This document shows, piece after piece, positions 1 to 64,000 of a stretch of 64,000 nt of DNA. The translations under genes were made by a program, and so were the position numbers. The notes under the pieces were generated by a model. That model ran no database searches. It had not been told where the DNA came from and saw only the letters and a list, made by a program, of their open reading frames with translations. Position 1 is the first letter of the stretch. Each line of letters opens with the position of its first letter. The stretch covers positions 1-64,000 of the forward strand of contig WOZO01000041.1 of assembly GCA_011620315.1 (NCBI GenBank). The letters are read 5' to 3'. Source of the DNA: Sideroxydans sp. (lineage in GTDB: Bacteria > Pseudomonadota > Gammaproteobacteria > Burkholderiales > Gallionellaceae).

Positions 1-174
1 ATACGCCGCCGCGCCCGTTGCGTCGTTCGCATAGCGCGCATCAAAACCGCTTAGGTCAATCTCATGATCCAGCAGATGGTTCAGCGCGTGTTCGAACGTG
101 CCGGGCAGCAACTGCCGCTGCAAGTCCACCGCAAGAAATCGCGGACTGGTGTCGATGTGTTTGTAACGTGCCAT
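1..174 (-). mobile_element. IS transposase N-terminus, truncated by window edge (MARYKHIDTSPRFLAVDLQRQLLPGTFEHALNHLLDHEIDLSGFDARYANDATGAAAY...)
   Basis: Reading the minus strand from the ATG at 174 gives 58 open codons to position 1. The N-terminus resembles IS1182/IS4-like (DUF772) transposases. It is absent from the ORF track because it runs off the edge. Confidence 0.75.
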
Positions 175-303
175 TCGCTTCTCCAAAATATCGCCGTCAG
201 CTTCGACCTTGATATTTGTTTTCGTTCCCGGCACGATGCGGGCATGAAGATACTTTTTCTACAGCTTCGTTAGGAATCACGCGCCCCAGTGTTGTTTAAT
301 TTC

Positions 304-378
304 ATTCGTCGTTCCGGCGCAGGCCGGAACCCAGTTAAATAAAGACACTGGATACCGGCCTGCGCCGGTATGACGAAT
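304..378. repeat. 75-bp imperfect inverted repeat / hairpin (MITE-like or terminator)
   Basis: Arm attcgtcgttccggcgcaggccggaacccagt (304-335) pairs with actggataccggcctgcgccggtatgacgaat (347-378), 28 of 32 positions matching. It abuts the rimO stop codon. Confidence 0.8.
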
Positions 379-1715
379 TATTCAGCGCTTCCTTGACTGT
401 CCGACACCAGTTCAGCGTGCAGGTCGTGCTCGTCCGACCTGGTAATCTTCACCGTGACGAACTCGCCCACTTCTAAATCCTCACCGTCGATATAGACCAG
501 CCCGTCGATCTCCGGGGCATCCGCGCTGCTGCGTGCGAGGGAGCCTTGTTCGTCCACGTCGTCCACCAGCACGGTCATGGTCTGGCCGACTTTCTTGTCC
601 AGCTTCTCGGCGCTGATCTCTTCCTGCAGGTACATCAGGCGCGCGAGGCGCTCTTCCTGCTCTTCGGGATCGATGTGGTCGGGCAGTGCATTCGCCGCCG
701 CGCCTTCCACCGGTGAATACTTGAACGCGCCGACGCGGTCGAGCTGGGCTTCTTCGATGAAGTCGAGCAGTTCTTCGAACTCTTCTTCCGTTTCGCCGGG
801 GAAGCCGACGATGAAGGTGCTGCGCAGGGTGATGTCCGGACATATCTCGCGCCATTTCTTGATGCGCGTAAGCACGTTCTCGCTGCTGGCCGGGCGTTTC
901 ATCAGCTTGAGGATGCGCTCGTTGGCGTGTTGGAACGGAATATCGAGGTAAGGCAGGATCTTTCCTTCGGCCATCAGCGGGATGACGTCGTCCACGCTGG
1001 GATACGGGTAGACATAATGCAAACGCGTCCACACGCCGAGGTCACCCAGCGCGCCCGCCAGTTCGGTCATGCGCGTCTTGAGCGGTTTGCCTTGCCAGAA
1101 ACCGGTGCGGTATTTCATGTCCACGCCGTAGGCCGAGGTGTCCTGCGAGATGACCAGCAACTCTTTCACGCCGGATTCGACCAGTTTCTCCGCTTCGGCC
1201 ATCACGTCGTGCACGGGACGGCTGACCAGATCGCCGCGCAGACTGGGGATGATGCAGAAGGTGCAGCTATGGTTGCAGCCTTCGGAGATCTTCAGGTAGG
1301 CGAAATGTTGCGGTGTGAGGCGCACGCCCTGCAGCGGCACCAGATCGGTATAGGGATCGTGCAGGCGCGGCAAATGCTGGTGCACCGCGTGCATCACCGC
1401 CTCGGTCTCGTGCGGACCGGTCACCGCGAGCACCTTGGGATGGGTCTTCTGCACGATGTCGCCCTTGGCACCCAGACAACCGGTGACGATGACGCGACCG
1501 TTTTCCTGCAAGGCTTCGCCGATGGCTTCCAGCGACTCCGCCACCGCGCTGTCGATGAAACCGCAGGTGTTGACCACCACCAGATCGGCCTCCTGATAGC
1601 TGGGCGTGAGTTCGTAACCTTCGGCCTGCATGCGCGTGAGGATGAGCTCGGAATCGGATGCCGCTTTGGGGCAGCCGAGCGAGACGAAACCGATCTTTGG
1701 TGTAGCTTTACTCAT
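378..1715 (-). CDS. rimO: Ribosomal protein S12 methylthiotransferase RimO
   Basis: ORF 445 aa. [17 protein letters not shown]-terminus and radical [18 protein letters not shown] motif; C-terminal TRAM-like region. Confidence 0.96.
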
Positions 1716-1744
1716 GGGTTATTCCTTAATCAAAAACCTATTTA

Positions 1745-1804
1745 TCCACGAAAAACACGAAAACTTCGGCTGCTGTTTTTCGTGACTTTCGTGTTTTTCG
1801 TGGA
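1745..1804. repeat. Perfect 18-bp inverted repeat, intergenic hairpin
   Basis: tccacgaaaaacacgaaa (1745-1762) and tttcgtgtttttcgtgga (1787-1804). Confidence 0.85.
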
Positions 1805-1820
1805 CATCTGCTTTTCAGAA

Positions 1821-2747
1821 TTATTCAATACGTCCGACTTCATCCGCATCCTGTCGTTCCAGCGTCGCGTCGATCAGCGAGACCGGGTCTTCGATGGGTT
1901 CCAGATGGGTGGTGATGTGGCTGAACGGTACGGTGCCACGGATCTCCGCCTCGATCACTTCGGCCAGATCATGTCCGCGCTGCACCGTCCACTTGCCGGG
2001 CACCAGCACGTGCATGGAGATGAAGGCCTGCCGTCCGGCCTCGCGCGTACGCAGCGCATGGAAATCCAGGCCTTGCTCACGGTACTTCGCCAGCACGGTT
2101 TCGATGGCGTCGATATGTTCCTGCGGGATGGCGGCGTCCATCAGGCCGGAGGCGGAACGATGCAACAACTGCCAACCTGTCCACACGATGTTCGCGGCCA
2201 CCAGCAGCGCGATCACCGGATCCAGCCACAGCCAGCCCGTCAACCACACCAGCGCCACGCCGATGATGACGCCGACCGAGGTCCATACGTCGGTCATCAG
2301 GTGCTTGGCATCCGCCTCCAGCGTGATCGAGTTATAGGCGCGTCCGGCCTTGAGCAGTTGGCGTGCAGCAAGCAGATTGATGACTGACGCCACCACCGAC
2401 ACCAGCAAACCGACGCCGACATCGGCCAGTGTCTGCGGATGCAGCAAGCGGTCGATGGCGGTGTAGCCGATGCTGACTGCGGCCAGCAGGATGAGGAAGC
2501 CTTCAAAGGCGCTGGAGAAGTACTCCGCCTTGCCGTGGCCGTAGGCATGCTTTTCATCCGCCGGCGTGGCGGCCAGCGACAACACGTACAAAGCCATCAG
2601 CGCACCGGCCAGATTGACGAATGATTCCAGCGCATCGGACAACAGACCGACCGAGCCGGTCAGCCACCAGGCCACACCCTTGAGCAGGATGGTGGCGACG
2701 GCGGCGGCGATGGACAGCCAGGCGAAACGGGTTAGATCTTTATGCAT
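1821..2747 (-). CDS. Cation diffusion facilitator (CDF/FieF-like) efflux transporter
   Basis: 308 aa. [26 protein letters not shown] and [19 protein letters not shown] motifs. Confidence 0.93.
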
Positions 2748-2757
2748 ACCGATTCTT

Positions 2758-3537
2758 TCAGACTCCGGCGAAATATCCGGTCAGACCGACCGTTGCCACA
2801 CCCAGCACGATCAACAGCACCTGCTGCACAGTGTCGCGCAACTGCGTGCGCTTGTGCAGACCGGGGATGAGGTCGGCCACGGCAACGTAGATCATGCTGG
2901 CTGCCGACAACGCGAGAATGTAAGGCGTCCACGACTGCAAGCCCTGCAGCGCGTAATAGGCCAGCACACCGCCGATCAGCGTGGCGAAGCTGGAGATCAA
3001 ATTGAGCTGGAACGCGCGCAGTTTGCTGTAACCGGAATGCAGCAGGATGAGGAAGTCGCCGACTTCCTGCGGGATCTCGTGCGCGATGATGGCCAGCGAA
3101 GTGACGATACCCAGGTGGACGTCGACCATAAAAGCGGCGGCAATGATGATGCCGTCCACAAAATTGTGGAAGGTGTCGCCGATGATGAGCATGGTGCCGC
3201 TGCGACCATGATCCTGACCTTGGCTGGCATGCTCGTGCGGCTCGTGCGCTTCGCAATGGTCGTGGTGGCAGTGACGCCAGATCAGCACCTTCTCCAATGT
3301 GAAGAACAGCAGAATGCCGACCAGCACGGCAGCGCTCACGGCGGCGGTGTTGCCGGCCAGATTGATCGCTTCCGGCAGGATGTCGAGAAACACCGCGCCC
3401 AGCAAGGTGCCGATGGCATAACTGACCAGCATACCAATCCAGTGCGTGCGAGCATTCAGCGCGAACACCGCCGCACACAATACGCTTAACGCACCGCCGA
3501 ACAGGCTGGCGACGATGATCCAGGATAGAACAGACAT
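2758..3537 (-). CDS. ZIP family metal transporter
   Basis: 259 aa. [13 protein letters not shown] and [12 protein letters not shown] (ZIP HN..D / HEIPQE motifs); His-rich loop [15 protein letters not shown]. Confidence 0.93.
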
Positions 3538-3593
3538 ATCAAACCAAGGGGATACGGGGTGCGCATTGTACCCGACGCTGACTTAACACAGGC

Positions 3594-5156
3594 TTAATCC
3601 CCCAGCGCCACATCCCGGGTCTCGGGCAGGAACCGCAGGCCGATGACCGAGGCCATGATGAGCATGCCGACCGGATACCACAGGCCCGCCATCACATCGC
3701 CCGTTTGCACCGACAGCAAGGTCACCATGAACGGCGACAGACCGCCGATCCAGCCCGCGCTCAGGTTATGCGGCAAGGCGGCGGCGGTGTAGCGAGTGCG
3801 CGCCTTGAACAGTTCGGGCAGCACAGCTGTCTGCGGGCCGGTGATGAGGCCGACCGCAACCACCGGGATCACCAGCAACAGGAACAGCATCACGGTGTTT
3901 GCCTGCTCTTTATCCGCCTGTGCTGTCCAACCTTTGGCTTGCAGGCCGGCACGCAGCGCATCAGGATCGAATCCCCGCACCTCGGCATCCGCGCCGATAC
4001 GCACCACCACGCCCTCGCCCGGCGCGGTGCTGTGCACGATGCCGTTCTTGATGAAGAACTCCTGATTGCGCGCACATTCACTCATAGCCTTATGGAACGG
4101 GCTGTAGTTGCAGTCGGCACCGGACAGGGTCACTTTCACCTCGCTGTTGAAACGCTCCAGCGCGGGATTGCCGAAATGCTGCAGGCCGTCGAACACGGGA
4201 ATGATGCTGATCGCCCCCAGCAGCAACCCGGCCAGCAACACCGGACGGCGGCCGATGCGGTCGCTCAGCCAGCCGCACCAAATGGTGAGCGGGAACAGCA
4301 ACAGCGTGGAGAGCATCACCAGCGTGCTGGCGAGTTGCGCATCCAGCCGCACCACGCTCTTGAGGAACACGTTGGCATACACCTGCGAGGTAAAGAACAG
4401 CAGCGAACCGCCCGCCGAGATGCAGAAGAACAGCAAGGCCATGCCCTTCAAAGTCTGGCGGTCGCGGAAGCATTCGCGCAACGGCGCTTGCGACACACGG
4501 CCCTGCTCCTGCAATTCCTTGAACACCGGCGATTCTTCCAGACTCATGCGCGCCTTGATCGAGATGAACAGCAACACCACCGAGAGCAGGAACGGTACGC
4601 GCCAGCCCCAACTGCTGAACGAGGCATCGTCGAGGAACTGGTGCAGCAGCACGATCTGCAAAGTGGAGACGAGAATGCCCAGCGGCCCCATCAGTTGCAG
4701 CACGCTGGTATAGAGACCGCGCCGACCTTCGGGTGCATGCTCGGTGAGATACACCGCCACCCCGCCGATCTCTCCACCCACGGCAAAACCCTGCAGCAAG
4801 CGCAGCAGCAACAGCAGCGCCGGTGCCAGCATGCCGACCTGCACATAGGTCGGCAGCATGCCGACCAGAAAAGTTGATGCCCCCATCAGGGTGATGGTGA
4901 CCAGAAAGATCGGACGCCGCCCGTAACGGTCCGCCAAGGTACCAAACAGCGCCGAACCCAAAGGCCGCACGATCATGCCCACACCGAACGCGGCCAGACT
5001 CGCCAGCAAAGCGGCCGTGGCATCTTCCGGCGGAAAAAACAGCACGCTGAAATAGGTTGCCAGCGTGGCGAAGGTAAGGAAGTCGTACCACTCGAGGAAG
5101 GTGCCGAAACAGGCGGCGAGCACCACCTTGCGCTGGGTCTTGGTTATCGTATTCAT
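3594..5156 (-). CDS. MFS transporter, metabolite:H+ symporter (ProP/ShiA-like) family
   Basis: ORF extends to 5291; start set at MNTITKTQRKVVLAACFGTFLEWYDF. Motifs GTLADRYGRRPIF and WLSDRIGRRPVLL. Confidence 0.88.
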   Translation of the reverse strand: MNTITKTQRKVVLAACFGTFLEWYDFLTFATLATYFSVLFFPPEDATAALLASLAAFGVGMIVRPLGSALFGTLADRYGRRPIFLVTITLMGASTFLVGMLPTYVQVGMLAPALLLLLRLLQGFAVGGEIGGVAVYLTEHAPEGRRGLYTSVLQLMGPLGILVSTLQIVLLHQFLDDASFSSWGWRVPFLLSVVLLFISIKARMSLEESPVFKELQEQGRVSQAPLRECFRDRQTLKGMALLFFCISAGGSLLFFTSQVYANVFLKSVVRLDAQLASTLVMLSTLLLFPLTIWCGWLSDRIGRRPVLLAGLLLGAISIIPVFDGLQHFGNPALERFNSEVKVTLSGADCNYSPFHKAMSECARNQEFFIKNGIVHSTAPGEGVVVRIGADAEVRGFDPDALRAGLQAKGWTAQADKEQANTVMLFLLLVIPVVAVGLITGPQTAVLPELFKARTRYTAAALPHNLSAGWIGGLSPFMVTLLSVQTGDVMAGLWYPVGMLIMASVIGLRFLPETRDVALGD

Positions 5157-5319
5157 GGCGGAGGCATGGGTTGTGAACAGCGCAGGGATATAAAGCATAT
5201 GCTGGCGCTTGTCCACCCGGGCGCTTGATTTACGGGATGGAGACACACACAATGTGCACGCTTTGAACCATTCGTCGCTACGCACGGTCACATACCCGCC
5301 TTAATTTTCGGAGATCACA

Positions 5320-5940
5320 ATGAACACGAATACCCTGCTACCCCTTTCCGTTTCTGTCCTGCTGCTGTCTGCCTGCGCCACCCCCGATGCCGGCAAGCCG
5401 GTCACCTACCAGGATGTGAATTCCACCGGCGTGGTGGCCGGTGTGGGCGTGGAAAGCCAGGATGTGACGGCGGTCACCGACGTGATGGTGAAGGACATCC
5501 TCGCCACACCGGAAGTCGTGAAGCGCAGCCAGGCGGCGCGCGTCATCCTCGATGCGGCCTATTTCGAGAACGAGAGCAGCCAGCGCATCAACAAGAACCT
5601 GCTGGTGGACCGTCTGCGCATCAATCTGCAACGTGCAGCCAAAGGCAAGCTGCAATTCGTGTCGCGCGAATCCGCCGACATGGTGGCGCAGGAACGCGAC
5701 ATGAAGCGACAGGGCGTGACCGACGCGGGCACACTCAAGCAAGCCAAAGCCACCGCCGGCGCGGACTATCGCCTGGTGGGCCGCATCAACTCGCTGGACG
5801 CGCGCAGCGCGCAAAACGGCATGGTGGAACGCTACACGCAGATCACTTTCGAGCTGATCGATCTGGAGACTTCGCTCAGCGTCTGGTCCAACCTGTACGA
5901 GTTCAAGAAGGGCGGCCAGGACGATGCGATCTATCGCTGA
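5320..5940 (+). CDS. Penicillin-binding protein activator LpoB-like lipoprotein
   Basis: 206 aa. Lipobox LLLSACAT; SADMVAQERDMKRQG...GADYRLVGRINS...YTQITFELIDLET pattern typical of LpoB. Precedes COG3014 and YcfL-like genes. Confidence 0.85.
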   Translation: MNTNTLLPLSVSVLLLSACATPDAGKPVTYQDVNSTGVVAGVGVESQDVTAVTDVMVKDILATPEVVKRSQAARVILDAAYFENESSQRINKNLLVDRLRINLQRAAKGKLQFVSRESADMVAQERDMKRQGVTDAGTLKQAKATAGADYRLVGRINSLDARSAQNGMVERYTQITFELIDLETSLSVWSNLYEFKKGGQDDAIYR

Positions 5941-7405
5941 TCTTTCGGCACCGCCCCGCTTCGTTCCACTTGCCCTCACCTGCGCCCTCGGGCTGACACT
6001 GTCCGCTTGCGCCACCAGCGGGCTGGAAAGCAAACCTGTCGAACCGGGACGCATCGAACAACTGCTTGAGCCGAATGCGGAAGTGCCGTCCGCCTTGCGC
6101 CCCTTCGTGCTGCGCGACCAGGAACAGGGTCGCCGCGACCGTGTGCTGAACGAAGCCATGGCCGGGCTGACCGCGCTGGAACTGTCCCAACCGGAAACGG
6201 CACAACGCCTGCTATCCGACGCGCAAGCGCTGATCGAGACCATCTATGCGAATGACCCGGTGGCCAACCGGGCACGCGGCAATTTCGTGCCGGAAGCCGA
6301 CAAGGACTTCAAAGGCGACCCTTACGAGCGTGCCATGGTCGGCTACTACCTTGCCCTCGCCGATTTCTCCGACCCCGATCTGGACAACGCGCGCGCCGAC
6401 CTGCGTTTCGCCGAGATACAGGACACCATGTCCGCCGCCGAAACCTTCCAGAGCGACATGGTCATCATGCCGTTCATACGCGGCTGGCTGTACAACTGCT
6501 CGGGGCGCACTGCGCGGGCGAAGGACGAATTCTCGGCTGTGCGCAAAGCGAAACCGGGCATCAAAATCCCCGCTGCGGGCGACAACGTGTTGCTGATCGG
6601 CGAGGTCGGCCAGGCACCGGGCAAGATCGCCAGCGGTCGCCATCAGGAAGAGTTGCGCTACGGACGCCGCGACGACGGCAGGATACGCGGTGTCACTTTC
6701 ACGCAAGGCAAGCAACTGCTGACGGGGCAGCAGATCGAGGACGTGTACTGGCAGGCATCGACACGCGGTGGTCGCGCAGTGGACAAGATACTGGCGGGCA
6801 AGGCTTCATTCCGCAGCACGGCGGAGAACATCGCGACGGGGGCGGCCGTATTCGCCCAGATATCAGCCGATCTGGCGAATGATGCCGCGCGCCGCAACAA
6901 CAGCGACGATGCGGGACAGTATGCAGGGCTGGCACTGCTCGGCATGCTGGTCAGCGTCGGCAGCGACATCGCCGCCGCCTCCACACATCCGGAAGCCGAT
7001 ACCCGCACCTGGTCCAGCCTGCCTGATCGCATCTATATGGCGACCACCCGAACGGATTTGAATGCAGAGCCTGCGCCGTGGTCGCTGGGCTTCCATGATG
7101 CGCGGGGCGAACTGCAACAGGCGGTGGAGATGAAGACTTTCCGTTCCGGTGCCTGCATGCTGGTCTGGGGCAGACAGTACCCTGCCGGCCACCCTTCCAG
7201 TTGGGCAGACAGTTCACTGCACCACGAAGAAGTGATCCACGAGAAATGCAAAGGTGCTTGCAACGCGGTCACCGAACAGGCGACACTCGATGCCAAGAAT
7301 TTCAATACCTCGCTCGCACCACTCGCCGCGACGGCCGGGGTTCCCGACAATATTGAATCGGGTGTGACTTTCAGGCGCAGAATATTCCCCACTTACCCGG
7401 ATTGA
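5924..7405 (+). CDS. COG3014-like lipoprotein of unknown function
   Basis: 493 aa. Lipobox LTLSACAT; located between lpoB-like and ycfL-like genes; overlaps lpoB by 17 bp. Confidence 0.8.
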   Translation: MRSIADLSAPPRFVPLALTCALGLTLSACATSGLESKPVEPGRIEQLLEPNAEVPSALRPFVLRDQEQGRRDRVLNEAMAGLTALELSQPETAQRLLSDAQALIETIYANDPVANRARGNFVPEADKDFKGDPYERAMVGYYLALADFSDPDLDNARADLRFAEIQDTMSAAETFQSDMVIMPFIRGWLYNCSGRTARAKDEFSAVRKAKPGIKIPAAGDNVLLIGEVGQAPGKIASGRHQEELRYGRRDDGRIRGVTFTQGKQLLTGQQIEDVYWQASTRGGRAVDKILAGKASFRSTAENIATGAAVFAQISADLANDAARRNNSDDAGQYAGLALLGMLVSVGSDIAAASTHPEADTRTWSSLPDRIYMATTRTDLNAEPAPWSLGFHDARGELQQAVEMKTFRSGACMLVWGRQYPAGHPSSWADSSLHHEEVIHEKCKGACNAVTEQATLDAKNFNTSLAPLAATAGVPDNIESGVTFRRRIFPTYPD

Positions 7406-7436
7406 ACCGGCAACCCAGCTTTCTTAGGAGACCATC

Positions 7437-7805
7437 ATGCTGAAAAAGATACTTTCCATCCTGCTATTGAGTTCCATGGCTGCCTGTCAGTCATTGCCTG
7501 ATGCCACCATCATCATGATCGACGAGGATCATCTGGAGGATGTGGTCGAAGTTGACAACGTGCAATCCGGCCGAACAAGCACCGGCACATTGCGCGTGTG
7601 GGGCGAACTGAAGAACCTCACCGACAAGCGCGTGCTGATCGAAGTCCGCGCCGCATTCCGCGGCGACGACGGCCGCGTGGTGGAAAAAGCCGGCGGCTGG
7701 ACACGCGTGTTCATCGACCCGAATTCAATTCAGGATATTGAACTGCTCTCTACCGTGAACGATGCGTCGGAATTCCTGCTGGAAGTGCGGGAAGGGAAAC
7801 AGTAA
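7437..7805 (+). CDS. YcfL/DUF1425-like lipoprotein
   Basis: 122 aa. Lipobox SSMAACQS; WGELKNLTDKRVLIEVRAAFRGDDGRVVEKAGGWTRVFIDPNS. Confidence 0.75.
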   Translation: MLKKILSILLLSSMAACQSLPDATIIMIDEDHLEDVVEVDNVQSGRTSTGTLRVWGELKNLTDKRVLIEVRAAFRGDDGRVVEKAGGWTRVFIDPNSIQDIELLSTVNDASEFLLEVREGKQ

Positions 7806-7811
7806 GGCGGC

Positions 7812-8549
7812 TCAGGCGAGCCAGATGAAAGTGCCCATCCGCCCGGTCGCCCCGTCGCGCCGGTAAGAGAAGAAACAATCCGGCTCGCCATAGGTACAAC
7901 GCCCGCCGCCGTGGATGCGCGTGATGCCCAGTGCACTCAAACGCTGGCGCGCCAGCAGAAAAAGGTCAGCCCGATATTTGTCCGAGTCAGACTGCGCAAC
8001 GAAGGCTTCCTGCGCCTGCGCATGCTGCGCGATGAAAGCTGCGCGCACTTCCGCGCCGACTTCGAAATACTGCTGACTGATGGCCGGCCCCAGCCAGGCC
8101 ATCAACTTGTGTCCTGCAACGCCCATCGCCTGCACGGTCGCTTCAATCACCCCGTCGCACAGACCGCGCCAGCCCGCATGCGCCGCGCCGACCACCGTGC
8201 CGTCCTCGTCGCACAGCAACACCGGCAGACAATCCGCCGTCATTACCACACACACCGAACCGCGCTGGCGCGCGATGCCGGCATCAGCCGCCACTCTGCA
8301 TGCTGCCGCATCGGCATTCGCCACGGCTATACCGTGCACCTGTTCCAGCCATACCGGTTCGGTGGGCAGCAATGCGGAAAGCGACTGGCGGTTGTGATTC
8401 ACCCGCAGCGGGTCATCGCCCACATGCAAACCCAAATTCATCGAATCCCAGGGGGGGCGACTCACGCCGCCGATGCGGGTGGTCTGCAGCGCTTTGACGT
8501 TGGCCGGGGCCGGCCAGTCGGGCGCGATATAGGGATCACAAGACTTCAC
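7812..8549 (-). CDS. pgeF: Peptidoglycan editing factor PgeF (laccase-domain/YfiH family)
   Basis: TTRIGGVSRPPWDSMNLGLHVGDDP, ADCLPVLL, AAHAGWRGL, CTYGEPDCFFSYRRDGATGRMGTFIWL. GTG start at 8549 overlaps the rluD 3' end; the track ORF extends to 8660. Confidence 0.92.
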   Translation of the reverse strand: MKSCDPYIAPDWPAPANVKALQTTRIGGVSRPPWDSMNLGLHVGDDPLRVNHNRQSLSALLPTEPVWLEQVHGIAVANADAAACRVAADAGIARQRGSVCVVMTADCLPVLLCDEDGTVVGAAHAGWRGLCDGVIEATVQAMGVAGHKLMAWLGPAISQQYFEVGAEVRAAFIAQHAQAQEAFVAQSDSDKYRADLFLLARQRLSALGITRIHGGGRCTYGEPDCFFSYRRDGATGRMGTFIWLA

Positions 8550-9531
8550 CGCGCGCCTCTTCGATCTGCTCCAGCAGCTCGTCCATATCGTCCGGCAGCG
8601 GCGCGTCGAACTCCATACGCTTGCCGGTCGTCGGATGATCGAGCGCCAGTTTCCAGGCATGCAGCGCCTGACGCGGGAACTTGATCAATATCTGCTGCAT
8701 CGCCGGCACGCATTTCTGCACGCCCTTGATGTAAAGCGTATCGCCCACCAGCGGATGGTCGAGGTAGGACATGTGCACGCGGATCTGGTGGGTGCGGCCG
8801 GTCTCCAGTTTGCAGCGCACCAGCGTGCAGTTGGGGAAACGTTCTTCGATATGGACATGGGTGATCGCTTCCTTGCCGCTCTCGGTCACCGCCATCTTCA
8901 CGCGCTGCGTGGGATGGCGACCGATAGGCACGTTGACCGTGTAATCGCGGTCCACTTCCCCCCAAACCAGCGCCAGATATTCGCGCTTCACGCTGCGCGC
9001 CTGCATCTGCCGCACCAGCGCGGTCTGCGCCACCAGCGTCTTGGCCACCACCATCAGTCCGCTGGTGTCCTTGTCCAGCCGGTGCACGATGCCCGCGCGC
9101 GGCACATCCTTCAGCTCGGGGGCATGGAACAACAGCCCGTTCAACAGCGTGCCCTGCCAGTTGCCGCTGCCGGGATGCACCACCAGCCCCACCGGTTTGT
9201 CGATGACGATGATCGCCTCGTCCTCGTACACGATGTCCAGCGGGATGTCTTCCGGCTCGGCCACCATGTCGGAAGGATGCACCTGGGGCACGACGGTCAG
9301 CTTCTCGTTGCCCCACACCTTCTGTTTGACGGTCGCTGTCTTGCCGTTGACCCCGACCAGGCCCTGCTCTATCCAGTCTTGCAGGCGGCTGCGCGAATAT
9401 TCGGGGAGCAATTTGACCAGTATCTGGTCCAGACGCAGTCCGCCGAGCCCGGCTGGGACCTTAAACTCAAGCGGGTCGGCGCTATCGTCGTCTTTGCTAT
9501 AATCAGCCAATTCTTCTTCGGGTTTCATCAT
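8536..9531 (-). CDS. rluD: 23S rRNA pseudouridine synthase RluD
   Basis: S4 domain followed by GIVHRLDKDTSGLMVVAKT. Start at MMKPEEEL; the track ORF begins at 9564. Confidence 0.94.
   Translation of the reverse strand: MMKPEEELADYSKDDDSADPLEFKVPAGLGGLRLDQILVKLLPEYSRSRLQDWIEQGLVGVNGKTATVKQKVWGNEKLTVVPQVHPSDMVAEPEDIPLDIVYEDEAIIVIDKPVGLVVHPGSGNWQGTLLNGLLFHAPELKDVPRAGIVHRLDKDTSGLMVVAKTLVAQTALVRQMQARSVKREYLALVWGEVDRDYTVNVPIGRHPTQRVKMAVTESGKEAITHVHIEERFPNCTLVRCKLETGRTHQIRVHMSYLDHPLVGDTLYIKGVQKCVPAMQQILIKFPRQALHAWKLALDHPTTGKRMEFDAPLPDDMDELLEQIEEARGEVL
9498..9503 (+). promoter_or_regulatory. Possible -10 box (TATAAT) for bamD, inside rluD coding sequence
   Basis: Perfect TATAAT 27 bp upstream of the bamD ATG. 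No clear -35. Confidence 0.35.
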
Positions 9532-10336
9532 GCGCCATAGTTTAGCCGTTTTCCTCCTGCTCACGTTAACTGCTTGCAGTTCACTTCCTGAAGCGGACTA
9601 CGACAGCAACCCCAAAGCCACTGCCGACGAGCTGTATGCCAAGGCCAAGGCGGAAATGCAGGACGAAGATTATGAGCGCGCCGTCAAGGACCTGGAACGC
9701 ATGCAGTCGCGCTTCCCCTATGGCCGCTATGCGCAACAGGCACAACTGGACATCGCCTACGCCTGGTACAAGAAAGGTGAACCCGCACCGGCGCTCTCCG
9801 CTCTGGACCGCTTCGCCAAACAATTCCCCAAGAGCGACGCACTGGACTACGCGCTCTACCTGAAAGGTCTCATCAACTTTGACGAGAACTTGAACAGCTA
9901 TTTCAGCACCCTGTTCCTGCAAGATCCGGCCGAGCGCGATCCGGTCGCCCTGCGCGCCTCGTTCGATGCATTCAAACAACTGGTTACAAGTTACCCGCAA
10001 AGCCGTTATGCAGAAGACGCGCGCCAGCGCATGCAATACCTGCTGGTCACACTGGCCAAGCATGAGATCGCCATCGCCAGCTACTACCTGCGCCGCGGTG
10101 CCTACGTCGCCGCCGTCAATCGCGCCCAAGGCGTGCTCGTCGATTACCCGCTCACCCCGCAAACACGCGACGCCCTGCAGATCATGGTGCAGGCCTATAC
10201 CCGTCTCGGTCTGGACGACCTCAGCCGCGACACGCATCGCGTGCTGGAACACAACATCGCCAAGGACGGCATCAAGCCCTCGCAGACCTTCTTCCAGGAA
10301 CGCGAGACACCGTGGTGGAAGTTCTGGGAGTCATAA
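9530..10336 (+). CDS. bamD: Outer membrane protein assembly factor BamD
   Basis: 268 aa. Lipobox LTLTACSS; TADELYAKAKAEMQDEDYERAVKDLERMQSRFPYGRYAQQAQLDIAYAWYK. Confidence 0.95.
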   Translation: MRHSLAVFLLLTLTACSSLPEADYDSNPKATADELYAKAKAEMQDEDYERAVKDLERMQSRFPYGRYAQQAQLDIAYAWYKKGEPAPALSALDRFAKQFPKSDALDYALYLKGLINFDENLNSYFSTLFLQDPAERDPVALRASFDAFKQLVTSYPQSRYAEDARQRMQYLLVTLAKHEIAIASYYLRRGAYVAAVNRAQGVLVDYPLTPQTRDALQIMVQAYTRLGLDDLSRDTHRVLEHNIAKDGIKPSQTFFQERETPWWKFWES

Positions 10337-10337
10337 G

Positions 10338-10886
10338 TTGAGATACTGCGCAGACTGCGGTGCCCCGGTCGAACTGCGCACCCCGCAGGACGACCACCGC
10401 GAGCGCTACGTCTGCACATCCTGCGACACCATCCACTACCAGAATCCCAAGATCATCGTCGGTGCCATCCCCGAATGGGAAGATGGTCGCATCCTGCTCT
10501 GCCTGCGCGCCATCGAACCGCGCCACGGCCTGTGGACCCTGCCGGCCGGCTTCATGGAGAACGGCGAGACCACCGCAGAAGGTGCCGCACGCGAGACGCT
10601 GGAAGAAGCCAACGCACGCGTCGCCATCCACGAACTATTCGGCCTGTACAACCTGCCCTACATCAACCAGGTGCAAATGCTGTTCCGCGCCACTCTGCTC
10701 GACCTCGACTTCTCGCCCGGCGTGGAAAGTCTGGATGTGAAACTATTCAAAGAAGAAGAAATCCCCTGGGAGCAACTCGCCTTCCGTCCCGTGCGCTACG
10801 CACTGGAAAGCTACTTCGCCGACCGCAAGGCCGGCGAGTTCAAACTGCACAGCGGGGATCTGGAGCCGCCGGTCCGGAAGGGTTGA
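10338..10886 (+). CDS. NUDIX hydrolase with N-terminal zinc ribbon
   Basis: TTG start at 10338, in frame with track ORF 9966..10886. RYCADCGAPV...CTSCDTIHYQNPK then Nudix box GFMENGETTAEGAARETLEEANA. Confidence 0.9.
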   Translation: MRYCADCGAPVELRTPQDDHRERYVCTSCDTIHYQNPKIIVGAIPEWEDGRILLCLRAIEPRHGLWTLPAGFMENGETTAEGAARETLEEANARVAIHELFGLYNLPYINQVQMLFRATLLDLDFSPGVESLDVKLFKEEEIPWEQLAFRPVRYALESYFADRKAGEFKLHSGDLEPPVRKG

Positions 10887-11110
10887 AGTTGGGCGACGGC
10901 TTCCCGGTCTTGGACGTCCGTAAACGATCCCGGAATCGACGACTTGATTGGAATCCTACGCTCGCCGACAAGCCATATCGACCATGCAGGTCGAAAGAGA
11001 ACCCATCAAATCCCCATAGCCTGCACGCTGATCTGAGTTCAGCGGCACCCCACGCGGCTTCCTCCCTGGAGCGCTTGTCCGAGGTCAGCCCGGAACGGCG
11101 CGCGCCATCC

Positions 11111-11207
11111 TATTGATCCGGAACGCCGAATGCAGGTCTGGTTTCAACCCGACATATCGGGCTAAAGCCCGACCTACCATGCACGGATAAATCAGGCCGG
11201 ATCAATA
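11111..11207. repeat. About 97-bp element bounded by an 11-bp perfect inverted repeat, with an internal palindrome
   Basis: tattgatccgg (11111-11121) / ccggatcaata (11197-11207); internal tcgggctaaagcccga. Confidence 0.75.
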
Positions 11208-11227
11208 GCGGTTTAGTCCTTGGCCGA
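11207..11227. repeat. 21-bp exact repeat, copy 1 (agcggtttagtccttggccga)
   Basis: Identical to 21838-21858. Here flanked by a gcggttt...aaaccgc stem. Confidence 0.85.
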
Positions 11228-11253
11228 AAAACCGCCTCTTCTCAGCATCGATC

Positions 11254-12672
11254 TCAATCCTCCAGCGCCCTCACCTTCACCGACTTGCCCTTCACCTTGC
11301 CCGCATTCAGACGCTTCACGGCCTCGCGGGCGATGTTGCGGGTGACGGCGACGTAGGTGGACATGTCGGTGACGGTGATCTTGCCGACTTGTTCGCGGGT
11401 GAAGTCGGCTTCGCCGGTGAGTGCGCCCAGCACGTCGCCGGGGCGCATCTTTTCCTTGCGGCCGCCGAGTATCTGCAGGGTGACCATGGGCGGGATCAGT
11501 GGGGCGTTATGTTCGCGCTGTAATTTTTCCACCTCTTCCCATTCGGGTTCGATGCCCATCATCTTGGCGATGTTGCCGATGCGGCTCATCTCGGCGGGGC
11601 TGACCAGATTAAAGGCGCTGCCTTCGGCGTCGGCACGGCCGGTGCGACCGATGCGGTGGATGTGCACTTCTGGATCGGGAGTGACGTCGACGTTGATGAC
11701 GGCTTCCAGTTGCGCGATGTCCAGCCCGCGCGCGGCGACGTCGGTGGCGACCAGCACCGAACAACTGCGGTTGGCGAACTGGATCAGCACCTGGTCGCGC
11801 TCGCGCTGTTCCATGTCGCCGTTCAGCGTGAGCGCGTGGATGCCTTCGGCCTGTAGCACGTCGAGCAGGTCGCGGCATTGCTGCTTGGTGTTGCAAAAGG
11901 CCAGCGTGCTGACCGGGCGGTAATGCTTGAGCAAGGCGGCAACGGCGGGCAGACGGCTTTCGTGACGCACTTCGTAGAAATGCTGGCGGATCTTGCTGTC
12001 GTCATGCTGCTCGGCCAGTTTCACTTCCTGCGGCTGGTGCATGAACTGGCGCGCCAGTTTGGTGACGCCGTCCGGATAGGTGGCGGAGAACATCATGGTC
12101 TGGCGACGGTCCGGGCAGCGCTTCGCCACGAATGCGATGGAATCGTAGAAGCCCATGTCCAGCATGCGGTCGGCTTCGTCCAGCACCAGCGTGTTGATGG
12201 CGTTCAGTTCCAGCGTGCCGCGCTCGATGTGGTCCATGATGCGGCCCGGCGTGCCGACCACGATGTGTGCACCGAAGCCCAGACTCTCGCGCTGCGGACG
12301 CATGGTGCTGCCGCCGACCAACGTGAGGATCTTGATGCTGTGCATGTAGCGCGCGAGGCGGCGCAGTTCCTGCGTGACCTGGTCGGCCAGTTCGCGCGTG
12401 GGACACAGCACCATGGATTGCACGCCCATGTGCTTGGGATTGAGCTTGGTCAGCAGCGGCAGGCCGAAGGCGGCGGTCTTGCCGCTGCCGGTCTTGGCCT
12501 GCGCGATCAGGTCTTGCCCGGCCAGCGTGACGGGCAGGCTCGCGGCCTGGATCGGCGTCATGGTGAGGTAACCGAGTTGCTGCAGGTTACCCAGCATGGC
12601 GGGCGGCAGCTTGAGTGTGTCGAATGCGGGACCGCTGGCGGCCGGGGTGGTGGTTGGGCTTGTTTTGGTCAT
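11254..12672 (-). CDS. dbpA: ATP-dependent RNA helicase DbpA
   Basis: 472 aa. DEAD-box motifs ([27 protein letters not shown]) plus a C-terminal DbpA-type RNA-binding domain (GGRKEKMRPGDVLGALTGE). Confidence 0.94.
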   Translation of the reverse strand: MTKTSPTTTPAASGPAFDTLKLPPAMLGNLQQLGYLTMTPIQAASLPVTLAGQDLIAQAKTGSGKTAAFGLPLLTKLNPKHMGVQSMVLCPTRELADQVTQELRRLARYMHSIKILTLVGGSTMRPQRESLGFGAHIVVGTPGRIMDHIERGTLELNAINTLVLDEADRMLDMGFYDSIAFVAKRCPDRRQTMMFSATYPDGVTKLARQFMHQPQEVKLAEQHDDSKIRQHFYEVRHESRLPAVAALLKHYRPVSTLAFCNTKQQCRDLLDVLQAEGIHALTLNGDMEQRERDQVLIQFANRSCSVLVATDVAARGLDIAQLEAVINVDVTPDPEVHIHRIGRTGRADAEGSAFNLVSPAEMSRIGNIAKMMGIEPEWEEVEKLQREHNAPLIPPMVTLQILGGRKEKMRPGDVLGALTGEADFTREQVGKITVTDMSTYVAVTRNIAREAVKRLNAGKVKGKSVKVRALED

Positions 12673-12954
12673 GCGCGATTATCCGCGACTATGCTGTGTC
12701 CTGCTACTGATACCGCAACAATCCGCTTGATTTGCGGGCCCATCAAAGATGGCTGACAACACCGAAAACCGCCCCGGGGAGGCCGCATAAGCCTTGCCCG
12801 TTTGCTTCCCCGGAATAGCCGGAGATTTACCCCGATCAAAGGCGAAGAACGCCCGCGCCCGGATTTTCGGCAGCGTTTAACCGGACTGTAACAGTTGAAA
12901 ACTAGAATCGCTCCCGCGTCGTAAACATAAAAAAACCGCAGCACAGGAGGCAGC

Positions 12955-14280
12955 ATGAACAACCTGAATCCGCCCGGCGAAAGCATCTTTTCACTGGTCA
13001 TCCCTATCGAGGCGCTGTCGCCAGATGTTCCGCTGGAAGAAGTCGCCGAGCAGTTCGCCGACCCGCGCAATGCCAGGTTGCTTTCACTGCCGGTGGTGGA
13101 GAACGGCCGTCCCATCGGCGTCATCAGCCGCTACCAGTTCATGAACATCTACCTCAAGCTCTATGCGCGCGAGCTGTACGGCAAACGTCCGCTACGCGGT
13201 TTCATCAACAACACCCCGCTGCTGGTGGAACTGGGTCAGCCGCTGGCCGAAGCGGCGCAGCATGTCGCGGCCAACATGCAATTCCCGCTCACCGAGGACT
13301 TCATCGTGACACGTCACGGGCGCTATCTGGGCATCGGCTTCGTGATGGATCTGCTCAAAGCGATGGAAGTGCAGATGCGCGCCAACACGGCGGAACTGGA
13401 ACAAGCCTACTCGCAGCTCAAATCCTCGCAACTGGCACTGGTGCAGTCGGAGAAGATGGCGTCGCTGGGCCAGATGGTGGCCGGTGTCGCGCACGAGATC
13501 AACACGCCGCTGGGTTATGTGCAGAACAATGTCGCCATCGGACAGGAACTGTTCGCGCAGATGCAGGGCGTACTCGGCACCTACGAGACACTGATCGACC
13601 AGTTGCTGGACGGCAATACGAACGAAGAGCAACTTGCCGCGCAGATGCAGATCGCCGCCGCGATGCGCAACGATGCGAGCATGCAGGAAATGCGGGGCGA
13701 AATGAACGGATTGATGGCCGATTCGCTGTACGGCATCGAACAGATATCCGGACTGGTGCATGACCTGAAGAATTTCTCGCGCATGGACGCCGCCGCCAAC
13801 GACCTGGCGAATCCGAACGACTGCATCGAGAGCGCGCTGAACATCGGCCGCAACGTGCTCAAGGACAAAGTGGAAGTGGTGAAAGACCTGGCGCAGTTGC
13901 CCGAGATCATGTGTGCGCCCTCGCAGCTCAACCAGGTGTTTCTCAATCTGTTCACCAATGCCGCGCAGGCAATGGAGACGCCGGGCAAGCTGCTCATCAA
14001 ATCATGGCATGACTCCGACAACATATACATCGGCGTGAGCGACAACGGCAAGGGCATACCGCCGGACATCATCAGCCGCATCTTCGATCCCTTCTTTACC
14101 ACCAAGCCGGTCGGCGAAGGCACGGGACTCGGCCTGGCGATCAGCCACCAGATCATCCAGCAGCACGGCGGCAGCATCCGTGTCGAATCCCGTCCGGGAG
14201 AAGGCACCAGTTTCCACATCAGCCTGCCGCTAAGCGGCGACGCAAAATCCAACGCTTCCGCCCTTGCGGCACTGGCATAA
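12955..14280 (+). CDS. Sensor histidine kinase with N-terminal CBS-like domain
   Basis: 441 aa. LLSLPVVENGRPIGVISRYQFMN (CBS-like), MVAGVAHEINTPLGYVQNN (HisKA), GTGLGLAISHQIIQQHGG (HATPase). Confidence 0.9.
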   Translation: MNNLNPPGESIFSLVIPIEALSPDVPLEEVAEQFADPRNARLLSLPVVENGRPIGVISRYQFMNIYLKLYARELYGKRPLRGFINNTPLLVELGQPLAEAAQHVAANMQFPLTEDFIVTRHGRYLGIGFVMDLLKAMEVQMRANTAELEQAYSQLKSSQLALVQSEKMASLGQMVAGVAHEINTPLGYVQNNVAIGQELFAQMQGVLGTYETLIDQLLDGNTNEEQLAAQMQIAAAMRNDASMQEMRGEMNGLMADSLYGIEQISGLVHDLKNFSRMDAAANDLANPNDCIESALNIGRNVLKDKVEVVKDLAQLPEIMCAPSQLNQVFLNLFTNAAQAMETPGKLLIKSWHDSDNIYIGVSDNGKGIPPDIISRIFDPFFTTKPVGEGTGLGLAISHQIIQQHGGSIRVESRPGEGTSFHISLPLSGDAKSNASALAALA

Positions 14281-14294
14281 GAAAGGACGACTCC

Positions 14295-15203
14295 ATGAGC
14301 AAACCCACATTGCTGCTGATCGACGACGAAGACCGCATCCTGCGTTCTCTGCGCATGCTGTTCTTCGTCGGTTATAACGTGCGCACCACCACCGAACCGG
14401 GCGAAGCCATCCGCATCCTGCGCGAGGAAAAGGTGCACGTCATCATGAGCGACCAGCGCATGCCGCAGATGCAGGGTTCCGAACTGCTGCGCATCGCGCG
14501 CGAGACCTCGCCCGCCACCATGCGCATCCTGCTCACCGGCTACTCCGATCTGGATGCATCCATCGCCAGCGTGAACGAAGGCGAAGTCTTTCGCTATCTG
14601 ATGAAACCGTGGAATGCGGAAGACGTGAAGAAGGTCGTGGCCGAAGCGGCTGCCATCGCGGAAGCCAGCTTCGCCGTGCAATCGCACGCGGAACCGGCAA
14701 CCGAAACAGCCAAGCCGCGCGTACTCATCATGGATCATGACGAAGCGACCGCCAAGACAGTGCACGAGACACTGGGTGACCGTTGCGAGATCGTTTGGGC
14801 ATCCGACGCCCAGCACGCGATGGAGGAACTGGCAAAACAGGATGTGTCGGTGGTGGTGTCCGACCTGATGCTGGGCGAGACCAATGTCGGCTACATCCTG
14901 AAGACCATCAAGCAGCTCAACCCGCAGACGCAATGCATCGTGGTCACCTCTTTCAACGACACCTCGCGCCTAATCGAACTGATCAACCAGGCGCAGATCA
15001 CCCGCTTCCTGCCCAAGCCGGTCAGCAAGGGCATCCTCGCCCGCAATCTGGAATCCATGCTGGAACGCTTCCATCTGGTGCGCAGCCAACCGGCGTTGCA
15101 GAAACGGCAGAGTGTGGAACCCATCAGCAACGCCCAGGAACGCGTACAGGCCGGGAATTTCATCGGCATGCTGGGCAAACTGCGCGCCAGAATAGGTGTG
15201 TAA
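14295..15203 (+). CDS. Response regulator with two receiver domains, no obvious output domain
   Basis: 302 aa. REC1 LLLIDDEDRILRSLRML...MSDQRMPQM...MKPW; REC2 VLIMDHDEATAKTV...VVSDLMLGE...LPKPVS. Confidence 0.88.
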   Translation: MSKPTLLLIDDEDRILRSLRMLFFVGYNVRTTTEPGEAIRILREEKVHVIMSDQRMPQMQGSELLRIARETSPATMRILLTGYSDLDASIASVNEGEVFRYLMKPWNAEDVKKVVAEAAAIAEASFAVQSHAEPATETAKPRVLIMDHDEATAKTVHETLGDRCEIVWASDAQHAMEELAKQDVSVVVSDLMLGETNVGYILKTIKQLNPQTQCIVVTSFNDTSRLIELINQAQITRFLPKPVSKGILARNLESMLERFHLVRSQPALQKRQSVEPISNAQERVQAGNFIGMLGKLRARIGV

Positions 15204-15265
15204 CGGCAAAGCCAGAACCGTTGTGCCGCCTGCTATAGTGCCAGTCCACTCCCAGCGGGGACAAC

Positions 15266-15631
15266 ATGCCCAAGCACACCACACCCGACCATGCCCGCCT
15301 CGACCGCGTCGTGGCGGAAGCACGCAAACAACGCGAGCTGCGCGAGGCGGATTACCGCGAACGCGCGCTCAATATCTATCCGCACATCTGCGGGCGCTGC
15401 GGGAGGGAGTTCGAGGGGCAACGGTTGCGCGAGTTGACGGTGCACCACCGCGACCACAACCACGACAACAATCCGCCGGACGGCAGCAACTGGGAGCTGT
15501 TATGCCTGTACTGCCACGACAACGAGCATTCGCGCGTGATGGACGAGGTGGTGCGGGATCGCAAGGAGAGCGGCCCCGCACCGGCCACGCATAATCCCTT
15601 TGCCGGTTTGAAGTCGCTGCTGAAAAAGTAA
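15266..15631 (+). CDS. yajD: YajD-like HNH nuclease family protein
   Basis: 121 aa. CGRCGREFEGQRLRELTVHHRDHNHDNNPPDGSNWELLCLYCHDNEHSR. Confidence 0.92.
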   Translation: MPKHTTPDHARLDRVVAEARKQRELREADYRERALNIYPHICGRCGREFEGQRLRELTVHHRDHNHDNNPPDGSNWELLCLYCHDNEHSRVMDEVVRDRKESGPAPATHNPFAGLKSLLKK

Positions 15632-15636
15632 TCCAA

Positions 15637-16473
15637 TCAGAATCCGCTCGACAGCGACACGCCGTAACCCGTGTCCGGACTGCCGTCCGACAGGCCTTTC
15701 ATCACATAGGCGCGCAGCGATGTGTCTTCGCCGATCCGCGTCGCGGCATACAGCGACAACTCCTTCTGCGCATAGCCGGTGGCCGAGGCTTGTTGCGCGT
15801 ACCTGTACTCCACGCCCATGTTCGATGCGTCGCCCAGCAGATAGTCCAAACCGGCAGAGCCATAAGCGGCGTTGTCGAGCGGCACCGTGGCGGTACTGCC
15901 CAGCTTTTCATAACCCAGCATCAGGCTGGGAATGAAATCACCGAACGCGGCATAGGTGGAAGCCTGCACCGCATAGTCGTTCTCGCCGCTGCCGAGCGTG
16001 GTGCTGGCCGTGCCGAATTTGACGCGCGCGCCCGAATCCAGACCGGCATCGCCTTCCTCGTTCTGCCACAAGGCGTAGCTTGCGAACAGCGACACATCAC
16101 CCAATCCGCTGTTGGTGACACGGCCGGAAGTTGTGGAGGTGGATGTGCCGCCTCCCCCGCCACCGCCCATGCCGATCCCCATGCGCATGCCGCCCCCCAT
16201 ATAACCGACGCTGCCGCGGATGCCGTTGATGATCACCGAACCGTCGCCGGTCACCGACAGGTAAGGCACCGTCAGCTTGAGCGACCAATCGTCGCGCGCA
16301 TAGCGTAGCGTGACCGGGACGGAGGTGCTCTCTATGGTCGAGGTGCCGCCGTATTTTCCGGAACTGCGGTCGAAGCCGATGCCCAGCGAAAGGTAGCCGT
16401 CACCTTTCGCCCATGCGCTGCTTGCCGCCATCAAGACGGCCACAGGGATCCACAGTAATCGTTGCCTCATCAC
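15637..16473 (-). CDS. Predicted outer-membrane beta-barrel (transporter-like) protein with Met/Gly-rich loop
   Basis: 278 aa. Signal peptide, alternating amphipathic strands, C-terminal GVSLSSGF, loop GGGMRMGIGMGGGGGGG. Confidence 0.65.
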   Translation of the reverse strand: MMRQRLLWIPVAVLMAASSAWAKGDGYLSLGIGFDRSSGKYGGTSTIESTSVPVTLRYARDDWSLKLTVPYLSVTGDGSVIINGIRGSVGYMGGGMRMGIGMGGGGGGGTSTSTTSGRVTNSGLGDVSLFASYALWQNEEGDAGLDSGARVKFGTASTTLGSGENDYAVQASTYAAFGDFIPSLMLGYEKLGSTATVPLDNAAYGSAGLDYLLGDASNMGVEYRYAQQASATGYAQKELSLYAATRIGEDTSLRAYVMKGLSDGSPDTGYGVSLSSGF

Positions 16474-16482
16474 ATCTCTCCT

Positions 16483-16785
16483 TCAATCAGCGATGCGACC
16501 CGCCGCACGGCCCATCATGCCGTTATCCATGGCCCGCTCCTGGCGTGCACGATACCCCCGACCGTAACCGTTTGCGGGTTTTCTGATCCTGGTTTCCTTG
16601 GCTTCGTTGCTGCCGACTTTCTCTTCCAACTGCTTGCTGATTCGCGCGCGGTAGTCGGCATATTCCTGCTGCGTCATCTCGCCCATGGCCGGATACACTG
16701 CTGGCGTATCTTCCGCGCGGACAGTGCCATTCGCCAACAAAGCGAACAGCAGTGATGCCAGAATAGTTGCATGCCGCATGTTCAT
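16483..16785 (-). CDS. Small secreted protein of unknown function
   Basis: 100 aa. Signal peptide MRHATILASLLFALLANGTVRA; charged; Met/Gly/Arg-rich C-terminus. Confidence 0.6.
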   Translation of the reverse strand: MNMRHATILASLLFALLANGTVRAEDTPAVYPAMGEMTQQEYADYRARISKQLEEKVGSNEAKETRIRKPANGYGRGYRARQERAMDNGMMGRAAGRIAD

Positions 16786-16850
16786 TCCACGCCCCTAACA
16801 TATGTTGAAAACGCGCAAACCGCCATGTCAGCGGTTCGCACGCTCCTTCA

Positions 16851-17210
16851 TCAGCGGCCCATACCCATGCCGCCCTGGCTGCCGCGTTGCGAACCCGCAG
16901 CGGAGCCGTCGCGCAACATGGTACCGTTACCCGATCCCTGCTGTTTGGCAGCCTTGTTCTTGCGCTGCTCGGCCTTGGCATTTTTCGTCTCGGCGCGCAG
17001 TGCGGCGCGTTGTTCGGCAGTCATCTCGGATTGTTTCTGCACACGATATTCCTCGCGTTGTTCCGCAGCCATGTCCGCAGTCTCTTCACGATGCTGGGCG
17101 CGGATCTCTTCGCGTGTCTGCACCGCCGCCTCGTCGGCGGCGTAGACGTTGCCGATTCCGGACAGTGCCAATGCCAGCATGCTATTGAGCAACAATGTAG
17201 TGGTTTTCAT
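16851..17210 (-). CDS. Small charged periplasmic protein of unknown function
   Basis: 119 aa. Signal peptide ending VYA/AD; Glu/Lys/Gln-rich helices; Gly/Met tail GSQGGMGMGR. Confidence 0.6.
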   Translation of the reverse strand: MKTTTLLLNSMLALALSGIGNVYAADEAAVQTREEIRAQHREETADMAAEQREEYRVQKQSEMTAEQRAALRAETKNAKAEQRKNKAAKQQGSGNGTMLRDGSAAGSQRGSQGGMGMGR

Positions 17211-17373
17211 GATGTTCTCCTTGGTGGTTGGACGATCAGATCATTCATCTGATGGCTGCATCATGAACGTCAGCCGTTACCCGGCGATTTCCGTATTGCA
17301 ACAGTTTGTAACAGAGTGTTACCGCCCCGTCCGCGCCCTGCCTTAAGCCATTTGCTTCGGTTATAGTAAGCGC

Positions 17374-18078
17374 ATGGAAAGCAGACACATACTGGTGGTA
17401 GACGACGATGTCGGCCTGCGCGAACTGTTGCAGGAATATCTCTCCGCGCAGGGCTTGCAGGTGGCGACCGTGGCCGACGGTGTGCAGATGGACGCGCATC
17501 TGGCGCAACATCCGGTCGACCTGTTGATCCTCGATCTGATGTTGCCCGGCGAAGACGGCCTGTCGCTGGCGCGCCGCCTGCGTTCCCGCAGCAGCTTACC
17601 CATCATCATGCTCTCCGCGCGCGGCGAGGATGTGGATCGCATCGTGGGACTGGAAGTAGGCGCGGACGATTATCTTGCAAAACCTTTCAATCCGCGTGAA
17701 CTGCTGGCACGCATCCGCGCCCTGTTGCGCCGCAACGAACAAGGGCAACTCAAGCATGAAGAGAACAACGTGCGCCGCTTCGGCCCGTTCAGTATGGATG
17801 TGGAAGCGCGCGTGTTGCACAAGCACGAACTGACCGTGCAACTCACCACAGGCGAATTCAATCTGCTGCGCATCTTCGTCGAACATCCCAACCGCGTGCT
17901 GGGTCGCGACACCCTCATGGATATGCTCAAAGGATACGAGCGTTCGCCGTTCGACCGCAGCATCGATGTGCGCGTGACGCGTCTGCGGCGCAAGATCGAA
18001 GACGACGCCAACACGCCGCATTTTATCCGCACCGTGTGGGGTGAGGGTTACCTGTTCTCGCCAAGCGGCACCAACTAG
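17374..18078 (+). CDS. OmpR-family response regulator
   Basis: 234 aa. REC (LVVDDDVGLRELL...LILDLMLPGEDG...KPFNPRELLARI) plus winged-helix Trans_reg_C. Confidence 0.94.
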   Translation: MESRHILVVDDDVGLRELLQEYLSAQGLQVATVADGVQMDAHLAQHPVDLLILDLMLPGEDGLSLARRLRSRSSLPIIMLSARGEDVDRIVGLEVGADDYLAKPFNPRELLARIRALLRRNEQGQLKHEENNVRRFGPFSMDVEARVLHKHELTVQLTTGEFNLLRIFVEHPNRVLGRDTLMDMLKGYERSPFDRSIDVRVTRLRRKIEDDANTPHFIRTVWGEGYLFSPSGTN

Positions 18079-18080
18079 CC

Positions 18081-19421
18081 ATGCGCAGCCCCCGCCAGCC
18101 GCGCTCCCTGTTCTACAGCACCGTGCGCACGGTGGCTGCCGCGCTGCTGGTGTTCCAGATCGTGCTCATCGCCGCCACGGTGCATTACGTCATGCTGCCG
18201 ATGGCGCAACGCAGCGCCGACGATCTGGCGGCACTGATGATCCTGTCCGCCAAGACATGGGTGGAACTGCCGCCGGAAACGCGCAAAGATTTCGAGCTGG
18301 AACTGATCCACGAACATCAGTTCATGTTGTTCGACGATGCCGCCCCGCTGCCTGATCGCGCGTTCACATTGCCCTATCTCGTGCTGCTGGACGATGCCCT
18401 GTCCGCGCGTCTGGGCGAGCCTGTCTCGGTGAAGATGACCGACCTCGATACCGTCTGGTTCTGGGCCGAGATCCCGGCCGGCGGCAAACTGATCCGCATC
18501 GGTTTCCCCAGATCGCGCCTGCTGACCGACCCGCCCATGATGCTGTTGCTCGCGCTGATCGCCACGGTGATGCTCAGCCTGCTCACCGCCTACATCCTAG
18601 CGCGCCGCATCACGCGGCCGCTGGCGCATTTATCGCAGGCCGCGCAACGCATCGGCGCAGGCGGCATCCCGGAATATCTGCCCGCCAACGACGTGCAGGA
18701 ACTTTCGCAATTGGCCACCGCTTTCAACCAGATGGCACTGCAAGTGCGCGAACTGCTGGCCAACCGCACCACGCTGCTGTCCGGTATCTCGCACGACCTG
18801 CGCACGCCGCTGGCGCGCATGCGGCTGGCGGTGGAAATGTTGCCGGAGAACAGCGACACAAAGACCGTCGAACGATTACGCCGCGACATAGAGAACATGA
18901 ATGTACTGATCGGCGAGTTCCTCACGCTGAGCCGCGACCTGCAACAGGAAGCACCGGAGAAGATAGACCTGGCAGCGATGCTGGGCGAGCTGGCGGAAGA
19001 GAAGCACGCGCAGGGCGCGCAAGTCTCCTGTCATGCGCTGCCCGGCCTGAGCGTGCGCGCCGGTCCGCTCGCGCTGCATCGTGTGCTGCAGAACCTGCTC
19101 GGCAATGCTTTTCGTTACAGCGACGGCAAGCCGGTGCAGATCGAAGCGGCATGTCGCGACAAGGAAGCACTGATCGAGATACTGGATCGCGGCCCCGGCA
19201 TCCCGCCGCAAGAGATGGAGAAAGTGTTCCGTCCGTTCTATCGCATCGAGTCTTCGCGCAACGCAGATACCGGCGGCAGCGGACTGGGGCTAGCCATCGT
19301 ACAGCAGTTGTGCACGGCCAACGGTTGGCAGGTTGCGTTGCGCGCGCGCGACGGCGGCGGAACGGTGGCCGAGCTCAGCTTGCCGCTATCAGAATCCCAG
19401 CAGGAACAACCACAACGGTAA
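18081..19421 (+). CDS. EnvZ-like HAMP sensor histidine kinase
   Basis: 446 aa. HAMP after TM2, GISHDLRTPLARMRLAVEML, GGSGLGLAIVQQL. Starts 2 bp after the regulator stop. Confidence 0.93.
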   Translation: MRSPRQPRSLFYSTVRTVAAALLVFQIVLIAATVHYVMLPMAQRSADDLAALMILSAKTWVELPPETRKDFELELIHEHQFMLFDDAAPLPDRAFTLPYLVLLDDALSARLGEPVSVKMTDLDTVWFWAEIPAGGKLIRIGFPRSRLLTDPPMMLLLALIATVMLSLLTAYILARRITRPLAHLSQAAQRIGAGGIPEYLPANDVQELSQLATAFNQMALQVRELLANRTTLLSGISHDLRTPLARMRLAVEMLPENSDTKTVERLRRDIENMNVLIGEFLTLSRDLQQEAPEKIDLAAMLGELAEEKHAQGAQVSCHALPGLSVRAGPLALHRVLQNLLGNAFRYSDGKPVQIEAACRDKEALIEILDRGPGIPPQEMEKVFRPFYRIESSRNADTGGSGLGLAIVQQLCTANGWQVALRARDGGGTVAELSLPLSESQQEQPQR

Positions 19422-20285
19422 GGTGAGTGCGGCCAGCAAGGTGCTCAACACCACCTGCGCCGCGATGGTGTCGCCGTCACCACCCATGCGCGTCGCCAGC
19501 ACATAAGCCATCGTCGAGACGGGCAATGCCGCCATCAGCACCGCGATATTGAAATACACACCTTGCAAGCCGAACAGCGTCGCCAATCCCCAAGCGATGG
19601 CCGGGATCAGCAGCAGTTTCACCAGCACGCCGTACCACAGCGTGCCGCGCTGATGATGCAAGCCCTTCAGGCGCAACGCCGAGCCGACCGCGATCAAACC
19701 CATCGGCAACGAGGCCTGCGACAACAGTGCGAGCGTGGTATTCAACATGGACGGCAGATGCAGACCGGTCAGACTGAACGCGATGCCGCCTGCCGTGGCG
19801 ATGATCAAGGGGTTGAGCATGATCTCGCGCAGCCAGTGGCTCTCGCTGTGGCGCGCCAGCATCAGCACGCTGGCGACATTGGCGATGGGCACCATGAAAC
19901 CCATCAGCAAACCGATGGCGGCCAGGCCGGTCGTGCCGTGCAGGCTGCCCGCGATGGAGAGACCGACATAGCTGTTGAAGCGGAACGTGGCCTGAAAGGT
20001 GGCGGCGTACACCTTGGGCGGCGCATGGAACAACGCTTTCGCCAGCAAGCCGAGCAGGATGCCCGCGCCCATGTACAGGACCGCGACGCCCATCATCGGT
20101 GCCGCCGCGCCCAGATCGATAGTGAAGTGCGACAGCGTGTGGAACAGCAGCGCGGGGAAGAACACGTAGTAGATCAGACGGTCGAGCTGCGGCCAGAATT
20201 CGTCGCGCAGACCGAACCAGCGGCGCATGGACGCGCCGAGCAGAATCAGCAGGAAGATGGGGACGATGATCTGCGCGACGGTCAT
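19389..20285 (-). CDS. AEC family (auxin efflux carrier-like) permease
   Basis: 298 aa, about 10 TM segments. MTVAQIIVPIFLLILLGASMRRWFG; convergent 33-bp overlap with the histidine kinase. Confidence 0.88.
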   Translation of the reverse strand: MTVAQIIVPIFLLILLGASMRRWFGLRDEFWPQLDRLIYYVFFPALLFHTLSHFTIDLGAAAPMMGVAVLYMGAGILLGLLAKALFHAPPKVYAATFQATFRFNSYVGLSIAGSLHGTTGLAAIGLLMGFMVPIANVASVLMLARHSESHWLREIMLNPLIIATAGGIAFSLTGLHLPSMLNTTLALLSQASLPMGLIAVGSALRLKGLHHQRGTLWYGVLVKLLLIPAIAWGLATLFGLQGVYFNIAVLMAALPVSTMAYVLATRMGGDGDTIAAQVVLSTLLAALTLPLWLFLLGF

Positions 20286-20315
20286 AGCTGGTGAAGTGCC
20301 GCGCGAATAAGACCT

Positions 20316-21674
20316 TTAGCTGTTGCGCCTGAACAAGGCGGGGATCTGCGCCTTGGGTTTGACGGCAGCGATGTCCGGCTTGCTGGTGGAAGGCGCAGGC
20401 TCGGTCACTTTCGGCACATACGGCTGGTCGAACCAGGGATCGTGCGCGGGCTTGCTGAGCGACGGCTTGTGGTACGCCTGACGCGGCTCGCGCGGTTCAT
20501 GCTGCGGGCGCGTTTCGCCGCGCTGCGCACGCGGCACGCTGGCCTGTTCTTTCTCGATGCTGGTCTTGATCAGTTTCTCGATCTCGACCAGATATTTCTC
20601 TTCCTCGGGCGACACCAGCGACAACGCCGTGCCCGACGCACCGGCGCGGCCGGTGCGGCCGATGCGGTGCACATAATCTTCCGCCGCGTGCGGGATCTCG
20701 TAGTTGATCACCATCGGCAAGTGGTCGATGTCCAGACCGCGCGCGGCCACGTCGGTGGCGATCAGCACGCTCACCTTGCCCTGCTTGAACGCTTCCAGCG
20801 TCTGCTGGCGTTCCGACTGGCTGCGGTCGCCGTGGATGGCATCGGCTTCGATGCCTTCGCGCTGCAACTGGCGCGTCAAACGGCTGGCGGTGAGCTTGGT
20901 CTTGGTGAACACGATCACCTGCTTGGCGTCGTCGCCCTTCAGCAGTTTTGCCAGCAGCGCGTGCTTGTCTTCGCTCGGCACCAGATAGACTTTTTGCTTG
21001 ATGTTGTCCGAGGTCGCGTTGCTGCGCGCCACTTCGATCAGGCTCGGGTAGATGAGGAAATCTTCCGAGAGTTTTTTGATGTCGTCGGAGAAGGTGGCGG
21101 AGAACATCAGGCTCTGGCGGCGGCGCGGCAACAGCGCAAGGATGCGTTTCAGCGCGGGCATGAAGCCCATATCCAGCATGCGGTCGGCTTCGTCCAGCAC
21201 CAGCATCTGCACCTGGTTCAGCAGCACGGTCTTCTGTTCGATGTGGTCCAGCAATCGTCCCGGTGTCGCCACCAGTATCTCCACGCCGGTCTTCAGATGC
21301 GGTGTCTGCGTCTTGATGTCGACCCCGCCGTACACCACCAGCGAACGCAGGCTGGTGTACTTGGCATACATCTTCACACTCTCTTCGACCTGCACCGCCA
21401 GCTCGCGCGTCGGCACCAAAATCAATGCGCGCACCGGATGCTTGGCCGGCGAAGTGCTGGCGCTGGCGTGCGGCAGCAACTGCTGCAACATCGGCAGCGC
21501 GAACGCGGCAGTCTTGCCGGTGCCGGTCTGCGCGCCCGCCATCAAATCTTCACCGCTGAGCACCACCGGAATGGCCTGCGCCTGGATCGGCGTGGGTGTG
21601 CTGTATCCGGCTTCGGTGAGGGCTTTGAGGATCTCGGGCGCGAGCTTCAGGTCGGCAAAACTGACAGTGTTCAA
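20316..21674 (-). CDS. rhlE: DEAD-box RNA helicase, RhlE-like (copy 1)
   Basis: DEAD-box motifs ([35 protein letters not shown]). Probable TTG start at 21674 (LNTVSFADLKLAPEI); the track ORF extends to 22016. Confidence 0.9.
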   Translation of the reverse strand: MNTVSFADLKLAPEILKALTEAGYSTPTPIQAQAIPVVLSGEDLMAGAQTGTGKTAAFALPMLQQLLPHASASTSPAKHPVRALILVPTRELAVQVEESVKMYAKYTSLRSLVVYGGVDIKTQTPHLKTGVEILVATPGRLLDHIEQKTVLLNQVQMLVLDEADRMLDMGFMPALKRILALLPRRRQSLMFSATFSDDIKKLSEDFLIYPSLIEVARSNATSDNIKQKVYLVPSEDKHALLAKLLKGDDAKQVIVFTKTKLTASRLTRQLQREGIEADAIHGDRSQSERQQTLEAFKQGKVSVLIATDVAARGLDIDHLPMVINYEIPHAAEDYVHRIGRTGRAGASGTALSLVSPEEEKYLVEIEKLIKTSIEKEQASVPRAQRGETRPQHEPREPRQAYHKPSLSKPAHDPWFDQPYVPKVTEPAPSTSKPDIAAVKPKAQIPALFRRNS

Positions 21675-21837
21675 TGTAAAGGTCTCTTGGATCGTGGTCG
21701 GAAAAGTGGAGGCATTATACGCGCCCTCGGCGCGATCCCCCCCCCGGCTTAGCCGAGTCTCTGTTCCAGAGCCGGAAACTGTTTCAACCTCTCTTAAAAC
21801 CCACCTCGACACGTGGCTCGGAGCGCCCATACCGCGG

Positions 21838-21858
21838 AGCGGTTTAGTCCTTGGCCGA
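21838..21858. repeat. 21-bp exact repeat, copy 2 (agcggtttagtccttggccga)
   Basis: Identical to 11207-11227. Confidence 0.85.
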
Positions 21859-21924
21859 GCAGCAGAAGTTATCGACACAAATACTCGCGACCGCCCTGCC
21901 CTCGCCGCTCCTACACAATCCCGC

Positions 21925-23274
<1,350 letters not shown>

Positions 23275-23322
23275 GAACAACCTCCTCTGCTTTCAGTATG
23301 GTTTTGTCGTTCCCGCCCTGCG

Positions 23323-23862
23323 TCAGCCGCGCACCGGCTCCAGCGTCGCGTCCAGATTGAGGCTGTCGCAGTAATCGAGGAAATCGCCGCGCAGCGTGGC
23401 GATGTGCATCTTGGCCGGGATGCCGACCGTCATCATCACGGATAAGGTTGTCGAGCCGGTATGCGGCGCGGGATAGGTGCTAGTCTGCAGCTCTTCGATG
23501 TTGATGCCGCGGCGCGCGAAGAACGCGGCGAGGTTGCGCACGATGCCGGGATGATCCGGCGTGACGAGCTCGACGCTGTAGGGGATGGCGGGCTCGGCGC
23601 GCTTGCCGGTGCGTTCGTGATGCAGTGTCAGCGCGAGCGATGCACCGAGCGCATCCAGTTGCCCTTCCAGTTTGGAGAGCGCATGCCAGGGGCCGGTGGC
23701 GAGGATGACGATGATGCATTGCCCGCCCAGCACGGACATGCGGCTCTCTTCGATGTTGCATCCGCTGTCGGTGATGCCGCCGCTGAGCCGTTCGACCAGA
23801 CCGGTGCGGTCCGGGCCTGCGGCGTTGATGACCAGATGGGTATTCTCTATCTCGGATTGCAT
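23323..23862 (-). CDS. gcvR: Glycine cleavage system transcriptional repressor-like protein (tandem ACT domains)
   Basis: 179 aa. LVINAAGPDRTGLVERLSGGITDSGCNIEESRMSVLGG and VELVTPDHPGIVRNLAAFFARRGINIEEL. Confidence 0.87.
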   Translation of the reverse strand: MQSEIENTHLVINAAGPDRTGLVERLSGGITDSGCNIEESRMSVLGGQCIIVILATGPWHALSKLEGQLDALGASLALTLHHERTGKRAEPAIPYSVELVTPDHPGIVRNLAAFFARRGINIEELQTSTYPAPHTGSTTLSVMMTVGIPAKMHIATLRGDFLDYCDSLNLDATLEPVRG

Positions 23863-23929
23863 GTTTGGGTGACCGTCGTTGTGCGTGGAATGTGCAGGTA
23901 TTTTAGCGCCTGAGTGTGCCGAAGTGGCC

Positions 23930-24316
23930 TTACTGGATGTCGCCGTCCACGTAGAACCAGCGCCCCGCTTCTTGCACGAAGCGACTGACCTCGTGCAGGC
24001 GATGCGCGCGCCCGTTCAACTTGTAGCGCGCGACGAATTCGACGGTGACGTGTTCGGCGTCTTGTTGTGCATGGCGTTTCACTTCGAGGCCGATCCACTT
24101 GGTTGGCGCTTCATCTGCCAGTCCTAATGCTGTCGGACGTGTGGAGGGATGCCAGCTTGCCAGCAGGTAATCTTCCTTGAGTAGGGTGTAGGCGCTGTAG
24201 CGCGAGCGCATGAGGGCTTCGGCGCTGGATGCGGCTGCACCGCCTTCGATGTAGCGGGCACAGCATTCAGCGTAGGGTTTTGCGCTGCCGCAGGGACAGG
24301 CGATCAGTTTTGCCAC
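23930..24316 (-). CDS. YchJ-like (UPF0225/SEC-C) protein
   Basis: GTG start at 24316, in frame with track ORF 23930..24772. CPCGSAKPYAECCARYIEG...SAEALMRSRYSAY. Confidence 0.88.
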   Translation of the reverse strand: MAKLIACPCGSAKPYAECCARYIEGGAAASSAEALMRSRYSAYTLLKEDYLLASWHPSTRPTALGLADEAPTKWIGLEVKRHAQQDAEHVTVEFVARYKLNGRAHRLHEVSRFVQEAGRWFYVDGDIQ

Positions 24317-25284
24317 AGCGGCGGTTCTTCCATCAGGGCGATCTGCTCGCGCAGTTCGAGGATGCGGTTCTGCCAGTAGATCTGCGTGTTGAACCAGGGA
24401 AAGGCTTGCTTGAAGGCGATGTCGTCCCAGCGGCGCGCGAGCCATGCGGAGTAATGGATGAGACGCAAGGTGCGCAGGCCTTCGATGAGATGCAGTTCGC
24501 GTGCATCGAATTCGCAGAAGTCTTCGTAACCGGCCAGCACGTCGCCCATCTGCCGCACGCGGTCTTCGCGTTCGCCGGAGAGCAGCATCCACAGGTCCTG
24601 CACCGCCGGCCCCATGCGGCTGTCGTCGAAGTCGACGAAGTGCGGGCCTTCGTCTGTCCACAGCACGTTGCCCGCGTGGCAGTCGCCGTGCAGGCGTAAT
24701 CGCTTCACATCGCCTGCCCTGTCGAAACAGTGGCGCACACCGTCCAGCGCCTGTTGCGACACAGTGCGCCATGCGTCGAGGATGTCGGGCGGGATGAAGT
24801 CATTGGCCAGCAGATATTCGCGCGGCTCGGTGCCGAAGCTGTCGATATTCAGGGTCGGCCTGTGCTGGAAATCCTTGATCGCGCCGACGGCATGGATGCG
24901 CCCCAAGAAGCGGCCCAGCCATTCCAGCGTGTCGCGGTCTTCCAGTTCCGGGGCGCGGCCGCCGTGCTTGGCGAATACCGAGAAACGGAAGCCATCGAAG
25001 TGATGCAAGGTGCTGCCGTTGATGGTCGAGGCGGGTACCACGGGGATCTCGCGTTCGACCAGTGCCTGCACGAAGGCATGCTCTTCGAGGATGGCCGCAT
25101 CAGTCCAGCGCGCGGGACGGTAGAACTTGGCGACCAGCGGTGCGCCCTCATCCATGCCGACCTGATACACGCGGTTCTCGTAGCTGTTGAGCGCGAGCAG
25201 ACGCCCGTCGCAACGCAGGCCGATACTCTCCAGCGCGTTGAGTACGCAGTCGGGGGTGAGTTGCGAATAGTCGGGGGGGGTCAT
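24304..25284 (-). CDS. srkA: Stress response kinase A (SrkA/RdoA)
   Basis: 326 aa. LNSYENRVYQVG, LRLHGDCHAGNVLW, FVDFDDSRMGPAVQDLWMLL. Confidence 0.93.
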   Translation of the reverse strand: MTPPDYSQLTPDCVLNALESIGLRCDGRLLALNSYENRVYQVGMDEGAPLVAKFYRPARWTDAAILEEHAFVQALVEREIPVVPASTINGSTLHHFDGFRFSVFAKHGGRAPELEDRDTLEWLGRFLGRIHAVGAIKDFQHRPTLNIDSFGTEPREYLLANDFIPPDILDAWRTVSQQALDGVRHCFDRAGDVKRLRLHGDCHAGNVLWTDEGPHFVDFDDSRMGPAVQDLWMLLSGEREDRVRQMGDVLAGYEDFCEFDARELHLIEGLRTLRLIHYSAWLARRWDDIAFKQAFPWFNTQIYWQNRILELREQIALMEEPPLWQN

Positions 25285-25310
25285 GGATCAAGGATACCGT
25301 CATTCATCCA

Positions 25311-25985
25311 TCACAACTCCGAAATCACCTGCTCCATCGGGAAGCGTGATTTCGGCAGATCGGCGTTGAAGTCTTCTGCGCTGCGATAACCCAGTGCGGC
25401 GATCACCACACTGGTCAGGCCTTGCTCACGCAGGCCGAGTTCTTCGTTGAGGATGCGTTGATCGAATCCTTCAATCGGTGTGGCGTCGATCTCGAGTGCG
25501 GCAGCGCCCAGCAGCAGGGTGCCGAGGGCGAGGTACACCTGTTTCTCCATCCAGTGCTGCGTGTCTTTGAAGTCGTAGCGGTGCAGGCCGGTGTAGAAAC
25601 TGCGGCCCTTGTTTTGCGCCACCTTGTTCTCCGGCGTGGGATAGCGTCCGTCGGCATCTTCCTGCGCGAGCAGGCTGGCGAGGTGGGCGTCATCCATGGT
25701 GGTGCGGGCGCAGAACACAACGACGTGGGAGGCGTTGAGTATCTTGGGGCCGTTTGCTGCGTAAGCGCCTTGCTGTGCGGCCTTCGCGATGCGCGCCTTG
25801 CCTGCGTCGCTGGCGGCGATGATGAAGTGCCAGGGCTGCGAGTTGATCGACGAGGGCGAGCACCTGAGCAGGGTCTTGAGTTGCTCGACCTGCGCGGCGG
25901 GGATCTTGCGGGTGGGATCGTAGGCTTTGCAGGTGTGGCGGTTCAGGGCGATGCGGGCGATGTCCATGCGTGTCTCCAGGTTCAA
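25311..25985 (-). CDS. Nitroreductase family protein (NfsB-like)
   Basis: 224 aa. LNRHTCKAYDPTRKI, LLRCSPSSINSQPWHFIIA, LGTLLLGAAALEIDATPIEGFD. Confidence 0.92.
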   Translation of the reverse strand: MNLETRMDIARIALNRHTCKAYDPTRKIPAAQVEQLKTLLRCSPSSINSQPWHFIIAASDAGKARIAKAAQQGAYAANGPKILNASHVVVFCARTTMDDAHLASLLAQEDADGRYPTPENKVAQNKGRSFYTGLHRYDFKDTQHWMEKQVYLALGTLLLGAAALEIDATPIEGFDQRILNEELGLREQGLTSVVIAALGYRSAEDFNADLPKSRFPMEQVISEL

Positions 25986-26026
25986 GATAAGCTGATGGCC
26001 AGTGGTCGGGCAGGATTATGCCTGAA

Positions 26027-26599
26027 TCACTTTTTGCTTCTTTGCACTTCCGCCAGACCTAACGCATCCCATCCTTCATGGCCCAGCTTGCGCATGGTCT
26101 CCATGTTCTTCTCGAAGATCATTTCGGCCTCGGGGAAAGCGGCCACGGCTTCGTCGATGCTGTCTTCGCGTATCAGGTGCAACGTGGGATACGACGAGCG
26201 GTTGGTGTAGTTGGTGATGTCGTCCGCTTCGGTATCGGCGAACTGGTAGTCGGGGTGCATGCTGGCGACTTGCAGTTCTCCCGCCAGGTCGATCTCCTCC
26301 AGCGCGACATCCACCACGGCGAGGAAGTCGTTGTAGTCGAGGAAGTCGGTCAGCACCTGCGGATGGATCAGCAGTGTGGTGTCGATCTTGTCGCGCGGCG
26401 TCTCGGCCAGCAGCTCAAGTTCGCGCAACACATCGACCAGCAGTTCATCCGGCGTTTGTGCGGCGCTCACGAAGTAGCGTATCTGTTTCTTGACGTGCAC
26501 GCCCTTGGCGAACGGGCACAGGTTAAGACCGATGACGGCCTTCTCCAGCCACAGCGTGGTGTCGGCGATTGCTTGTTCGTTGGTAACTGATGTGTTCAT
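26027..26599 (-). CDS. DUF1415 family protein
   Basis: 190 aa. LWLEKAVIGLNLCPFAKGV and NYTNRSSYPTLHLIRE. Confidence 0.87.
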   Translation of the reverse strand: MNTSVTNEQAIADTTLWLEKAVIGLNLCPFAKGVHVKKQIRYFVSAAQTPDELLVDVLRELELLAETPRDKIDTTLLIHPQVLTDFLDYNDFLAVVDVALEEIDLAGELQVASMHPDYQFADTEADDITNYTNRSSYPTLHLIREDSIDEAVAAFPEAEMIFEKNMETMRKLGHEGWDALGLAEVQRSKK

Positions 26600-26617
26600 T
26601 CAAGCACTCCTCCAAAC

Positions 26618-26710
26618 CGTTCGTCCCGAGTAGGCGAAGCCGTATCGAGGGATTCCGATGCCAAAGCATCGGATGGTTCGATACGGCCTGCGGCCTACTC
26701 ACCACGAACG
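26618..26710. repeat. 93-bp hairpin/palindromic intergenic repeat
   Basis: cgttcgt..gagtaggc..gccgtatcga pairs with tcgatacggc..gcctactc..acgaacg; internal ccgatgccaaagcatcgg stem. Confidence 0.85.
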
Positions 26711-26722
26711 GGCAGTTATTGT

Positions 26723-28075
26723 TTATCGGCCACGCCCACCGGAACGGTGCTGTGCACCAGATGGTGCACTACCACGCCCTGCACCACCCGCCGGCTTGGC
26801 GCCACCTGTGCGCGGAGCGCCGCCAGCGCGAGCTTGCCCACCGCCGCTGCGCGGTGCGGACTGGCTACGACCCTGACCCTGACCGCGCCCTTGACCTTGA
26901 CCGCGATTCGAACCGTTCAGGATAGGCTCGGCCTTGATGCGCGGATCGACATCGAAGCCCGGCACGTTGACCACGGGGATCTCGCGCTTGATGAGGCGCT
27001 CGATGTCGCGCAGCAGCTTGTGTTCGTCGACGCACACCAGCGAGCTGGCTTCGCCTTCGCTACCGGCGCGGCCGGTGCGGCCGATGCGGTGCACATAGTC
27101 TTCCGCCACGTTGGGCAGTTCGAAGTTGACCACGTGCGGCAGTTCGATGATATCGATACCGCGCGCGGCGATGTCGGTCGCCACCAGCACTTGCAGTTTG
27201 GCGGTCTTGAACTCGGCCAATGCGCGGGTGCGTGCGGCCTGGCTCTTGTTGCCGTGGATCGCCATGGCGGGGATGCCGTCCTTGTCGAGCTGCTCGGCCA
27301 AACGGTTCGCGCCGTGTTTGGTGCGCGTGAACACCAACACCTGGAACCAGTTGTTCTCTTTGATGAGGTGGGTGAGCAGTTCGCGTTTGCGTTCGCGGTC
27401 AACCGGATACACGCGCTGTTCGATCAGTTCGTTGGCCTGATTGCGGCGCGCAACTTCGATCAGTGCGGGGTTGGTCAGCAGACCATCGGCCAATATCTTG
27501 ATCTCGTCGGAGAAGGTGGCGGAGAACAGCAGGTTCTGGCGCTGTTTCGGCAACACGGCGAGGATCTTCTTGATGTCTCGGATGAAGCCCATGTCCAGCA
27601 TGCGGTCGGCTTCGTCCAGCACCAGGATCTCGACTTGAGACAGGTTCACGGTCTTCTGCTGCAGGTGATCGAGCAGACGGCCCGGCGTTGCGACGAGGAT
27701 GTCGACGCGGCCGTGCAGCTGCTTGATCTGCGGATTGATGTTGACACCGCCGAACATCATCATGGATTTGAGTGGCAGATGTTTGCCGTACAGGCGCACG
27801 CTCTCTTCCACTTGCGCGGCGAGTTCGCGGGTGGGGGTCAGCACCAGTGCGCGGATGGGTGCCTTGCCGGCGACATTCTTTTCCATCAGGCGTTGCAGCA
27901 GCGGCAGTGTGAAGCCAGCGGTCTTGCCGGTGCCGGTCTGCGCGCCGCCCATCAGGTCACCGCCTTTGAGAATGACAGGGATGGCTTGGGCTTGAATGGG
28001 GGTAGGTTCGGTATAACCGCGCTCGGTGACGGCGCGGACGAGTTCATCGGACAGGCCGAGGGATGCGAATGACAT
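26723..28075 (-). CDS. rhlE: DEAD-box RNA helicase, RhlE-like (copy 2)
   Basis: 450 aa. [37 protein letters not shown] motifs; [17 protein letters not shown]-rich tail. Confidence 0.93.
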
Positions 28076-28344
28076 AGTTGTGCTTTCTTATTGGTACAAA
28101 CGGCCTGTCGCCCTGATCGGGCGCCAGTCTGAGGCTGAATGAAGTGGGTGTTGCAAACCGGAATCGGCGGCAATCACCAGACTGAAACGAGATTGCGGCA
28201 CGCAGTGTAACAGAAGCGGGCATTTCTCAATGGATCAATTCCCGTCACCAGTGTTTGCCAATAACCGCATGCTTTAGGTTGTAGAAATGTGCCACGTTTT
28301 TATGCATTATCCGTTCCGCGCCTATCGCTCACTCAACACAGGAA

Positions 28345-29196
28345 ATGCAGATGAACTCCGAATTGTCGCTCTCCGCCACCGAACAAACCCTGAACGGCAT
28401 CTTCATCCCGCCGTGCCCGACAATGCTGAACGAGCTCATGCGCGAGATCAAACATCCGGAAGCCAGCATGGAAAAGATCGCGCAGCTGATCAGCAGGGAT
28501 GCCGGGATGCTGGCACCGTTGTTGAAATTGGCGAACTCTCCCTTCATCGGTTTGAGAACGAAAGTGACCTCGGTGTTCCAAGCGGCCAATGTGCTCGGCC
28601 TCAAGAACATCGTGAATCTGGTGCACAACATCGCGCTGCGCCAAAGTCTCGGCGACGATGGCCCGAAGTTCGACAAATTCTGGGAGCGTTCCAGCATCGC
28701 GGCCAGTGTCGCCGAAAGAATGGCCGCCAGATTCCCCACACTATCGCGCGAGGAAAGTTATCTCGCGGCACTGTTCCACGACTGCGGCATCCCGGTGCTA
28801 ATGCAGAAGTTTCCGCACTATCGGGAAACACTCATGGCACAGGGCGCAAAAGGCGTCCCGCTCTGCCACATTGAAGACACACACTTCTCCACCAACCACG
28901 CCGTGGTCGGCAACATGCTCACGCGTTCATGGGCTTTGCCCGCCCGCGTCTGTACCGCCATCCGCCTGCACCATGATCCGGAGGTCTTTACCTCGCCGAC
29001 CGACCATACCGGCGAGGATGTGCGCGACTTGGTCGGCTTGATACACATGTCCGAATGCGTGACCGACGAACATCTGCATGTGCGCGACAAGGAATGGGAT
29101 ACGCACGGCACGCATGTGCTGGCGCACTTCGAGATGACGGAGCAGGAATTCAACGAATTGAAATGGGACATGCTGGCTTTCCTGAACGGCGAGTAA
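28345..29196 (+). CDS. HDOD domain protein
   Basis: 283 aa. FIPPCPTMLNELMREIKHPEASMEKIAQLISRDAGMLAPLLKLANSPF...AALFHDCGIPVLMQKFP. Confidence 0.9.
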   Translation: MQMNSELSLSATEQTLNGIFIPPCPTMLNELMREIKHPEASMEKIAQLISRDAGMLAPLLKLANSPFIGLRTKVTSVFQAANVLGLKNIVNLVHNIALRQSLGDDGPKFDKFWERSSIAASVAERMAARFPTLSREESYLAALFHDCGIPVLMQKFPHYRETLMAQGAKGVPLCHIEDTHFSTNHAVVGNMLTRSWALPARVCTAIRLHHDPEVFTSPTDHTGEDVRDLVGLIHMSECVTDEHLHVRDKEWDTHGTHVLAHFEMTEQEFNELKWDMLAFLNGE

Positions 29197-29218
29197 GCGC
29201 CAGCGGCCCCCTGAATGC

Positions 29219-29253
29219 ACAAAGGCCAAGCCGGATTCCGGCTTGGCCTTTGT
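29219..29253 (+). terminator. Strong hairpin downstream of the HDOD gene
   Basis: acaaaggccaagccgg-att-ccggcttggcctttgt, perfect 16-bp stem 23 bp after the stop codon. Confidence 0.75.
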
Positions 29254-29387
29254 GTTTCGAACGAAGCACCGACGTTACACGTTAAAGAGGAAGAACAAGC
29301 TGCGCGCAGCATAAATGCTTGATGTCGTAGCTTGTCCGCTCATTTCGTACCCGCTTTCATAGCCGCTTTTGAAAATCCGCCACTGCC

Positions 29388-29708
29388 TCAGACATGGGCG
29401 ATTTCTGCGTGCAGCTTCAGGCCCAAGGCACGAATCACCTTCATGATGGTGCCGAATTCTGGGTTTCCCTTGGCCGACAGGGCTTGATACAGCCCTTCAC
29501 GCGACAGGCCTGTTTCACGGGCGAGTTGGCTCATGCCTCGCGCGCGTGCAATGTCGCCCAGCGCGGCGCGAATCAGGCTCCCGTCGCCGGGGTCTTCCTC
29601 AAGGCACGCCTCGAAATACAGCGCGGCATCCTCATCGTTCTTGATGGTGTCGGCTGCATCCCAACGGCTGAACCCTTCGGGGATATTGATGGTGAGAGGT
29701 TCGTTCAT
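29388..29708 (-). CDS. Type II antitoxin, HTH addiction-module antidote (COG3636/HigA-like)
   Basis: 106 aa. AADTIKNDEDAALYFEACLEEDPGDGSLIRAALGDIARARGMSQLARETGLSREGLYQALSAKGNPEFGTI. Confidence 0.92.
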   Translation of the reverse strand: MNEPLTINIPEGFSRWDAADTIKNDEDAALYFEACLEEDPGDGSLIRAALGDIARARGMSQLARETGLSREGLYQALSAKGNPEFGTIMKVIRALGLKLHAEIAHV

Positions 29709-29711
29709 GGT

Positions 29712-30008
29712 TCACTCCTTCCAACGTTTGGCGAGGTTGATCGCCCGTTCGATGTCGGCATCCTGCTTGCGCTTGTCACCGCCACACAGCAGCACCACGA
29801 CGGTATTGCCGCGCCGGATGAAATACAGGCGGTAGCTTGGGCCAACGTCAATTCGCATTTCCGAGACCCCATCGCGCAGTGGCTTCCAGTCGCCCAAGCT
29901 GCCTTGCTCGGCAAGACGGATGCGGGCAGATACACGGGCGCGGGCGATCTTGTCGCGCAAGCCGTCATGCCATACCTTGAACTCGTCGCTCTGGATAATC
30001 TCGAACAT
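29712..30008 (-). CDS. Type II toxin, RelE/ParE superfamily (COG3657-like)
   Basis: 98 aa. FKVWHDGLRDKIARARVSARIRLAEQGSLGDWKPLRDGVSEMRIDVGPSYRLYFIRRGNTVVVLLCGGDKRKQDADIERA. Confidence 0.92.
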   Translation of the reverse strand: MFEIIQSDEFKVWHDGLRDKIARARVSARIRLAEQGSLGDWKPLRDGVSEMRIDVGPSYRLYFIRRGNTVVVLLCGGDKRKQDADIERAINLAKRWKE

Positions 30009-30064
30009 GAGCTATTGTGAGCTATGATTTACATTATTGTCAATCATGACCTACAGTGTTCGCA

Positions 30065-30274
30065 TCACTTCCCGGCCTTCAGCACCGCCCGGTTGATCTT
30101 GTCGGCCTGCACCAACGATCCACAGCAGGGGCAGGCTTCCATCGCCCCCTTCGCTTCCTCGCGCCGGATTGCTGCATACAAGGTCGTTGGTGTTATCCCG
30201 ACTTCTTTTGCGGCAGCGTATGGCGTCAGCCCTTTCTCGCGCATCATGCGCAGCGCATCCTGTGTTTTGCTCAT
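30065..30274 (-). CDS. Small HTH protein with C-terminal CPxCG zinc-knuckle-like motif
   Basis: 69 aa. LTPYAAAKEVGITPTTLYAAI (HTH) and ACPCCGSLV. Confidence 0.65.
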   Translation of the reverse strand: MSKTQDALRMMREKGLTPYAAAKEVGITPTTLYAAIRREEAKGAMEACPCCGSLVQADKINRAVLKAGK

Positions 30275-30308
30275 GCTCGAAACTCCTTGTGAATTGCCGA
30301 AACTATAG

Positions 30309-30350
30309 CACTCTATAAAGTGCTTTTCGCTGCATTATATAGCGCTCTAT
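30309..30350. promoter_or_regulatory. Palindromic operator-like repeats and -10-like box upstream of the small HTH gene
   Basis: agcactctataaagtgct (30309-30326) and tatagcgctcta. The minus strand shows repeated tagagNGCta half-sites and TATAAT. Confidence 0.45.
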
Positions 30351-30699
30351 GGTGCGTTCAACGGGGAGCTATTCCGCTCTCTGGAAAAGTGAAGTCCGCC
30401 AGTGTCGGCGCGCCGCCTGGCATCCAGTCACCAACTATGAATCCTTGGAGGTAAACTTGCTCCCTTCGGCATTTGCCGCCGAATTGAAGTCTGGTCTGCC
30501 GGAGGCCCAAAAACCAAAAATGGTTACGCAATAACGCATTTCTTCATGGACTTCGATAAGATCGTCTGAAATCAACTGTTTCATGCTTAAATTAGCGTCC
30601 TTAAATCATGCGCTATCCGTCCGAAAATCAAAGCCGCTTTACTACGAGACGCCCAACAACTGGGCAGATCACACGCGTTGATCCGCGCCCCACAGGCTG

Positions 30700-31671
30700 T
30701 TAGAACTTGCCGTATTGCCCCGCCACCACCCTGTCGCGACCGCCGCGCTTGGCCTGATAGAGCGAGGCGTCCGCCGACTGGAGCAGTATCTCCAGCGATG
30801 TATGCTCGTCCGGCAGCACCGACACCACACCGCAGCTGATGGTCACGAACTTGCTGCTGGTGGCGTAGTGCGGCACCTTTAGCTCGGCCACCATCTGGCG
30901 CACGCGCTCGGCGATCCACATCGCGCCGTCCTGGTCCGTTTCACCCAGCACCAGCGTGAACTCTTCCCCGCCGTAGCGTGCCGCCAGATCGGTGCCGCGC
31001 GGCGCGGCGCGCGCGATCTGGTCGGCCACTTTTTTCAGACAGTCGTCGCCGGCCTGATGGCCGTACTTGTCGTTGAACAGCTTGAAGTAGTCGATATCCA
31101 TCATCACCAGCGACAGCGGTTTCTTCATGCGCAGGCAGCGCCGCCACTCGCGTTCCATGAAGTAATCCAGCGATCTGCGGTTGGCGATGCCGGTCAGGGC
31201 GTCGGTTGTGGACAGGCGCTGCAATTCGGCATTGGCGCTGTCAAGTTGACGCGTAACCTCCACCAGTCTGCGCTGCATCCCGATCAGACGCTGCATGGCG
31301 CGCACCTTGGCATGGAACACGACTTCGCTGACCGGCTTGACCAGATAGTCGTCGCCGCCAGCGGCGATGCCGTGCGCAAGGTCTTCATCGGAATTCATCG
31401 CGGTGAGGAAGATGATGGCGGCCCATTCATGCTCGCCTTCCATCTGGCGTATTTGGCGCGCCACCTCAAAACCGTTGATATCCGGCAATTTGATGTCCAG
31501 CAGCACCACATCGGGTCGTTCGCGCTCGTATATCTTCAGCGCCTGCGTGCCGTTCTCCGCAATCAGCGGATCGCTGACATTCATGGCGGCCAGGTAATTG
31601 CCCAATACCTTGACCGTGACTTTGCTGTCTTCCACTACCAGAATGTTGAGTGCTTCCACTTGTCTATTCAT
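30700..31671 (-). CDS. REC-GGDEF diguanylate cyclase response regulator
   Basis: 323 aa. REC (LVVEDSKVTVKVLG...VVLLDIKLPDINGFE...VKPVSE); GGDEF domain with intact YGGEEFTLVLGE. Confidence 0.94.
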   Translation of the reverse strand: MNRQVEALNILVVEDSKVTVKVLGNYLAAMNVSDPLIAENGTQALKIYERERPDVVLLDIKLPDINGFEVARQIRQMEGEHEWAAIIFLTAMNSDEDLAHGIAAGGDDYLVKPVSEVVFHAKVRAMQRLIGMQRRLVEVTRQLDSANAELQRLSTTDALTGIANRRSLDYFMEREWRRCLRMKKPLSLVMMDIDYFKLFNDKYGHQAGDDCLKKVADQIARAAPRGTDLAARYGGEEFTLVLGETDQDGAMWIAERVRQMVAELKVPHYATSSKFVTISCGVVSVLPDEHTSLEILLQSADASLYQAKRGGRDRVVAGQYGKF

Positions 31672-31718
31672 ATGCGGCCGTTCTTGTTGTTGTTCCGATT
31701 ATAGCCAGTGCGGGGCGT

Positions 31719-34700
31719 TCAGTCCGTCTTCCAGTTTTCCACCAATGATTCAAAATCCGCCAGCGGCACCGGGCGGCTGAACAGATAGCCCTGAAACTTT
31801 GCGCAACCGCGTGCAACCAGCGGCGGGATCTGCGCCCTGTCCTCGACACCTTCCGCGATGACGCCGAAACCGAAATTGCGCGCCATGCCGGAGATGGTCT
31901 GCACCATCATCGCGTCGCCCGGATCGGTGAGAATGTCGCGCACAAAGGACTGGTCGATCTTGAGCAGGTCGATAGGCAAGCGCTTGATGTATTGCAGCGA
32001 CGAATAGCCGGTGCCGAAATCATCCATCGAGAAGCGCACACCAACCTCTTTCAATGCCGTCATCTTGCGCGTCGCCTCCTCGATGTCTTCCAGCACCAGA
32101 TTCTCGGTCAGCTCCAGCTCCAGATTGCGCGGATCGGCACCGGTCTCTTCCAATATCAATTTCACTTCGCGCACAAAATCGGGCTGGTGGAACTGCACCG
32201 GACTGATGTTCACGGCAAGGTGCATGCGCCCCAATACTGGATGCGATTCCCACAGCTTGAGCTGGCGACAGGCGTTTTCCAGCACCCAGTGACCGATGGG
32301 CAGGATCAGCCTGGTCTGCTCGGCCATGGGGATGAACTGCGCCGGCGACACCATGCCCAGCTCCGCGCTGCGCCAGCGCAACAGCACCTCCGCTCCCAGC
32401 AGCGAATTGTCCTCGTCGGTCTGCAATTGATAGAACATCTCCAGTTCGCCCTTGGACAGCGCCTGCCGCAACGCGCCCTCCAGCAGGGTGCGCGATTCAA
32501 GCACCGCCTGCATGGATGCCTCGAAGAACGTCACCTTGTTGCGCCCGCTTTCCTTGGACTGGTACATGGCCAGGTCGGCCCGTTTCAGCAGTTCCTCGCT
32601 GCCCACCTCGCCGCCGCGGAACAATACGATGCCGATACTGGGCGTGCTGCGGTGCAACACGCCATCCAACTGATAGGGCTGCGACAGCGCATCGCGTATC
32701 TTCTCGGCAATGCGTCCCGCCTGGGCGACGGCCTCTTCCATGGATACGTTCATGCCTTCCAGCAGCACCACGAACTCGTCGCCGCCGAATCGGGAGATGG
32801 TGTCGGTATCCCGCACACAGGTGCCGAGACGGCGCGCGACCTCCACCAGCAGCCTGTCGCCGTATTCATGACCTTTGGTATCGTTCAGCACTTTGAAGTG
32901 GTCCAGGTCGAGGAACATCAGCGCGCCGTACTGGTCGTTGCGCGCACTCTGGCTCAAAGCGCGTTGCAGATGGTCCTGCAGCAAACGGCGATTGGGCAGG
33001 GATGTGAGCGGATCGTAGAAGGCGAGATTTCTGATCTCCTCCTCCGCTTTCTTGCGCTCGGTGATGTCGACGAACACCGCCACGAAATGCGTCACCTCGC
33101 CCTGATGCTTCACCGCCGTGATGGTCAGCCACTTGGGATATATCTCGCCGCTCTTGCGCCGGTCCCACACTTCTCCCGACCAGCGCCCTTCCTCGATAAC
33201 GGACCGCCACATCTCCTGATAGAAATGCTGGTCGTGACGCCCGGAAGCCAGGATGCGCGGATTCTTGCCCAGCACTTCTTCCTGCCCATAGCCGGTGGTC
33301 AGCTCGAAGGCGTGGTTCACCTTGATGATGTTGGCATCACGGTCGGTCACGATGATGGCTTCCTGCGTGTCAAACGCGACGGAAGCGATACGCCCCTGCT
33401 CGCTCAGCAGCTCGCGTTCGGTCACATCCTGCACGGTACCGATGGAACGCAGCGGCTTGCCGGATGCGTCGAAAGTGGAAGAGCAGCGTTCTTCCACCCA
33501 CTTGATACGGCCGTCCGGCATCTGCAGACGGTGCACGATCTGATACGGCTTTTTGTGCACGAGTGAATCGCTGTAGGCCTGATTCACTTTTTCACGGTCG
33601 TCCGGATGAATGGCGGCAAGGAACGCCTCATAGGATGCACCGAAGCGGCGCTGGTCGATCTCGAAGATCAGGTATATCTGGTCCGACCATGTCAGTACGC
33701 CGGACTGAATATCCAGTTCCCAACTGCCGAAGTGCCCGACTTTTTGCGCTTCCTCCAGCAGTCTGCGCTCGCGCTCCAGCTCGTTTCTGGCATTGACGCG
33801 ATCCGTGATGTCGCGCACAAAAACGAAAAGACGGTCTTCCTGTTTCCAGTAAGTGGCCGACACTTCCACATCAATCTCGCGACCATCCTTGCGCCGGTGA
33901 CGCGTTTCGAAAACATCCCAGCCGCGCCGGAATATTTCTTTTATATGTTCAAACACCTCTTGCGGCGACCGTTCCCGGGCTTCCAGTTGCGGGATGCACA
34001 TTGCCAGCAATTCCTCGCGGCTGTAACCGGACATCTTGCAGTAAGACTGGTTCACGTCCAGCAAACAGCCCTGCCCGTCAGTCAGCCAGTAGCCGTCGCT
34101 GGTGGTTTCCAGCACATGCTGCAGATCGCCGACCGCCCGCTCGCGCATGCTGAGGCTGTCGCCCACGCGCTGCGCCATCAGATCGAAGCGATGGCCCAAC
34201 TCGGCCAGCTCATCCTCGCCGCGCAATCCCGTCTGGGTCGTGAAGTCGCCCGCCGCAAAACGGTCTGCCGCAGCCACCAGCACCCCGACGCGGCGACTGA
34301 CCAGGCGGTGCAGGATGTAGGCGATAACGATGGAAGCCAGCAAAGTGATCAGGCCGAACACCAGCGCCTGTTGCAGGGAATCCCGGCGCGCCGCCTGCAC
34401 CTGCTCGCTGATATCCGCCTCGACATACAGCACGCCCATTTTCTTCTCCAGCCCGCCATGGCGATAGGACACGAGCAGCGGGAAGTAACCTTGCAGCAGC
34501 GCGGGCCGCTGCGCATTGAATGCCAGCCTGCTCTGTTCGCCCTGTCTGACCAGGCGCGCATCCGTTTCGGAATAGAGGGAATGTGCGGCGGCCGACTCGC
34601 CTTTCCATCTGAAGAAATTCGACAGGATCACGCGATGATCACTGTCCGCCAGCAGCAGCGTGCCGATACCCGGACGCATGGCCGCCAGCGAGATGCTCAA

Positions 34701-34904
34701 CAGCGCTTCCGCCTCGTCGCCTTCCGTCAGACGGTTGTAGAGGATGTTCTGCAACTGCCCCATCTCCAGCTCGATCTCGCGCGACATGTGGGCTTCGATC
34801 ACGCGCCGGTTCTGCCTGTCCTCCTGCAGATAGACGAGCATCGAACTGACCATCGAGAAGGCCATCAGGATCGAAGGAATGAGGAAGGAAAGACGTTTTT
34901 TCAT
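31719..34904 (-). CDS. Membrane PAS-GGDEF-EAL protein
   Basis: About 1061 aa. TM helices plus HAMP-like region, several PAS domains, GGDEFVVLLEG, EAL domain with EVLLRW instead of EALLRW. Start at MKKRLSF; the track ORF begins at 34922. Confidence 0.93.
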   Translation of the reverse strand: MKKRLSFLIPSILMAFSMVSSMLVYLQEDRQNRRVIEAHMSREIELEMGQLQNILYNRLTEGDEAEALLSISLAAMRPGIGTLLLADSDHRVILSNFFRWKGESAAAHSLYSETDARLVRQGEQSRLAFNAQRPALLQGYFPLLVSYRHGGLEKKMGVLYVEADISEQVQAARRDSLQQALVFGLITLLASIVIAYILHRLVSRRVGVLVAAADRFAAGDFTTQTGLRGEDELAELGHRFDLMAQRVGDSLSMRERAVGDLQHVLETTSDGYWLTDGQGCLLDVNQSYCKMSGYSREELLAMCIPQLEARERSPQEVFEHIKEIFRRGWDVFETRHRRKDGREIDVEVSATYWKQEDRLFVFVRDITDRVNARNELERERRLLEEAQKVGHFGSWELDIQSGVLTWSDQIYLIFEIDQRRFGASYEAFLAAIHPDDREKVNQAYSDSLVHKKPYQIVHRLQMPDGRIKWVEERCSSTFDASGKPLRSIGTVQDVTERELLSEQGRIASVAFDTQEAIIVTDRDANIIKVNHAFELTTGYGQEEVLGKNPRILASGRHDQHFYQEMWRSVIEEGRWSGEVWDRRKSGEIYPKWLTITAVKHQGEVTHFVAVFVDITERKKAEEEIRNLAFYDPLTSLPNRRLLQDHLQRALSQSARNDQYGALMFLDLDHFKVLNDTKGHEYGDRLLVEVARRLGTCVRDTDTISRFGGDEFVVLLEGMNVSMEEAVAQAGRIAEKIRDALSQPYQLDGVLHRSTPSIGIVLFRGGEVGSEELLKRADLAMYQSKESGRNKVTFFEASMQAVLESRTLLEGALRQALSKGELEMFYQLQTDEDNSLLGAEVLLRWRSAELGMVSPAQFIPMAEQTRLILPIGHWVLENACRQLKLWESHPVLGRMHLAVNISPVQFHQPDFVREVKLILEETGADPRNLELELTENLVLEDIEEATRKMTALKEVGVRFSMDDFGTGYSSLQYIKRLPIDLLKIDQSFVRDILTDPGDAMMVQTISGMARNFGFGVIAEGVEDRAQIPPLVARGCAKFQGYLFSRPVPLADFESLVENWKTD

Positions 34905-34914
34905 CGAAAGGTTT

Positions 34915-35898
34915 CTATCCACCGATACAGGCCTGCAGATCAGGTGGCAGCGCGGGGCGGATGTCGATCTCCCGCTTGAGCTGGCCTTCTCCCACCATCA
35001 CCGCATTCAGGCGTTTGGCTGCATTCAGTATTTGCGGTGCCTCGCCGCCGAGCAGCGCAAGGTTCTCTTCCGCGCCGGGTGTCTTGATGCCCTGCACCAT
35101 GGCGCGATATGCCTGCGGCGTGACGCCCAGTCTTTTGGCGATGGATGCCGCTGCCGCATCGGGTGAGCGGCGCATGTATTCCAGCGTGCGCAACCACTGG
35201 CGCGCGACGTTGCAGACTTCGGCACGGCGCGTCTGATACACCTCCTCGCGCACCAGCATCAGATCGAATATCTCGTCCGGTATCCGGCTGCTGTCAAACA
35301 GCACATGCGCGCCGCGGTTGGCCAGCGCGGTCTTGAACGGGTCGAAGGTAATGAATGCATCCGCCTTGCCCAGCCGGTACATCTCTTCGTGTTTGCTCTC
35401 CGCACTGGGAATGACTTGCACATCCTGGCGGCTCAACCCCGCCGCTTCCAGCGTGCGGCTGAGCATATACACACCGAGCGGGATGTTGAGGATGGCGATG
35501 CGTTTCCCCTTCAGGTCGGCCAGACGTTTCACCTGCGGCTTCGCCATCACCGCATCCGCCCCGTTGGAGACATCCAGCGCCATCAGGATGCGCAGCTTGA
35601 CGCCGCTCTGCATCAGATCCATGGTCTCATCCAGCGTCAGCGTCGCCATATCCGCGGAATGATTACGGAACGACTCCAGGGTGATGTCGGACGAAGGCAG
35701 TTCGAATATCCTGGCTTGCGCAGGTTGCAGATAGCCGATCTCTTTCGCCAGATAGAGCGGCTCATAGCCCGGCCACGGGCTGCTGGCGATGCGCAAAGGC
35801 GGCTCGTGCTGCCTGTCGCAAGCGGCCAGCAGCGGCGGCAAAACCAGGGCAAGCGGAAACAGGCATGAACAAGCCAGTCGCTTTTGAAGTGACTTCAA
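34915..35898 (-). CDS. NMT1/SsuA-like substrate-binding lipoprotein
   Basis: Lipobox-like PPLLAACDR; IASSPWPGYEPLYLAKEIGYL. Start proposed as TTG at 35898 behind GGGAGGGGAG; the track ORF begins at 35973. Confidence 0.82.
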   Translation of the reverse strand: MKSLQKRLACSCLFPLALVLPPLLAACDRQHEPPLRIASSPWPGYEPLYLAKEIGYLQPAQARIFELPSSDITLESFRNHSADMATLTLDETMDLMQSGVKLRILMALDVSNGADAVMAKPQVKRLADLKGKRIAILNIPLGVYMLSRTLEAAGLSRQDVQVIPSAESKHEEMYRLGKADAFITFDPFKTALANRGAHVLFDSSRIPDEIFDLMLVREEVYQTRRAEVCNVARQWLRTLEYMRRSPDAAAASIAKRLGVTPQAYRAMVQGIKTPGAEENLALLGGEAPQILNAAKRLNAVMVGEGQLKREIDIRPALPPDLQACIGG

Positions 35899-36001
35899 AC
35901 TGCTCCCCTCCCAATCAATCGGCCAAAGTTCTGATGACCTTGTGCCAACAAAACAAAATTCATCAGCGCTCAAAACGAGTCTGATTATACGGACTATTCG
36001 T

Positions 36002-39000
36002 TCAGTCCGATTTCCAATCGGCGATCAGGCGTTCCAGTTCATCCAGGGGGATGGGTTTGCTGAAGAAAAAGCCCTGATAGGCCATGCAGGCATGGTGTTT
36101 GAGGAAACTCAGCTGGGCTTCGTTCTCCACCCCTTCGGCGATGACATCGTGCCGGAAGTTCTTCGCCATATCGATGATGCTCCGCACCATACCCGCATCG
36201 CTCTGGTCGACGGTGATGTCGCGCACGAAGCTCTTGTCGATCTTGAGCTGGTCCAACGGCAGCTTCTTCAGATACGAAAGCGAGGAATAACCGATGCCAA
36301 AATCGTCCAGCGACAGCTGCACGCCGAGCACCTTCAACTTGCGCATCTTCTCCGCCACATCGGTGATGTCGTTCAGCACCACGCCTTCGGTCAGCTCCAG
36401 TTTCAACTTCTTCGGTTCGACGCCGTGCCGCTGCAGGATGGATGCCAGATATTCCACGAAATCATGCATGGCGAACTGGTGGGCGCTGACATTGACCGCC
36501 ATCGTCAAACCGGACTTGAGCGGATCGCCAGACCACAGCGCCAACTGGGCGCAAGCACGGTGCAATACCCAATCGCCCAATTCAATGATGAGCATGCTCT
36601 CCTCTGCCACCGGGATAAATTTCCCCGGCGGGATCATGCCGCGCGCGGGATGCTGCCAGCGCAACAATGCCTCGACCCCAACCAGTTTGCGTTCGTTGTC
36701 CACCTGCACCTGATAATGCAACTGCAGCTCGTTGTTCTCGATGGCACGGCGCAGGTCGTTCTCCAGCATGGCGCGGGTGTCCAGATCGCTCTGCAGGCTG
36801 GGATCGTAGAAACGGACAGTGTTGCGCCCGGCGTTCTTGGCCTGGTACATCGCCACGTCCGCATGCTTGATCAGATCGTCGGCAGTCGCCTCCCCGTCGT
36901 GGAACAACTCCACGCCGATACTGGGCGAACTGTAATGCTCATGCTCCTTGATCTGATACGGACGCGCCAGCCACTCCCTGATCTTTTCCGCCACCAGTCC
37001 GGCCTTGTGCGACGCCTCGTCGCGGTGGCTGCCCATCCCCTCCACCACCACCACGAATTCGTCGCCGCCCAGCCTCGCCACCGTATCGACTTCGCGCACA
37101 CAGTGTTTGATGCGTTCCGCAACTTCGATCAGCAGCAGATCGCCGTAGTCGTGGCCGAGCGTATCGTTCAGTACCTTGAAACGATCCAGATCGATGAACA
37201 GCAATGCGCCGAAGTCGCCGTTGCGCGCCGAGACGGCCAGCGCATTGTGCAGACGGTCCAAGAACAAGCGGCGGTTGGGCAACTGCGTCAGCGCGTCGTA
37301 AAAAGCCAGCCCGCGTATCTCGTCCTCGTTGCGCTTGCGCTCGGTGATGTCGCTGAAAATGGCGACATAGTTGACCGTTTTGCCGGCCTCGTCCTTCACT
37401 GCCGTGATGGTCATCCACTTGGGATATATCTCGCCGTTCTTGCGCCGATCCCATATCTCGCCAGCCCATGAGCCCTGCCCAAGCAACTGCTGCCACATCT
37501 CCTGGTAGAAAGCCTGGTCGTGGCGGCCGGAGCTCATGATGCGCGGATTCATCCCGAGCACTTCCCATGAACGATAGCCGGTTATCTGCGTAAAGGCATT
37601 ATTCACGCGCACGATGTTGGACTGCGCATCGGTGATCAGGATCGCATCGTGCGTCTCGAAGGTGGCTGCCGCCACACGCAACTGTTCCTCGTCTCGCTTG
37701 CGCGCGGTGATGTCCTGCACCATGCCCACCGAACGCAAGGGCTCGCCCGTCCCGTCATAGGTGGTGGTGCAATGTTCGCGCACCCATTTGATACGCCCGT
37801 CCGGGAACAGCAACCGGTGCTCTATATCGTATGGCAGGTGATCCCGCAGTGAATGCTGATAAGCCTGCTCCACTTTGTCGCGATCATCTGGATGGATGGA
37901 TCGTTCGAAGATGTCGTACAGCGACTCATCGGCGGACTTCTCGGATTCGAAGATGCGATAAGTCTCGTCGGACCATTTCAATTTGCCGCATGGCAACTCC
38001 ATCTCCCAGCTTCCCAGCCGGCCCAGTCGTTGTGCCTCGTTCAGCATTTCCTGCTGTTGCTGCAGACGCGCGGCGTACAGCTTGCGCTGGGTGATATCGT
38101 GGCAGAACACGAAAAGCTTCTGCTCCTCGGGCATGAAGGTGGCGGATATCTCGATATCCATCACACTGCCGTCCTTGCGTCGGTGCACCGTCTCGAACTG
38201 GTCGTGCCCGGTCGCGATGATCTTTTCGATGTGTGCCCCGACTTCCTCCGGGTGCTCGCCGGCCTCCAGCTGGCTGATATGCATCCCTGTCAGCTCCTGC
38301 ACGGTATAGCCGGACATGCGCGCATAAGCCTCGTTCGCCTCCTGCAGAAAACCCTCCGCATCGGTCATCCAGTAACCGTCCAGTGCCGTCTCGATCATCT
38401 GATGGTGGCGCAGCAACACATTTTCGATCCGCTTGCGCTCGGTGATGTCGCGGCTGGCCGCATACATGTAGAGCTGCCCGTCGATCTCCACGCCGGTGGC
38501 GCATACCTCGACATCGAGCAAGCTGCCGTCTTTGCGCTTGTGTTTCGTCTCAAAGGTCGCGCTCTTGCCGGTCAGCATGCGGAAGCGATCAGACAGTTCC
38601 TCACCGCCGAACTGGTCGTCCAAGTCGCGCACGTTGAGTTGCATCACCTCTTCGCGCTTATAACCCAGCATGTCGCAGAAGGCGGCATTGACCTCGATCA
38701 CCTTGCCCCGCGCATCCATCACATGCACACCTTCCATGGAGTTGTCGCGCAGCGTCAGATTTCTCTTCAACTGCGCCTCTATCTGCCGCAGGTAACTGCG
38801 CTGCGCCGAGATATCCACGCCGAGACCGATCAGCACCGGGCTGCCGTCAAAGATCACCCGCCGCCCGGTGAAGTGGTAGGGGATACGTTCGCCCCATGCG
38901 TTCACCAGCGAGGCTTCCGCCTCGGATTCGCCGCGCTCGAACACCTCGCGTATGCGCGCTTCGATCACCGTCCTGTCGTCTCCCTCGAACAGCTCCAGCG

Positions 39001-40369
39001 CATTCGTGTCGGCCAGCCCGTTCTCGCCGACACCCAGCACCTGCTCGAAGTTGCGGTTCCACATCAGCAAGGTCCCGTCCATGCCCACCATGTAGAACAC
39101 CCCGGGCAATGACTCGATCAGTTCCTTGCGGAAGGCGTTCTCGCGCTCCATGTCATCACCGGCGGTCAGCTTTTCCAGCATGATGTTCAGGGACTGCACC
39201 AGTTCGCCGATCTCGCCGCTGCCGGATTCGCGCAGATGCGGCTGACGATGGTCGCCGGCGATCTCGCGCGCGGCAACGGTGATGCGCCGGAGCGGACGCA
39301 GGATGGAACGAAGGGCCAGCATGAAAGCCGCGGCGGCGAGCAGTGTCAGCAGCAGAGCCTTGAGCATACTGCTCCCGGGGATGCCCGCCGCGTCCGCACC
39401 CAGCGCCTGCTGCGGCACATGGTAGGCCAGCAGCAGGAAGCGCCATGGATGATCCGGATCGAATCGCACGCGCTCCGACGCCAGATAACCGCCCCTTCCG
39501 TCCGGCGCCTCGCGCATCGGCGAGCAGCTACCCGCGTGCGGGTCGAACTTCGACTTCAGGACGGGAAAGTCATTGCGGATATCGGCCTGCAGCAAGCCGG
39601 GTTGGACGGGGCCGATGCGCGTCGCATCGGGATGCAACAGATAGTGTCCGTTATTATCCGTGACATAACTTTCGATACCTTTTACCCCGCCTCTGGCAAG
39701 CGGTGACAGCAACGAAGCCGCATCCATATTCAACACCAGCATGCCAAAACGGCGGCCGCGCTCGTCGAACACCGGTACCACGGCGCGCAAAGTCAGGCGT
39801 TGCGGCACTTCGATGCGCTCATATTCTTCATAGAGCGTGAAGTCGGACAAGTGGACACTGTTCGCTGCCAGCGCCTGCCCCGCCTTGAAATAATCCCTGT
39901 CCGCTTTGCGTTGCAGTGCCGCTCCCTGCACGATCCGCAGGCGGTCATTGGCGCGATCGATGCGCACCAGTTCGCGACCGCCATCGGCCAGACCGATGTA
40001 GCGCACCTGAAAATATTCAGGATGCGCGGTAAGGTAAGCGGTGAAAATCTCCTGCAGGCGGCGTTCCCAGACCTGACGCGTGTTCTGTTCGCGCGGATCG
40101 ATACCGCCATTTTGGATGGCGCGCGCGATACCGCTGAGGGGTGGCGTGTTGGACAGGAACAGCGCGTCGCGTCGCAGAGTGTCGATCTGCAACAGCAGGC
40201 GTTCACGTTCGACATGCAATGCACCATCCAGATTCGACTCGCGTTGCGTAAGGAACGCTTCCTTGATGCGCCGATCCTCCCCCCAAGTCCAGAGCATACC
40301 GCCCGCCACCACCAGCAAAAGACCCAGCAAAGTGATGCGGGTCGAGAGGCTGATGTCGGCAAGTCTCAT
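36002..40369 (-). CDS. Very large Cache-HAMP-multiPAS-GGDEF-EAL protein
   Basis: 1455 aa. N-terminal TM plus periplasmic sensor, several PAS/PAC repeats, GGDEFVVVVEG, VGVEALLRWQHP. Confidence 0.95.
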   Translation of the reverse strand: MRLADISLSTRITLLGLLLVVAGGMLWTWGEDRRIKEAFLTQRESNLDGALHVERERLLLQIDTLRRDALFLSNTPPLSGIARAIQNGGIDPREQNTRQVWERRLQEIFTAYLTAHPEYFQVRYIGLADGGRELVRIDRANDRLRIVQGAALQRKADRDYFKAGQALAANSVHLSDFTLYEEYERIEVPQRLTLRAVVPVFDERGRRFGMLVLNMDAASLLSPLARGGVKGIESYVTDNNGHYLLHPDATRIGPVQPGLLQADIRNDFPVLKSKFDPHAGSCSPMREAPDGRGGYLASERVRFDPDHPWRFLLLAYHVPQQALGADAAGIPGSSMLKALLLTLLAAAAFMLALRSILRPLRRITVAAREIAGDHRQPHLRESGSGEIGELVQSLNIMLEKLTAGDDMERENAFRKELIESLPGVFYMVGMDGTLLMWNRNFEQVLGVGENGLADTNALELFEGDDRTVIEARIREVFERGESEAEASLVNAWGERIPYHFTGRRVIFDGSPVLIGLGVDISAQRSYLRQIEAQLKRNLTLRDNSMEGVHVMDARGKVIEVNAAFCDMLGYKREEVMQLNVRDLDDQFGGEELSDRFRMLTGKSATFETKHKRKDGSLLDVEVCATGVEIDGQLYMYAASRDITERKRIENVLLRHHQMIETALDGYWMTDAEGFLQEANEAYARMSGYTVQELTGMHISQLEAGEHPEEVGAHIEKIIATGHDQFETVHRRKDGSVMDIEISATFMPEEQKLFVFCHDITQRKLYAARLQQQQEMLNEAQRLGRLGSWEMELPCGKLKWSDETYRIFESEKSADESLYDIFERSIHPDDRDKVEQAYQHSLRDHLPYDIEHRLLFPDGRIKWVREHCTTTYDGTGEPLRSVGMVQDITARKRDEEQLRVAAATFETHDAILITDAQSNIVRVNNAFTQITGYRSWEVLGMNPRIMSSGRHDQAFYQEMWQQLLGQGSWAGEIWDRRKNGEIYPKWMTITAVKDEAGKTVNYVAIFSDITERKRNEDEIRGLAFYDALTQLPNRRLFLDRLHNALAVSARNGDFGALLFIDLDRFKVLNDTLGHDYGDLLLIEVAERIKHCVREVDTVARLGGDEFVVVVEGMGSHRDEASHKAGLVAEKIREWLARPYQIKEHEHYSSPSIGVELFHDGEATADDLIKHADVAMYQAKNAGRNTVRFYDPSLQSDLDTRAMLENDLRRAIENNELQLHYQVQVDNERKLVGVEALLRWQHPARGMIPPGKFIPVAEESMLIIELGDWVLHRACAQLALWSGDPLKSGLTMAVNVSAHQFAMHDFVEYLASILQRHGVEPKKLKLELTEGVVLNDITDVAEKMRKLKVLGVQLSLDDFGIGYSSLSYLKKLPLDQLKIDKSFVRDITVDQSDAGMVRSIIDMAKNFRHDVIAEGVENEAQLSFLKHHACMAYQGFFFSKPIPLDELERLIADWKSD

Positions 40370-40376
40370 AGGGCGC

Positions 40377-41126
40377 TTACTGCATGAGTGCGACGGCGGA
40401 CTTCAGATCCTGCCATGCCTTGGCTTTTTCGCCGGGACTGCGCAACAGGTAGGCGGGGTGATAGGTGATGATCAGCGGCGTACCGTGGTAGTCATACGTA
40501 GTCCCGCGCAGGGAACCCAACGGGGCATCGCGCCCCAGCAGGGCGGTGGCCGCTGTTTTGCCCAGCGCGATGATGAGTTTGGGTTTGATCAGCGCGATCT
40601 GTTGGCGCAGATACGGCATACAGGTGGCGATCTCGTCCGCTTCCGGCACGCGGTTGTTCGACGGACGGCATTTGACGATGTTGGCGATATAGACATTGTC
40701 GCCGCGCTTGAGACCGATAGAGAACAGCATGTTGTCCAGCAGCTTGCCCGCCTGCCCCACGAACGGTTCGCCCTGCGCATCCTCTTCCGCGCCCGGGCCT
40801 TCGCCCACGAACAGCCAGTCCGCCTGCTCGTCGCCCACGCCGAACACGGTCTGTGTGCAACCCTCGCGCAGCTTGCACGCCGTGCAGTCACGTACTTTTT
40901 CTTTGAGTGCTGTCCAGTCCAGCGATGCGACCTCGGGAATAGCCGCGATCTCCGGCAGTTCGGCAACAGGCATAACCATTTCGACAGGTGCCGCAGTCTT
41001 CACTTGCGGGGAGCCTTCCATGCCGACGGAAGCGGGGACGACCTCCTCCTGCACGGGCACACCGCGCCGTACCCAAAGCGGATACAGGTTCAGTTCTCGC
41101 AGTAGCTGCTCATCCCGAACGTTCAC
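40377..41126 (-). CDS. Type-4 (Fe-S) uracil-DNA glycosylase
   Basis: 249 aa. [59 protein letters not shown]. Confidence 0.93.
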
Positions 41127-41563
41127 AACCCTCTCCCCATCAATATGGCATCTTCACGGCCGGTATGTGCCGGATAGTAGTCGCGGCGCAGTCCGATGTC
41201 ACTGAAACCCATGCTGCGATACAGGGCAATGGCGGATACATTCGACGCGCGCACTTCCAGCACCATGCGCCGCATCTCGTTCTTTCTGGCCAGTGCCAGC
41301 ATCTCGTTCAGCAATCTCCTGCCCTGTCCCTTGCGCTGTTGCGCGGTGGCGATGGCGATGTCCAGCAATTCCGCTTCATCCACCGCCAGCAGCATCACGG
41401 CATAGCCGACCAGTTCCCGCTGTGCCGTTTCATACACTTTGCACTGGTATTTGCTGCGCAATGCGTCGCTGAAATTGCCCGGCGTCCAGGGGTGCGCATG
41501 CACCGCGCGCTCGATGGCCAATACGCCATCCAGATCCGCTTCCTTCATGTCGCGCAGGATCAT
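41123..41563 (-). CDS. rimI: Ribosomal protein S18-alanine N-acetyltransferase RimI
   Basis: [39 protein letters not shown] motif [15 protein letters not shown]. The track ORF begins at 41602. Confidence 0.93.
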
Positions 41564-41565
41564 AT

Positions 41566-42303
41566 TCAAATAGCCGTTCGCACAGAGCTTGTCGAAGTGC
41601 AACGTTCATCTTTCCGCTCGCGTGTAGTCAGCGCGACCTTGTCGCGCAGATAGAGCGGCAAGGCCAGCGCGGCATCCACCGCGTTGCCCTGCGCGAACTC
41701 GACCGCCGCCAGCCGCACCACGGCCTCGGCCTGCGGCACGGCCTGTGCATCGACCGCTGCCAACTGCCGGCTGTAACGCGCCTTTAGCCCCCCTCCCTCC
41801 GGGGGCGGGGTGGGGGAACTCACCAGGAACCCGCTCCCCACCCCGAACCATCCCTCACCAGCCACCTCAGGCGCATCCACGGCCTTGCACAGGCAGGGCT
41901 CAACAACAGTGCGCCAAACATCGCCCTCTTTCACATAGGCCGCCAGATACAACTCGCCCATGCGCGCATCCAGCGCGGCGATGACTTTATCCTTGCCGCT
42001 CGCCTCGGCCAGCGCCTGCAAGGTGCACACGCCCGCCACATTCACATCGACGCCGAACGCCAAACCTTGCGCCACCCCGCAGGCGATGCGCACCCCGGTG
42101 AACGAACCCGGCCCTTTGCCGAAGGCGATGCCATCCATCTCCTTGACCTTGCAGCCCGCCTCTTTCAAGACAGCATCCACCATGGCCATCAACACTTCGG
42201 AATGCTTCTGCCCCACCTTTTCACTGCGCGCGCTGACCACGCCGTCCTGCCACAGGGCGACGGAACAGTATTCGGTGGAGGTTTCGATGGCGAGCAGCTT
42301 CAT
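41566..42303 (-). CDS. tsaB: tRNA threonylcarbamoyladenosine biosynthesis protein TsaB
   Basis: 245 aa. [39 protein letters not shown]. Confidence 0.94.
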
Positions 42304-42773
42304 TCGGCGAGCAACAATACAACCGCCTGCGCCGCAATACCCTCGCCGCGCCCGGTGTAACCGAGCTTCTCTGTGGTGGTCGCCTTCACATTGACGGCGC
42401 TCTTCTCCAGGCGCAGGTCGGCGGCAATGTTGTCGACCATCAGATAGATATGCGGTGCCATCTTCGGGGCTTGCGCGATAATGGTGGCATCGACATTGGC
42501 CACGCGGAATCCCGCCTCGCGCACCCGGTGCAGCGTCTCGCGCAGCAGGATGCGGCTGTCGATGTTCTTGAATTTGGCATCGGTATCGGAAAAGTGTCTA
42601 CCGATATCTCCCAGCGCCGCTGCGCCCAGCAAGGCATCGCAGATGGCATGCAGTAACACGTCGGCATCGGAGTGACCGAGCAGTCCTTTCTCATACGGGA
42701 TATCCACACCGCCAATGATGAGCTTGCGATCCGCGACCAGTTGATGGACGTCGAATCCTTGTCCGATACGCAT
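42300..42773 (-). CDS. ispF: 2-C-methyl-D-erythritol 2,4-cyclodiphosphate synthase
   Basis: 157 aa. [40 protein letters not shown]. Confidence 0.97.
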
Positions 42774-42775
42774 AT

Positions 42776-43456
42776 TTATTTCCTTTTCTGTAGCAGCAGT
42801 TCCGCCAGTTCGATGTCTTGGGGATAGGTCACTTTGAAGTTGCTGCTGTCGCTGGCCACCAGCTTCGGCTGCAAGCCCATCGCTTCGATGGCGGAGGCTT
42901 CGTCGGTGACATTCACGCAGCGTGCCAATGCTTCAGCCAGCAGTCCGGCGCGGAACATCTGCGGCGTCTGTGCCTGCCACAGACCTTCACGCGGTTCGGT
43001 ATGGGCGATGCGTTGCTGCGGATCGGCACGCTTGAGCGTATCCGCCACCGGCACGGCCAAGATGCCGCCTACCACATCGTCGCGCAGCTCAGCGATCATG
43101 CGCGACAACAGATGCTGGGTCAGGCAAGGGCGCGCGGCATCATGCACCAGCACCCAATCATCCGACTCCAACTCCGAAGCCAGCAGACCGTTGCACACGC
43201 TCTCGGCGCGTGTCACACCACCGCAATACAGCGGCTCCAACTTCTCGCCGCAATGCGACCAGTCGTAACGCGCGAAATATTCATCATCGGGCGCCAGTAC
43301 CACGAACACCGTTTTGATGTGCGGACTGGCGCACAAAGTGGTGAGCGCATGCCAGATCATGGGGCGACCGGCAAGGTCGAGATATTGCTTGGGCAACTCG
43401 TGGCCCATGCGGATGCCGAAACCGGCGGCGGGAACTAATGCGTGGAATTCAGACAT
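42776..43456 (-). CDS. ispD: 2-C-methyl-D-erythritol 4-phosphate cytidylyltransferase
   Basis: Start at [35 protein letters not shown]. The track ORF begins at 43480. Confidence 0.96.
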
Positions 43457-43476
43457 GGGCGCGAGTCTACCAAAAC

Positions 43477-45981
43477 TCAACTGAGCGTGAAGCCGCTATC
43501 CAATACATGCAGACATGCATCGACCACTTGTGCGTCATACAAAGTGCCGCGTCCGTTAACCAGCTCTTCCCTTGCCGCATCGATACCCAACGCGGGACGG
43601 TAAGGACGGTGGCTCGCCATCGATTCCACCACGTCGGCGACGGCGACGATGCGCGCTTCCTGCGCGATCTCCTCGCCCTTCAGCCCCTGCGGATAGCCGG
43701 AACCGTCGATGCGCTCGTGATGCTGGTGGGCGATGTCCGCCACCGGCCACGGGAAATGCACTTCCCTGAGGATGTCGTACCCCATGCGCGCATGCTCCTG
43801 CACGATACGCAGTTCGATGTCGGTCAGCCGCGTGGGCTTGCTCAGCACCTCGGCGGGGATGCCGATCTTGCCGATGTCGTGGATGGTCGCACCGAGACGG
43901 ATGCCGCGGATGCGCTCGTCGTCCAGCCCCATCTTGTGCGCGATGGCGCAGGACAGTTCGGCCACCCGGCGCTGGTGGCCCGCCGTGTAGGGGTCGCGCA
44001 GTTCCACCGCCATCGACACGGTGTGGATGGTGCCTTCCAGCGCCTGCTCCAGCACCTTCTGCTGTTCGCTCAGCGCCTTCTCCGCGAACATGCTGGCGGT
44101 CACGTCCTGCACCGTGCCCAGCGAGCGTAAGGGCTTGCCATCCGCATCAAAGTCGGTTTCGCATTTCTCCTGCACGTATTTGATACGGCCATCCTTCATC
44201 AACAATCGGTGATGGATCTGGTACGAAGCGCGACTCTTCAAAGAATCGGTGTAGGCCTCATCCACCGCGTCGCGGTCATCAGGATGGATGGCATTAAGGA
44301 AGGCCTCATAGGTCGCACCGAACCGTTTTTGATCGATCTCGAAGATGCGGAATATCTCGTCCGACCATTTCAATTCGTTCGTCACCAGATCGAGCTCCCA
44401 ATATCCGAGATGCGCCATGCGCTGCGCTTCGGCCAGCCGCTGCCGGCTGGCGCGCAACGCCTCTTCCATCGCCACACGCTCGCTGATATCGACCGAGATG
44501 CCCAGCAGGTGATTGGGCTGCCCTGCTTCGTCATACAGACCGATCTTGAAGGTATGCAGCCAGCGCTGGCTGCCGTCGGCGATCTTGATGGGTTCGGCAC
44601 CGATCTCCTGCAATTGTCGGCCCTCCAGCACCGCGCGGTCTTTCTGCGTGAAGAAATCCGCCTGTTCCTTGGTGAAGAAGTCATGGTCGTTCTTGCCCAG
44701 CATGTCTTCGCGCTTGTAGCCCAGCAACTTTTCCCCGGCACGGTTGAACAACTCGAAGCGCAATTCCTTCGCGTCTTTCAGGAACACCATGACCGGGATG
44801 TTCTCGACGATGGACCCGAGCAGTTTCTGCGAGCTTCTCAGCTCATCCTTGACGCGCAACTGTTCGCTGATGTCCATGAAGGTCACCACCGCACCGTGAA
44901 TGACCCCGTCGCGGCTGACCGGATACGACCAGTAGGCGACCGGGAAGGAGCTGCCGTCCTTGCGCCACAGAATCTCGTCGTCGATATGGTGGGAACGGCC
45001 ATCGCGGATGGATGAGTATGTCGGACATTCGCGATAGGGGTAGGGCGTGCCGTCCTTGCGCGTGTGGTGCACCAGCGCATGCATGTCCCGCCCCAGCAGT
45101 TCGGACGCCGATCCGTAACCCAGCGCCTTCACGCAGGCATCGTTGGCAAAAGTACAACGCCCATCGGCATCGATGCCATAGATCGCGTGGGCGATAGAGT
45201 CGGTCAGCAGCGTGACCTCCGCCTCGCTCTGTTCGGCCCGGCGTATGGAAGCTGTTTGCCAGCGCGCACCAAAGAACAGACCGAACAGTCCCAGCCCCCA
45301 GATCAAACCGTGCCCGGCGATCAACGCATTGCGCTCACCGCTTTCGATCCGGAGCTGTTTCTCCACCGGAATGGCGATGCCGACCCCGCCACGGATATCG
45401 CCCAGCTTGTCGCCGTACTGCGCATGGCATTTGAGGCAACTCTGCTCCGTCACCATCGGCTTCATATAGCGGAAGTGGCGCTTTCCTTGCATGACATCGA
45501 ACGACGACCACTCTTGTGCACCTTTCTGGAAGGCTTCCAGCGCCTGTCGCTCCCAATCGTCCGCCGCGTTGGCCGGATTGAGCGGATGCAGGCTGGCGAT
45601 ATGCCCGCGCAGCTCGCTCTGACGGGCGGTCATGCCCTCGTGCACCAACCTGACCACATAGGATGAGTTGAGCAGGGTGAGCTCTTGACCCGAAGGTGTG
45701 GTGATGTCGCGATCCGGCACCCCGCTCAACCACGGGCTCGGAACGACCTGCTCGCCGACCGGCACATAGACACCGCCGCTGCGGATGACCCAGTTGCGGT
45801 ATTCCATGTCCATGGCATGGATCGCCACGGCCCGGCTGTAAAGCGTGTTCCGGAATCTATCGTTCTGGAAGTACACGGTCCAGCCCAGAGAAGCCGCCAC
45901 GATGACCGACCAGGCGACGATCAGATAGCGGAAGTTGCGCTTCAACAGACCAAGACGGGAAAGATCCGGATATCGCTTCAT
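43477..45981 (-). CDS. DUF3365 (heme CxxCH)-multiPAS-HD-GYP phosphodiesterase
   Basis: 834 aa. N-terminal TM plus periplasmic [29 protein letters not shown] repeats; [37 protein letters not shown]. Confidence 0.93.
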
Positions 45982-46065
45982 TTATCGGCAAACCGCAATT
46001 TTATATAAGAGTGACGCATGATATTACATACACCATCCGCAACAAGGCGGATGACCCGGCAGGGG

Positions 46066-46071
46066 TATAAT
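46066..46071 (+). promoter_or_regulatory. Possible -10 box for mfd
   Basis: gggTATAATgcg 27 bp upstream of the mfd ATG. No clear -35. Confidence 0.35.
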
Positions 46072-46097
46072 GCGCGCCCTTTGCTTCGAGTTCCGCC

Positions 46098-49000
46098 ATG
46101 CTGTTCGCCTCACCCCATACCCGCCCCCGCTACGCCAACCTGGTCGGCTCGTCCGACGCGCTCGGGATCGCACAACTCGCCAAACAGCAAGCCCCGCTGG
46201 TCGTCATCGCCGCCAACGCGCTGGAAGCGCAGCGGCTGGTGGACGAGATCCCGTTCTTCGATCCGGCTTTGAAAGTGCACCTGCTGCCGGACTGGGAGAC
46301 GCTGCCCTACGACCACTTCTCGCCGCATCAGGACCTGATCTCCGAGCGGCTGGCCACCCTGCACCACATCCGCACCCAGGCTTTCGACGTCGTCATCGTG
46401 CCCATCACCACCGCGCTCTATCCGCTGCCGCCGGTGAGCTACATGGCGGCTTACACTTTCTTCCTTAAGAAGGGCGAGGCGCTGGCCATCGACGCGTTCC
46501 GCGAGCAGATGACGCTGGCCGGCTACACCCATGTACAGCAGGTGCTGACGCCGGGCGAATACTGCGTGCGCGGCGGGCTCATCGATTTGTTCCCGATGGG
46601 TAGCATGCTGCCATTCCGCATCGACCTGTTCGACGACGAGATCGAGACCATCGCCACCTTCGATGTGGATACACAGCGCACGCTGTATCCTGTGCCGGAG
46701 ATCCGTCTGCTGCCCGCGCGCGAATTCCCCATGGACGAAAAAGGTCAGGCCACCTTCCGCCAGAACTTCCGCGAGCGTTTCGAGGGCGACCCGTCCAAAT
46801 CGCGCATCTATAAAGACGTGAGCAAAGGCATCGCGCCGGCCGGCATCGAGTATTATCTGCCGCTGTTCTTCGAACAGACCGCGAATCTGTTCGACTACCT
46901 GCCCAATGACGCCACGCTGTGTCTGCATCACGACGTGACTGCCGCGATACAACAGTTCGCGCAGGACACAGCCTCGCGCTACAAGTTGCTGCGCGGTGAT
47001 CCGCAACATCCGCTGCTGGAGACGAAGGAACTGTTCATGGATGGGGAGCAGTTCTTCATCCGCGCCAAGGAATTCGGGCGTATCGACATCGCCACCGACG
47101 AGAGCGGAGCTTCGCTGACGCGCTGCCCTACCGCCGCCATCCCCAACATCGCCGTCGACCGCCGCGCCGAGATCCCCACACAGAAGTTCGCCGACTTCAT
47201 TCGCGACTACGAGGGGCGTGTGCTGTTGCTGGCCGACAGCCTGGGCCGACGCGAGATCATGTCCAACTACCTTGAGGAATATGGCCTGGCGCCGGTGGTG
47301 TGCGAGGACTATGCAGCGTTCCTCGTCGGCCAAGAGAAATTCATGCTCGGCGTGGCGACAATAGGCAACGGCTTCCTGCTCAGCGACGAACACATCGCCA
47401 TCGTCACCGAGAGCGAGCTGTATGCCACGCCGTCGCGCGCGCGCATCTCGCGCACCGCCAAGAAGAGCAATGTGGAAGGCATGCTGCGCGACCTGTCCGA
47501 GCTCAAGCCAGGCGACCCGGTGGTGCACGAACAGCACGGCATCGCGCGCTACCACGGGCTGGTCAATCTCGACATGGGCGAAGGCGAGAACGAGTTCCTG
47601 CTGCTCGAATATGCGGACGAAGCCAAACTGTATGTGCCGGTGTCGCAACTGCATGTGATCGGTCGTTACAGCGGTGGCGCACCGGAGACCGCGCCGCTGC
47701 ACAAGCTGGGCAGCGGCGCGTGGGACAAGGCCAAGCGCCGCGCCATGCAACAGGTGCGCGACACCGCCGCCGAACTGCTCAACATCTACGCCCAGCGCGC
47801 GCTGCGCAAAGGCCACGCGTTCAAGTTCAACTATCACGACTACGAAGCCTTCGCCGCCGGGTTCGGTTTCGGGGAGACAGCCGATCAGGCCGCCGCCATC
47901 GAAGCCGTCATCCTCGACCTGCAATCCGGCAAGCCGATGGACCGCCTGATCTGCGGCGACGTCGGTTTCGGCAAGACCGAGGTGGCGCTGCGCGCCGCCT
48001 TCATCGCCGCCATGGAGGGTAAGCAGGTCGCCGTGCTCGCACCGACCACGCTGCTGGTCGAGCAACACTTCCAGAACTTCTCCAACCGCTTCGCTGATTT
48101 CCCCATCAAGCTCGCCGAGCTGTCGCGTTTCCGCTCCACCAAGGAGACCACACAGGCGCTGAAGGACCTGGCGGACGGCAAGCTGGACATCGTCATCGGC
48201 ACGCACAAGCTGATCCAGAAGGATGTGAAGTTCCACAATCTTGGGCTGGTCATCCTCGACGAGGAACACCGTTTCGGTGTGCAGCAGAAGGAACGCCTCA
48301 AGGCGCTACGCGCCGAGGTGGATGTGCTCACGCTCACCGCCACGCCGATCCCGCGCACACTGGCCATGTCGCTGGAAGGCCTGCGCGACTTCTCGGTGAT
48401 CGCCACCGCACCGCAGCGCCGCTTGTCCATCAAGACCTTCGTCAGCAACTACAGCGCGGGCGTGATCCGCGAGGCCGTGCTGCGCGAACTCAAGCGCGGC
48501 GGTCAGGTGTACTTCCTGCACAACGAAGTGGACACCATGCCCAACATGCTGGAGAAACTGACCGAGCTGCTGCCCGAAGCGCGCATCCGCATGGCGCACG
48601 GCCAGATGGGCGAACGCGAACTGGAAGCGGTGATGCGCGACTTCACCCACCAGCGCTTCAACGTGCTGCTCTGTTCCACGATCATCGAAACGGGCATCGA
48701 CGTGCCCACCGCCAACACCATCATCATGAACCGCGCCGACCGCTTCGGCCTGGCGCAGTTGCACCAGTTGCGCGGCCGCGTCGGCCGTTCGCACCACCAG
48801 GCCTATGCCTACCTGCTGGTGGACAGCATGGACGGCCTCACCGCGCAGGCGAAGAAGCGCCTTGAAGCCATCCAGGCCATGGAACAACTGGGAAGCGGCT
48901 TCTACCTCGCCATGCACGACCTGGAGATACGCGGCGCGGGCGAAGTGCTGGGCGAATCGCAGAGCGGCGAGATGCAGGAGATCGGTTTCAGTCTGTACAA

Positions 49001-49502
49001 CGACATGCTCAACGCCGCCATCAAATCGCTCAAGTCCGGCAAGGAACCCGACATGGCGCACCCGCTAGGCGTCACCACCGAGATCAACCTGCATACCCCC
49101 GCCCTGCTGCCGGACGAATATTGCGGCGACATCCACCAACGCCTAGTCATCTACAAACGACTCGCCAACTGCGAATCGCAACAAGACATGGACGACATGC
49201 AACAGGAACTCATCGACCGTTTCGGCCTACTACCCGAACCCGCACAGACCCTGTTCGACTGCCACCGCCTGCGCATCCTCGCCAAGCCTCTGGGCATCAG
49301 CAAAGTAGATGCCTCAAGCGAAGCGATCCAGATCCAGTTCGTCCCCGAACCGCCCATCGACCCGATGAAGATCATCACCATGATCCAGAGCAAACGCCAT
49401 ATCAAGATGGCCGGCCAGGACAAGCTGCGGATCGAGTTGAAGTATGGGGAGTTGAAGCAAAGGGTGTTGGCGATTGTGAATTTCTTCAAGGAATTAAGTT
49501 AG
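46098..49502 (+). CDS. mfd: Transcription-repair coupling factor Mfd
   Basis: 1134 aa. UvrB-like N-terminus, CarD/RID region, GDVGFGKTEVALRAAF, DEEHRFGVQQKERLK, TRCF C-terminus. Confidence 0.97.
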   Translation: MLFASPHTRPRYANLVGSSDALGIAQLAKQQAPLVVIAANALEAQRLVDEIPFFDPALKVHLLPDWETLPYDHFSPHQDLISERLATLHHIRTQAFDVVIVPITTALYPLPPVSYMAAYTFFLKKGEALAIDAFREQMTLAGYTHVQQVLTPGEYCVRGGLIDLFPMGSMLPFRIDLFDDEIETIATFDVDTQRTLYPVPEIRLLPAREFPMDEKGQATFRQNFRERFEGDPSKSRIYKDVSKGIAPAGIEYYLPLFFEQTANLFDYLPNDATLCLHHDVTAAIQQFAQDTASRYKLLRGDPQHPLLETKELFMDGEQFFIRAKEFGRIDIATDESGASLTRCPTAAIPNIAVDRRAEIPTQKFADFIRDYEGRVLLLADSLGRREIMSNYLEEYGLAPVVCEDYAAFLVGQEKFMLGVATIGNGFLLSDEHIAIVTESELYATPSRARISRTAKKSNVEGMLRDLSELKPGDPVVHEQHGIARYHGLVNLDMGEGENEFLLLEYADEAKLYVPVSQLHVIGRYSGGAPETAPLHKLGSGAWDKAKRRAMQQVRDTAAELLNIYAQRALRKGHAFKFNYHDYEAFAAGFGFGETADQAAAIEAVILDLQSGKPMDRLICGDVGFGKTEVALRAAFIAAMEGKQVAVLAPTTLLVEQHFQNFSNRFADFPIKLAELSRFRSTKETTQALKDLADGKLDIVIGTHKLIQKDVKFHNLGLVILDEEHRFGVQQKERLKALRAEVDVLTLTATPIPRTLAMSLEGLRDFSVIATAPQRRLSIKTFVSNYSAGVIREAVLRELKRGGQVYFLHNEVDTMPNMLEKLTELLPEARIRMAHGQMGERELEAVMRDFTHQRFNVLLCSTIIETGIDVPTANTIIMNRADRFGLAQLHQLRGRVGRSHHQAYAYLLVDSMDGLTAQAKKRLEAIQAMEQLGSGFYLAMHDLEIRGAGEVLGESQSGEMQEIGFSLYNDMLNAAIKSLKSGKEPDMAHPLGVTTEINLHTPALLPDEYCGDIHQRLVIYKRLANCESQQDMDDMQQELIDRFGLLPEPAQTLFDCHRLRILAKPLGISKVDASSEAIQIQFVPEPPIDPMKIITMIQSKRHIKMAGQDKLRIELKYGELKQRVLAIVNFFKELS

Positions 49503-49577
49503 ACGAAACAGCATAGCGTGTGACCTGCCCTTTCTGCGCTACAATCTTGCCATCGTCAATAAACTCAACCATTCTCC

Positions 49578-50552
49578 ATGGCCATCTCTCGATGCAACAA
49601 ATGCGGCACGGTCACAGAGCTTGAACGTAAACTGATAGGCACGAACCAAAGTTGCATTCGATGCGAGACCCCCAATCCGGTCTACGACACTGTCGTATTC
49701 ATCAACAAAGTGCTGGAACAGTTCTTCGCACAAAGAACCGAACTTACTGCACTCAGGGCAAATACTTCGCAATCCCAGGAAACGTCGCACCCCATGAGCA
49801 GCGTCGACATTCACAATTCAGACTGGTTGACTCTGGAGTCGCAGCACCTGCCCGTCATCGACTGGTTTAAATCAAAAAGTATCGCAGCCACTATTAACGC
49901 AGGGGCTGTGGACACAAGCGGATTTTTTGACGAAGCCGCTGTCGCCATTGGCTCAGACTACGAATTGCTGGGTGAATTCTGCGAGCGGATCCGTTATGCC
50001 CAGCAAAAGGAATACAACAGCGCCCTGATCCATCTGGACAAGAAATCCATCGATGACGTAAAGGCGCTTGAGTCCTTCGCTCGCAAGCTCCACGAGTATT
50101 CCCTTGTCGCCCGCTTCTTCAACAACAAGGAGGAGAAGAACCTTCGCCTGATCCTGCAAAATGCTCCAGCTGTCCGCCGTTTCTTTGCCGGGGAATGGCT
50201 TGAGTGGTTCGCACTGATGACCAGCGTGAGGATCTTCAATGAACGCAACGCGGAATACGCCTGCGCCCGCAATCTCATACTTTCTTATCCCCAGAACGAA
50301 AAACGGGAACTGGACGTATTCTTCCTGATCAACAAGACCAAGCCTTTATATATCGAGTGCAAGACCGGCGAATTCCGGCAAGACCTAGATAAATATATAT
50401 CTCTCAAAAAGAAGCTGAACATCGAGCAAAAATATTTCATCCTTTGCGTGTCAGACCTCGACCCAGAGCAAGGCAAAGGACTGAGTGCGATGCATGGCCT
50501 GACCTTCGTCAACGTGCAGACGCTAGAACAACACCTCTCAACACTGGTCTGA
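49578..50552 (+). CDS. Zinc-ribbon plus PD-(D/E)XK nuclease-like (DUF1887/Card1-type) protein
   Basis: 324 aa. CNKCGT...CIRCETPNP at N-terminus; C-terminal GEWLEWF...KRELDVFFLINKTKPLYIECKTG. Confidence 0.7.
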   Translation: MAISRCNKCGTVTELERKLIGTNQSCIRCETPNPVYDTVVFINKVLEQFFAQRTELTALRANTSQSQETSHPMSSVDIHNSDWLTLESQHLPVIDWFKSKSIAATINAGAVDTSGFFDEAAVAIGSDYELLGEFCERIRYAQQKEYNSALIHLDKKSIDDVKALESFARKLHEYSLVARFFNNKEEKNLRLILQNAPAVRRFFAGEWLEWFALMTSVRIFNERNAEYACARNLILSYPQNEKRELDVFFLINKTKPLYIECKTGEFRQDLDKYISLKKKLNIEQKYFILCVSDLDPEQGKGLSAMHGLTFVNVQTLEQHLSTLV

Positions 50553-50771
50553 CTCTAGGCGCAGACCATAGGCACCATAACCGGAATATGCAGCGCCGCT
50601 GCGACACTGACCACCACCGCTTTCATACCGCAAGCGCTGAAGGTATGGCACACGCGACACACCGCAGACATCTCGCTGGGATGTATGCCATGTTCACGTG
50701 ATAAAGATACGCTTCGGCTAGACGGGTTTTATTCCATATCCCGCACAGGGAAAACGGAATAGATCGGCACG

Positions 50772-51728
50772 TTACTTCTTCCCGTGCTTCCCCCACCACT
50801 CCCGCCGCTGCTGCTTGTCCATGAACGTCCAAGCCAGCAAGCGACTCTTCTTCTGCCCTTGCGCCATCTCGATGGTGCGGCTGTCTGACGCGCCGGCTTG
50901 TTTCAAGGCGCTGTAGGCCTGCGGCAGGCTGGTGGATTTTGAGATCAATGTGGTGAACCACAGGCAGTGTTCGCCACCGCTTGCGCTCTCTTCGATCATG
51001 CGGGTGACGAAGGCTTCTTCGCCGCCTTCGCAACACAGCTCCATGCTTTGTCCGCCGAAGTTCAGCACCGGCTTCTTGTGTTTGTTATGTTCCTTGCCGA
51101 GGTTCTGCCATTTGCGCTGCGCGCATTTTCTGGCTTCGGCGAGCGAGGCGTGGAAGGGCGGGTTGCTCAGGGTGATGGCGAAGTATTCGTCGGCATAGGT
51201 GACGCCGGAGAAGATGTCGATGCTGGAGGGTTGCAGGCGCAATTCGATGGCGTCGTTCAGGTCGTTCGCTGCGACGATGTGTTGCGCATTGCCCAGCGCG
51301 ACCTCGTCGATGTCGGTACCGACAAAGTGCCAGCCGTAGGCGGCGTGGCCGATGAGCGGGTAGATGCAGTTCGCGCCCACCCCGATGTCGAATACGCGCA
51401 CCGCTTCGCCACGCGGGATGTTGCCGCCGTTGCTCTCGGCCAGAAGGTCGGCGAGGTAGTGGAGGTAGTCGGCGCGGCCGGGGATGGGCGGGCACAGGTA
51501 TTGGTCGGGGATGTCCCATTCCTTGATTTGGTAATACTGTTTCAGCAGGGCGCGGTTGAGCGCTTTCACCGCTGCCGGATCGGCGAAGTCTATCGACTCG
51601 TTACCGTAGACATTCACGGATACATACGTTGCCAGCTCGGGACTGGTCTTGATGAGCTGCGCGAAGTCGTATCGCTCCCGGTGCAGATTGCGCGGGTGCA
51701 GATTGGTTTTGGTCGGGACTTGAGTCAT
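50772..51728 (-). CDS. rlmF: 23S rRNA (adenine(1618)-N(6))-methyltransferase RlmF
   Basis: Start at [49 protein letters not shown]. The track ORF begins at 51809. Confidence 0.94.
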
Positions 51729-51822
51729 GGCTGGAATGGCTGGCGAGCGTGAGGCTGAGGCGCGCCATTCTAAACAATATGGGCAGTGCGGCGCGTCATT
51801 TCCGCGCACGCAGCTTGTGGCG

Positions 51823-51862
51823 GCCAGCGATCTGCGCCGCGCATGCAGCGTAGATCGCTGGC
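51823..51862. repeat. Intergenic 11-bp inverted repeat / hairpin
   Basis: gccagcgatct (51823-51833) / agatcgctggc (51852-51862), downstream of the QorB-like gene (which runs on the minus strand). Confidence 0.7.
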
Positions 51863-51874
51863 TGTTCTACTTTC

Positions 51875-52723
<849 letters not shown>

Positions 52724-52815
52724 GGTGTTTCCTTTCTTCCTTGATTAATGAATGGGTGGACAAAGAGTATCCTCTACAATAACTTTTCGTAAGTACGCAC
52801 AAAAAGGTAAGTGTC

Positions 52816-53204
52816 ATGCCCGCTATCGCCGCCGCCAATCCCAAGCCCGTATTTCGCCGTGGAGAGGTGTTCTCCACGAATTGCCCTTCGCGCGAGATCC
52901 TCAACCATGTCACCAGCCGCTGGGGGGGCTGGTGCTGTCCGCACTGATGGACGGCACGCACCGCTTCAGCGAACTGCGCCGCAAGATCGACGGCGTGAGC
53001 GAGAAGATGCTGGCGCAGACGCTGCAACAACTGGAGATGGACGGCTTCGTCGACCGTGTGTCCTATCCGGTGGTGCCGCCGCATGTGGAATATTCGCTGA
53101 CGCCGCTGGGCGGGCAGATTGGCGCGCAGATCGACAGTCTGGTGGACTGGATAGAGCGCAACCTGCCCAGGATCATGAAGGCGCAGCAGGCGCGTCAGGG
53201 CTGA
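52816..53204 (+). pseudogene. HxlR-family transcriptional regulator split by a frameshift at a G7 tract
   Basis: Frame 1 from ATG 52816: MPAIAAANPKPVFRRGEVFSTNCPSREILNHVTSRWG then a premature stop (..GWCCPH*). The other frame continues LVLSALMDGTHRFSELRRKIDGVSEKMLAQTLQQLEMDGFVDR. One extra G at 52922-52928 restores one ORF. Confidence 0.85.
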
Positions 53205-53266
53205 AGTAAAATGCGCGCCACTGTTTTCAACCGGTTGCCCGCCCTTGCGGGCCGTATCGTCTGCAC

Positions 53267-54118
53267 ATGAACCTGATCCTCCAAGCCCTGCACCCTATCC
53301 CCGCCGTCCAGGTCGAACACATCGCCAGCCTTGCCGCCGCACAGCGCATTGAACAATTGACCCCGCACACCTACCGTCTTCGCGGCGTCGAACCGCACGG
53401 GATCATCGGCGCGTATTGTTACGAGCATCAGATCGACTGCGGCTACGTGCCGCAGGGCAAGCATCTGGGCGATTTCGGTCTGCTGGTGATGGATATGGAT
53501 TCGACGCTGATCAGCATCGAATGCATCGACGAGATCGCCGACATGCAGGGCATCAAGCCGCAGGTGGCTGAGATCACCGAAGCGGCGATGCGCGGCGAGA
53601 TCGACTTTTCCGAAAGCCTGCGCCGCCGTGTGGCATTGCTGCGGGGGCTGGATGAATCGGCTTTGCAGCGCGTGTACGACGAACGTCTGCAACTCAATCC
53701 CGGCGCGGAGAAGATGCTGGCTGCGATGAAGCAGCACGGTATCAAGACGCTGCTGGTGTCCGGCGGTTTCGTGTTTTTCACCGAACGCCTGAAGGCGCGT
53801 CTCGGCCTCGACTACGCGCACGCCAACACGCTGGAGATCGTGGACGGCAAACTGACCGGCAAGGTGCTGGGCGACATTGTGGATGCGCAGGGCAAGGCCG
53901 ACCTGCTGAACCGCGTGCGCGAAGAGCTGGGCTTGAACCGCGAGCAGGTGATCGCCATGGGCGACGGCGCGAACGACCTGAAGATGATGGCGCAGGTGGG
54001 TGTGAGCATGGCCTACCACGCCAAGCCGGTGGTGCGCGCGCAGGCCAGCCACGCGCTAAACTTCGTTGGCCTGGATGGCCTATCCACCTTGTTCGAGCAG
54101 GCATGCGATCAGGCCTGA
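53267..54118 (+). CDS. serB: Phosphoserine phosphatase SerB
   Basis: 283 aa. LLVMDMDSTLISIECIDEIADMQG, LLVSGGFVFFTERLK, VIAMGDGANDLKMM. Confidence 0.96.
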   Translation: MNLILQALHPIPAVQVEHIASLAAAQRIEQLTPHTYRLRGVEPHGIIGAYCYEHQIDCGYVPQGKHLGDFGLLVMDMDSTLISIECIDEIADMQGIKPQVAEITEAAMRGEIDFSESLRRRVALLRGLDESALQRVYDERLQLNPGAEKMLAAMKQHGIKTLLVSGGFVFFTERLKARLGLDYAHANTLEIVDGKLTGKVLGDIVDAQGKADLLNRVREELGLNREQVIAMGDGANDLKMMAQVGVSMAYHAKPVVRAQASHALNFVGLDGLSTLFEQACDQA

Positions 54119-54603
54119 AAGCTGCCTGCGCATTAAGCGGACTGATGTTCGCGATGGCTTGCCATGCGGCCGACAAGTACGGCCCGTTCGACGAGATCGA
54201 ATATCAGCCGCTGAAGGAATTATGGCTGAGCACAGGGTTCGAGACCTGGCACTTCGATAGCGGGCCGGATCTGAACGGCCACAACCCGGGCTGGGGGATC
54301 GACTATCGTTTCTCGACGACGCTTTCCGTCACCGGCGGCAAGTTCTTCAACAGTGACCGGCATGATTCCAACTATCTTGGTTTGAGCTGGCAGCCGCTCG
54401 CGGCGGGCCCGTTCAGATTGGGCATGTTCGGCGGTTTGCTCGATGGTTATCCCAGAATGCAAGGTGGCGGGACTTTCCTTGCAGCAGTGCCGGTGATCAG
54501 TGCCGAATACGGTCGCATCGGCGCCAACCTCATCATCGTCCCCACCATTCAGGATCGTATCTACGGCGGGATCTCGCTGCAACTCAAACTAAAGTTGTAC
54601 TGA
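54103..54603 (+). CDS. Small predicted outer-membrane beta-barrel protein of unknown function
   Basis: 166 aa. Signal peptide, KELWLSTGFETWHFD..NPGWGIDYRFSTTLSVTGGKFFNSDRHDSNYLGLSWQPLA. Resembles a conserved betaproteobacterial family. Confidence 0.65.
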   Translation: MRSGLKAACALSGLMFAMACHAADKYGPFDEIEYQPLKELWLSTGFETWHFDSGPDLNGHNPGWGIDYRFSTTLSVTGGKFFNSDRHDSNYLGLSWQPLAAGPFRLGMFGGLLDGYPRMQGGGTFLAAVPVISAEYGRIGANLIIVPTIQDRIYGGISLQLKLKLY

Positions 54604-55395
54604 ATCGGCCCCGCTCGGCCGGAGGCTGCTTTGCGGCACCGCCACCGCTGCCCGCGATTTTTTCAGCCCCTTGTTGCGATACATCGCATCATCCGCGGCA
54701 TCGACCAACTCCATCCCGTTCACACCGTCCGCGGGATAAAAGGCGAACCCCGCGCTGACACCCAGTTCCAGTGTATGGCCGCGCACTTCGAAAGGCCGCG
54801 ACAGGGCAACCGTGATCTTGCGGATCACGCGTTCCGCGTCGGCCGTGCTTTCCGCATCGGTTAGCAGGATCGCGAATTCATCCCCGCCGATGCGCGCCAC
54901 GGTATCGCTTGCGCGTATCCCGCTCTCGATGCGCACAGCCGCCAGCTTCAGCACCACATCGCCGATGCGGTGGCCGAATCGATCATTGATGGGTTTGAAA
55001 CTATCCAGATCGAGGAAGACCACGGCGAAACTGCTCTGCTCGCGCTTGGCCACCACCAGCGCTTGCTGCAGCCTGTCGTTGAACAACTGGCGGTTGGGCA
55101 TGCCGGTCAGCGGATCGTGGTAAGCCATCTGCATCGGGCGCAACTGAAAGTTCAGCATGAAAGGGACGCAGATGAGCGCCAGCAGGGCTGCATCCGCCAT
55201 GGCGCGTATCCAGATAGGATAGCCCTGCGCTTCCATCATCGGATCGACGGTCAGCATCAGCAACATCTCTGCCAGCGCGATCAGGCCCAGCAATATGAGG
55301 AAATGGCGCATCGGAATATGCTGATTCAAACTGACTTCCCTTTCTTGACTAGCCATCGGGCTCTTTTTTGCAGACTCTACGCACATTGGATACAA
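54589..55395 (-). CDS. Membrane GGDEF diguanylate cyclase
   Basis: 268 aa. TM segments; DPLTGMPNRQLFNDRLQQAL; intact IGGDEFAILLTD. Confidence 0.92.
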   Translation of the reverse strand: MYPMCVESAKKSPMASQEREVSLNQHIPMRHFLILLGLIALAEMLLMLTVDPMMEAQGYPIWIRAMADAALLALICVPFMLNFQLRPMQMAYHDPLTGMPNRQLFNDRLQQALVVAKREQSSFAVVFLDLDSFKPINDRFGHRIGDVVLKLAAVRIESGIRASDTVARIGGDEFAILLTDAESTADAERVIRKITVALSRPFEVRGHTLELGVSAGFAFYPADGVNGMELVDAADDAMYRNKGLKKSRAAVAVPQSSLRPSGADSVQL

Positions 55396-55507
55396 ACAAA
55401 CACCCCTTGATTACATCGGGAATTAGACTCTGAAAAAAGCATCGCCGCCATGCCCCGATTGGGCTATCGTTGCATACCGGAATCACGCACCAAAAGGCAT
55501 CCCTCAC

Positions 55508-58500
55508 ATGACGCAAGAGATCAGCACCGAAGTCCTCCTCGAAAAATACGCGGAAGCCGACGAGAACACGGTGCAGGACGTGCGCCGCCGCGTGGCGCGC
55601 GGACTGGCGCAGGCCGAGAAGCCGGACCAGCGCGCGCAATGGGAAGAGACCTTCTTCCAAGCTCAAGAAAATGGTTTCGTTCCCGCCGGCCGCATCAACT
55701 CCGCCGCCGGACTCAACATGCAGGCCACGCTGATCAACTGTTTCGTGCAACCGGTGGGCGACGCCATCTCCGGCTTCAGCGACGGTCGACCCGGCATCTA
55801 CGACGCGCTGCAGCAGGCCGCCGAGACCATGCGCCGTGGCGGCGGTGTGGGCTACGACTTCTCCGCGATCCGCCCCGAAGGCGCGCACGTCAAAGGCACC
55901 AACTCGCGCGCTTCCGGCCCCATTTCCTACATGCGCGTGTTCGACCGTTCCTGCGAGACGGTTGAGTCTGCCGGCGCGCGGCGCGGTGCGCAGATGGGCG
56001 TGCTGCGCTGCGACCATCCCGACATCGAAAGATTCATCAGCGCCAAGGACAAGGGCGACCTGCGCAACTTCAACATCTCGGTCGGCGTCACCGACGCGTT
56101 GATGCGGGCGGTGGAGAAGGACGAGGAATTCGAGCTGGTGCACGCCGCCGAACCCTCCGCTGCCCTCAAGGAAGCCGGTGCCACGCGGCGTGCCGACGGC
56201 AAGTGGGTGTATCGCAAAGTGCGCGCCACCGACCTGTGGAAACAGATCATCGAAAGCACCTACGACCATGCCGAACCGGGCGTGCTGTTCATCGACCTGA
56301 TGAACCGCGACAACAACCTGTCGTATTGCGAAGTGATCGAAGCGACCAACCCGTGCGTTACGGCGGATGCCTGGGTGATGACACGCGACGGCGCGCGACA
56401 AGTGCGCGATCTGATCGGCCAGTCCTTCGAAGCTGTCGTAAACGGCAAGTGCTACCCGACCGAATCGCAGGGCTTCTTCCTCACCGGCCACAAACCGGTG
56501 CTGCGCCTGAACACCCGCGAAGGCCATAGCCTGCGCCTGACCGCCGACCATCAAGTACTGCGCGTATCCAGAATGACACGCTACGTGCGCGAAACGGAAT
56601 GGGTCAAAGCGGGAGAACTGATATCCGGTGACCAAGTCGTGCTGCACGACCATCGCGCCCCGCATACCTGGGGCGGTACACACACCGAAGCCGAGGGGTA
56701 TCTGATCGGCCTGCTGATCGGCGATGGCACACTGAAATCAGACAAGGCCGTGCTGAGCGTATGGGATGCAGCCGCGCTGAAACAAGCCAACGGTGAAGAC
56801 ATACAACCATCGAACGCTATCGCCAGCGTGATGCTGGCGGCAGCGCAGGCCGCACGCACACTGCCGCATCGTGCCGACTTTAATGGCTGGCAGCGACCAG
56901 TAGACGGACGCGGCGAATTCAGGCTGGCGACAGGCGCATTGCGTTCGCTGGCGTTGCAACTGGGGCTGTCGCCCGGCAACAAACGCTTCACGCCCGCGAT
57001 GGAGAATGCCTCATCCGATTTCTACCGGGGCGCATTGCGCGGCATGTTCGACGCCGATGGCTCCGTGCAAGGAACGCAGGAAAACGAGCTTTGTCAAAGA
57101 CAAAGCGAGTTTCGGCGCAGCCACAAAGGCATCAGCGTCCGCCTGACGCAGACCGACCTCGGAAACCTGCAAACCGTGCAGCGCATGCTGCAACGGCTAG
57201 GCATCGTGTCGACCATCTATCAGGATCGCCGCCCGGCAGGCATGAAGCGATTGCCGGACGGCAAAGGCAGCGCGAAAGAATATGCCTGCCAGGCGCTGCA
57301 CGAACTCATCATCAGCGGCGACAACCTCGCGCGCTACGCGGAACGCATCGGCTTTGCAGACAGCGACAAGATGGACAAGCTCAGCGTTTCTCTGGCGAGC
57401 TATAAGCGCAAGCAGAATGCGGAACGCTTCGTCGCCACCGTCGAATCACTGGAAGAGGATGGCGAGGAAGATGTGTATGACGTGACCGTGGCCGAGGTGC
57501 ATGCTTTCGATGCCAACGGTTTGTACGTGCACAACTGCGCCGAGCAACCCCTCCCACCCTACGGCTGCTGCTGCCTCGGTTCCATCGACCTGACGCGCAT
57601 GGTGAAAGCGCCATTCTCCAATCAGGCAGGTTTCAATCACGAGCCGTTCAAGCAACTGGTGCGCACCTCGGTGCGCATGTTGGACAACGTACTGGACGTG
57701 ACCGCATGGCCGTTGCCGGAGCAGCAGCAGGAGGCGCGCAGCAAGCGCCGTGTCGGTCTGGGTTTCACCGGATTGGGCGATGCGCTGGCGATGTTGGGCC
57801 TGCGTTACGACACTGGCGAGGCGCGCGCCTTCGCCGCCGACATCACGCGCATCATGCGCGACGAGGCCTATTCCGCCTCGGTGGAACTGGCGCAGGAGCG
57901 CGGCAAGTTCCCGCTGCTGGATGCGGGGCAATACTTGGCTGCGCCGCGCTTCGCCTCGCGCCTGCCGGACGAGTTGAAAGGCAAGATACGCAAGCACGGC
58001 ATCCGCAATAGCCACCTGCTTTCCATCGCGCCCACCGGCACCATCTCGCTGGCCTTCGCCGACAACGCTTCGAACGGCATCGAGCCGCCCTTCTCCTGGT
58101 TCTACACGCGCAAGAAGCGCATGCCGGACGGCACCACCAAGGACTATTCGGTGGAAGACCACGCCTGGCGTCTGTACAAGAAACTGGGCGGCGACACTAA
58201 CAAACTGCCGGGGTCGTTCGTCACTGCGCTGGAGATCAGTGCCATCGACCACATGAAGATGGTGGCCGCCGTCGCGCCGTTCATCGACACCTCGATCAGC
58301 AAGACGGTGAACGTGCCGGCCGACTATCCCTACGAGGATTTCAAGGACCTGTACACCGAAGCATGGAAGGCCGGACTGAAAGGTCTGGCGACCTATCGCC
58401 CGAACAGCGTTCTGGGCTCGGTGCTGTCGGTCACGCCGGAGCCGAAAACGGACGAACAACCGCAGGATTTCGTGTTCGACCAGGACAGGCGCATCGAACT

Positions 58501-59515
58501 GGAAGCCGCGCCCACGCCGGCGCTGGCCTCCTTGCGCTGGCCGGGCCGCCCCAAGTTGCCCGCCGGCAGCGAAGGCTGGGTATCGCAGGTGGTGAAACAT
58601 CCGCTGGGCAGCTTCGTGGCCTTCGTTTCGCACACCTCGAACGGCTGCAACCATCCGTTCGAAGTCTGGGTGAACGGCTCCGAGCAGCCGCGCGGACTCG
58701 GCGCGCTTGCGAAGTCGCTGTCGATGGACATGCGCACGCGCGACCCGGTGTGGATACGCATGAAGCTGGAGATGCTGACCAAGACCGCGGGCGACGACGC
58801 CTTCGACATGCCGATGCCGCCCGACGGCGAGATGAAGCGCATGCCCAGCCTGGTCGCCGCGTTCGCGCACCTGCTGAAATACCGCATCGAGGCGCTGGGC
58901 GCGCTGGAGATCACCGAAGGCGTGACCACGCCGATGATGGACGCGCTGTTCGCAAAGAAGGAACCGAAGACCGGCACCGACGGCACGATGAGCTGGACCG
59001 TGGACATCGCCAACGCCGGCACCGGCGACGACTTCGTGCTGGGCCTGAAGGAACTGGTGCTGCCCGACGGCCAGCGCCGTCCCTACTCGATGTGGCTGTC
59101 CGGCGTGTATCCGCGCGCACTGGACGGGCTGTGCAAGGTGCTCAGTCTGGACATGCGCGTGATCGACCCGGCCTGGATCGGCATGAAGCTGCGCAAGCTG
59201 CTCAACTTCGGCGAACCGCTGGGCGACTTCATGGCGCGCGTGCCGGGCGGCATGAAGATGGAGAGCTACCCCTCGACGGTGTCGTACGTCGCCAAGCTCA
59301 TCATCCACCGCTACGCCATGCTCGGCATCCTCGACGAACACGGCTATCCGGTGCAGCAGATGGGCGTGCTGGAAATCCCCGAAGGGCAGATCAAACCCAC
59401 CACCGTCAAACCGATGACCGGCAAGCACTGCAAGGAATGCGGCAACGCCACGCTGATCAAGAAGGACGGCTGCGAGTTCTGCACCAGTTGCGGCGCGATC
59501 GGCGCGTGCGGCTAA
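55508..59515 (+). CDS. nrdJ: Adenosylcobalamin-dependent (class II) ribonucleoside-diphosphate reductase precursor, intein-containing
   Basis: 1335 aa. [68 protein letters not shown]; duplicated TSCPD-like C-terminal repeats and a CxxC..CxxC tail. Confidence 0.93.
56354..57535 (+). other. Intein (394 aa) with LAGLIDADG homing endonuclease domain, in frame within RNR
   Basis: Starts [13 protein letters not shown], ends DANGLYVHN followed by +1 Cys. Hint blocks ([32 protein letters not shown]) and two DOD motifs ([24 protein letters not shown]). Interrupts [12 protein letters not shown]. Confidence 0.95.
57082..57112. repeat. Small imperfect palindrome inside the intein endonuclease domain
   Basis: aaacgagctttgtc-aaa-gacaaagcgagttt, 12 of 14 positions pair. 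Encodes [10 protein letters not shown] in frame. Confidence 0.7.
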
Positions 59516-59600
59516 TCCGCAAACAATCCAAGGTTGAACGTGCCGCCCGGGTGCGGTACGGTCCGGCTTCACGCTCACCCACCAAACATCTGCCGCAAAT

Positions 59601-60437
59601 ATGATTCGCCTCTGCCTTATATCCTGCCTGCTGTTCTTTTCCCTGTCTCTGTCCGCACATGCCGGCCTGCCATTGGCATCCAACGTACCCGGCGGCATCG
59701 CCATCATTCCACTGGGCGCTGTCGTCGAGCATGCACCGCCGCCCCGGGCATGGCTGAAAGAACAGCCGATCCTCGTGACGGCGGATAAAGGCAAGTGGTT
59801 CGCGGTGGTCGGTCTGCCACTGGACATGAAAACCGGCGTGCATACACTGCACGCCAAATTGAATGAAGAAACGATGTCGGTCGCATTCAAGGTCAAGCCC
59901 AAGAAATATCCCGAGCAGCACATCACCCTGAAAGACAAAGGCAAGGTGGAACTCTCCGAAGAAGACGCGAAACGGGCAGTCGGCGAGATCGCGCTCATCA
60001 AGCAACTCAAGTTGCACTGGCAGCCGAGTGCGGACACCGACCCCGCTTTCATCCTGCCCGCGCAAGGCAGACTGTCCGGCAAGTTCGGCTCACGCCGAGT
60101 ATTCAACGGACAACCGCGCGCACCGCATGCGGGTATCGATGTGGCGGTAGGCAAAGGCACGCAGGTCGTTGCCAGCTCCCGTGCCAAGGTGCTCGCGGTC
60201 GGTGATTATTTCTTCAACGGCAAGACCATCTTCCTGGACCACGGCAACGGCCTCATCACCATGTACTGCCATCTGGATCGCATCGACGTCAGCGACAACG
60301 AAGCAGTGCGCAAAGGACAACGGATCGGCCTGTCCGGCATGACCGGCCGCGCCACCGGTCCGCACCTGCACTGGAGCGTGATCCTCAACGGCGCGATGGT
60401 CGATCCCAAGCTGTTCCTGCCGCGCCGCCCGCAGTAG
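59601..60437 (+). CDS. M23 family metallopeptidase
   Basis: 278 aa. Signal peptide; GRLSGKFGSRRVFNGQPRAPHAGIDVAV...TGPHLHWSV. Confidence 0.94.
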   Translation: MIRLCLISCLLFFSLSLSAHAGLPLASNVPGGIAIIPLGAVVEHAPPPRAWLKEQPILVTADKGKWFAVVGLPLDMKTGVHTLHAKLNEETMSVAFKVKPKKYPEQHITLKDKGKVELSEEDAKRAVGEIALIKQLKLHWQPSADTDPAFILPAQGRLSGKFGSRRVFNGQPRAPHAGIDVAVGKGTQVVASSRAKVLAVGDYFFNGKTIFLDHGNGLITMYCHLDRIDVSDNEAVRKGQRIGLSGMTGRATGPHLHWSVILNGAMVDPKLFLPRRPQ

Positions 60438-60451
60438 CGACATCGCCGCAA

Positions 60452-60472
60452 GGCCCCGCTTCGCGTGGGGCC
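60452..60472 (+). terminator. GC-rich hairpin downstream of the M23 peptidase
   Basis: ggccccgcttcgcgtggggcc, 15 bp after the stop codon; no T tract. Confidence 0.45.
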
Positions 60473-60614
60473 AATGGTGTAAACTCCGCCGCACATCACA
60501 CCATTACAGGCGCGGGCGGCAAACGTCCGGATCGCGCCGAACCGGAGAGAGTAAGCTTCATGTCATGCAATCCATTGCGGCTGGCGCGCACCTGCCGCCG
60601 AACCTAGACGCGGG

Positions 60615-63600
60615 GTGTCAATGAACCCATCCGTCCCCTCAGAACATGCCGGCCATACCGGAGTCGCCCGCGCGCTGACCTGGCGCTATGCCATCGCGCT
60701 CGCGCTGGTGGCGACGCTGTCCACGGCGGCGTGGATCAGCCTCGATCTGGTGATCACCGAACAGAAGAGCACGGCGGCGGTGGTCAACGTCAGCGGACGC
60801 CAGCGCATGCTGAGCCAGCGCACCGCACTGTTCTCCAACCTGCTGACCGATGCGCGCAAGAACGAGCGACCGGCCTTCCGCGCCAAGCTGCAGGAAGCCA
60901 TTGCCCTGATGGACGTCTCGCACCAGGGGCTCACACATGGCAATGCGGAAATGGGACTGCCCGGCATCCTGTCGCCGACCGTGCGCGCCATGTATTTCAA
61001 CGGCCCGCACGCGCTCGACACGCAGGTGGAGACCTACATCAAGGCGGTGCGCGAGCTGCTGCAGTTGGATGACGGCGCGCTGCAGCACGACCACCCGCTG
61101 CTGCAATACATCACGCGCACCGCGCCGGGTCCGCTGGTCGCCGCGCTGGACGACATGGTGCAGCAGTACCAGCTGGAGGGCGAGACAGCGGTCGCGCGCC
61201 TGAAACAGGCCGAGACCCTGTTCTGGGGGAGCACCCTGCTGTTGCTGCTGCTGGAAGCGGTCCTGATCTTCCACCCGTTCACCCGCCATGTGCGGACCAT
61301 CATCGGCAAGCTGCAGCAGGTGACCGACGAACTGCGCCTGCATCAGGAACACCTGGAGGAACTGGTGCGCCGGCGCACGCGGGAACTGGAACAGCAAAGC
61401 AAGGAACTGGCCGAGAGCGAGGAGAAGTTCCGCCTGATCGGCACCTTCGCCAAGGACGCCATCGTCATCGTCGGCCCGGACGAGTTGATCATGTACTGGA
61501 ATCCGGCCGCCGAGCAGATTTTCGGCCATGCCGCCGCCGACGCAATGGGACAGAACCTGCATGGGCTGCTGACACCGGAAAGTGAACGCGAACGGGCGCA
61601 TAACGCCTTCAGCCGCTTCCGCCACAGCGGCGAAGGCAAGCTCATCGGCACCACGTTCGAGATCAGCACGCTGCGCAAAAACGGCAACGAGTTCCCGGTC
61701 GAACTGTCCATCTCCGCCTTCCGCCTGCACGGAAGCTGGCATGCACTGGGCCTGATCCGCGACATCACCGAACGCAAGCTGGCGGAGGACGCACTGCGCC
61801 AGCAGAAGCAGTTCCTGGACGACATCATCAACAGCCTGCCCGGCATCTTTTACATGCTGGATGCCGACGCGCACTTCGTGCGGGTGAATCCGCTGTTCCT
61901 GCAGGTGACCGGCCACACGCAGCAGGAACTCGACCGCATGACGGCGCTGGACCTGTTCGAGGGCGACGACCAGGCGCTGATCGCGCAGCGCATGCAGGAG
62001 GCGTTCCTCAACGGTTCCGCCTCGGCCGAGGCGGAGCTCGTGCTCAAGTCTGGGCAGAAGGTCCCCTACTACTTCACCGGTCATCTCAGCCGCAGAGACG
62101 ACCGTGCCTACCTGGTCGGCATCGGCACCGACATCACCGAGCGCAAGCGCTCGGAGGACGCGTTGCGCATCACCGCCAGCGTGTTCGACAACAGCCGGGA
62201 AGCCGTCCTGATCACCGATACCGACAACGACATCCTCGACGTCAACCAGGCCTTCCTCGACATCACCGGCTACAGCCGTGCGGAAGTGCTGGGCAAAAAT
62301 CCGCGCCTGCTCAGTTCTGGCCACCACGACCGCGACTTCTATGCCGCCATGTGGCAGACCCTGCGGCGGGAGCGCGGCTGGCGCGGCGAGATCTGGAACC
62401 GGCGCAAGTCGGGCGAGATCTACGCCGAGCTGCTGTCCATCTCGGCCATCTGCGACGGCGACGGCAAGGTGCAGCGCTACGTCGGCGTATTCTCCGACAT
62501 CAGCCACCTGAAGGCGCACGAGGCCGAGCTCAGCCGCATCGCGCATTACGACGCGCTGACCGGCATCCCCAACCGCGTGCTGCTCGCCGACCGCATGAAG
62601 CAGGCCATCGCGCAGGCCGCGCGCGAGCAGAACATGGTGGCAGTGTGCTATCTCGATCTGGACGGTTTCAAACACATCAACGACACGCTGGGGCACGACG
62701 CCGGCGACCAGGTGCTGGTCGAGATCGCCGACCGCATCGGCAAGACCCTGCGCGGCGGCGACACCGTGGCGCGTTTGGGCGGCGACGAGTTCGTGGTGGT
62801 GCTGCTCGGGCTGGAGAAGGGCGAGGAATGCATGGCCACGCTGGAACGGCTGCTGGCCGCCATCGCCGAACCCATGCAGGTCAAGGAACAGACGCTGGCG
62901 CTGAGCACCAGCATCGGCGTCAGCATCTACCCGCTGGACGACGAGGACCCGGACACCCTGCTGCGCCATGCCGACCAGGCCATGTACGTGGCCAAACAAT
63001 CGGGCAAGAACCGTTTCCACATCTACGACCCTGCGCTGGGCATGCGCACGCGCAGCCAGCATGCCCTGCTCAACAGCATCCGCGAGGCGCTGGAGCGGCA
63101 GCAGTTCGAGCTGCATTACCAGCCCAAGATCGACCTGCGCACGCGCCGCCTGGCCGGTGCCGAAGCGCTAATCCGCTGGCGCCACCCGACGCGCGGCCTG
63201 CTGTTCCCGGCCGAGTTCCTGCGCCCCATCGAGAACACCGAGCTCGACATCGAGATCGGCGACTGGGTGATTGCCAGCGCGCTGGCCCAGCTTGACCGCT
63301 GGCGGCAGGACGGACTGGACATCGAGGTCAGCATCAACATCTCGGCCCACCACCTGGAGTCGCGCAATTTCGTCGGCCAGCTGCAACAGCAGCTGGCGCA
63401 ATATCCCGACCTGCCACAAGATAGGCTACAGATCGAAGTGCTGGAGACGGCCGCGCTGAACGACATCGCCATCGTGCGCGACGTGATCGGGGCCTGCCGC
63501 AAGTTCGGCGTGCGCTTCGCGCTGGACGATTTCGGCACCGGCTACTCCTCGCTGTCCTACCTGAGCGGGCTGCCGGTGGACGTGCTCAAGATCGACCAGT

Positions 63601-63818
63601 CCTTCGTGCGCGACATGCTGGAAGACAAAGGCGACCACGCCATCGTGCAGGGCATCATCGGCTTGGCGCACGCGTTCGGCCGGCAGATCGTGGCCGAGGG
63701 CATCGAGACCGAGGCGCACTACCGCGCCCTGCTCGACATGGGCTGCAGCCACGGCCAGGGTTACCTAATCGCGCGCCCGATGGCGGCCGACGAACTGCGC
63801 CGCTGGAGCTTCGACTGA
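60615..63818 (+). CDS. PilJ-type sensor-PAS-GGDEF-EAL protein
   Basis: 1067 aa. TM plus NVSGRQRMLSQRTALFSNLL (PilJ-like N-terminus), PAS repeats, GGDEFVVVLLG, GAEALIRWRHP. GTG 60615 or ATG 60621 start. Confidence 0.94.
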   Translation: MSMNPSVPSEHAGHTGVARALTWRYAIALALVATLSTAAWISLDLVITEQKSTAAVVNVSGRQRMLSQRTALFSNLLTDARKNERPAFRAKLQEAIALMDVSHQGLTHGNAEMGLPGILSPTVRAMYFNGPHALDTQVETYIKAVRELLQLDDGALQHDHPLLQYITRTAPGPLVAALDDMVQQYQLEGETAVARLKQAETLFWGSTLLLLLLEAVLIFHPFTRHVRTIIGKLQQVTDELRLHQEHLEELVRRRTRELEQQSKELAESEEKFRLIGTFAKDAIVIVGPDELIMYWNPAAEQIFGHAAADAMGQNLHGLLTPESERERAHNAFSRFRHSGEGKLIGTTFEISTLRKNGNEFPVELSISAFRLHGSWHALGLIRDITERKLAEDALRQQKQFLDDIINSLPGIFYMLDADAHFVRVNPLFLQVTGHTQQELDRMTALDLFEGDDQALIAQRMQEAFLNGSASAEAELVLKSGQKVPYYFTGHLSRRDDRAYLVGIGTDITERKRSEDALRITASVFDNSREAVLITDTDNDILDVNQAFLDITGYSRAEVLGKNPRLLSSGHHDRDFYAAMWQTLRRERGWRGEIWNRRKSGEIYAELLSISAICDGDGKVQRYVGVFSDISHLKAHEAELSRIAHYDALTGIPNRVLLADRMKQAIAQAAREQNMVAVCYLDLDGFKHINDTLGHDAGDQVLVEIADRIGKTLRGGDTVARLGGDEFVVVLLGLEKGEECMATLERLLAAIAEPMQVKEQTLALSTSIGVSIYPLDDEDPDTLLRHADQAMYVAKQSGKNRFHIYDPALGMRTRSQHALLNSIREALERQQFELHYQPKIDLRTRRLAGAEALIRWRHPTRGLLFPAEFLRPIENTELDIEIGDWVIASALAQLDRWRQDGLDIEVSINISAHHLESRNFVGQLQQQLAQYPDLPQDRLQIEVLETAALNDIAIVRDVIGACRKFGVRFALDDFGTGYSSLSYLSGLPVDVLKIDQSFVRDMLEDKGDHAIVQGIIGLAHAFGRQIVAEGIETEAHYRALLDMGCSHGQGYLIARPMAADELRRWSFD

Positions 63819-63882
63819 TGAAGACCCTGTCGACACAACCGGCGCGTGCCGCAGCGCGCGGTGCCACAAAAAAGGAACAACC

Positions 63883-64000
63883 ATGAACGCCTCCCCCACC
63901 CTGCGCCAGGCGCTGGAACACATCGGCTCGCTGCCGCCCATCCCGCTGCTGGCGCAGCGCATCCTGGCACTGAAGATCAACACCGACGAGGGCGAGCACG
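63883..64000 (+). CDS. HDOD domain protein N-terminus, truncated by window edge
   Basis: ATG at 63883 gives MNASPTLRQALEHIGSLPPIPLLAQRILALKINTDEGEH... open to the window end. Absent from the ORF track. Confidence 0.7.
   Translation, partial: MNASPTLRQALEHIGSLPPIPLLAQRILALKINTDEGEH

Follow-up and report, generated by a model that had tools for sequence, protein, structure and literature searches.

A predicted Card1/Can2-type nuclease with a zinc ribbon apparently in place of the CARF domain, encoded by a single-gene insert beside mfd in Sideroxydans

We analyzed a window of 64,000 nucleotides from Sideroxydans sp. (contig WOZO01000041.1), in which an open reading frame (ORF) at 49578-50552 (+), exactly as described in the first-pass annotation of this DNA, starts with ATG and encodes a protein of 324 amino acids. 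It lies 75 bp downstream of the mfd ORF (1134 amino acids), on the same strand, and an rlmF-like gene at 50772-51809 is convergent with it. The gene is present as a single copy in the genome (2.95 Mb). The family alignment comprised 13 intact full-length members, the window protein included; in a nine-member alignment, full-length identity to the window protein ranged from 40 to 81%, and farther homologs were more divergent. Pairwise counts between the window gene and the 81% homolog gave a pS of 0.70 versus a pN of 0.10, and according to pairwise pN the constraint was strongest at residues 196-324 and 86-195. Taken together, these comparisons indicate that this is a real gene under purifying selection. 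Further along the window, an intein containing a LAGLIDADG domain (PF14890, 4.6e-11; PF14528, 1.6e-21) lies within the ribonucleotide reductase gene at 55508-59515; this intein is missing from shorter ribonucleotide reductases at two other loci (L017 and L026, 1011 and 1014 aa versus 1335 aa).

In close relatives, the site does not contain the nuclease gene and reads mfd-SemiSWEET-rlmF. Using blastn against these relatives (L110-L115, in which the mfd fragment shares at most 92% DNA identity), we observed that homology breaks off at 49486-49495 in mfd and returns at 50586 or at 50772-50773. The segment missing from them (49496-50585, no strand assigned) represents the insertion of one gene, with mfd on one side and SemiSWEET/rlmF on the other. 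Next to it, at 50586-50698 (+), alignment and Pfam identified what is left of a SemiSWEET (PQ-loop/MtN3) transporter gene, both ends of which are missing; L121 and other relatives retain an intact copy between mfd and rlmF (PF04193, 9.7e-10 in L121). The empty sites in relatives and the adjoining SemiSWEET remnant thus identify the nuclease gene as a lone insert of about 1.1 kb. The transporter gene that it adjoins is broken. Neither a target-site duplication at the insert edges nor an integrase at the locus was seen. We also considered the 113 bp at 50586-50698 as a dispersed RNA element, which was rejected on a negative Rfam search and on the alignment and Pfam evidence for a decayed SemiSWEET gene; roughly half of the genus has one related sequence per genome, at a site that varies.

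Within the genus, 3 of 34 genomes had the nuclease gene, one copy being broken; within the order, it was found in 9 of 399 genomes (about 2%), two of these having no intact gene; the broken copies are those of G005 and G359. A phage or plasmid origin was rejected, with no homolog in phage, plasmid or viral-contig collections. The distribution is patchy and horizontally mobile, as expected of an anti-phage defence gene. Overall, these sequence comparisons suggest that the gene is most likely accessory, horizontally mobile and stand-alone.

In the AlphaFold2 model of the protein (mean pLDDT 85.9, pTM 0.72), strands and helices follow each other as a zinc ribbon, a long helix, an alpha/beta accessory region and a PD-(D/E)XK core, all encoded on the forward strand. 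The ribbon, C6xxC9...C26xxC29, occupies residues 1-37 (49578-49688), which are beta-rich in the model; its four cysteines are invariant in the 13 members, and Zn_ribbon_8 gave weak matches in 7 of 9 members (best E 0.001), consistent with the CxxC/CxxC zinc ribbon that had been proposed for the N-terminus. The helix, a predicted coiled coil, covers residues 38-63 (49689-49766) and is followed by a variable, low-confidence linker at residues 64-86 (49767-49835), where constraint is weakest and pN is the highest of the whole protein; pLDDT falls below 50 at residues 63-76. The accessory helix/strand region comprises residues 87-196 (49836-50165), as delimited by hhalign, Foldseek and a conserved motif, and the nuclease domain residues 197-324 (50166-50549).

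The PADLOC CARF_PDDEXK models matched the protein with an E-value of 1.4e-11, the earliest match starting at residue 131. Pfam returned the Card1-like endonuclease PF09002 (E=1.5e-4) at 21.8 bits, which is below the curated cut-off of 26.4 bits, a cut-off passed by the homolog in genome G127; NCBIfam gave no match. When the nine-member profile was compared with solved structures, Can2 (7bdv) was recovered at 3.2e-5 and VC1899 (1xmx) at 4.7e-4. The predicted structure contains the restriction-endonuclease fold whose absence, by the first-pass annotation, would have spoken against a nuclease, and Foldseek against the PDB gave 1xmx (1e-11), Cdn1 (3.6e-9), Can2 (5.6e-8) and Card1 (7.1e-7); all 22 matches at E ≤1e-3 belong to the Card1/Can2 family, with alignments to 1xmx and 7bdv of about 245 columns. 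The viral fold library gave weak general nuclease matches only. The C-terminal GEWLEWF...ELDVFF...YIECKTG, from which the first-pass annotation had deduced a nuclease of the Card1/DUF1887 type, is present, and its catalytic residues E244 (50307-50309), D246 (50313-50315), E260 (50355-50357) and K262 (50361-50363), spanning 50307-50363 (+), are invariant in all 13 members, as is the helical E209 (50202-50204, +) of GxW(L/M)EW. The same ExD...ExK pattern is formed in Can1 by Glu541/Asp543/Glu560/Lys562 (PMC6981274), and E276/D278 of SthCan2 are the counterpart of the ExD pattern (PMC7969007). PADLOC, profile and Foldseek agree, and the assignment of the C-terminal third to the Card1/Can2 (DUF1887) kind of nuclease is strong. 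The domain is predicted to be a metal-dependent nuclease, and the protein is very probably catalytically competent.

Between the ribbon and the nuclease, the conserved region 87-193 had been overlooked at first pass. W96, D112, G115, F117 and D118 are invariant in the 13 members, the last four within the motif DTxGFFDExA (D112-T-x-G115-F-F117-D118-E). Accessory helices and strands are described for Can2 and VC1899 (PMC7969007). From alignment and model, the region at 87-196 appears to be the counterpart of this extra motif preceding the nuclease.

Card1/Can2 nucleases are regarded as type III CRISPR effectors activated by cyclic oligoadenylate (cOA), and Can2 dimerises via its CARF domain, to which cA4 binds. 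We aligned the family by hhalign with 17 PF09002 proteins of the same order, most of which appear to be CARF-type from their length and sequence. Residues 92-324 aligned with CARF-type positions 169-398 (probability 98%, E=1.4e-13); therefore, everything downstream of CARF, accessory helices and strands included, is common to both, and the zinc ribbon and coiled coil occupy the place of the CARF sensor. No Pfam and no PADLOC match was obtained ahead of residue 131. An N-terminal CARF domain was not found, since the alignment begins at residue 92 and residues 1-63 are ribbon and helix, in agreement with the absence of CARF asserted earlier. Sequence and model thus indicate a protein in which CARF is replaced by a zinc ribbon (1-37), a long helix (38-63) and a disordered linker, and which would act like Card1/Can2 in its catalytic half while lacking the CARF domain expected of a member of that family.

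The ribbon-helix module (residues 1-73) is homologous to the N-termini of three other proteins, at L077, L078 and L079 (E 9e-9 to 6e-11), which are apparent membrane coiled-coil proteins from the same class. These carry an apparent transmembrane helix and a coiled coil where the window protein has the nuclease, in keeping with the ribbon-coil being, as far as homology tells, a modular head. The gene directly after each of them (L077 8947-10455, L078 8755-9970, L079 3465-5308) encodes a BLUF-like blue-light sensor, assigned by Pfam for L077 and by sequence similarity for L078 and L079; the L078 ribbon protein is interrupted by a frame break.

When the nuclease part was used to build a tree, the proteins without CARF grouped together on a long branch with a FastTree support of 1.000; this split from the other proteins is strong, though not entirely certain, because the alignment is short and the support is that of FastTree. 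Card1-type nucleases having neither CARF nor ribbon were also observed (L075 2599-3600, L035, L038 and L045). Their nuclease domains fall inside the same CARF-less clade as the window protein, of which they form a second, more divergent branch, but they have other short N-termini in place of the zinc ribbon and a more divergent accessory region. One genome (G127, at L064, G127:C1:2203876-2204238) encodes, in addition to the zinc-ribbon nuclease, a separate 600-aa Card1-type protein whose N-terminal region differs and is longer. In the literature searched, from which subscription papers were largely absent, we found no account of a CARF-less zinc-ribbon Card1 architecture.

The neighbours of the gene change by genus and include hda, a DUF3418 helicase, HlyIII, gyrB, uvrA, an AraC regulator and DNA-alkylation repair genes, among others. 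Across the loci examined, there was no conserved partner gene, as would suit the stand-alone nature proposed for the protein, and no defence island around the homologs. A CRISPR neighbour within 2 kb was found at a single locus, L071 (10484-18406), where a Cas9 gene, with cas1- and cas2-like ORFs after it, lies 1.8 kb downstream of the zinc-ribbon nuclease; the other loci adjoin housekeeping genes or genes to which no identification was given. A convincing Cas10 (E about 1e-24) was detected in two of 14 carrier genomes (G969 and G977), while matches in the other carriers reached at most 33 bits, a level fitting GGDEF proteins, and E. coli, the control, was also matched by the PF22335 model. 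For most carriers, a dependence on type III CRISPR was rejected, 12 of 14 having no convincing Cas10.

As an overall explanation, we somewhat favor a stand-alone, mobile accessory nuclease with a trigger other than cOA, sensed by the ribbon and coil. Cyclic oligoadenylate is unlikely as the trigger because the CARF receptor domain is absent; a zinc-binding, coil-forming head has taken the place of the alarm-sensing part, so a different alarm is probable. Control through the N-terminal module, independently of cOA, is accordingly the part of this explanation that we judge likely from the sequence. The long helix would pair two subunits, as CARF does in Can2, and place two nuclease sites face to face. 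The ribbon and coil, possibly together with the DTxGFFDE element, may bind a protein or nucleic acid linked to infection or stress, and this binding would open the nucleic-acid cleft of the nuclease. Once activated, the enzyme might nick DNA and/or cut RNA with little sequence specificity, which would halt the mobile element or the infected cell. For an anti-mobile-element role as such, we put the chances at slightly under even: a defence role would fit the patchy distribution and the decay of some copies, but it draws no support from a defence island or a partner gene. The more ambitious proposal of a one-gene immune nuclease, in which a Card1/Can2 effector was rewired from CARF to a zinc-ribbon/coil sensing a phage or stress molecule directly, and in which the module common to the membrane proteins is a general plug-in sensor, is tentative and rather doubtful.

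Other explanations were weighed against a trigger sensed by the ribbon and coil. The protein could be an orphan under small-molecule control, with the 87-126 element and its DTxGFFDE motif forming a ligand pocket and the ribbon merely joining subunits. The invariance of D112, G115, F117 and D118 would suit such a pocket, as would the case of VC1899, an orphan outside type III CRISPR that is not controlled by cA4 (PMC7969007). However, the structure gives no sign of a pocket at 87-126, and the strong Foldseek matches are all Can2-like, in which cA4 sits on CARF and not on the accessory region, making this unlikely. VC1899 is also weakly active in vitro despite its conserved residues (PMC7969007), which could suggest that the window protein descends from Card1 but has lost catalysis and serves a structural or regulatory function; yet the four catalytic residues, whose conservation in homologs had been set as a check at first pass, are invariant across a diverse family, and the nuclease domain is among its most constrained parts, and we consider a dead descendant very improbable.

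A toxin-like or selfish single-gene cassette, harming the host or a competitor element and giving the cell no protection, would account for a gene that moves alone into unrelated housekeeping sites, adjoins a broken SemiSWEET gene and decays in some genomes, but it is hard to reconcile with long-term purifying selection, the lack of a conserved antitoxin-like neighbour and the absence from plasmid and phage collections, and seems quite improbable. A link to repair had been hinted at from the position beside mfd, 75 bp upstream on the same strand, and a nuclease for DNA repair or transcription-coupled repair partnering Mfd could also be read from one homolog (L007) that is preceded by uvrA and followed by a DNA-alkylation-repair gene. 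In contrast, nearly every genome of the genus has mfd, compared with 3 of 34 for the nuclease; in G011 and G005 the two genes are not directly adjacent, the site is empty in the closest relatives, and in other genera hda, the DUF3418 helicase, gyrB and others take the place of mfd. Linkage to mfd is therefore confined to the genus, and the repair link was rejected on synteny in the 34 genomes and on unrelated neighbours elsewhere, leaving an Mfd partnership with hardly any probability. The first-pass annotation thus identified the domains and the lack of CARF correctly and gave too much weight to mfd; the conserved neighbours that it proposed to look for were not found at these loci.

A CARF-less clade that keeps the catalytic unit and swaps the sensor only would show a Card1/Can2 effector working outside CRISPR. 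With a small single-gene system, a direct search for the trigger is feasible, and its choice of substrate and its switching can be set against those of Can2 and VC1899. With Can2/Card1 (DUF1887; PF09002; PDB 7bdv, 6wxw, 8q3y), the window protein has in common the PD-(D/E)XK fold, the ExD...ExK residues, the GxWLE helix and the accessory region, but it has no CARF domain, belongs to a separate clade and shows no Cas10 link in 12 of 14 carriers. Cdn1 (PDB 9u49, 8z4i), which ranked second among the fold matches with a query TM of 0.56, was solved as a cAn-bound effector and is 13% identical to the window protein. The best fold match is VC1899 of Vibrio cholerae (PDB 1xmx, E 1e-11), which retains the CARF domain that the window protein lacks.
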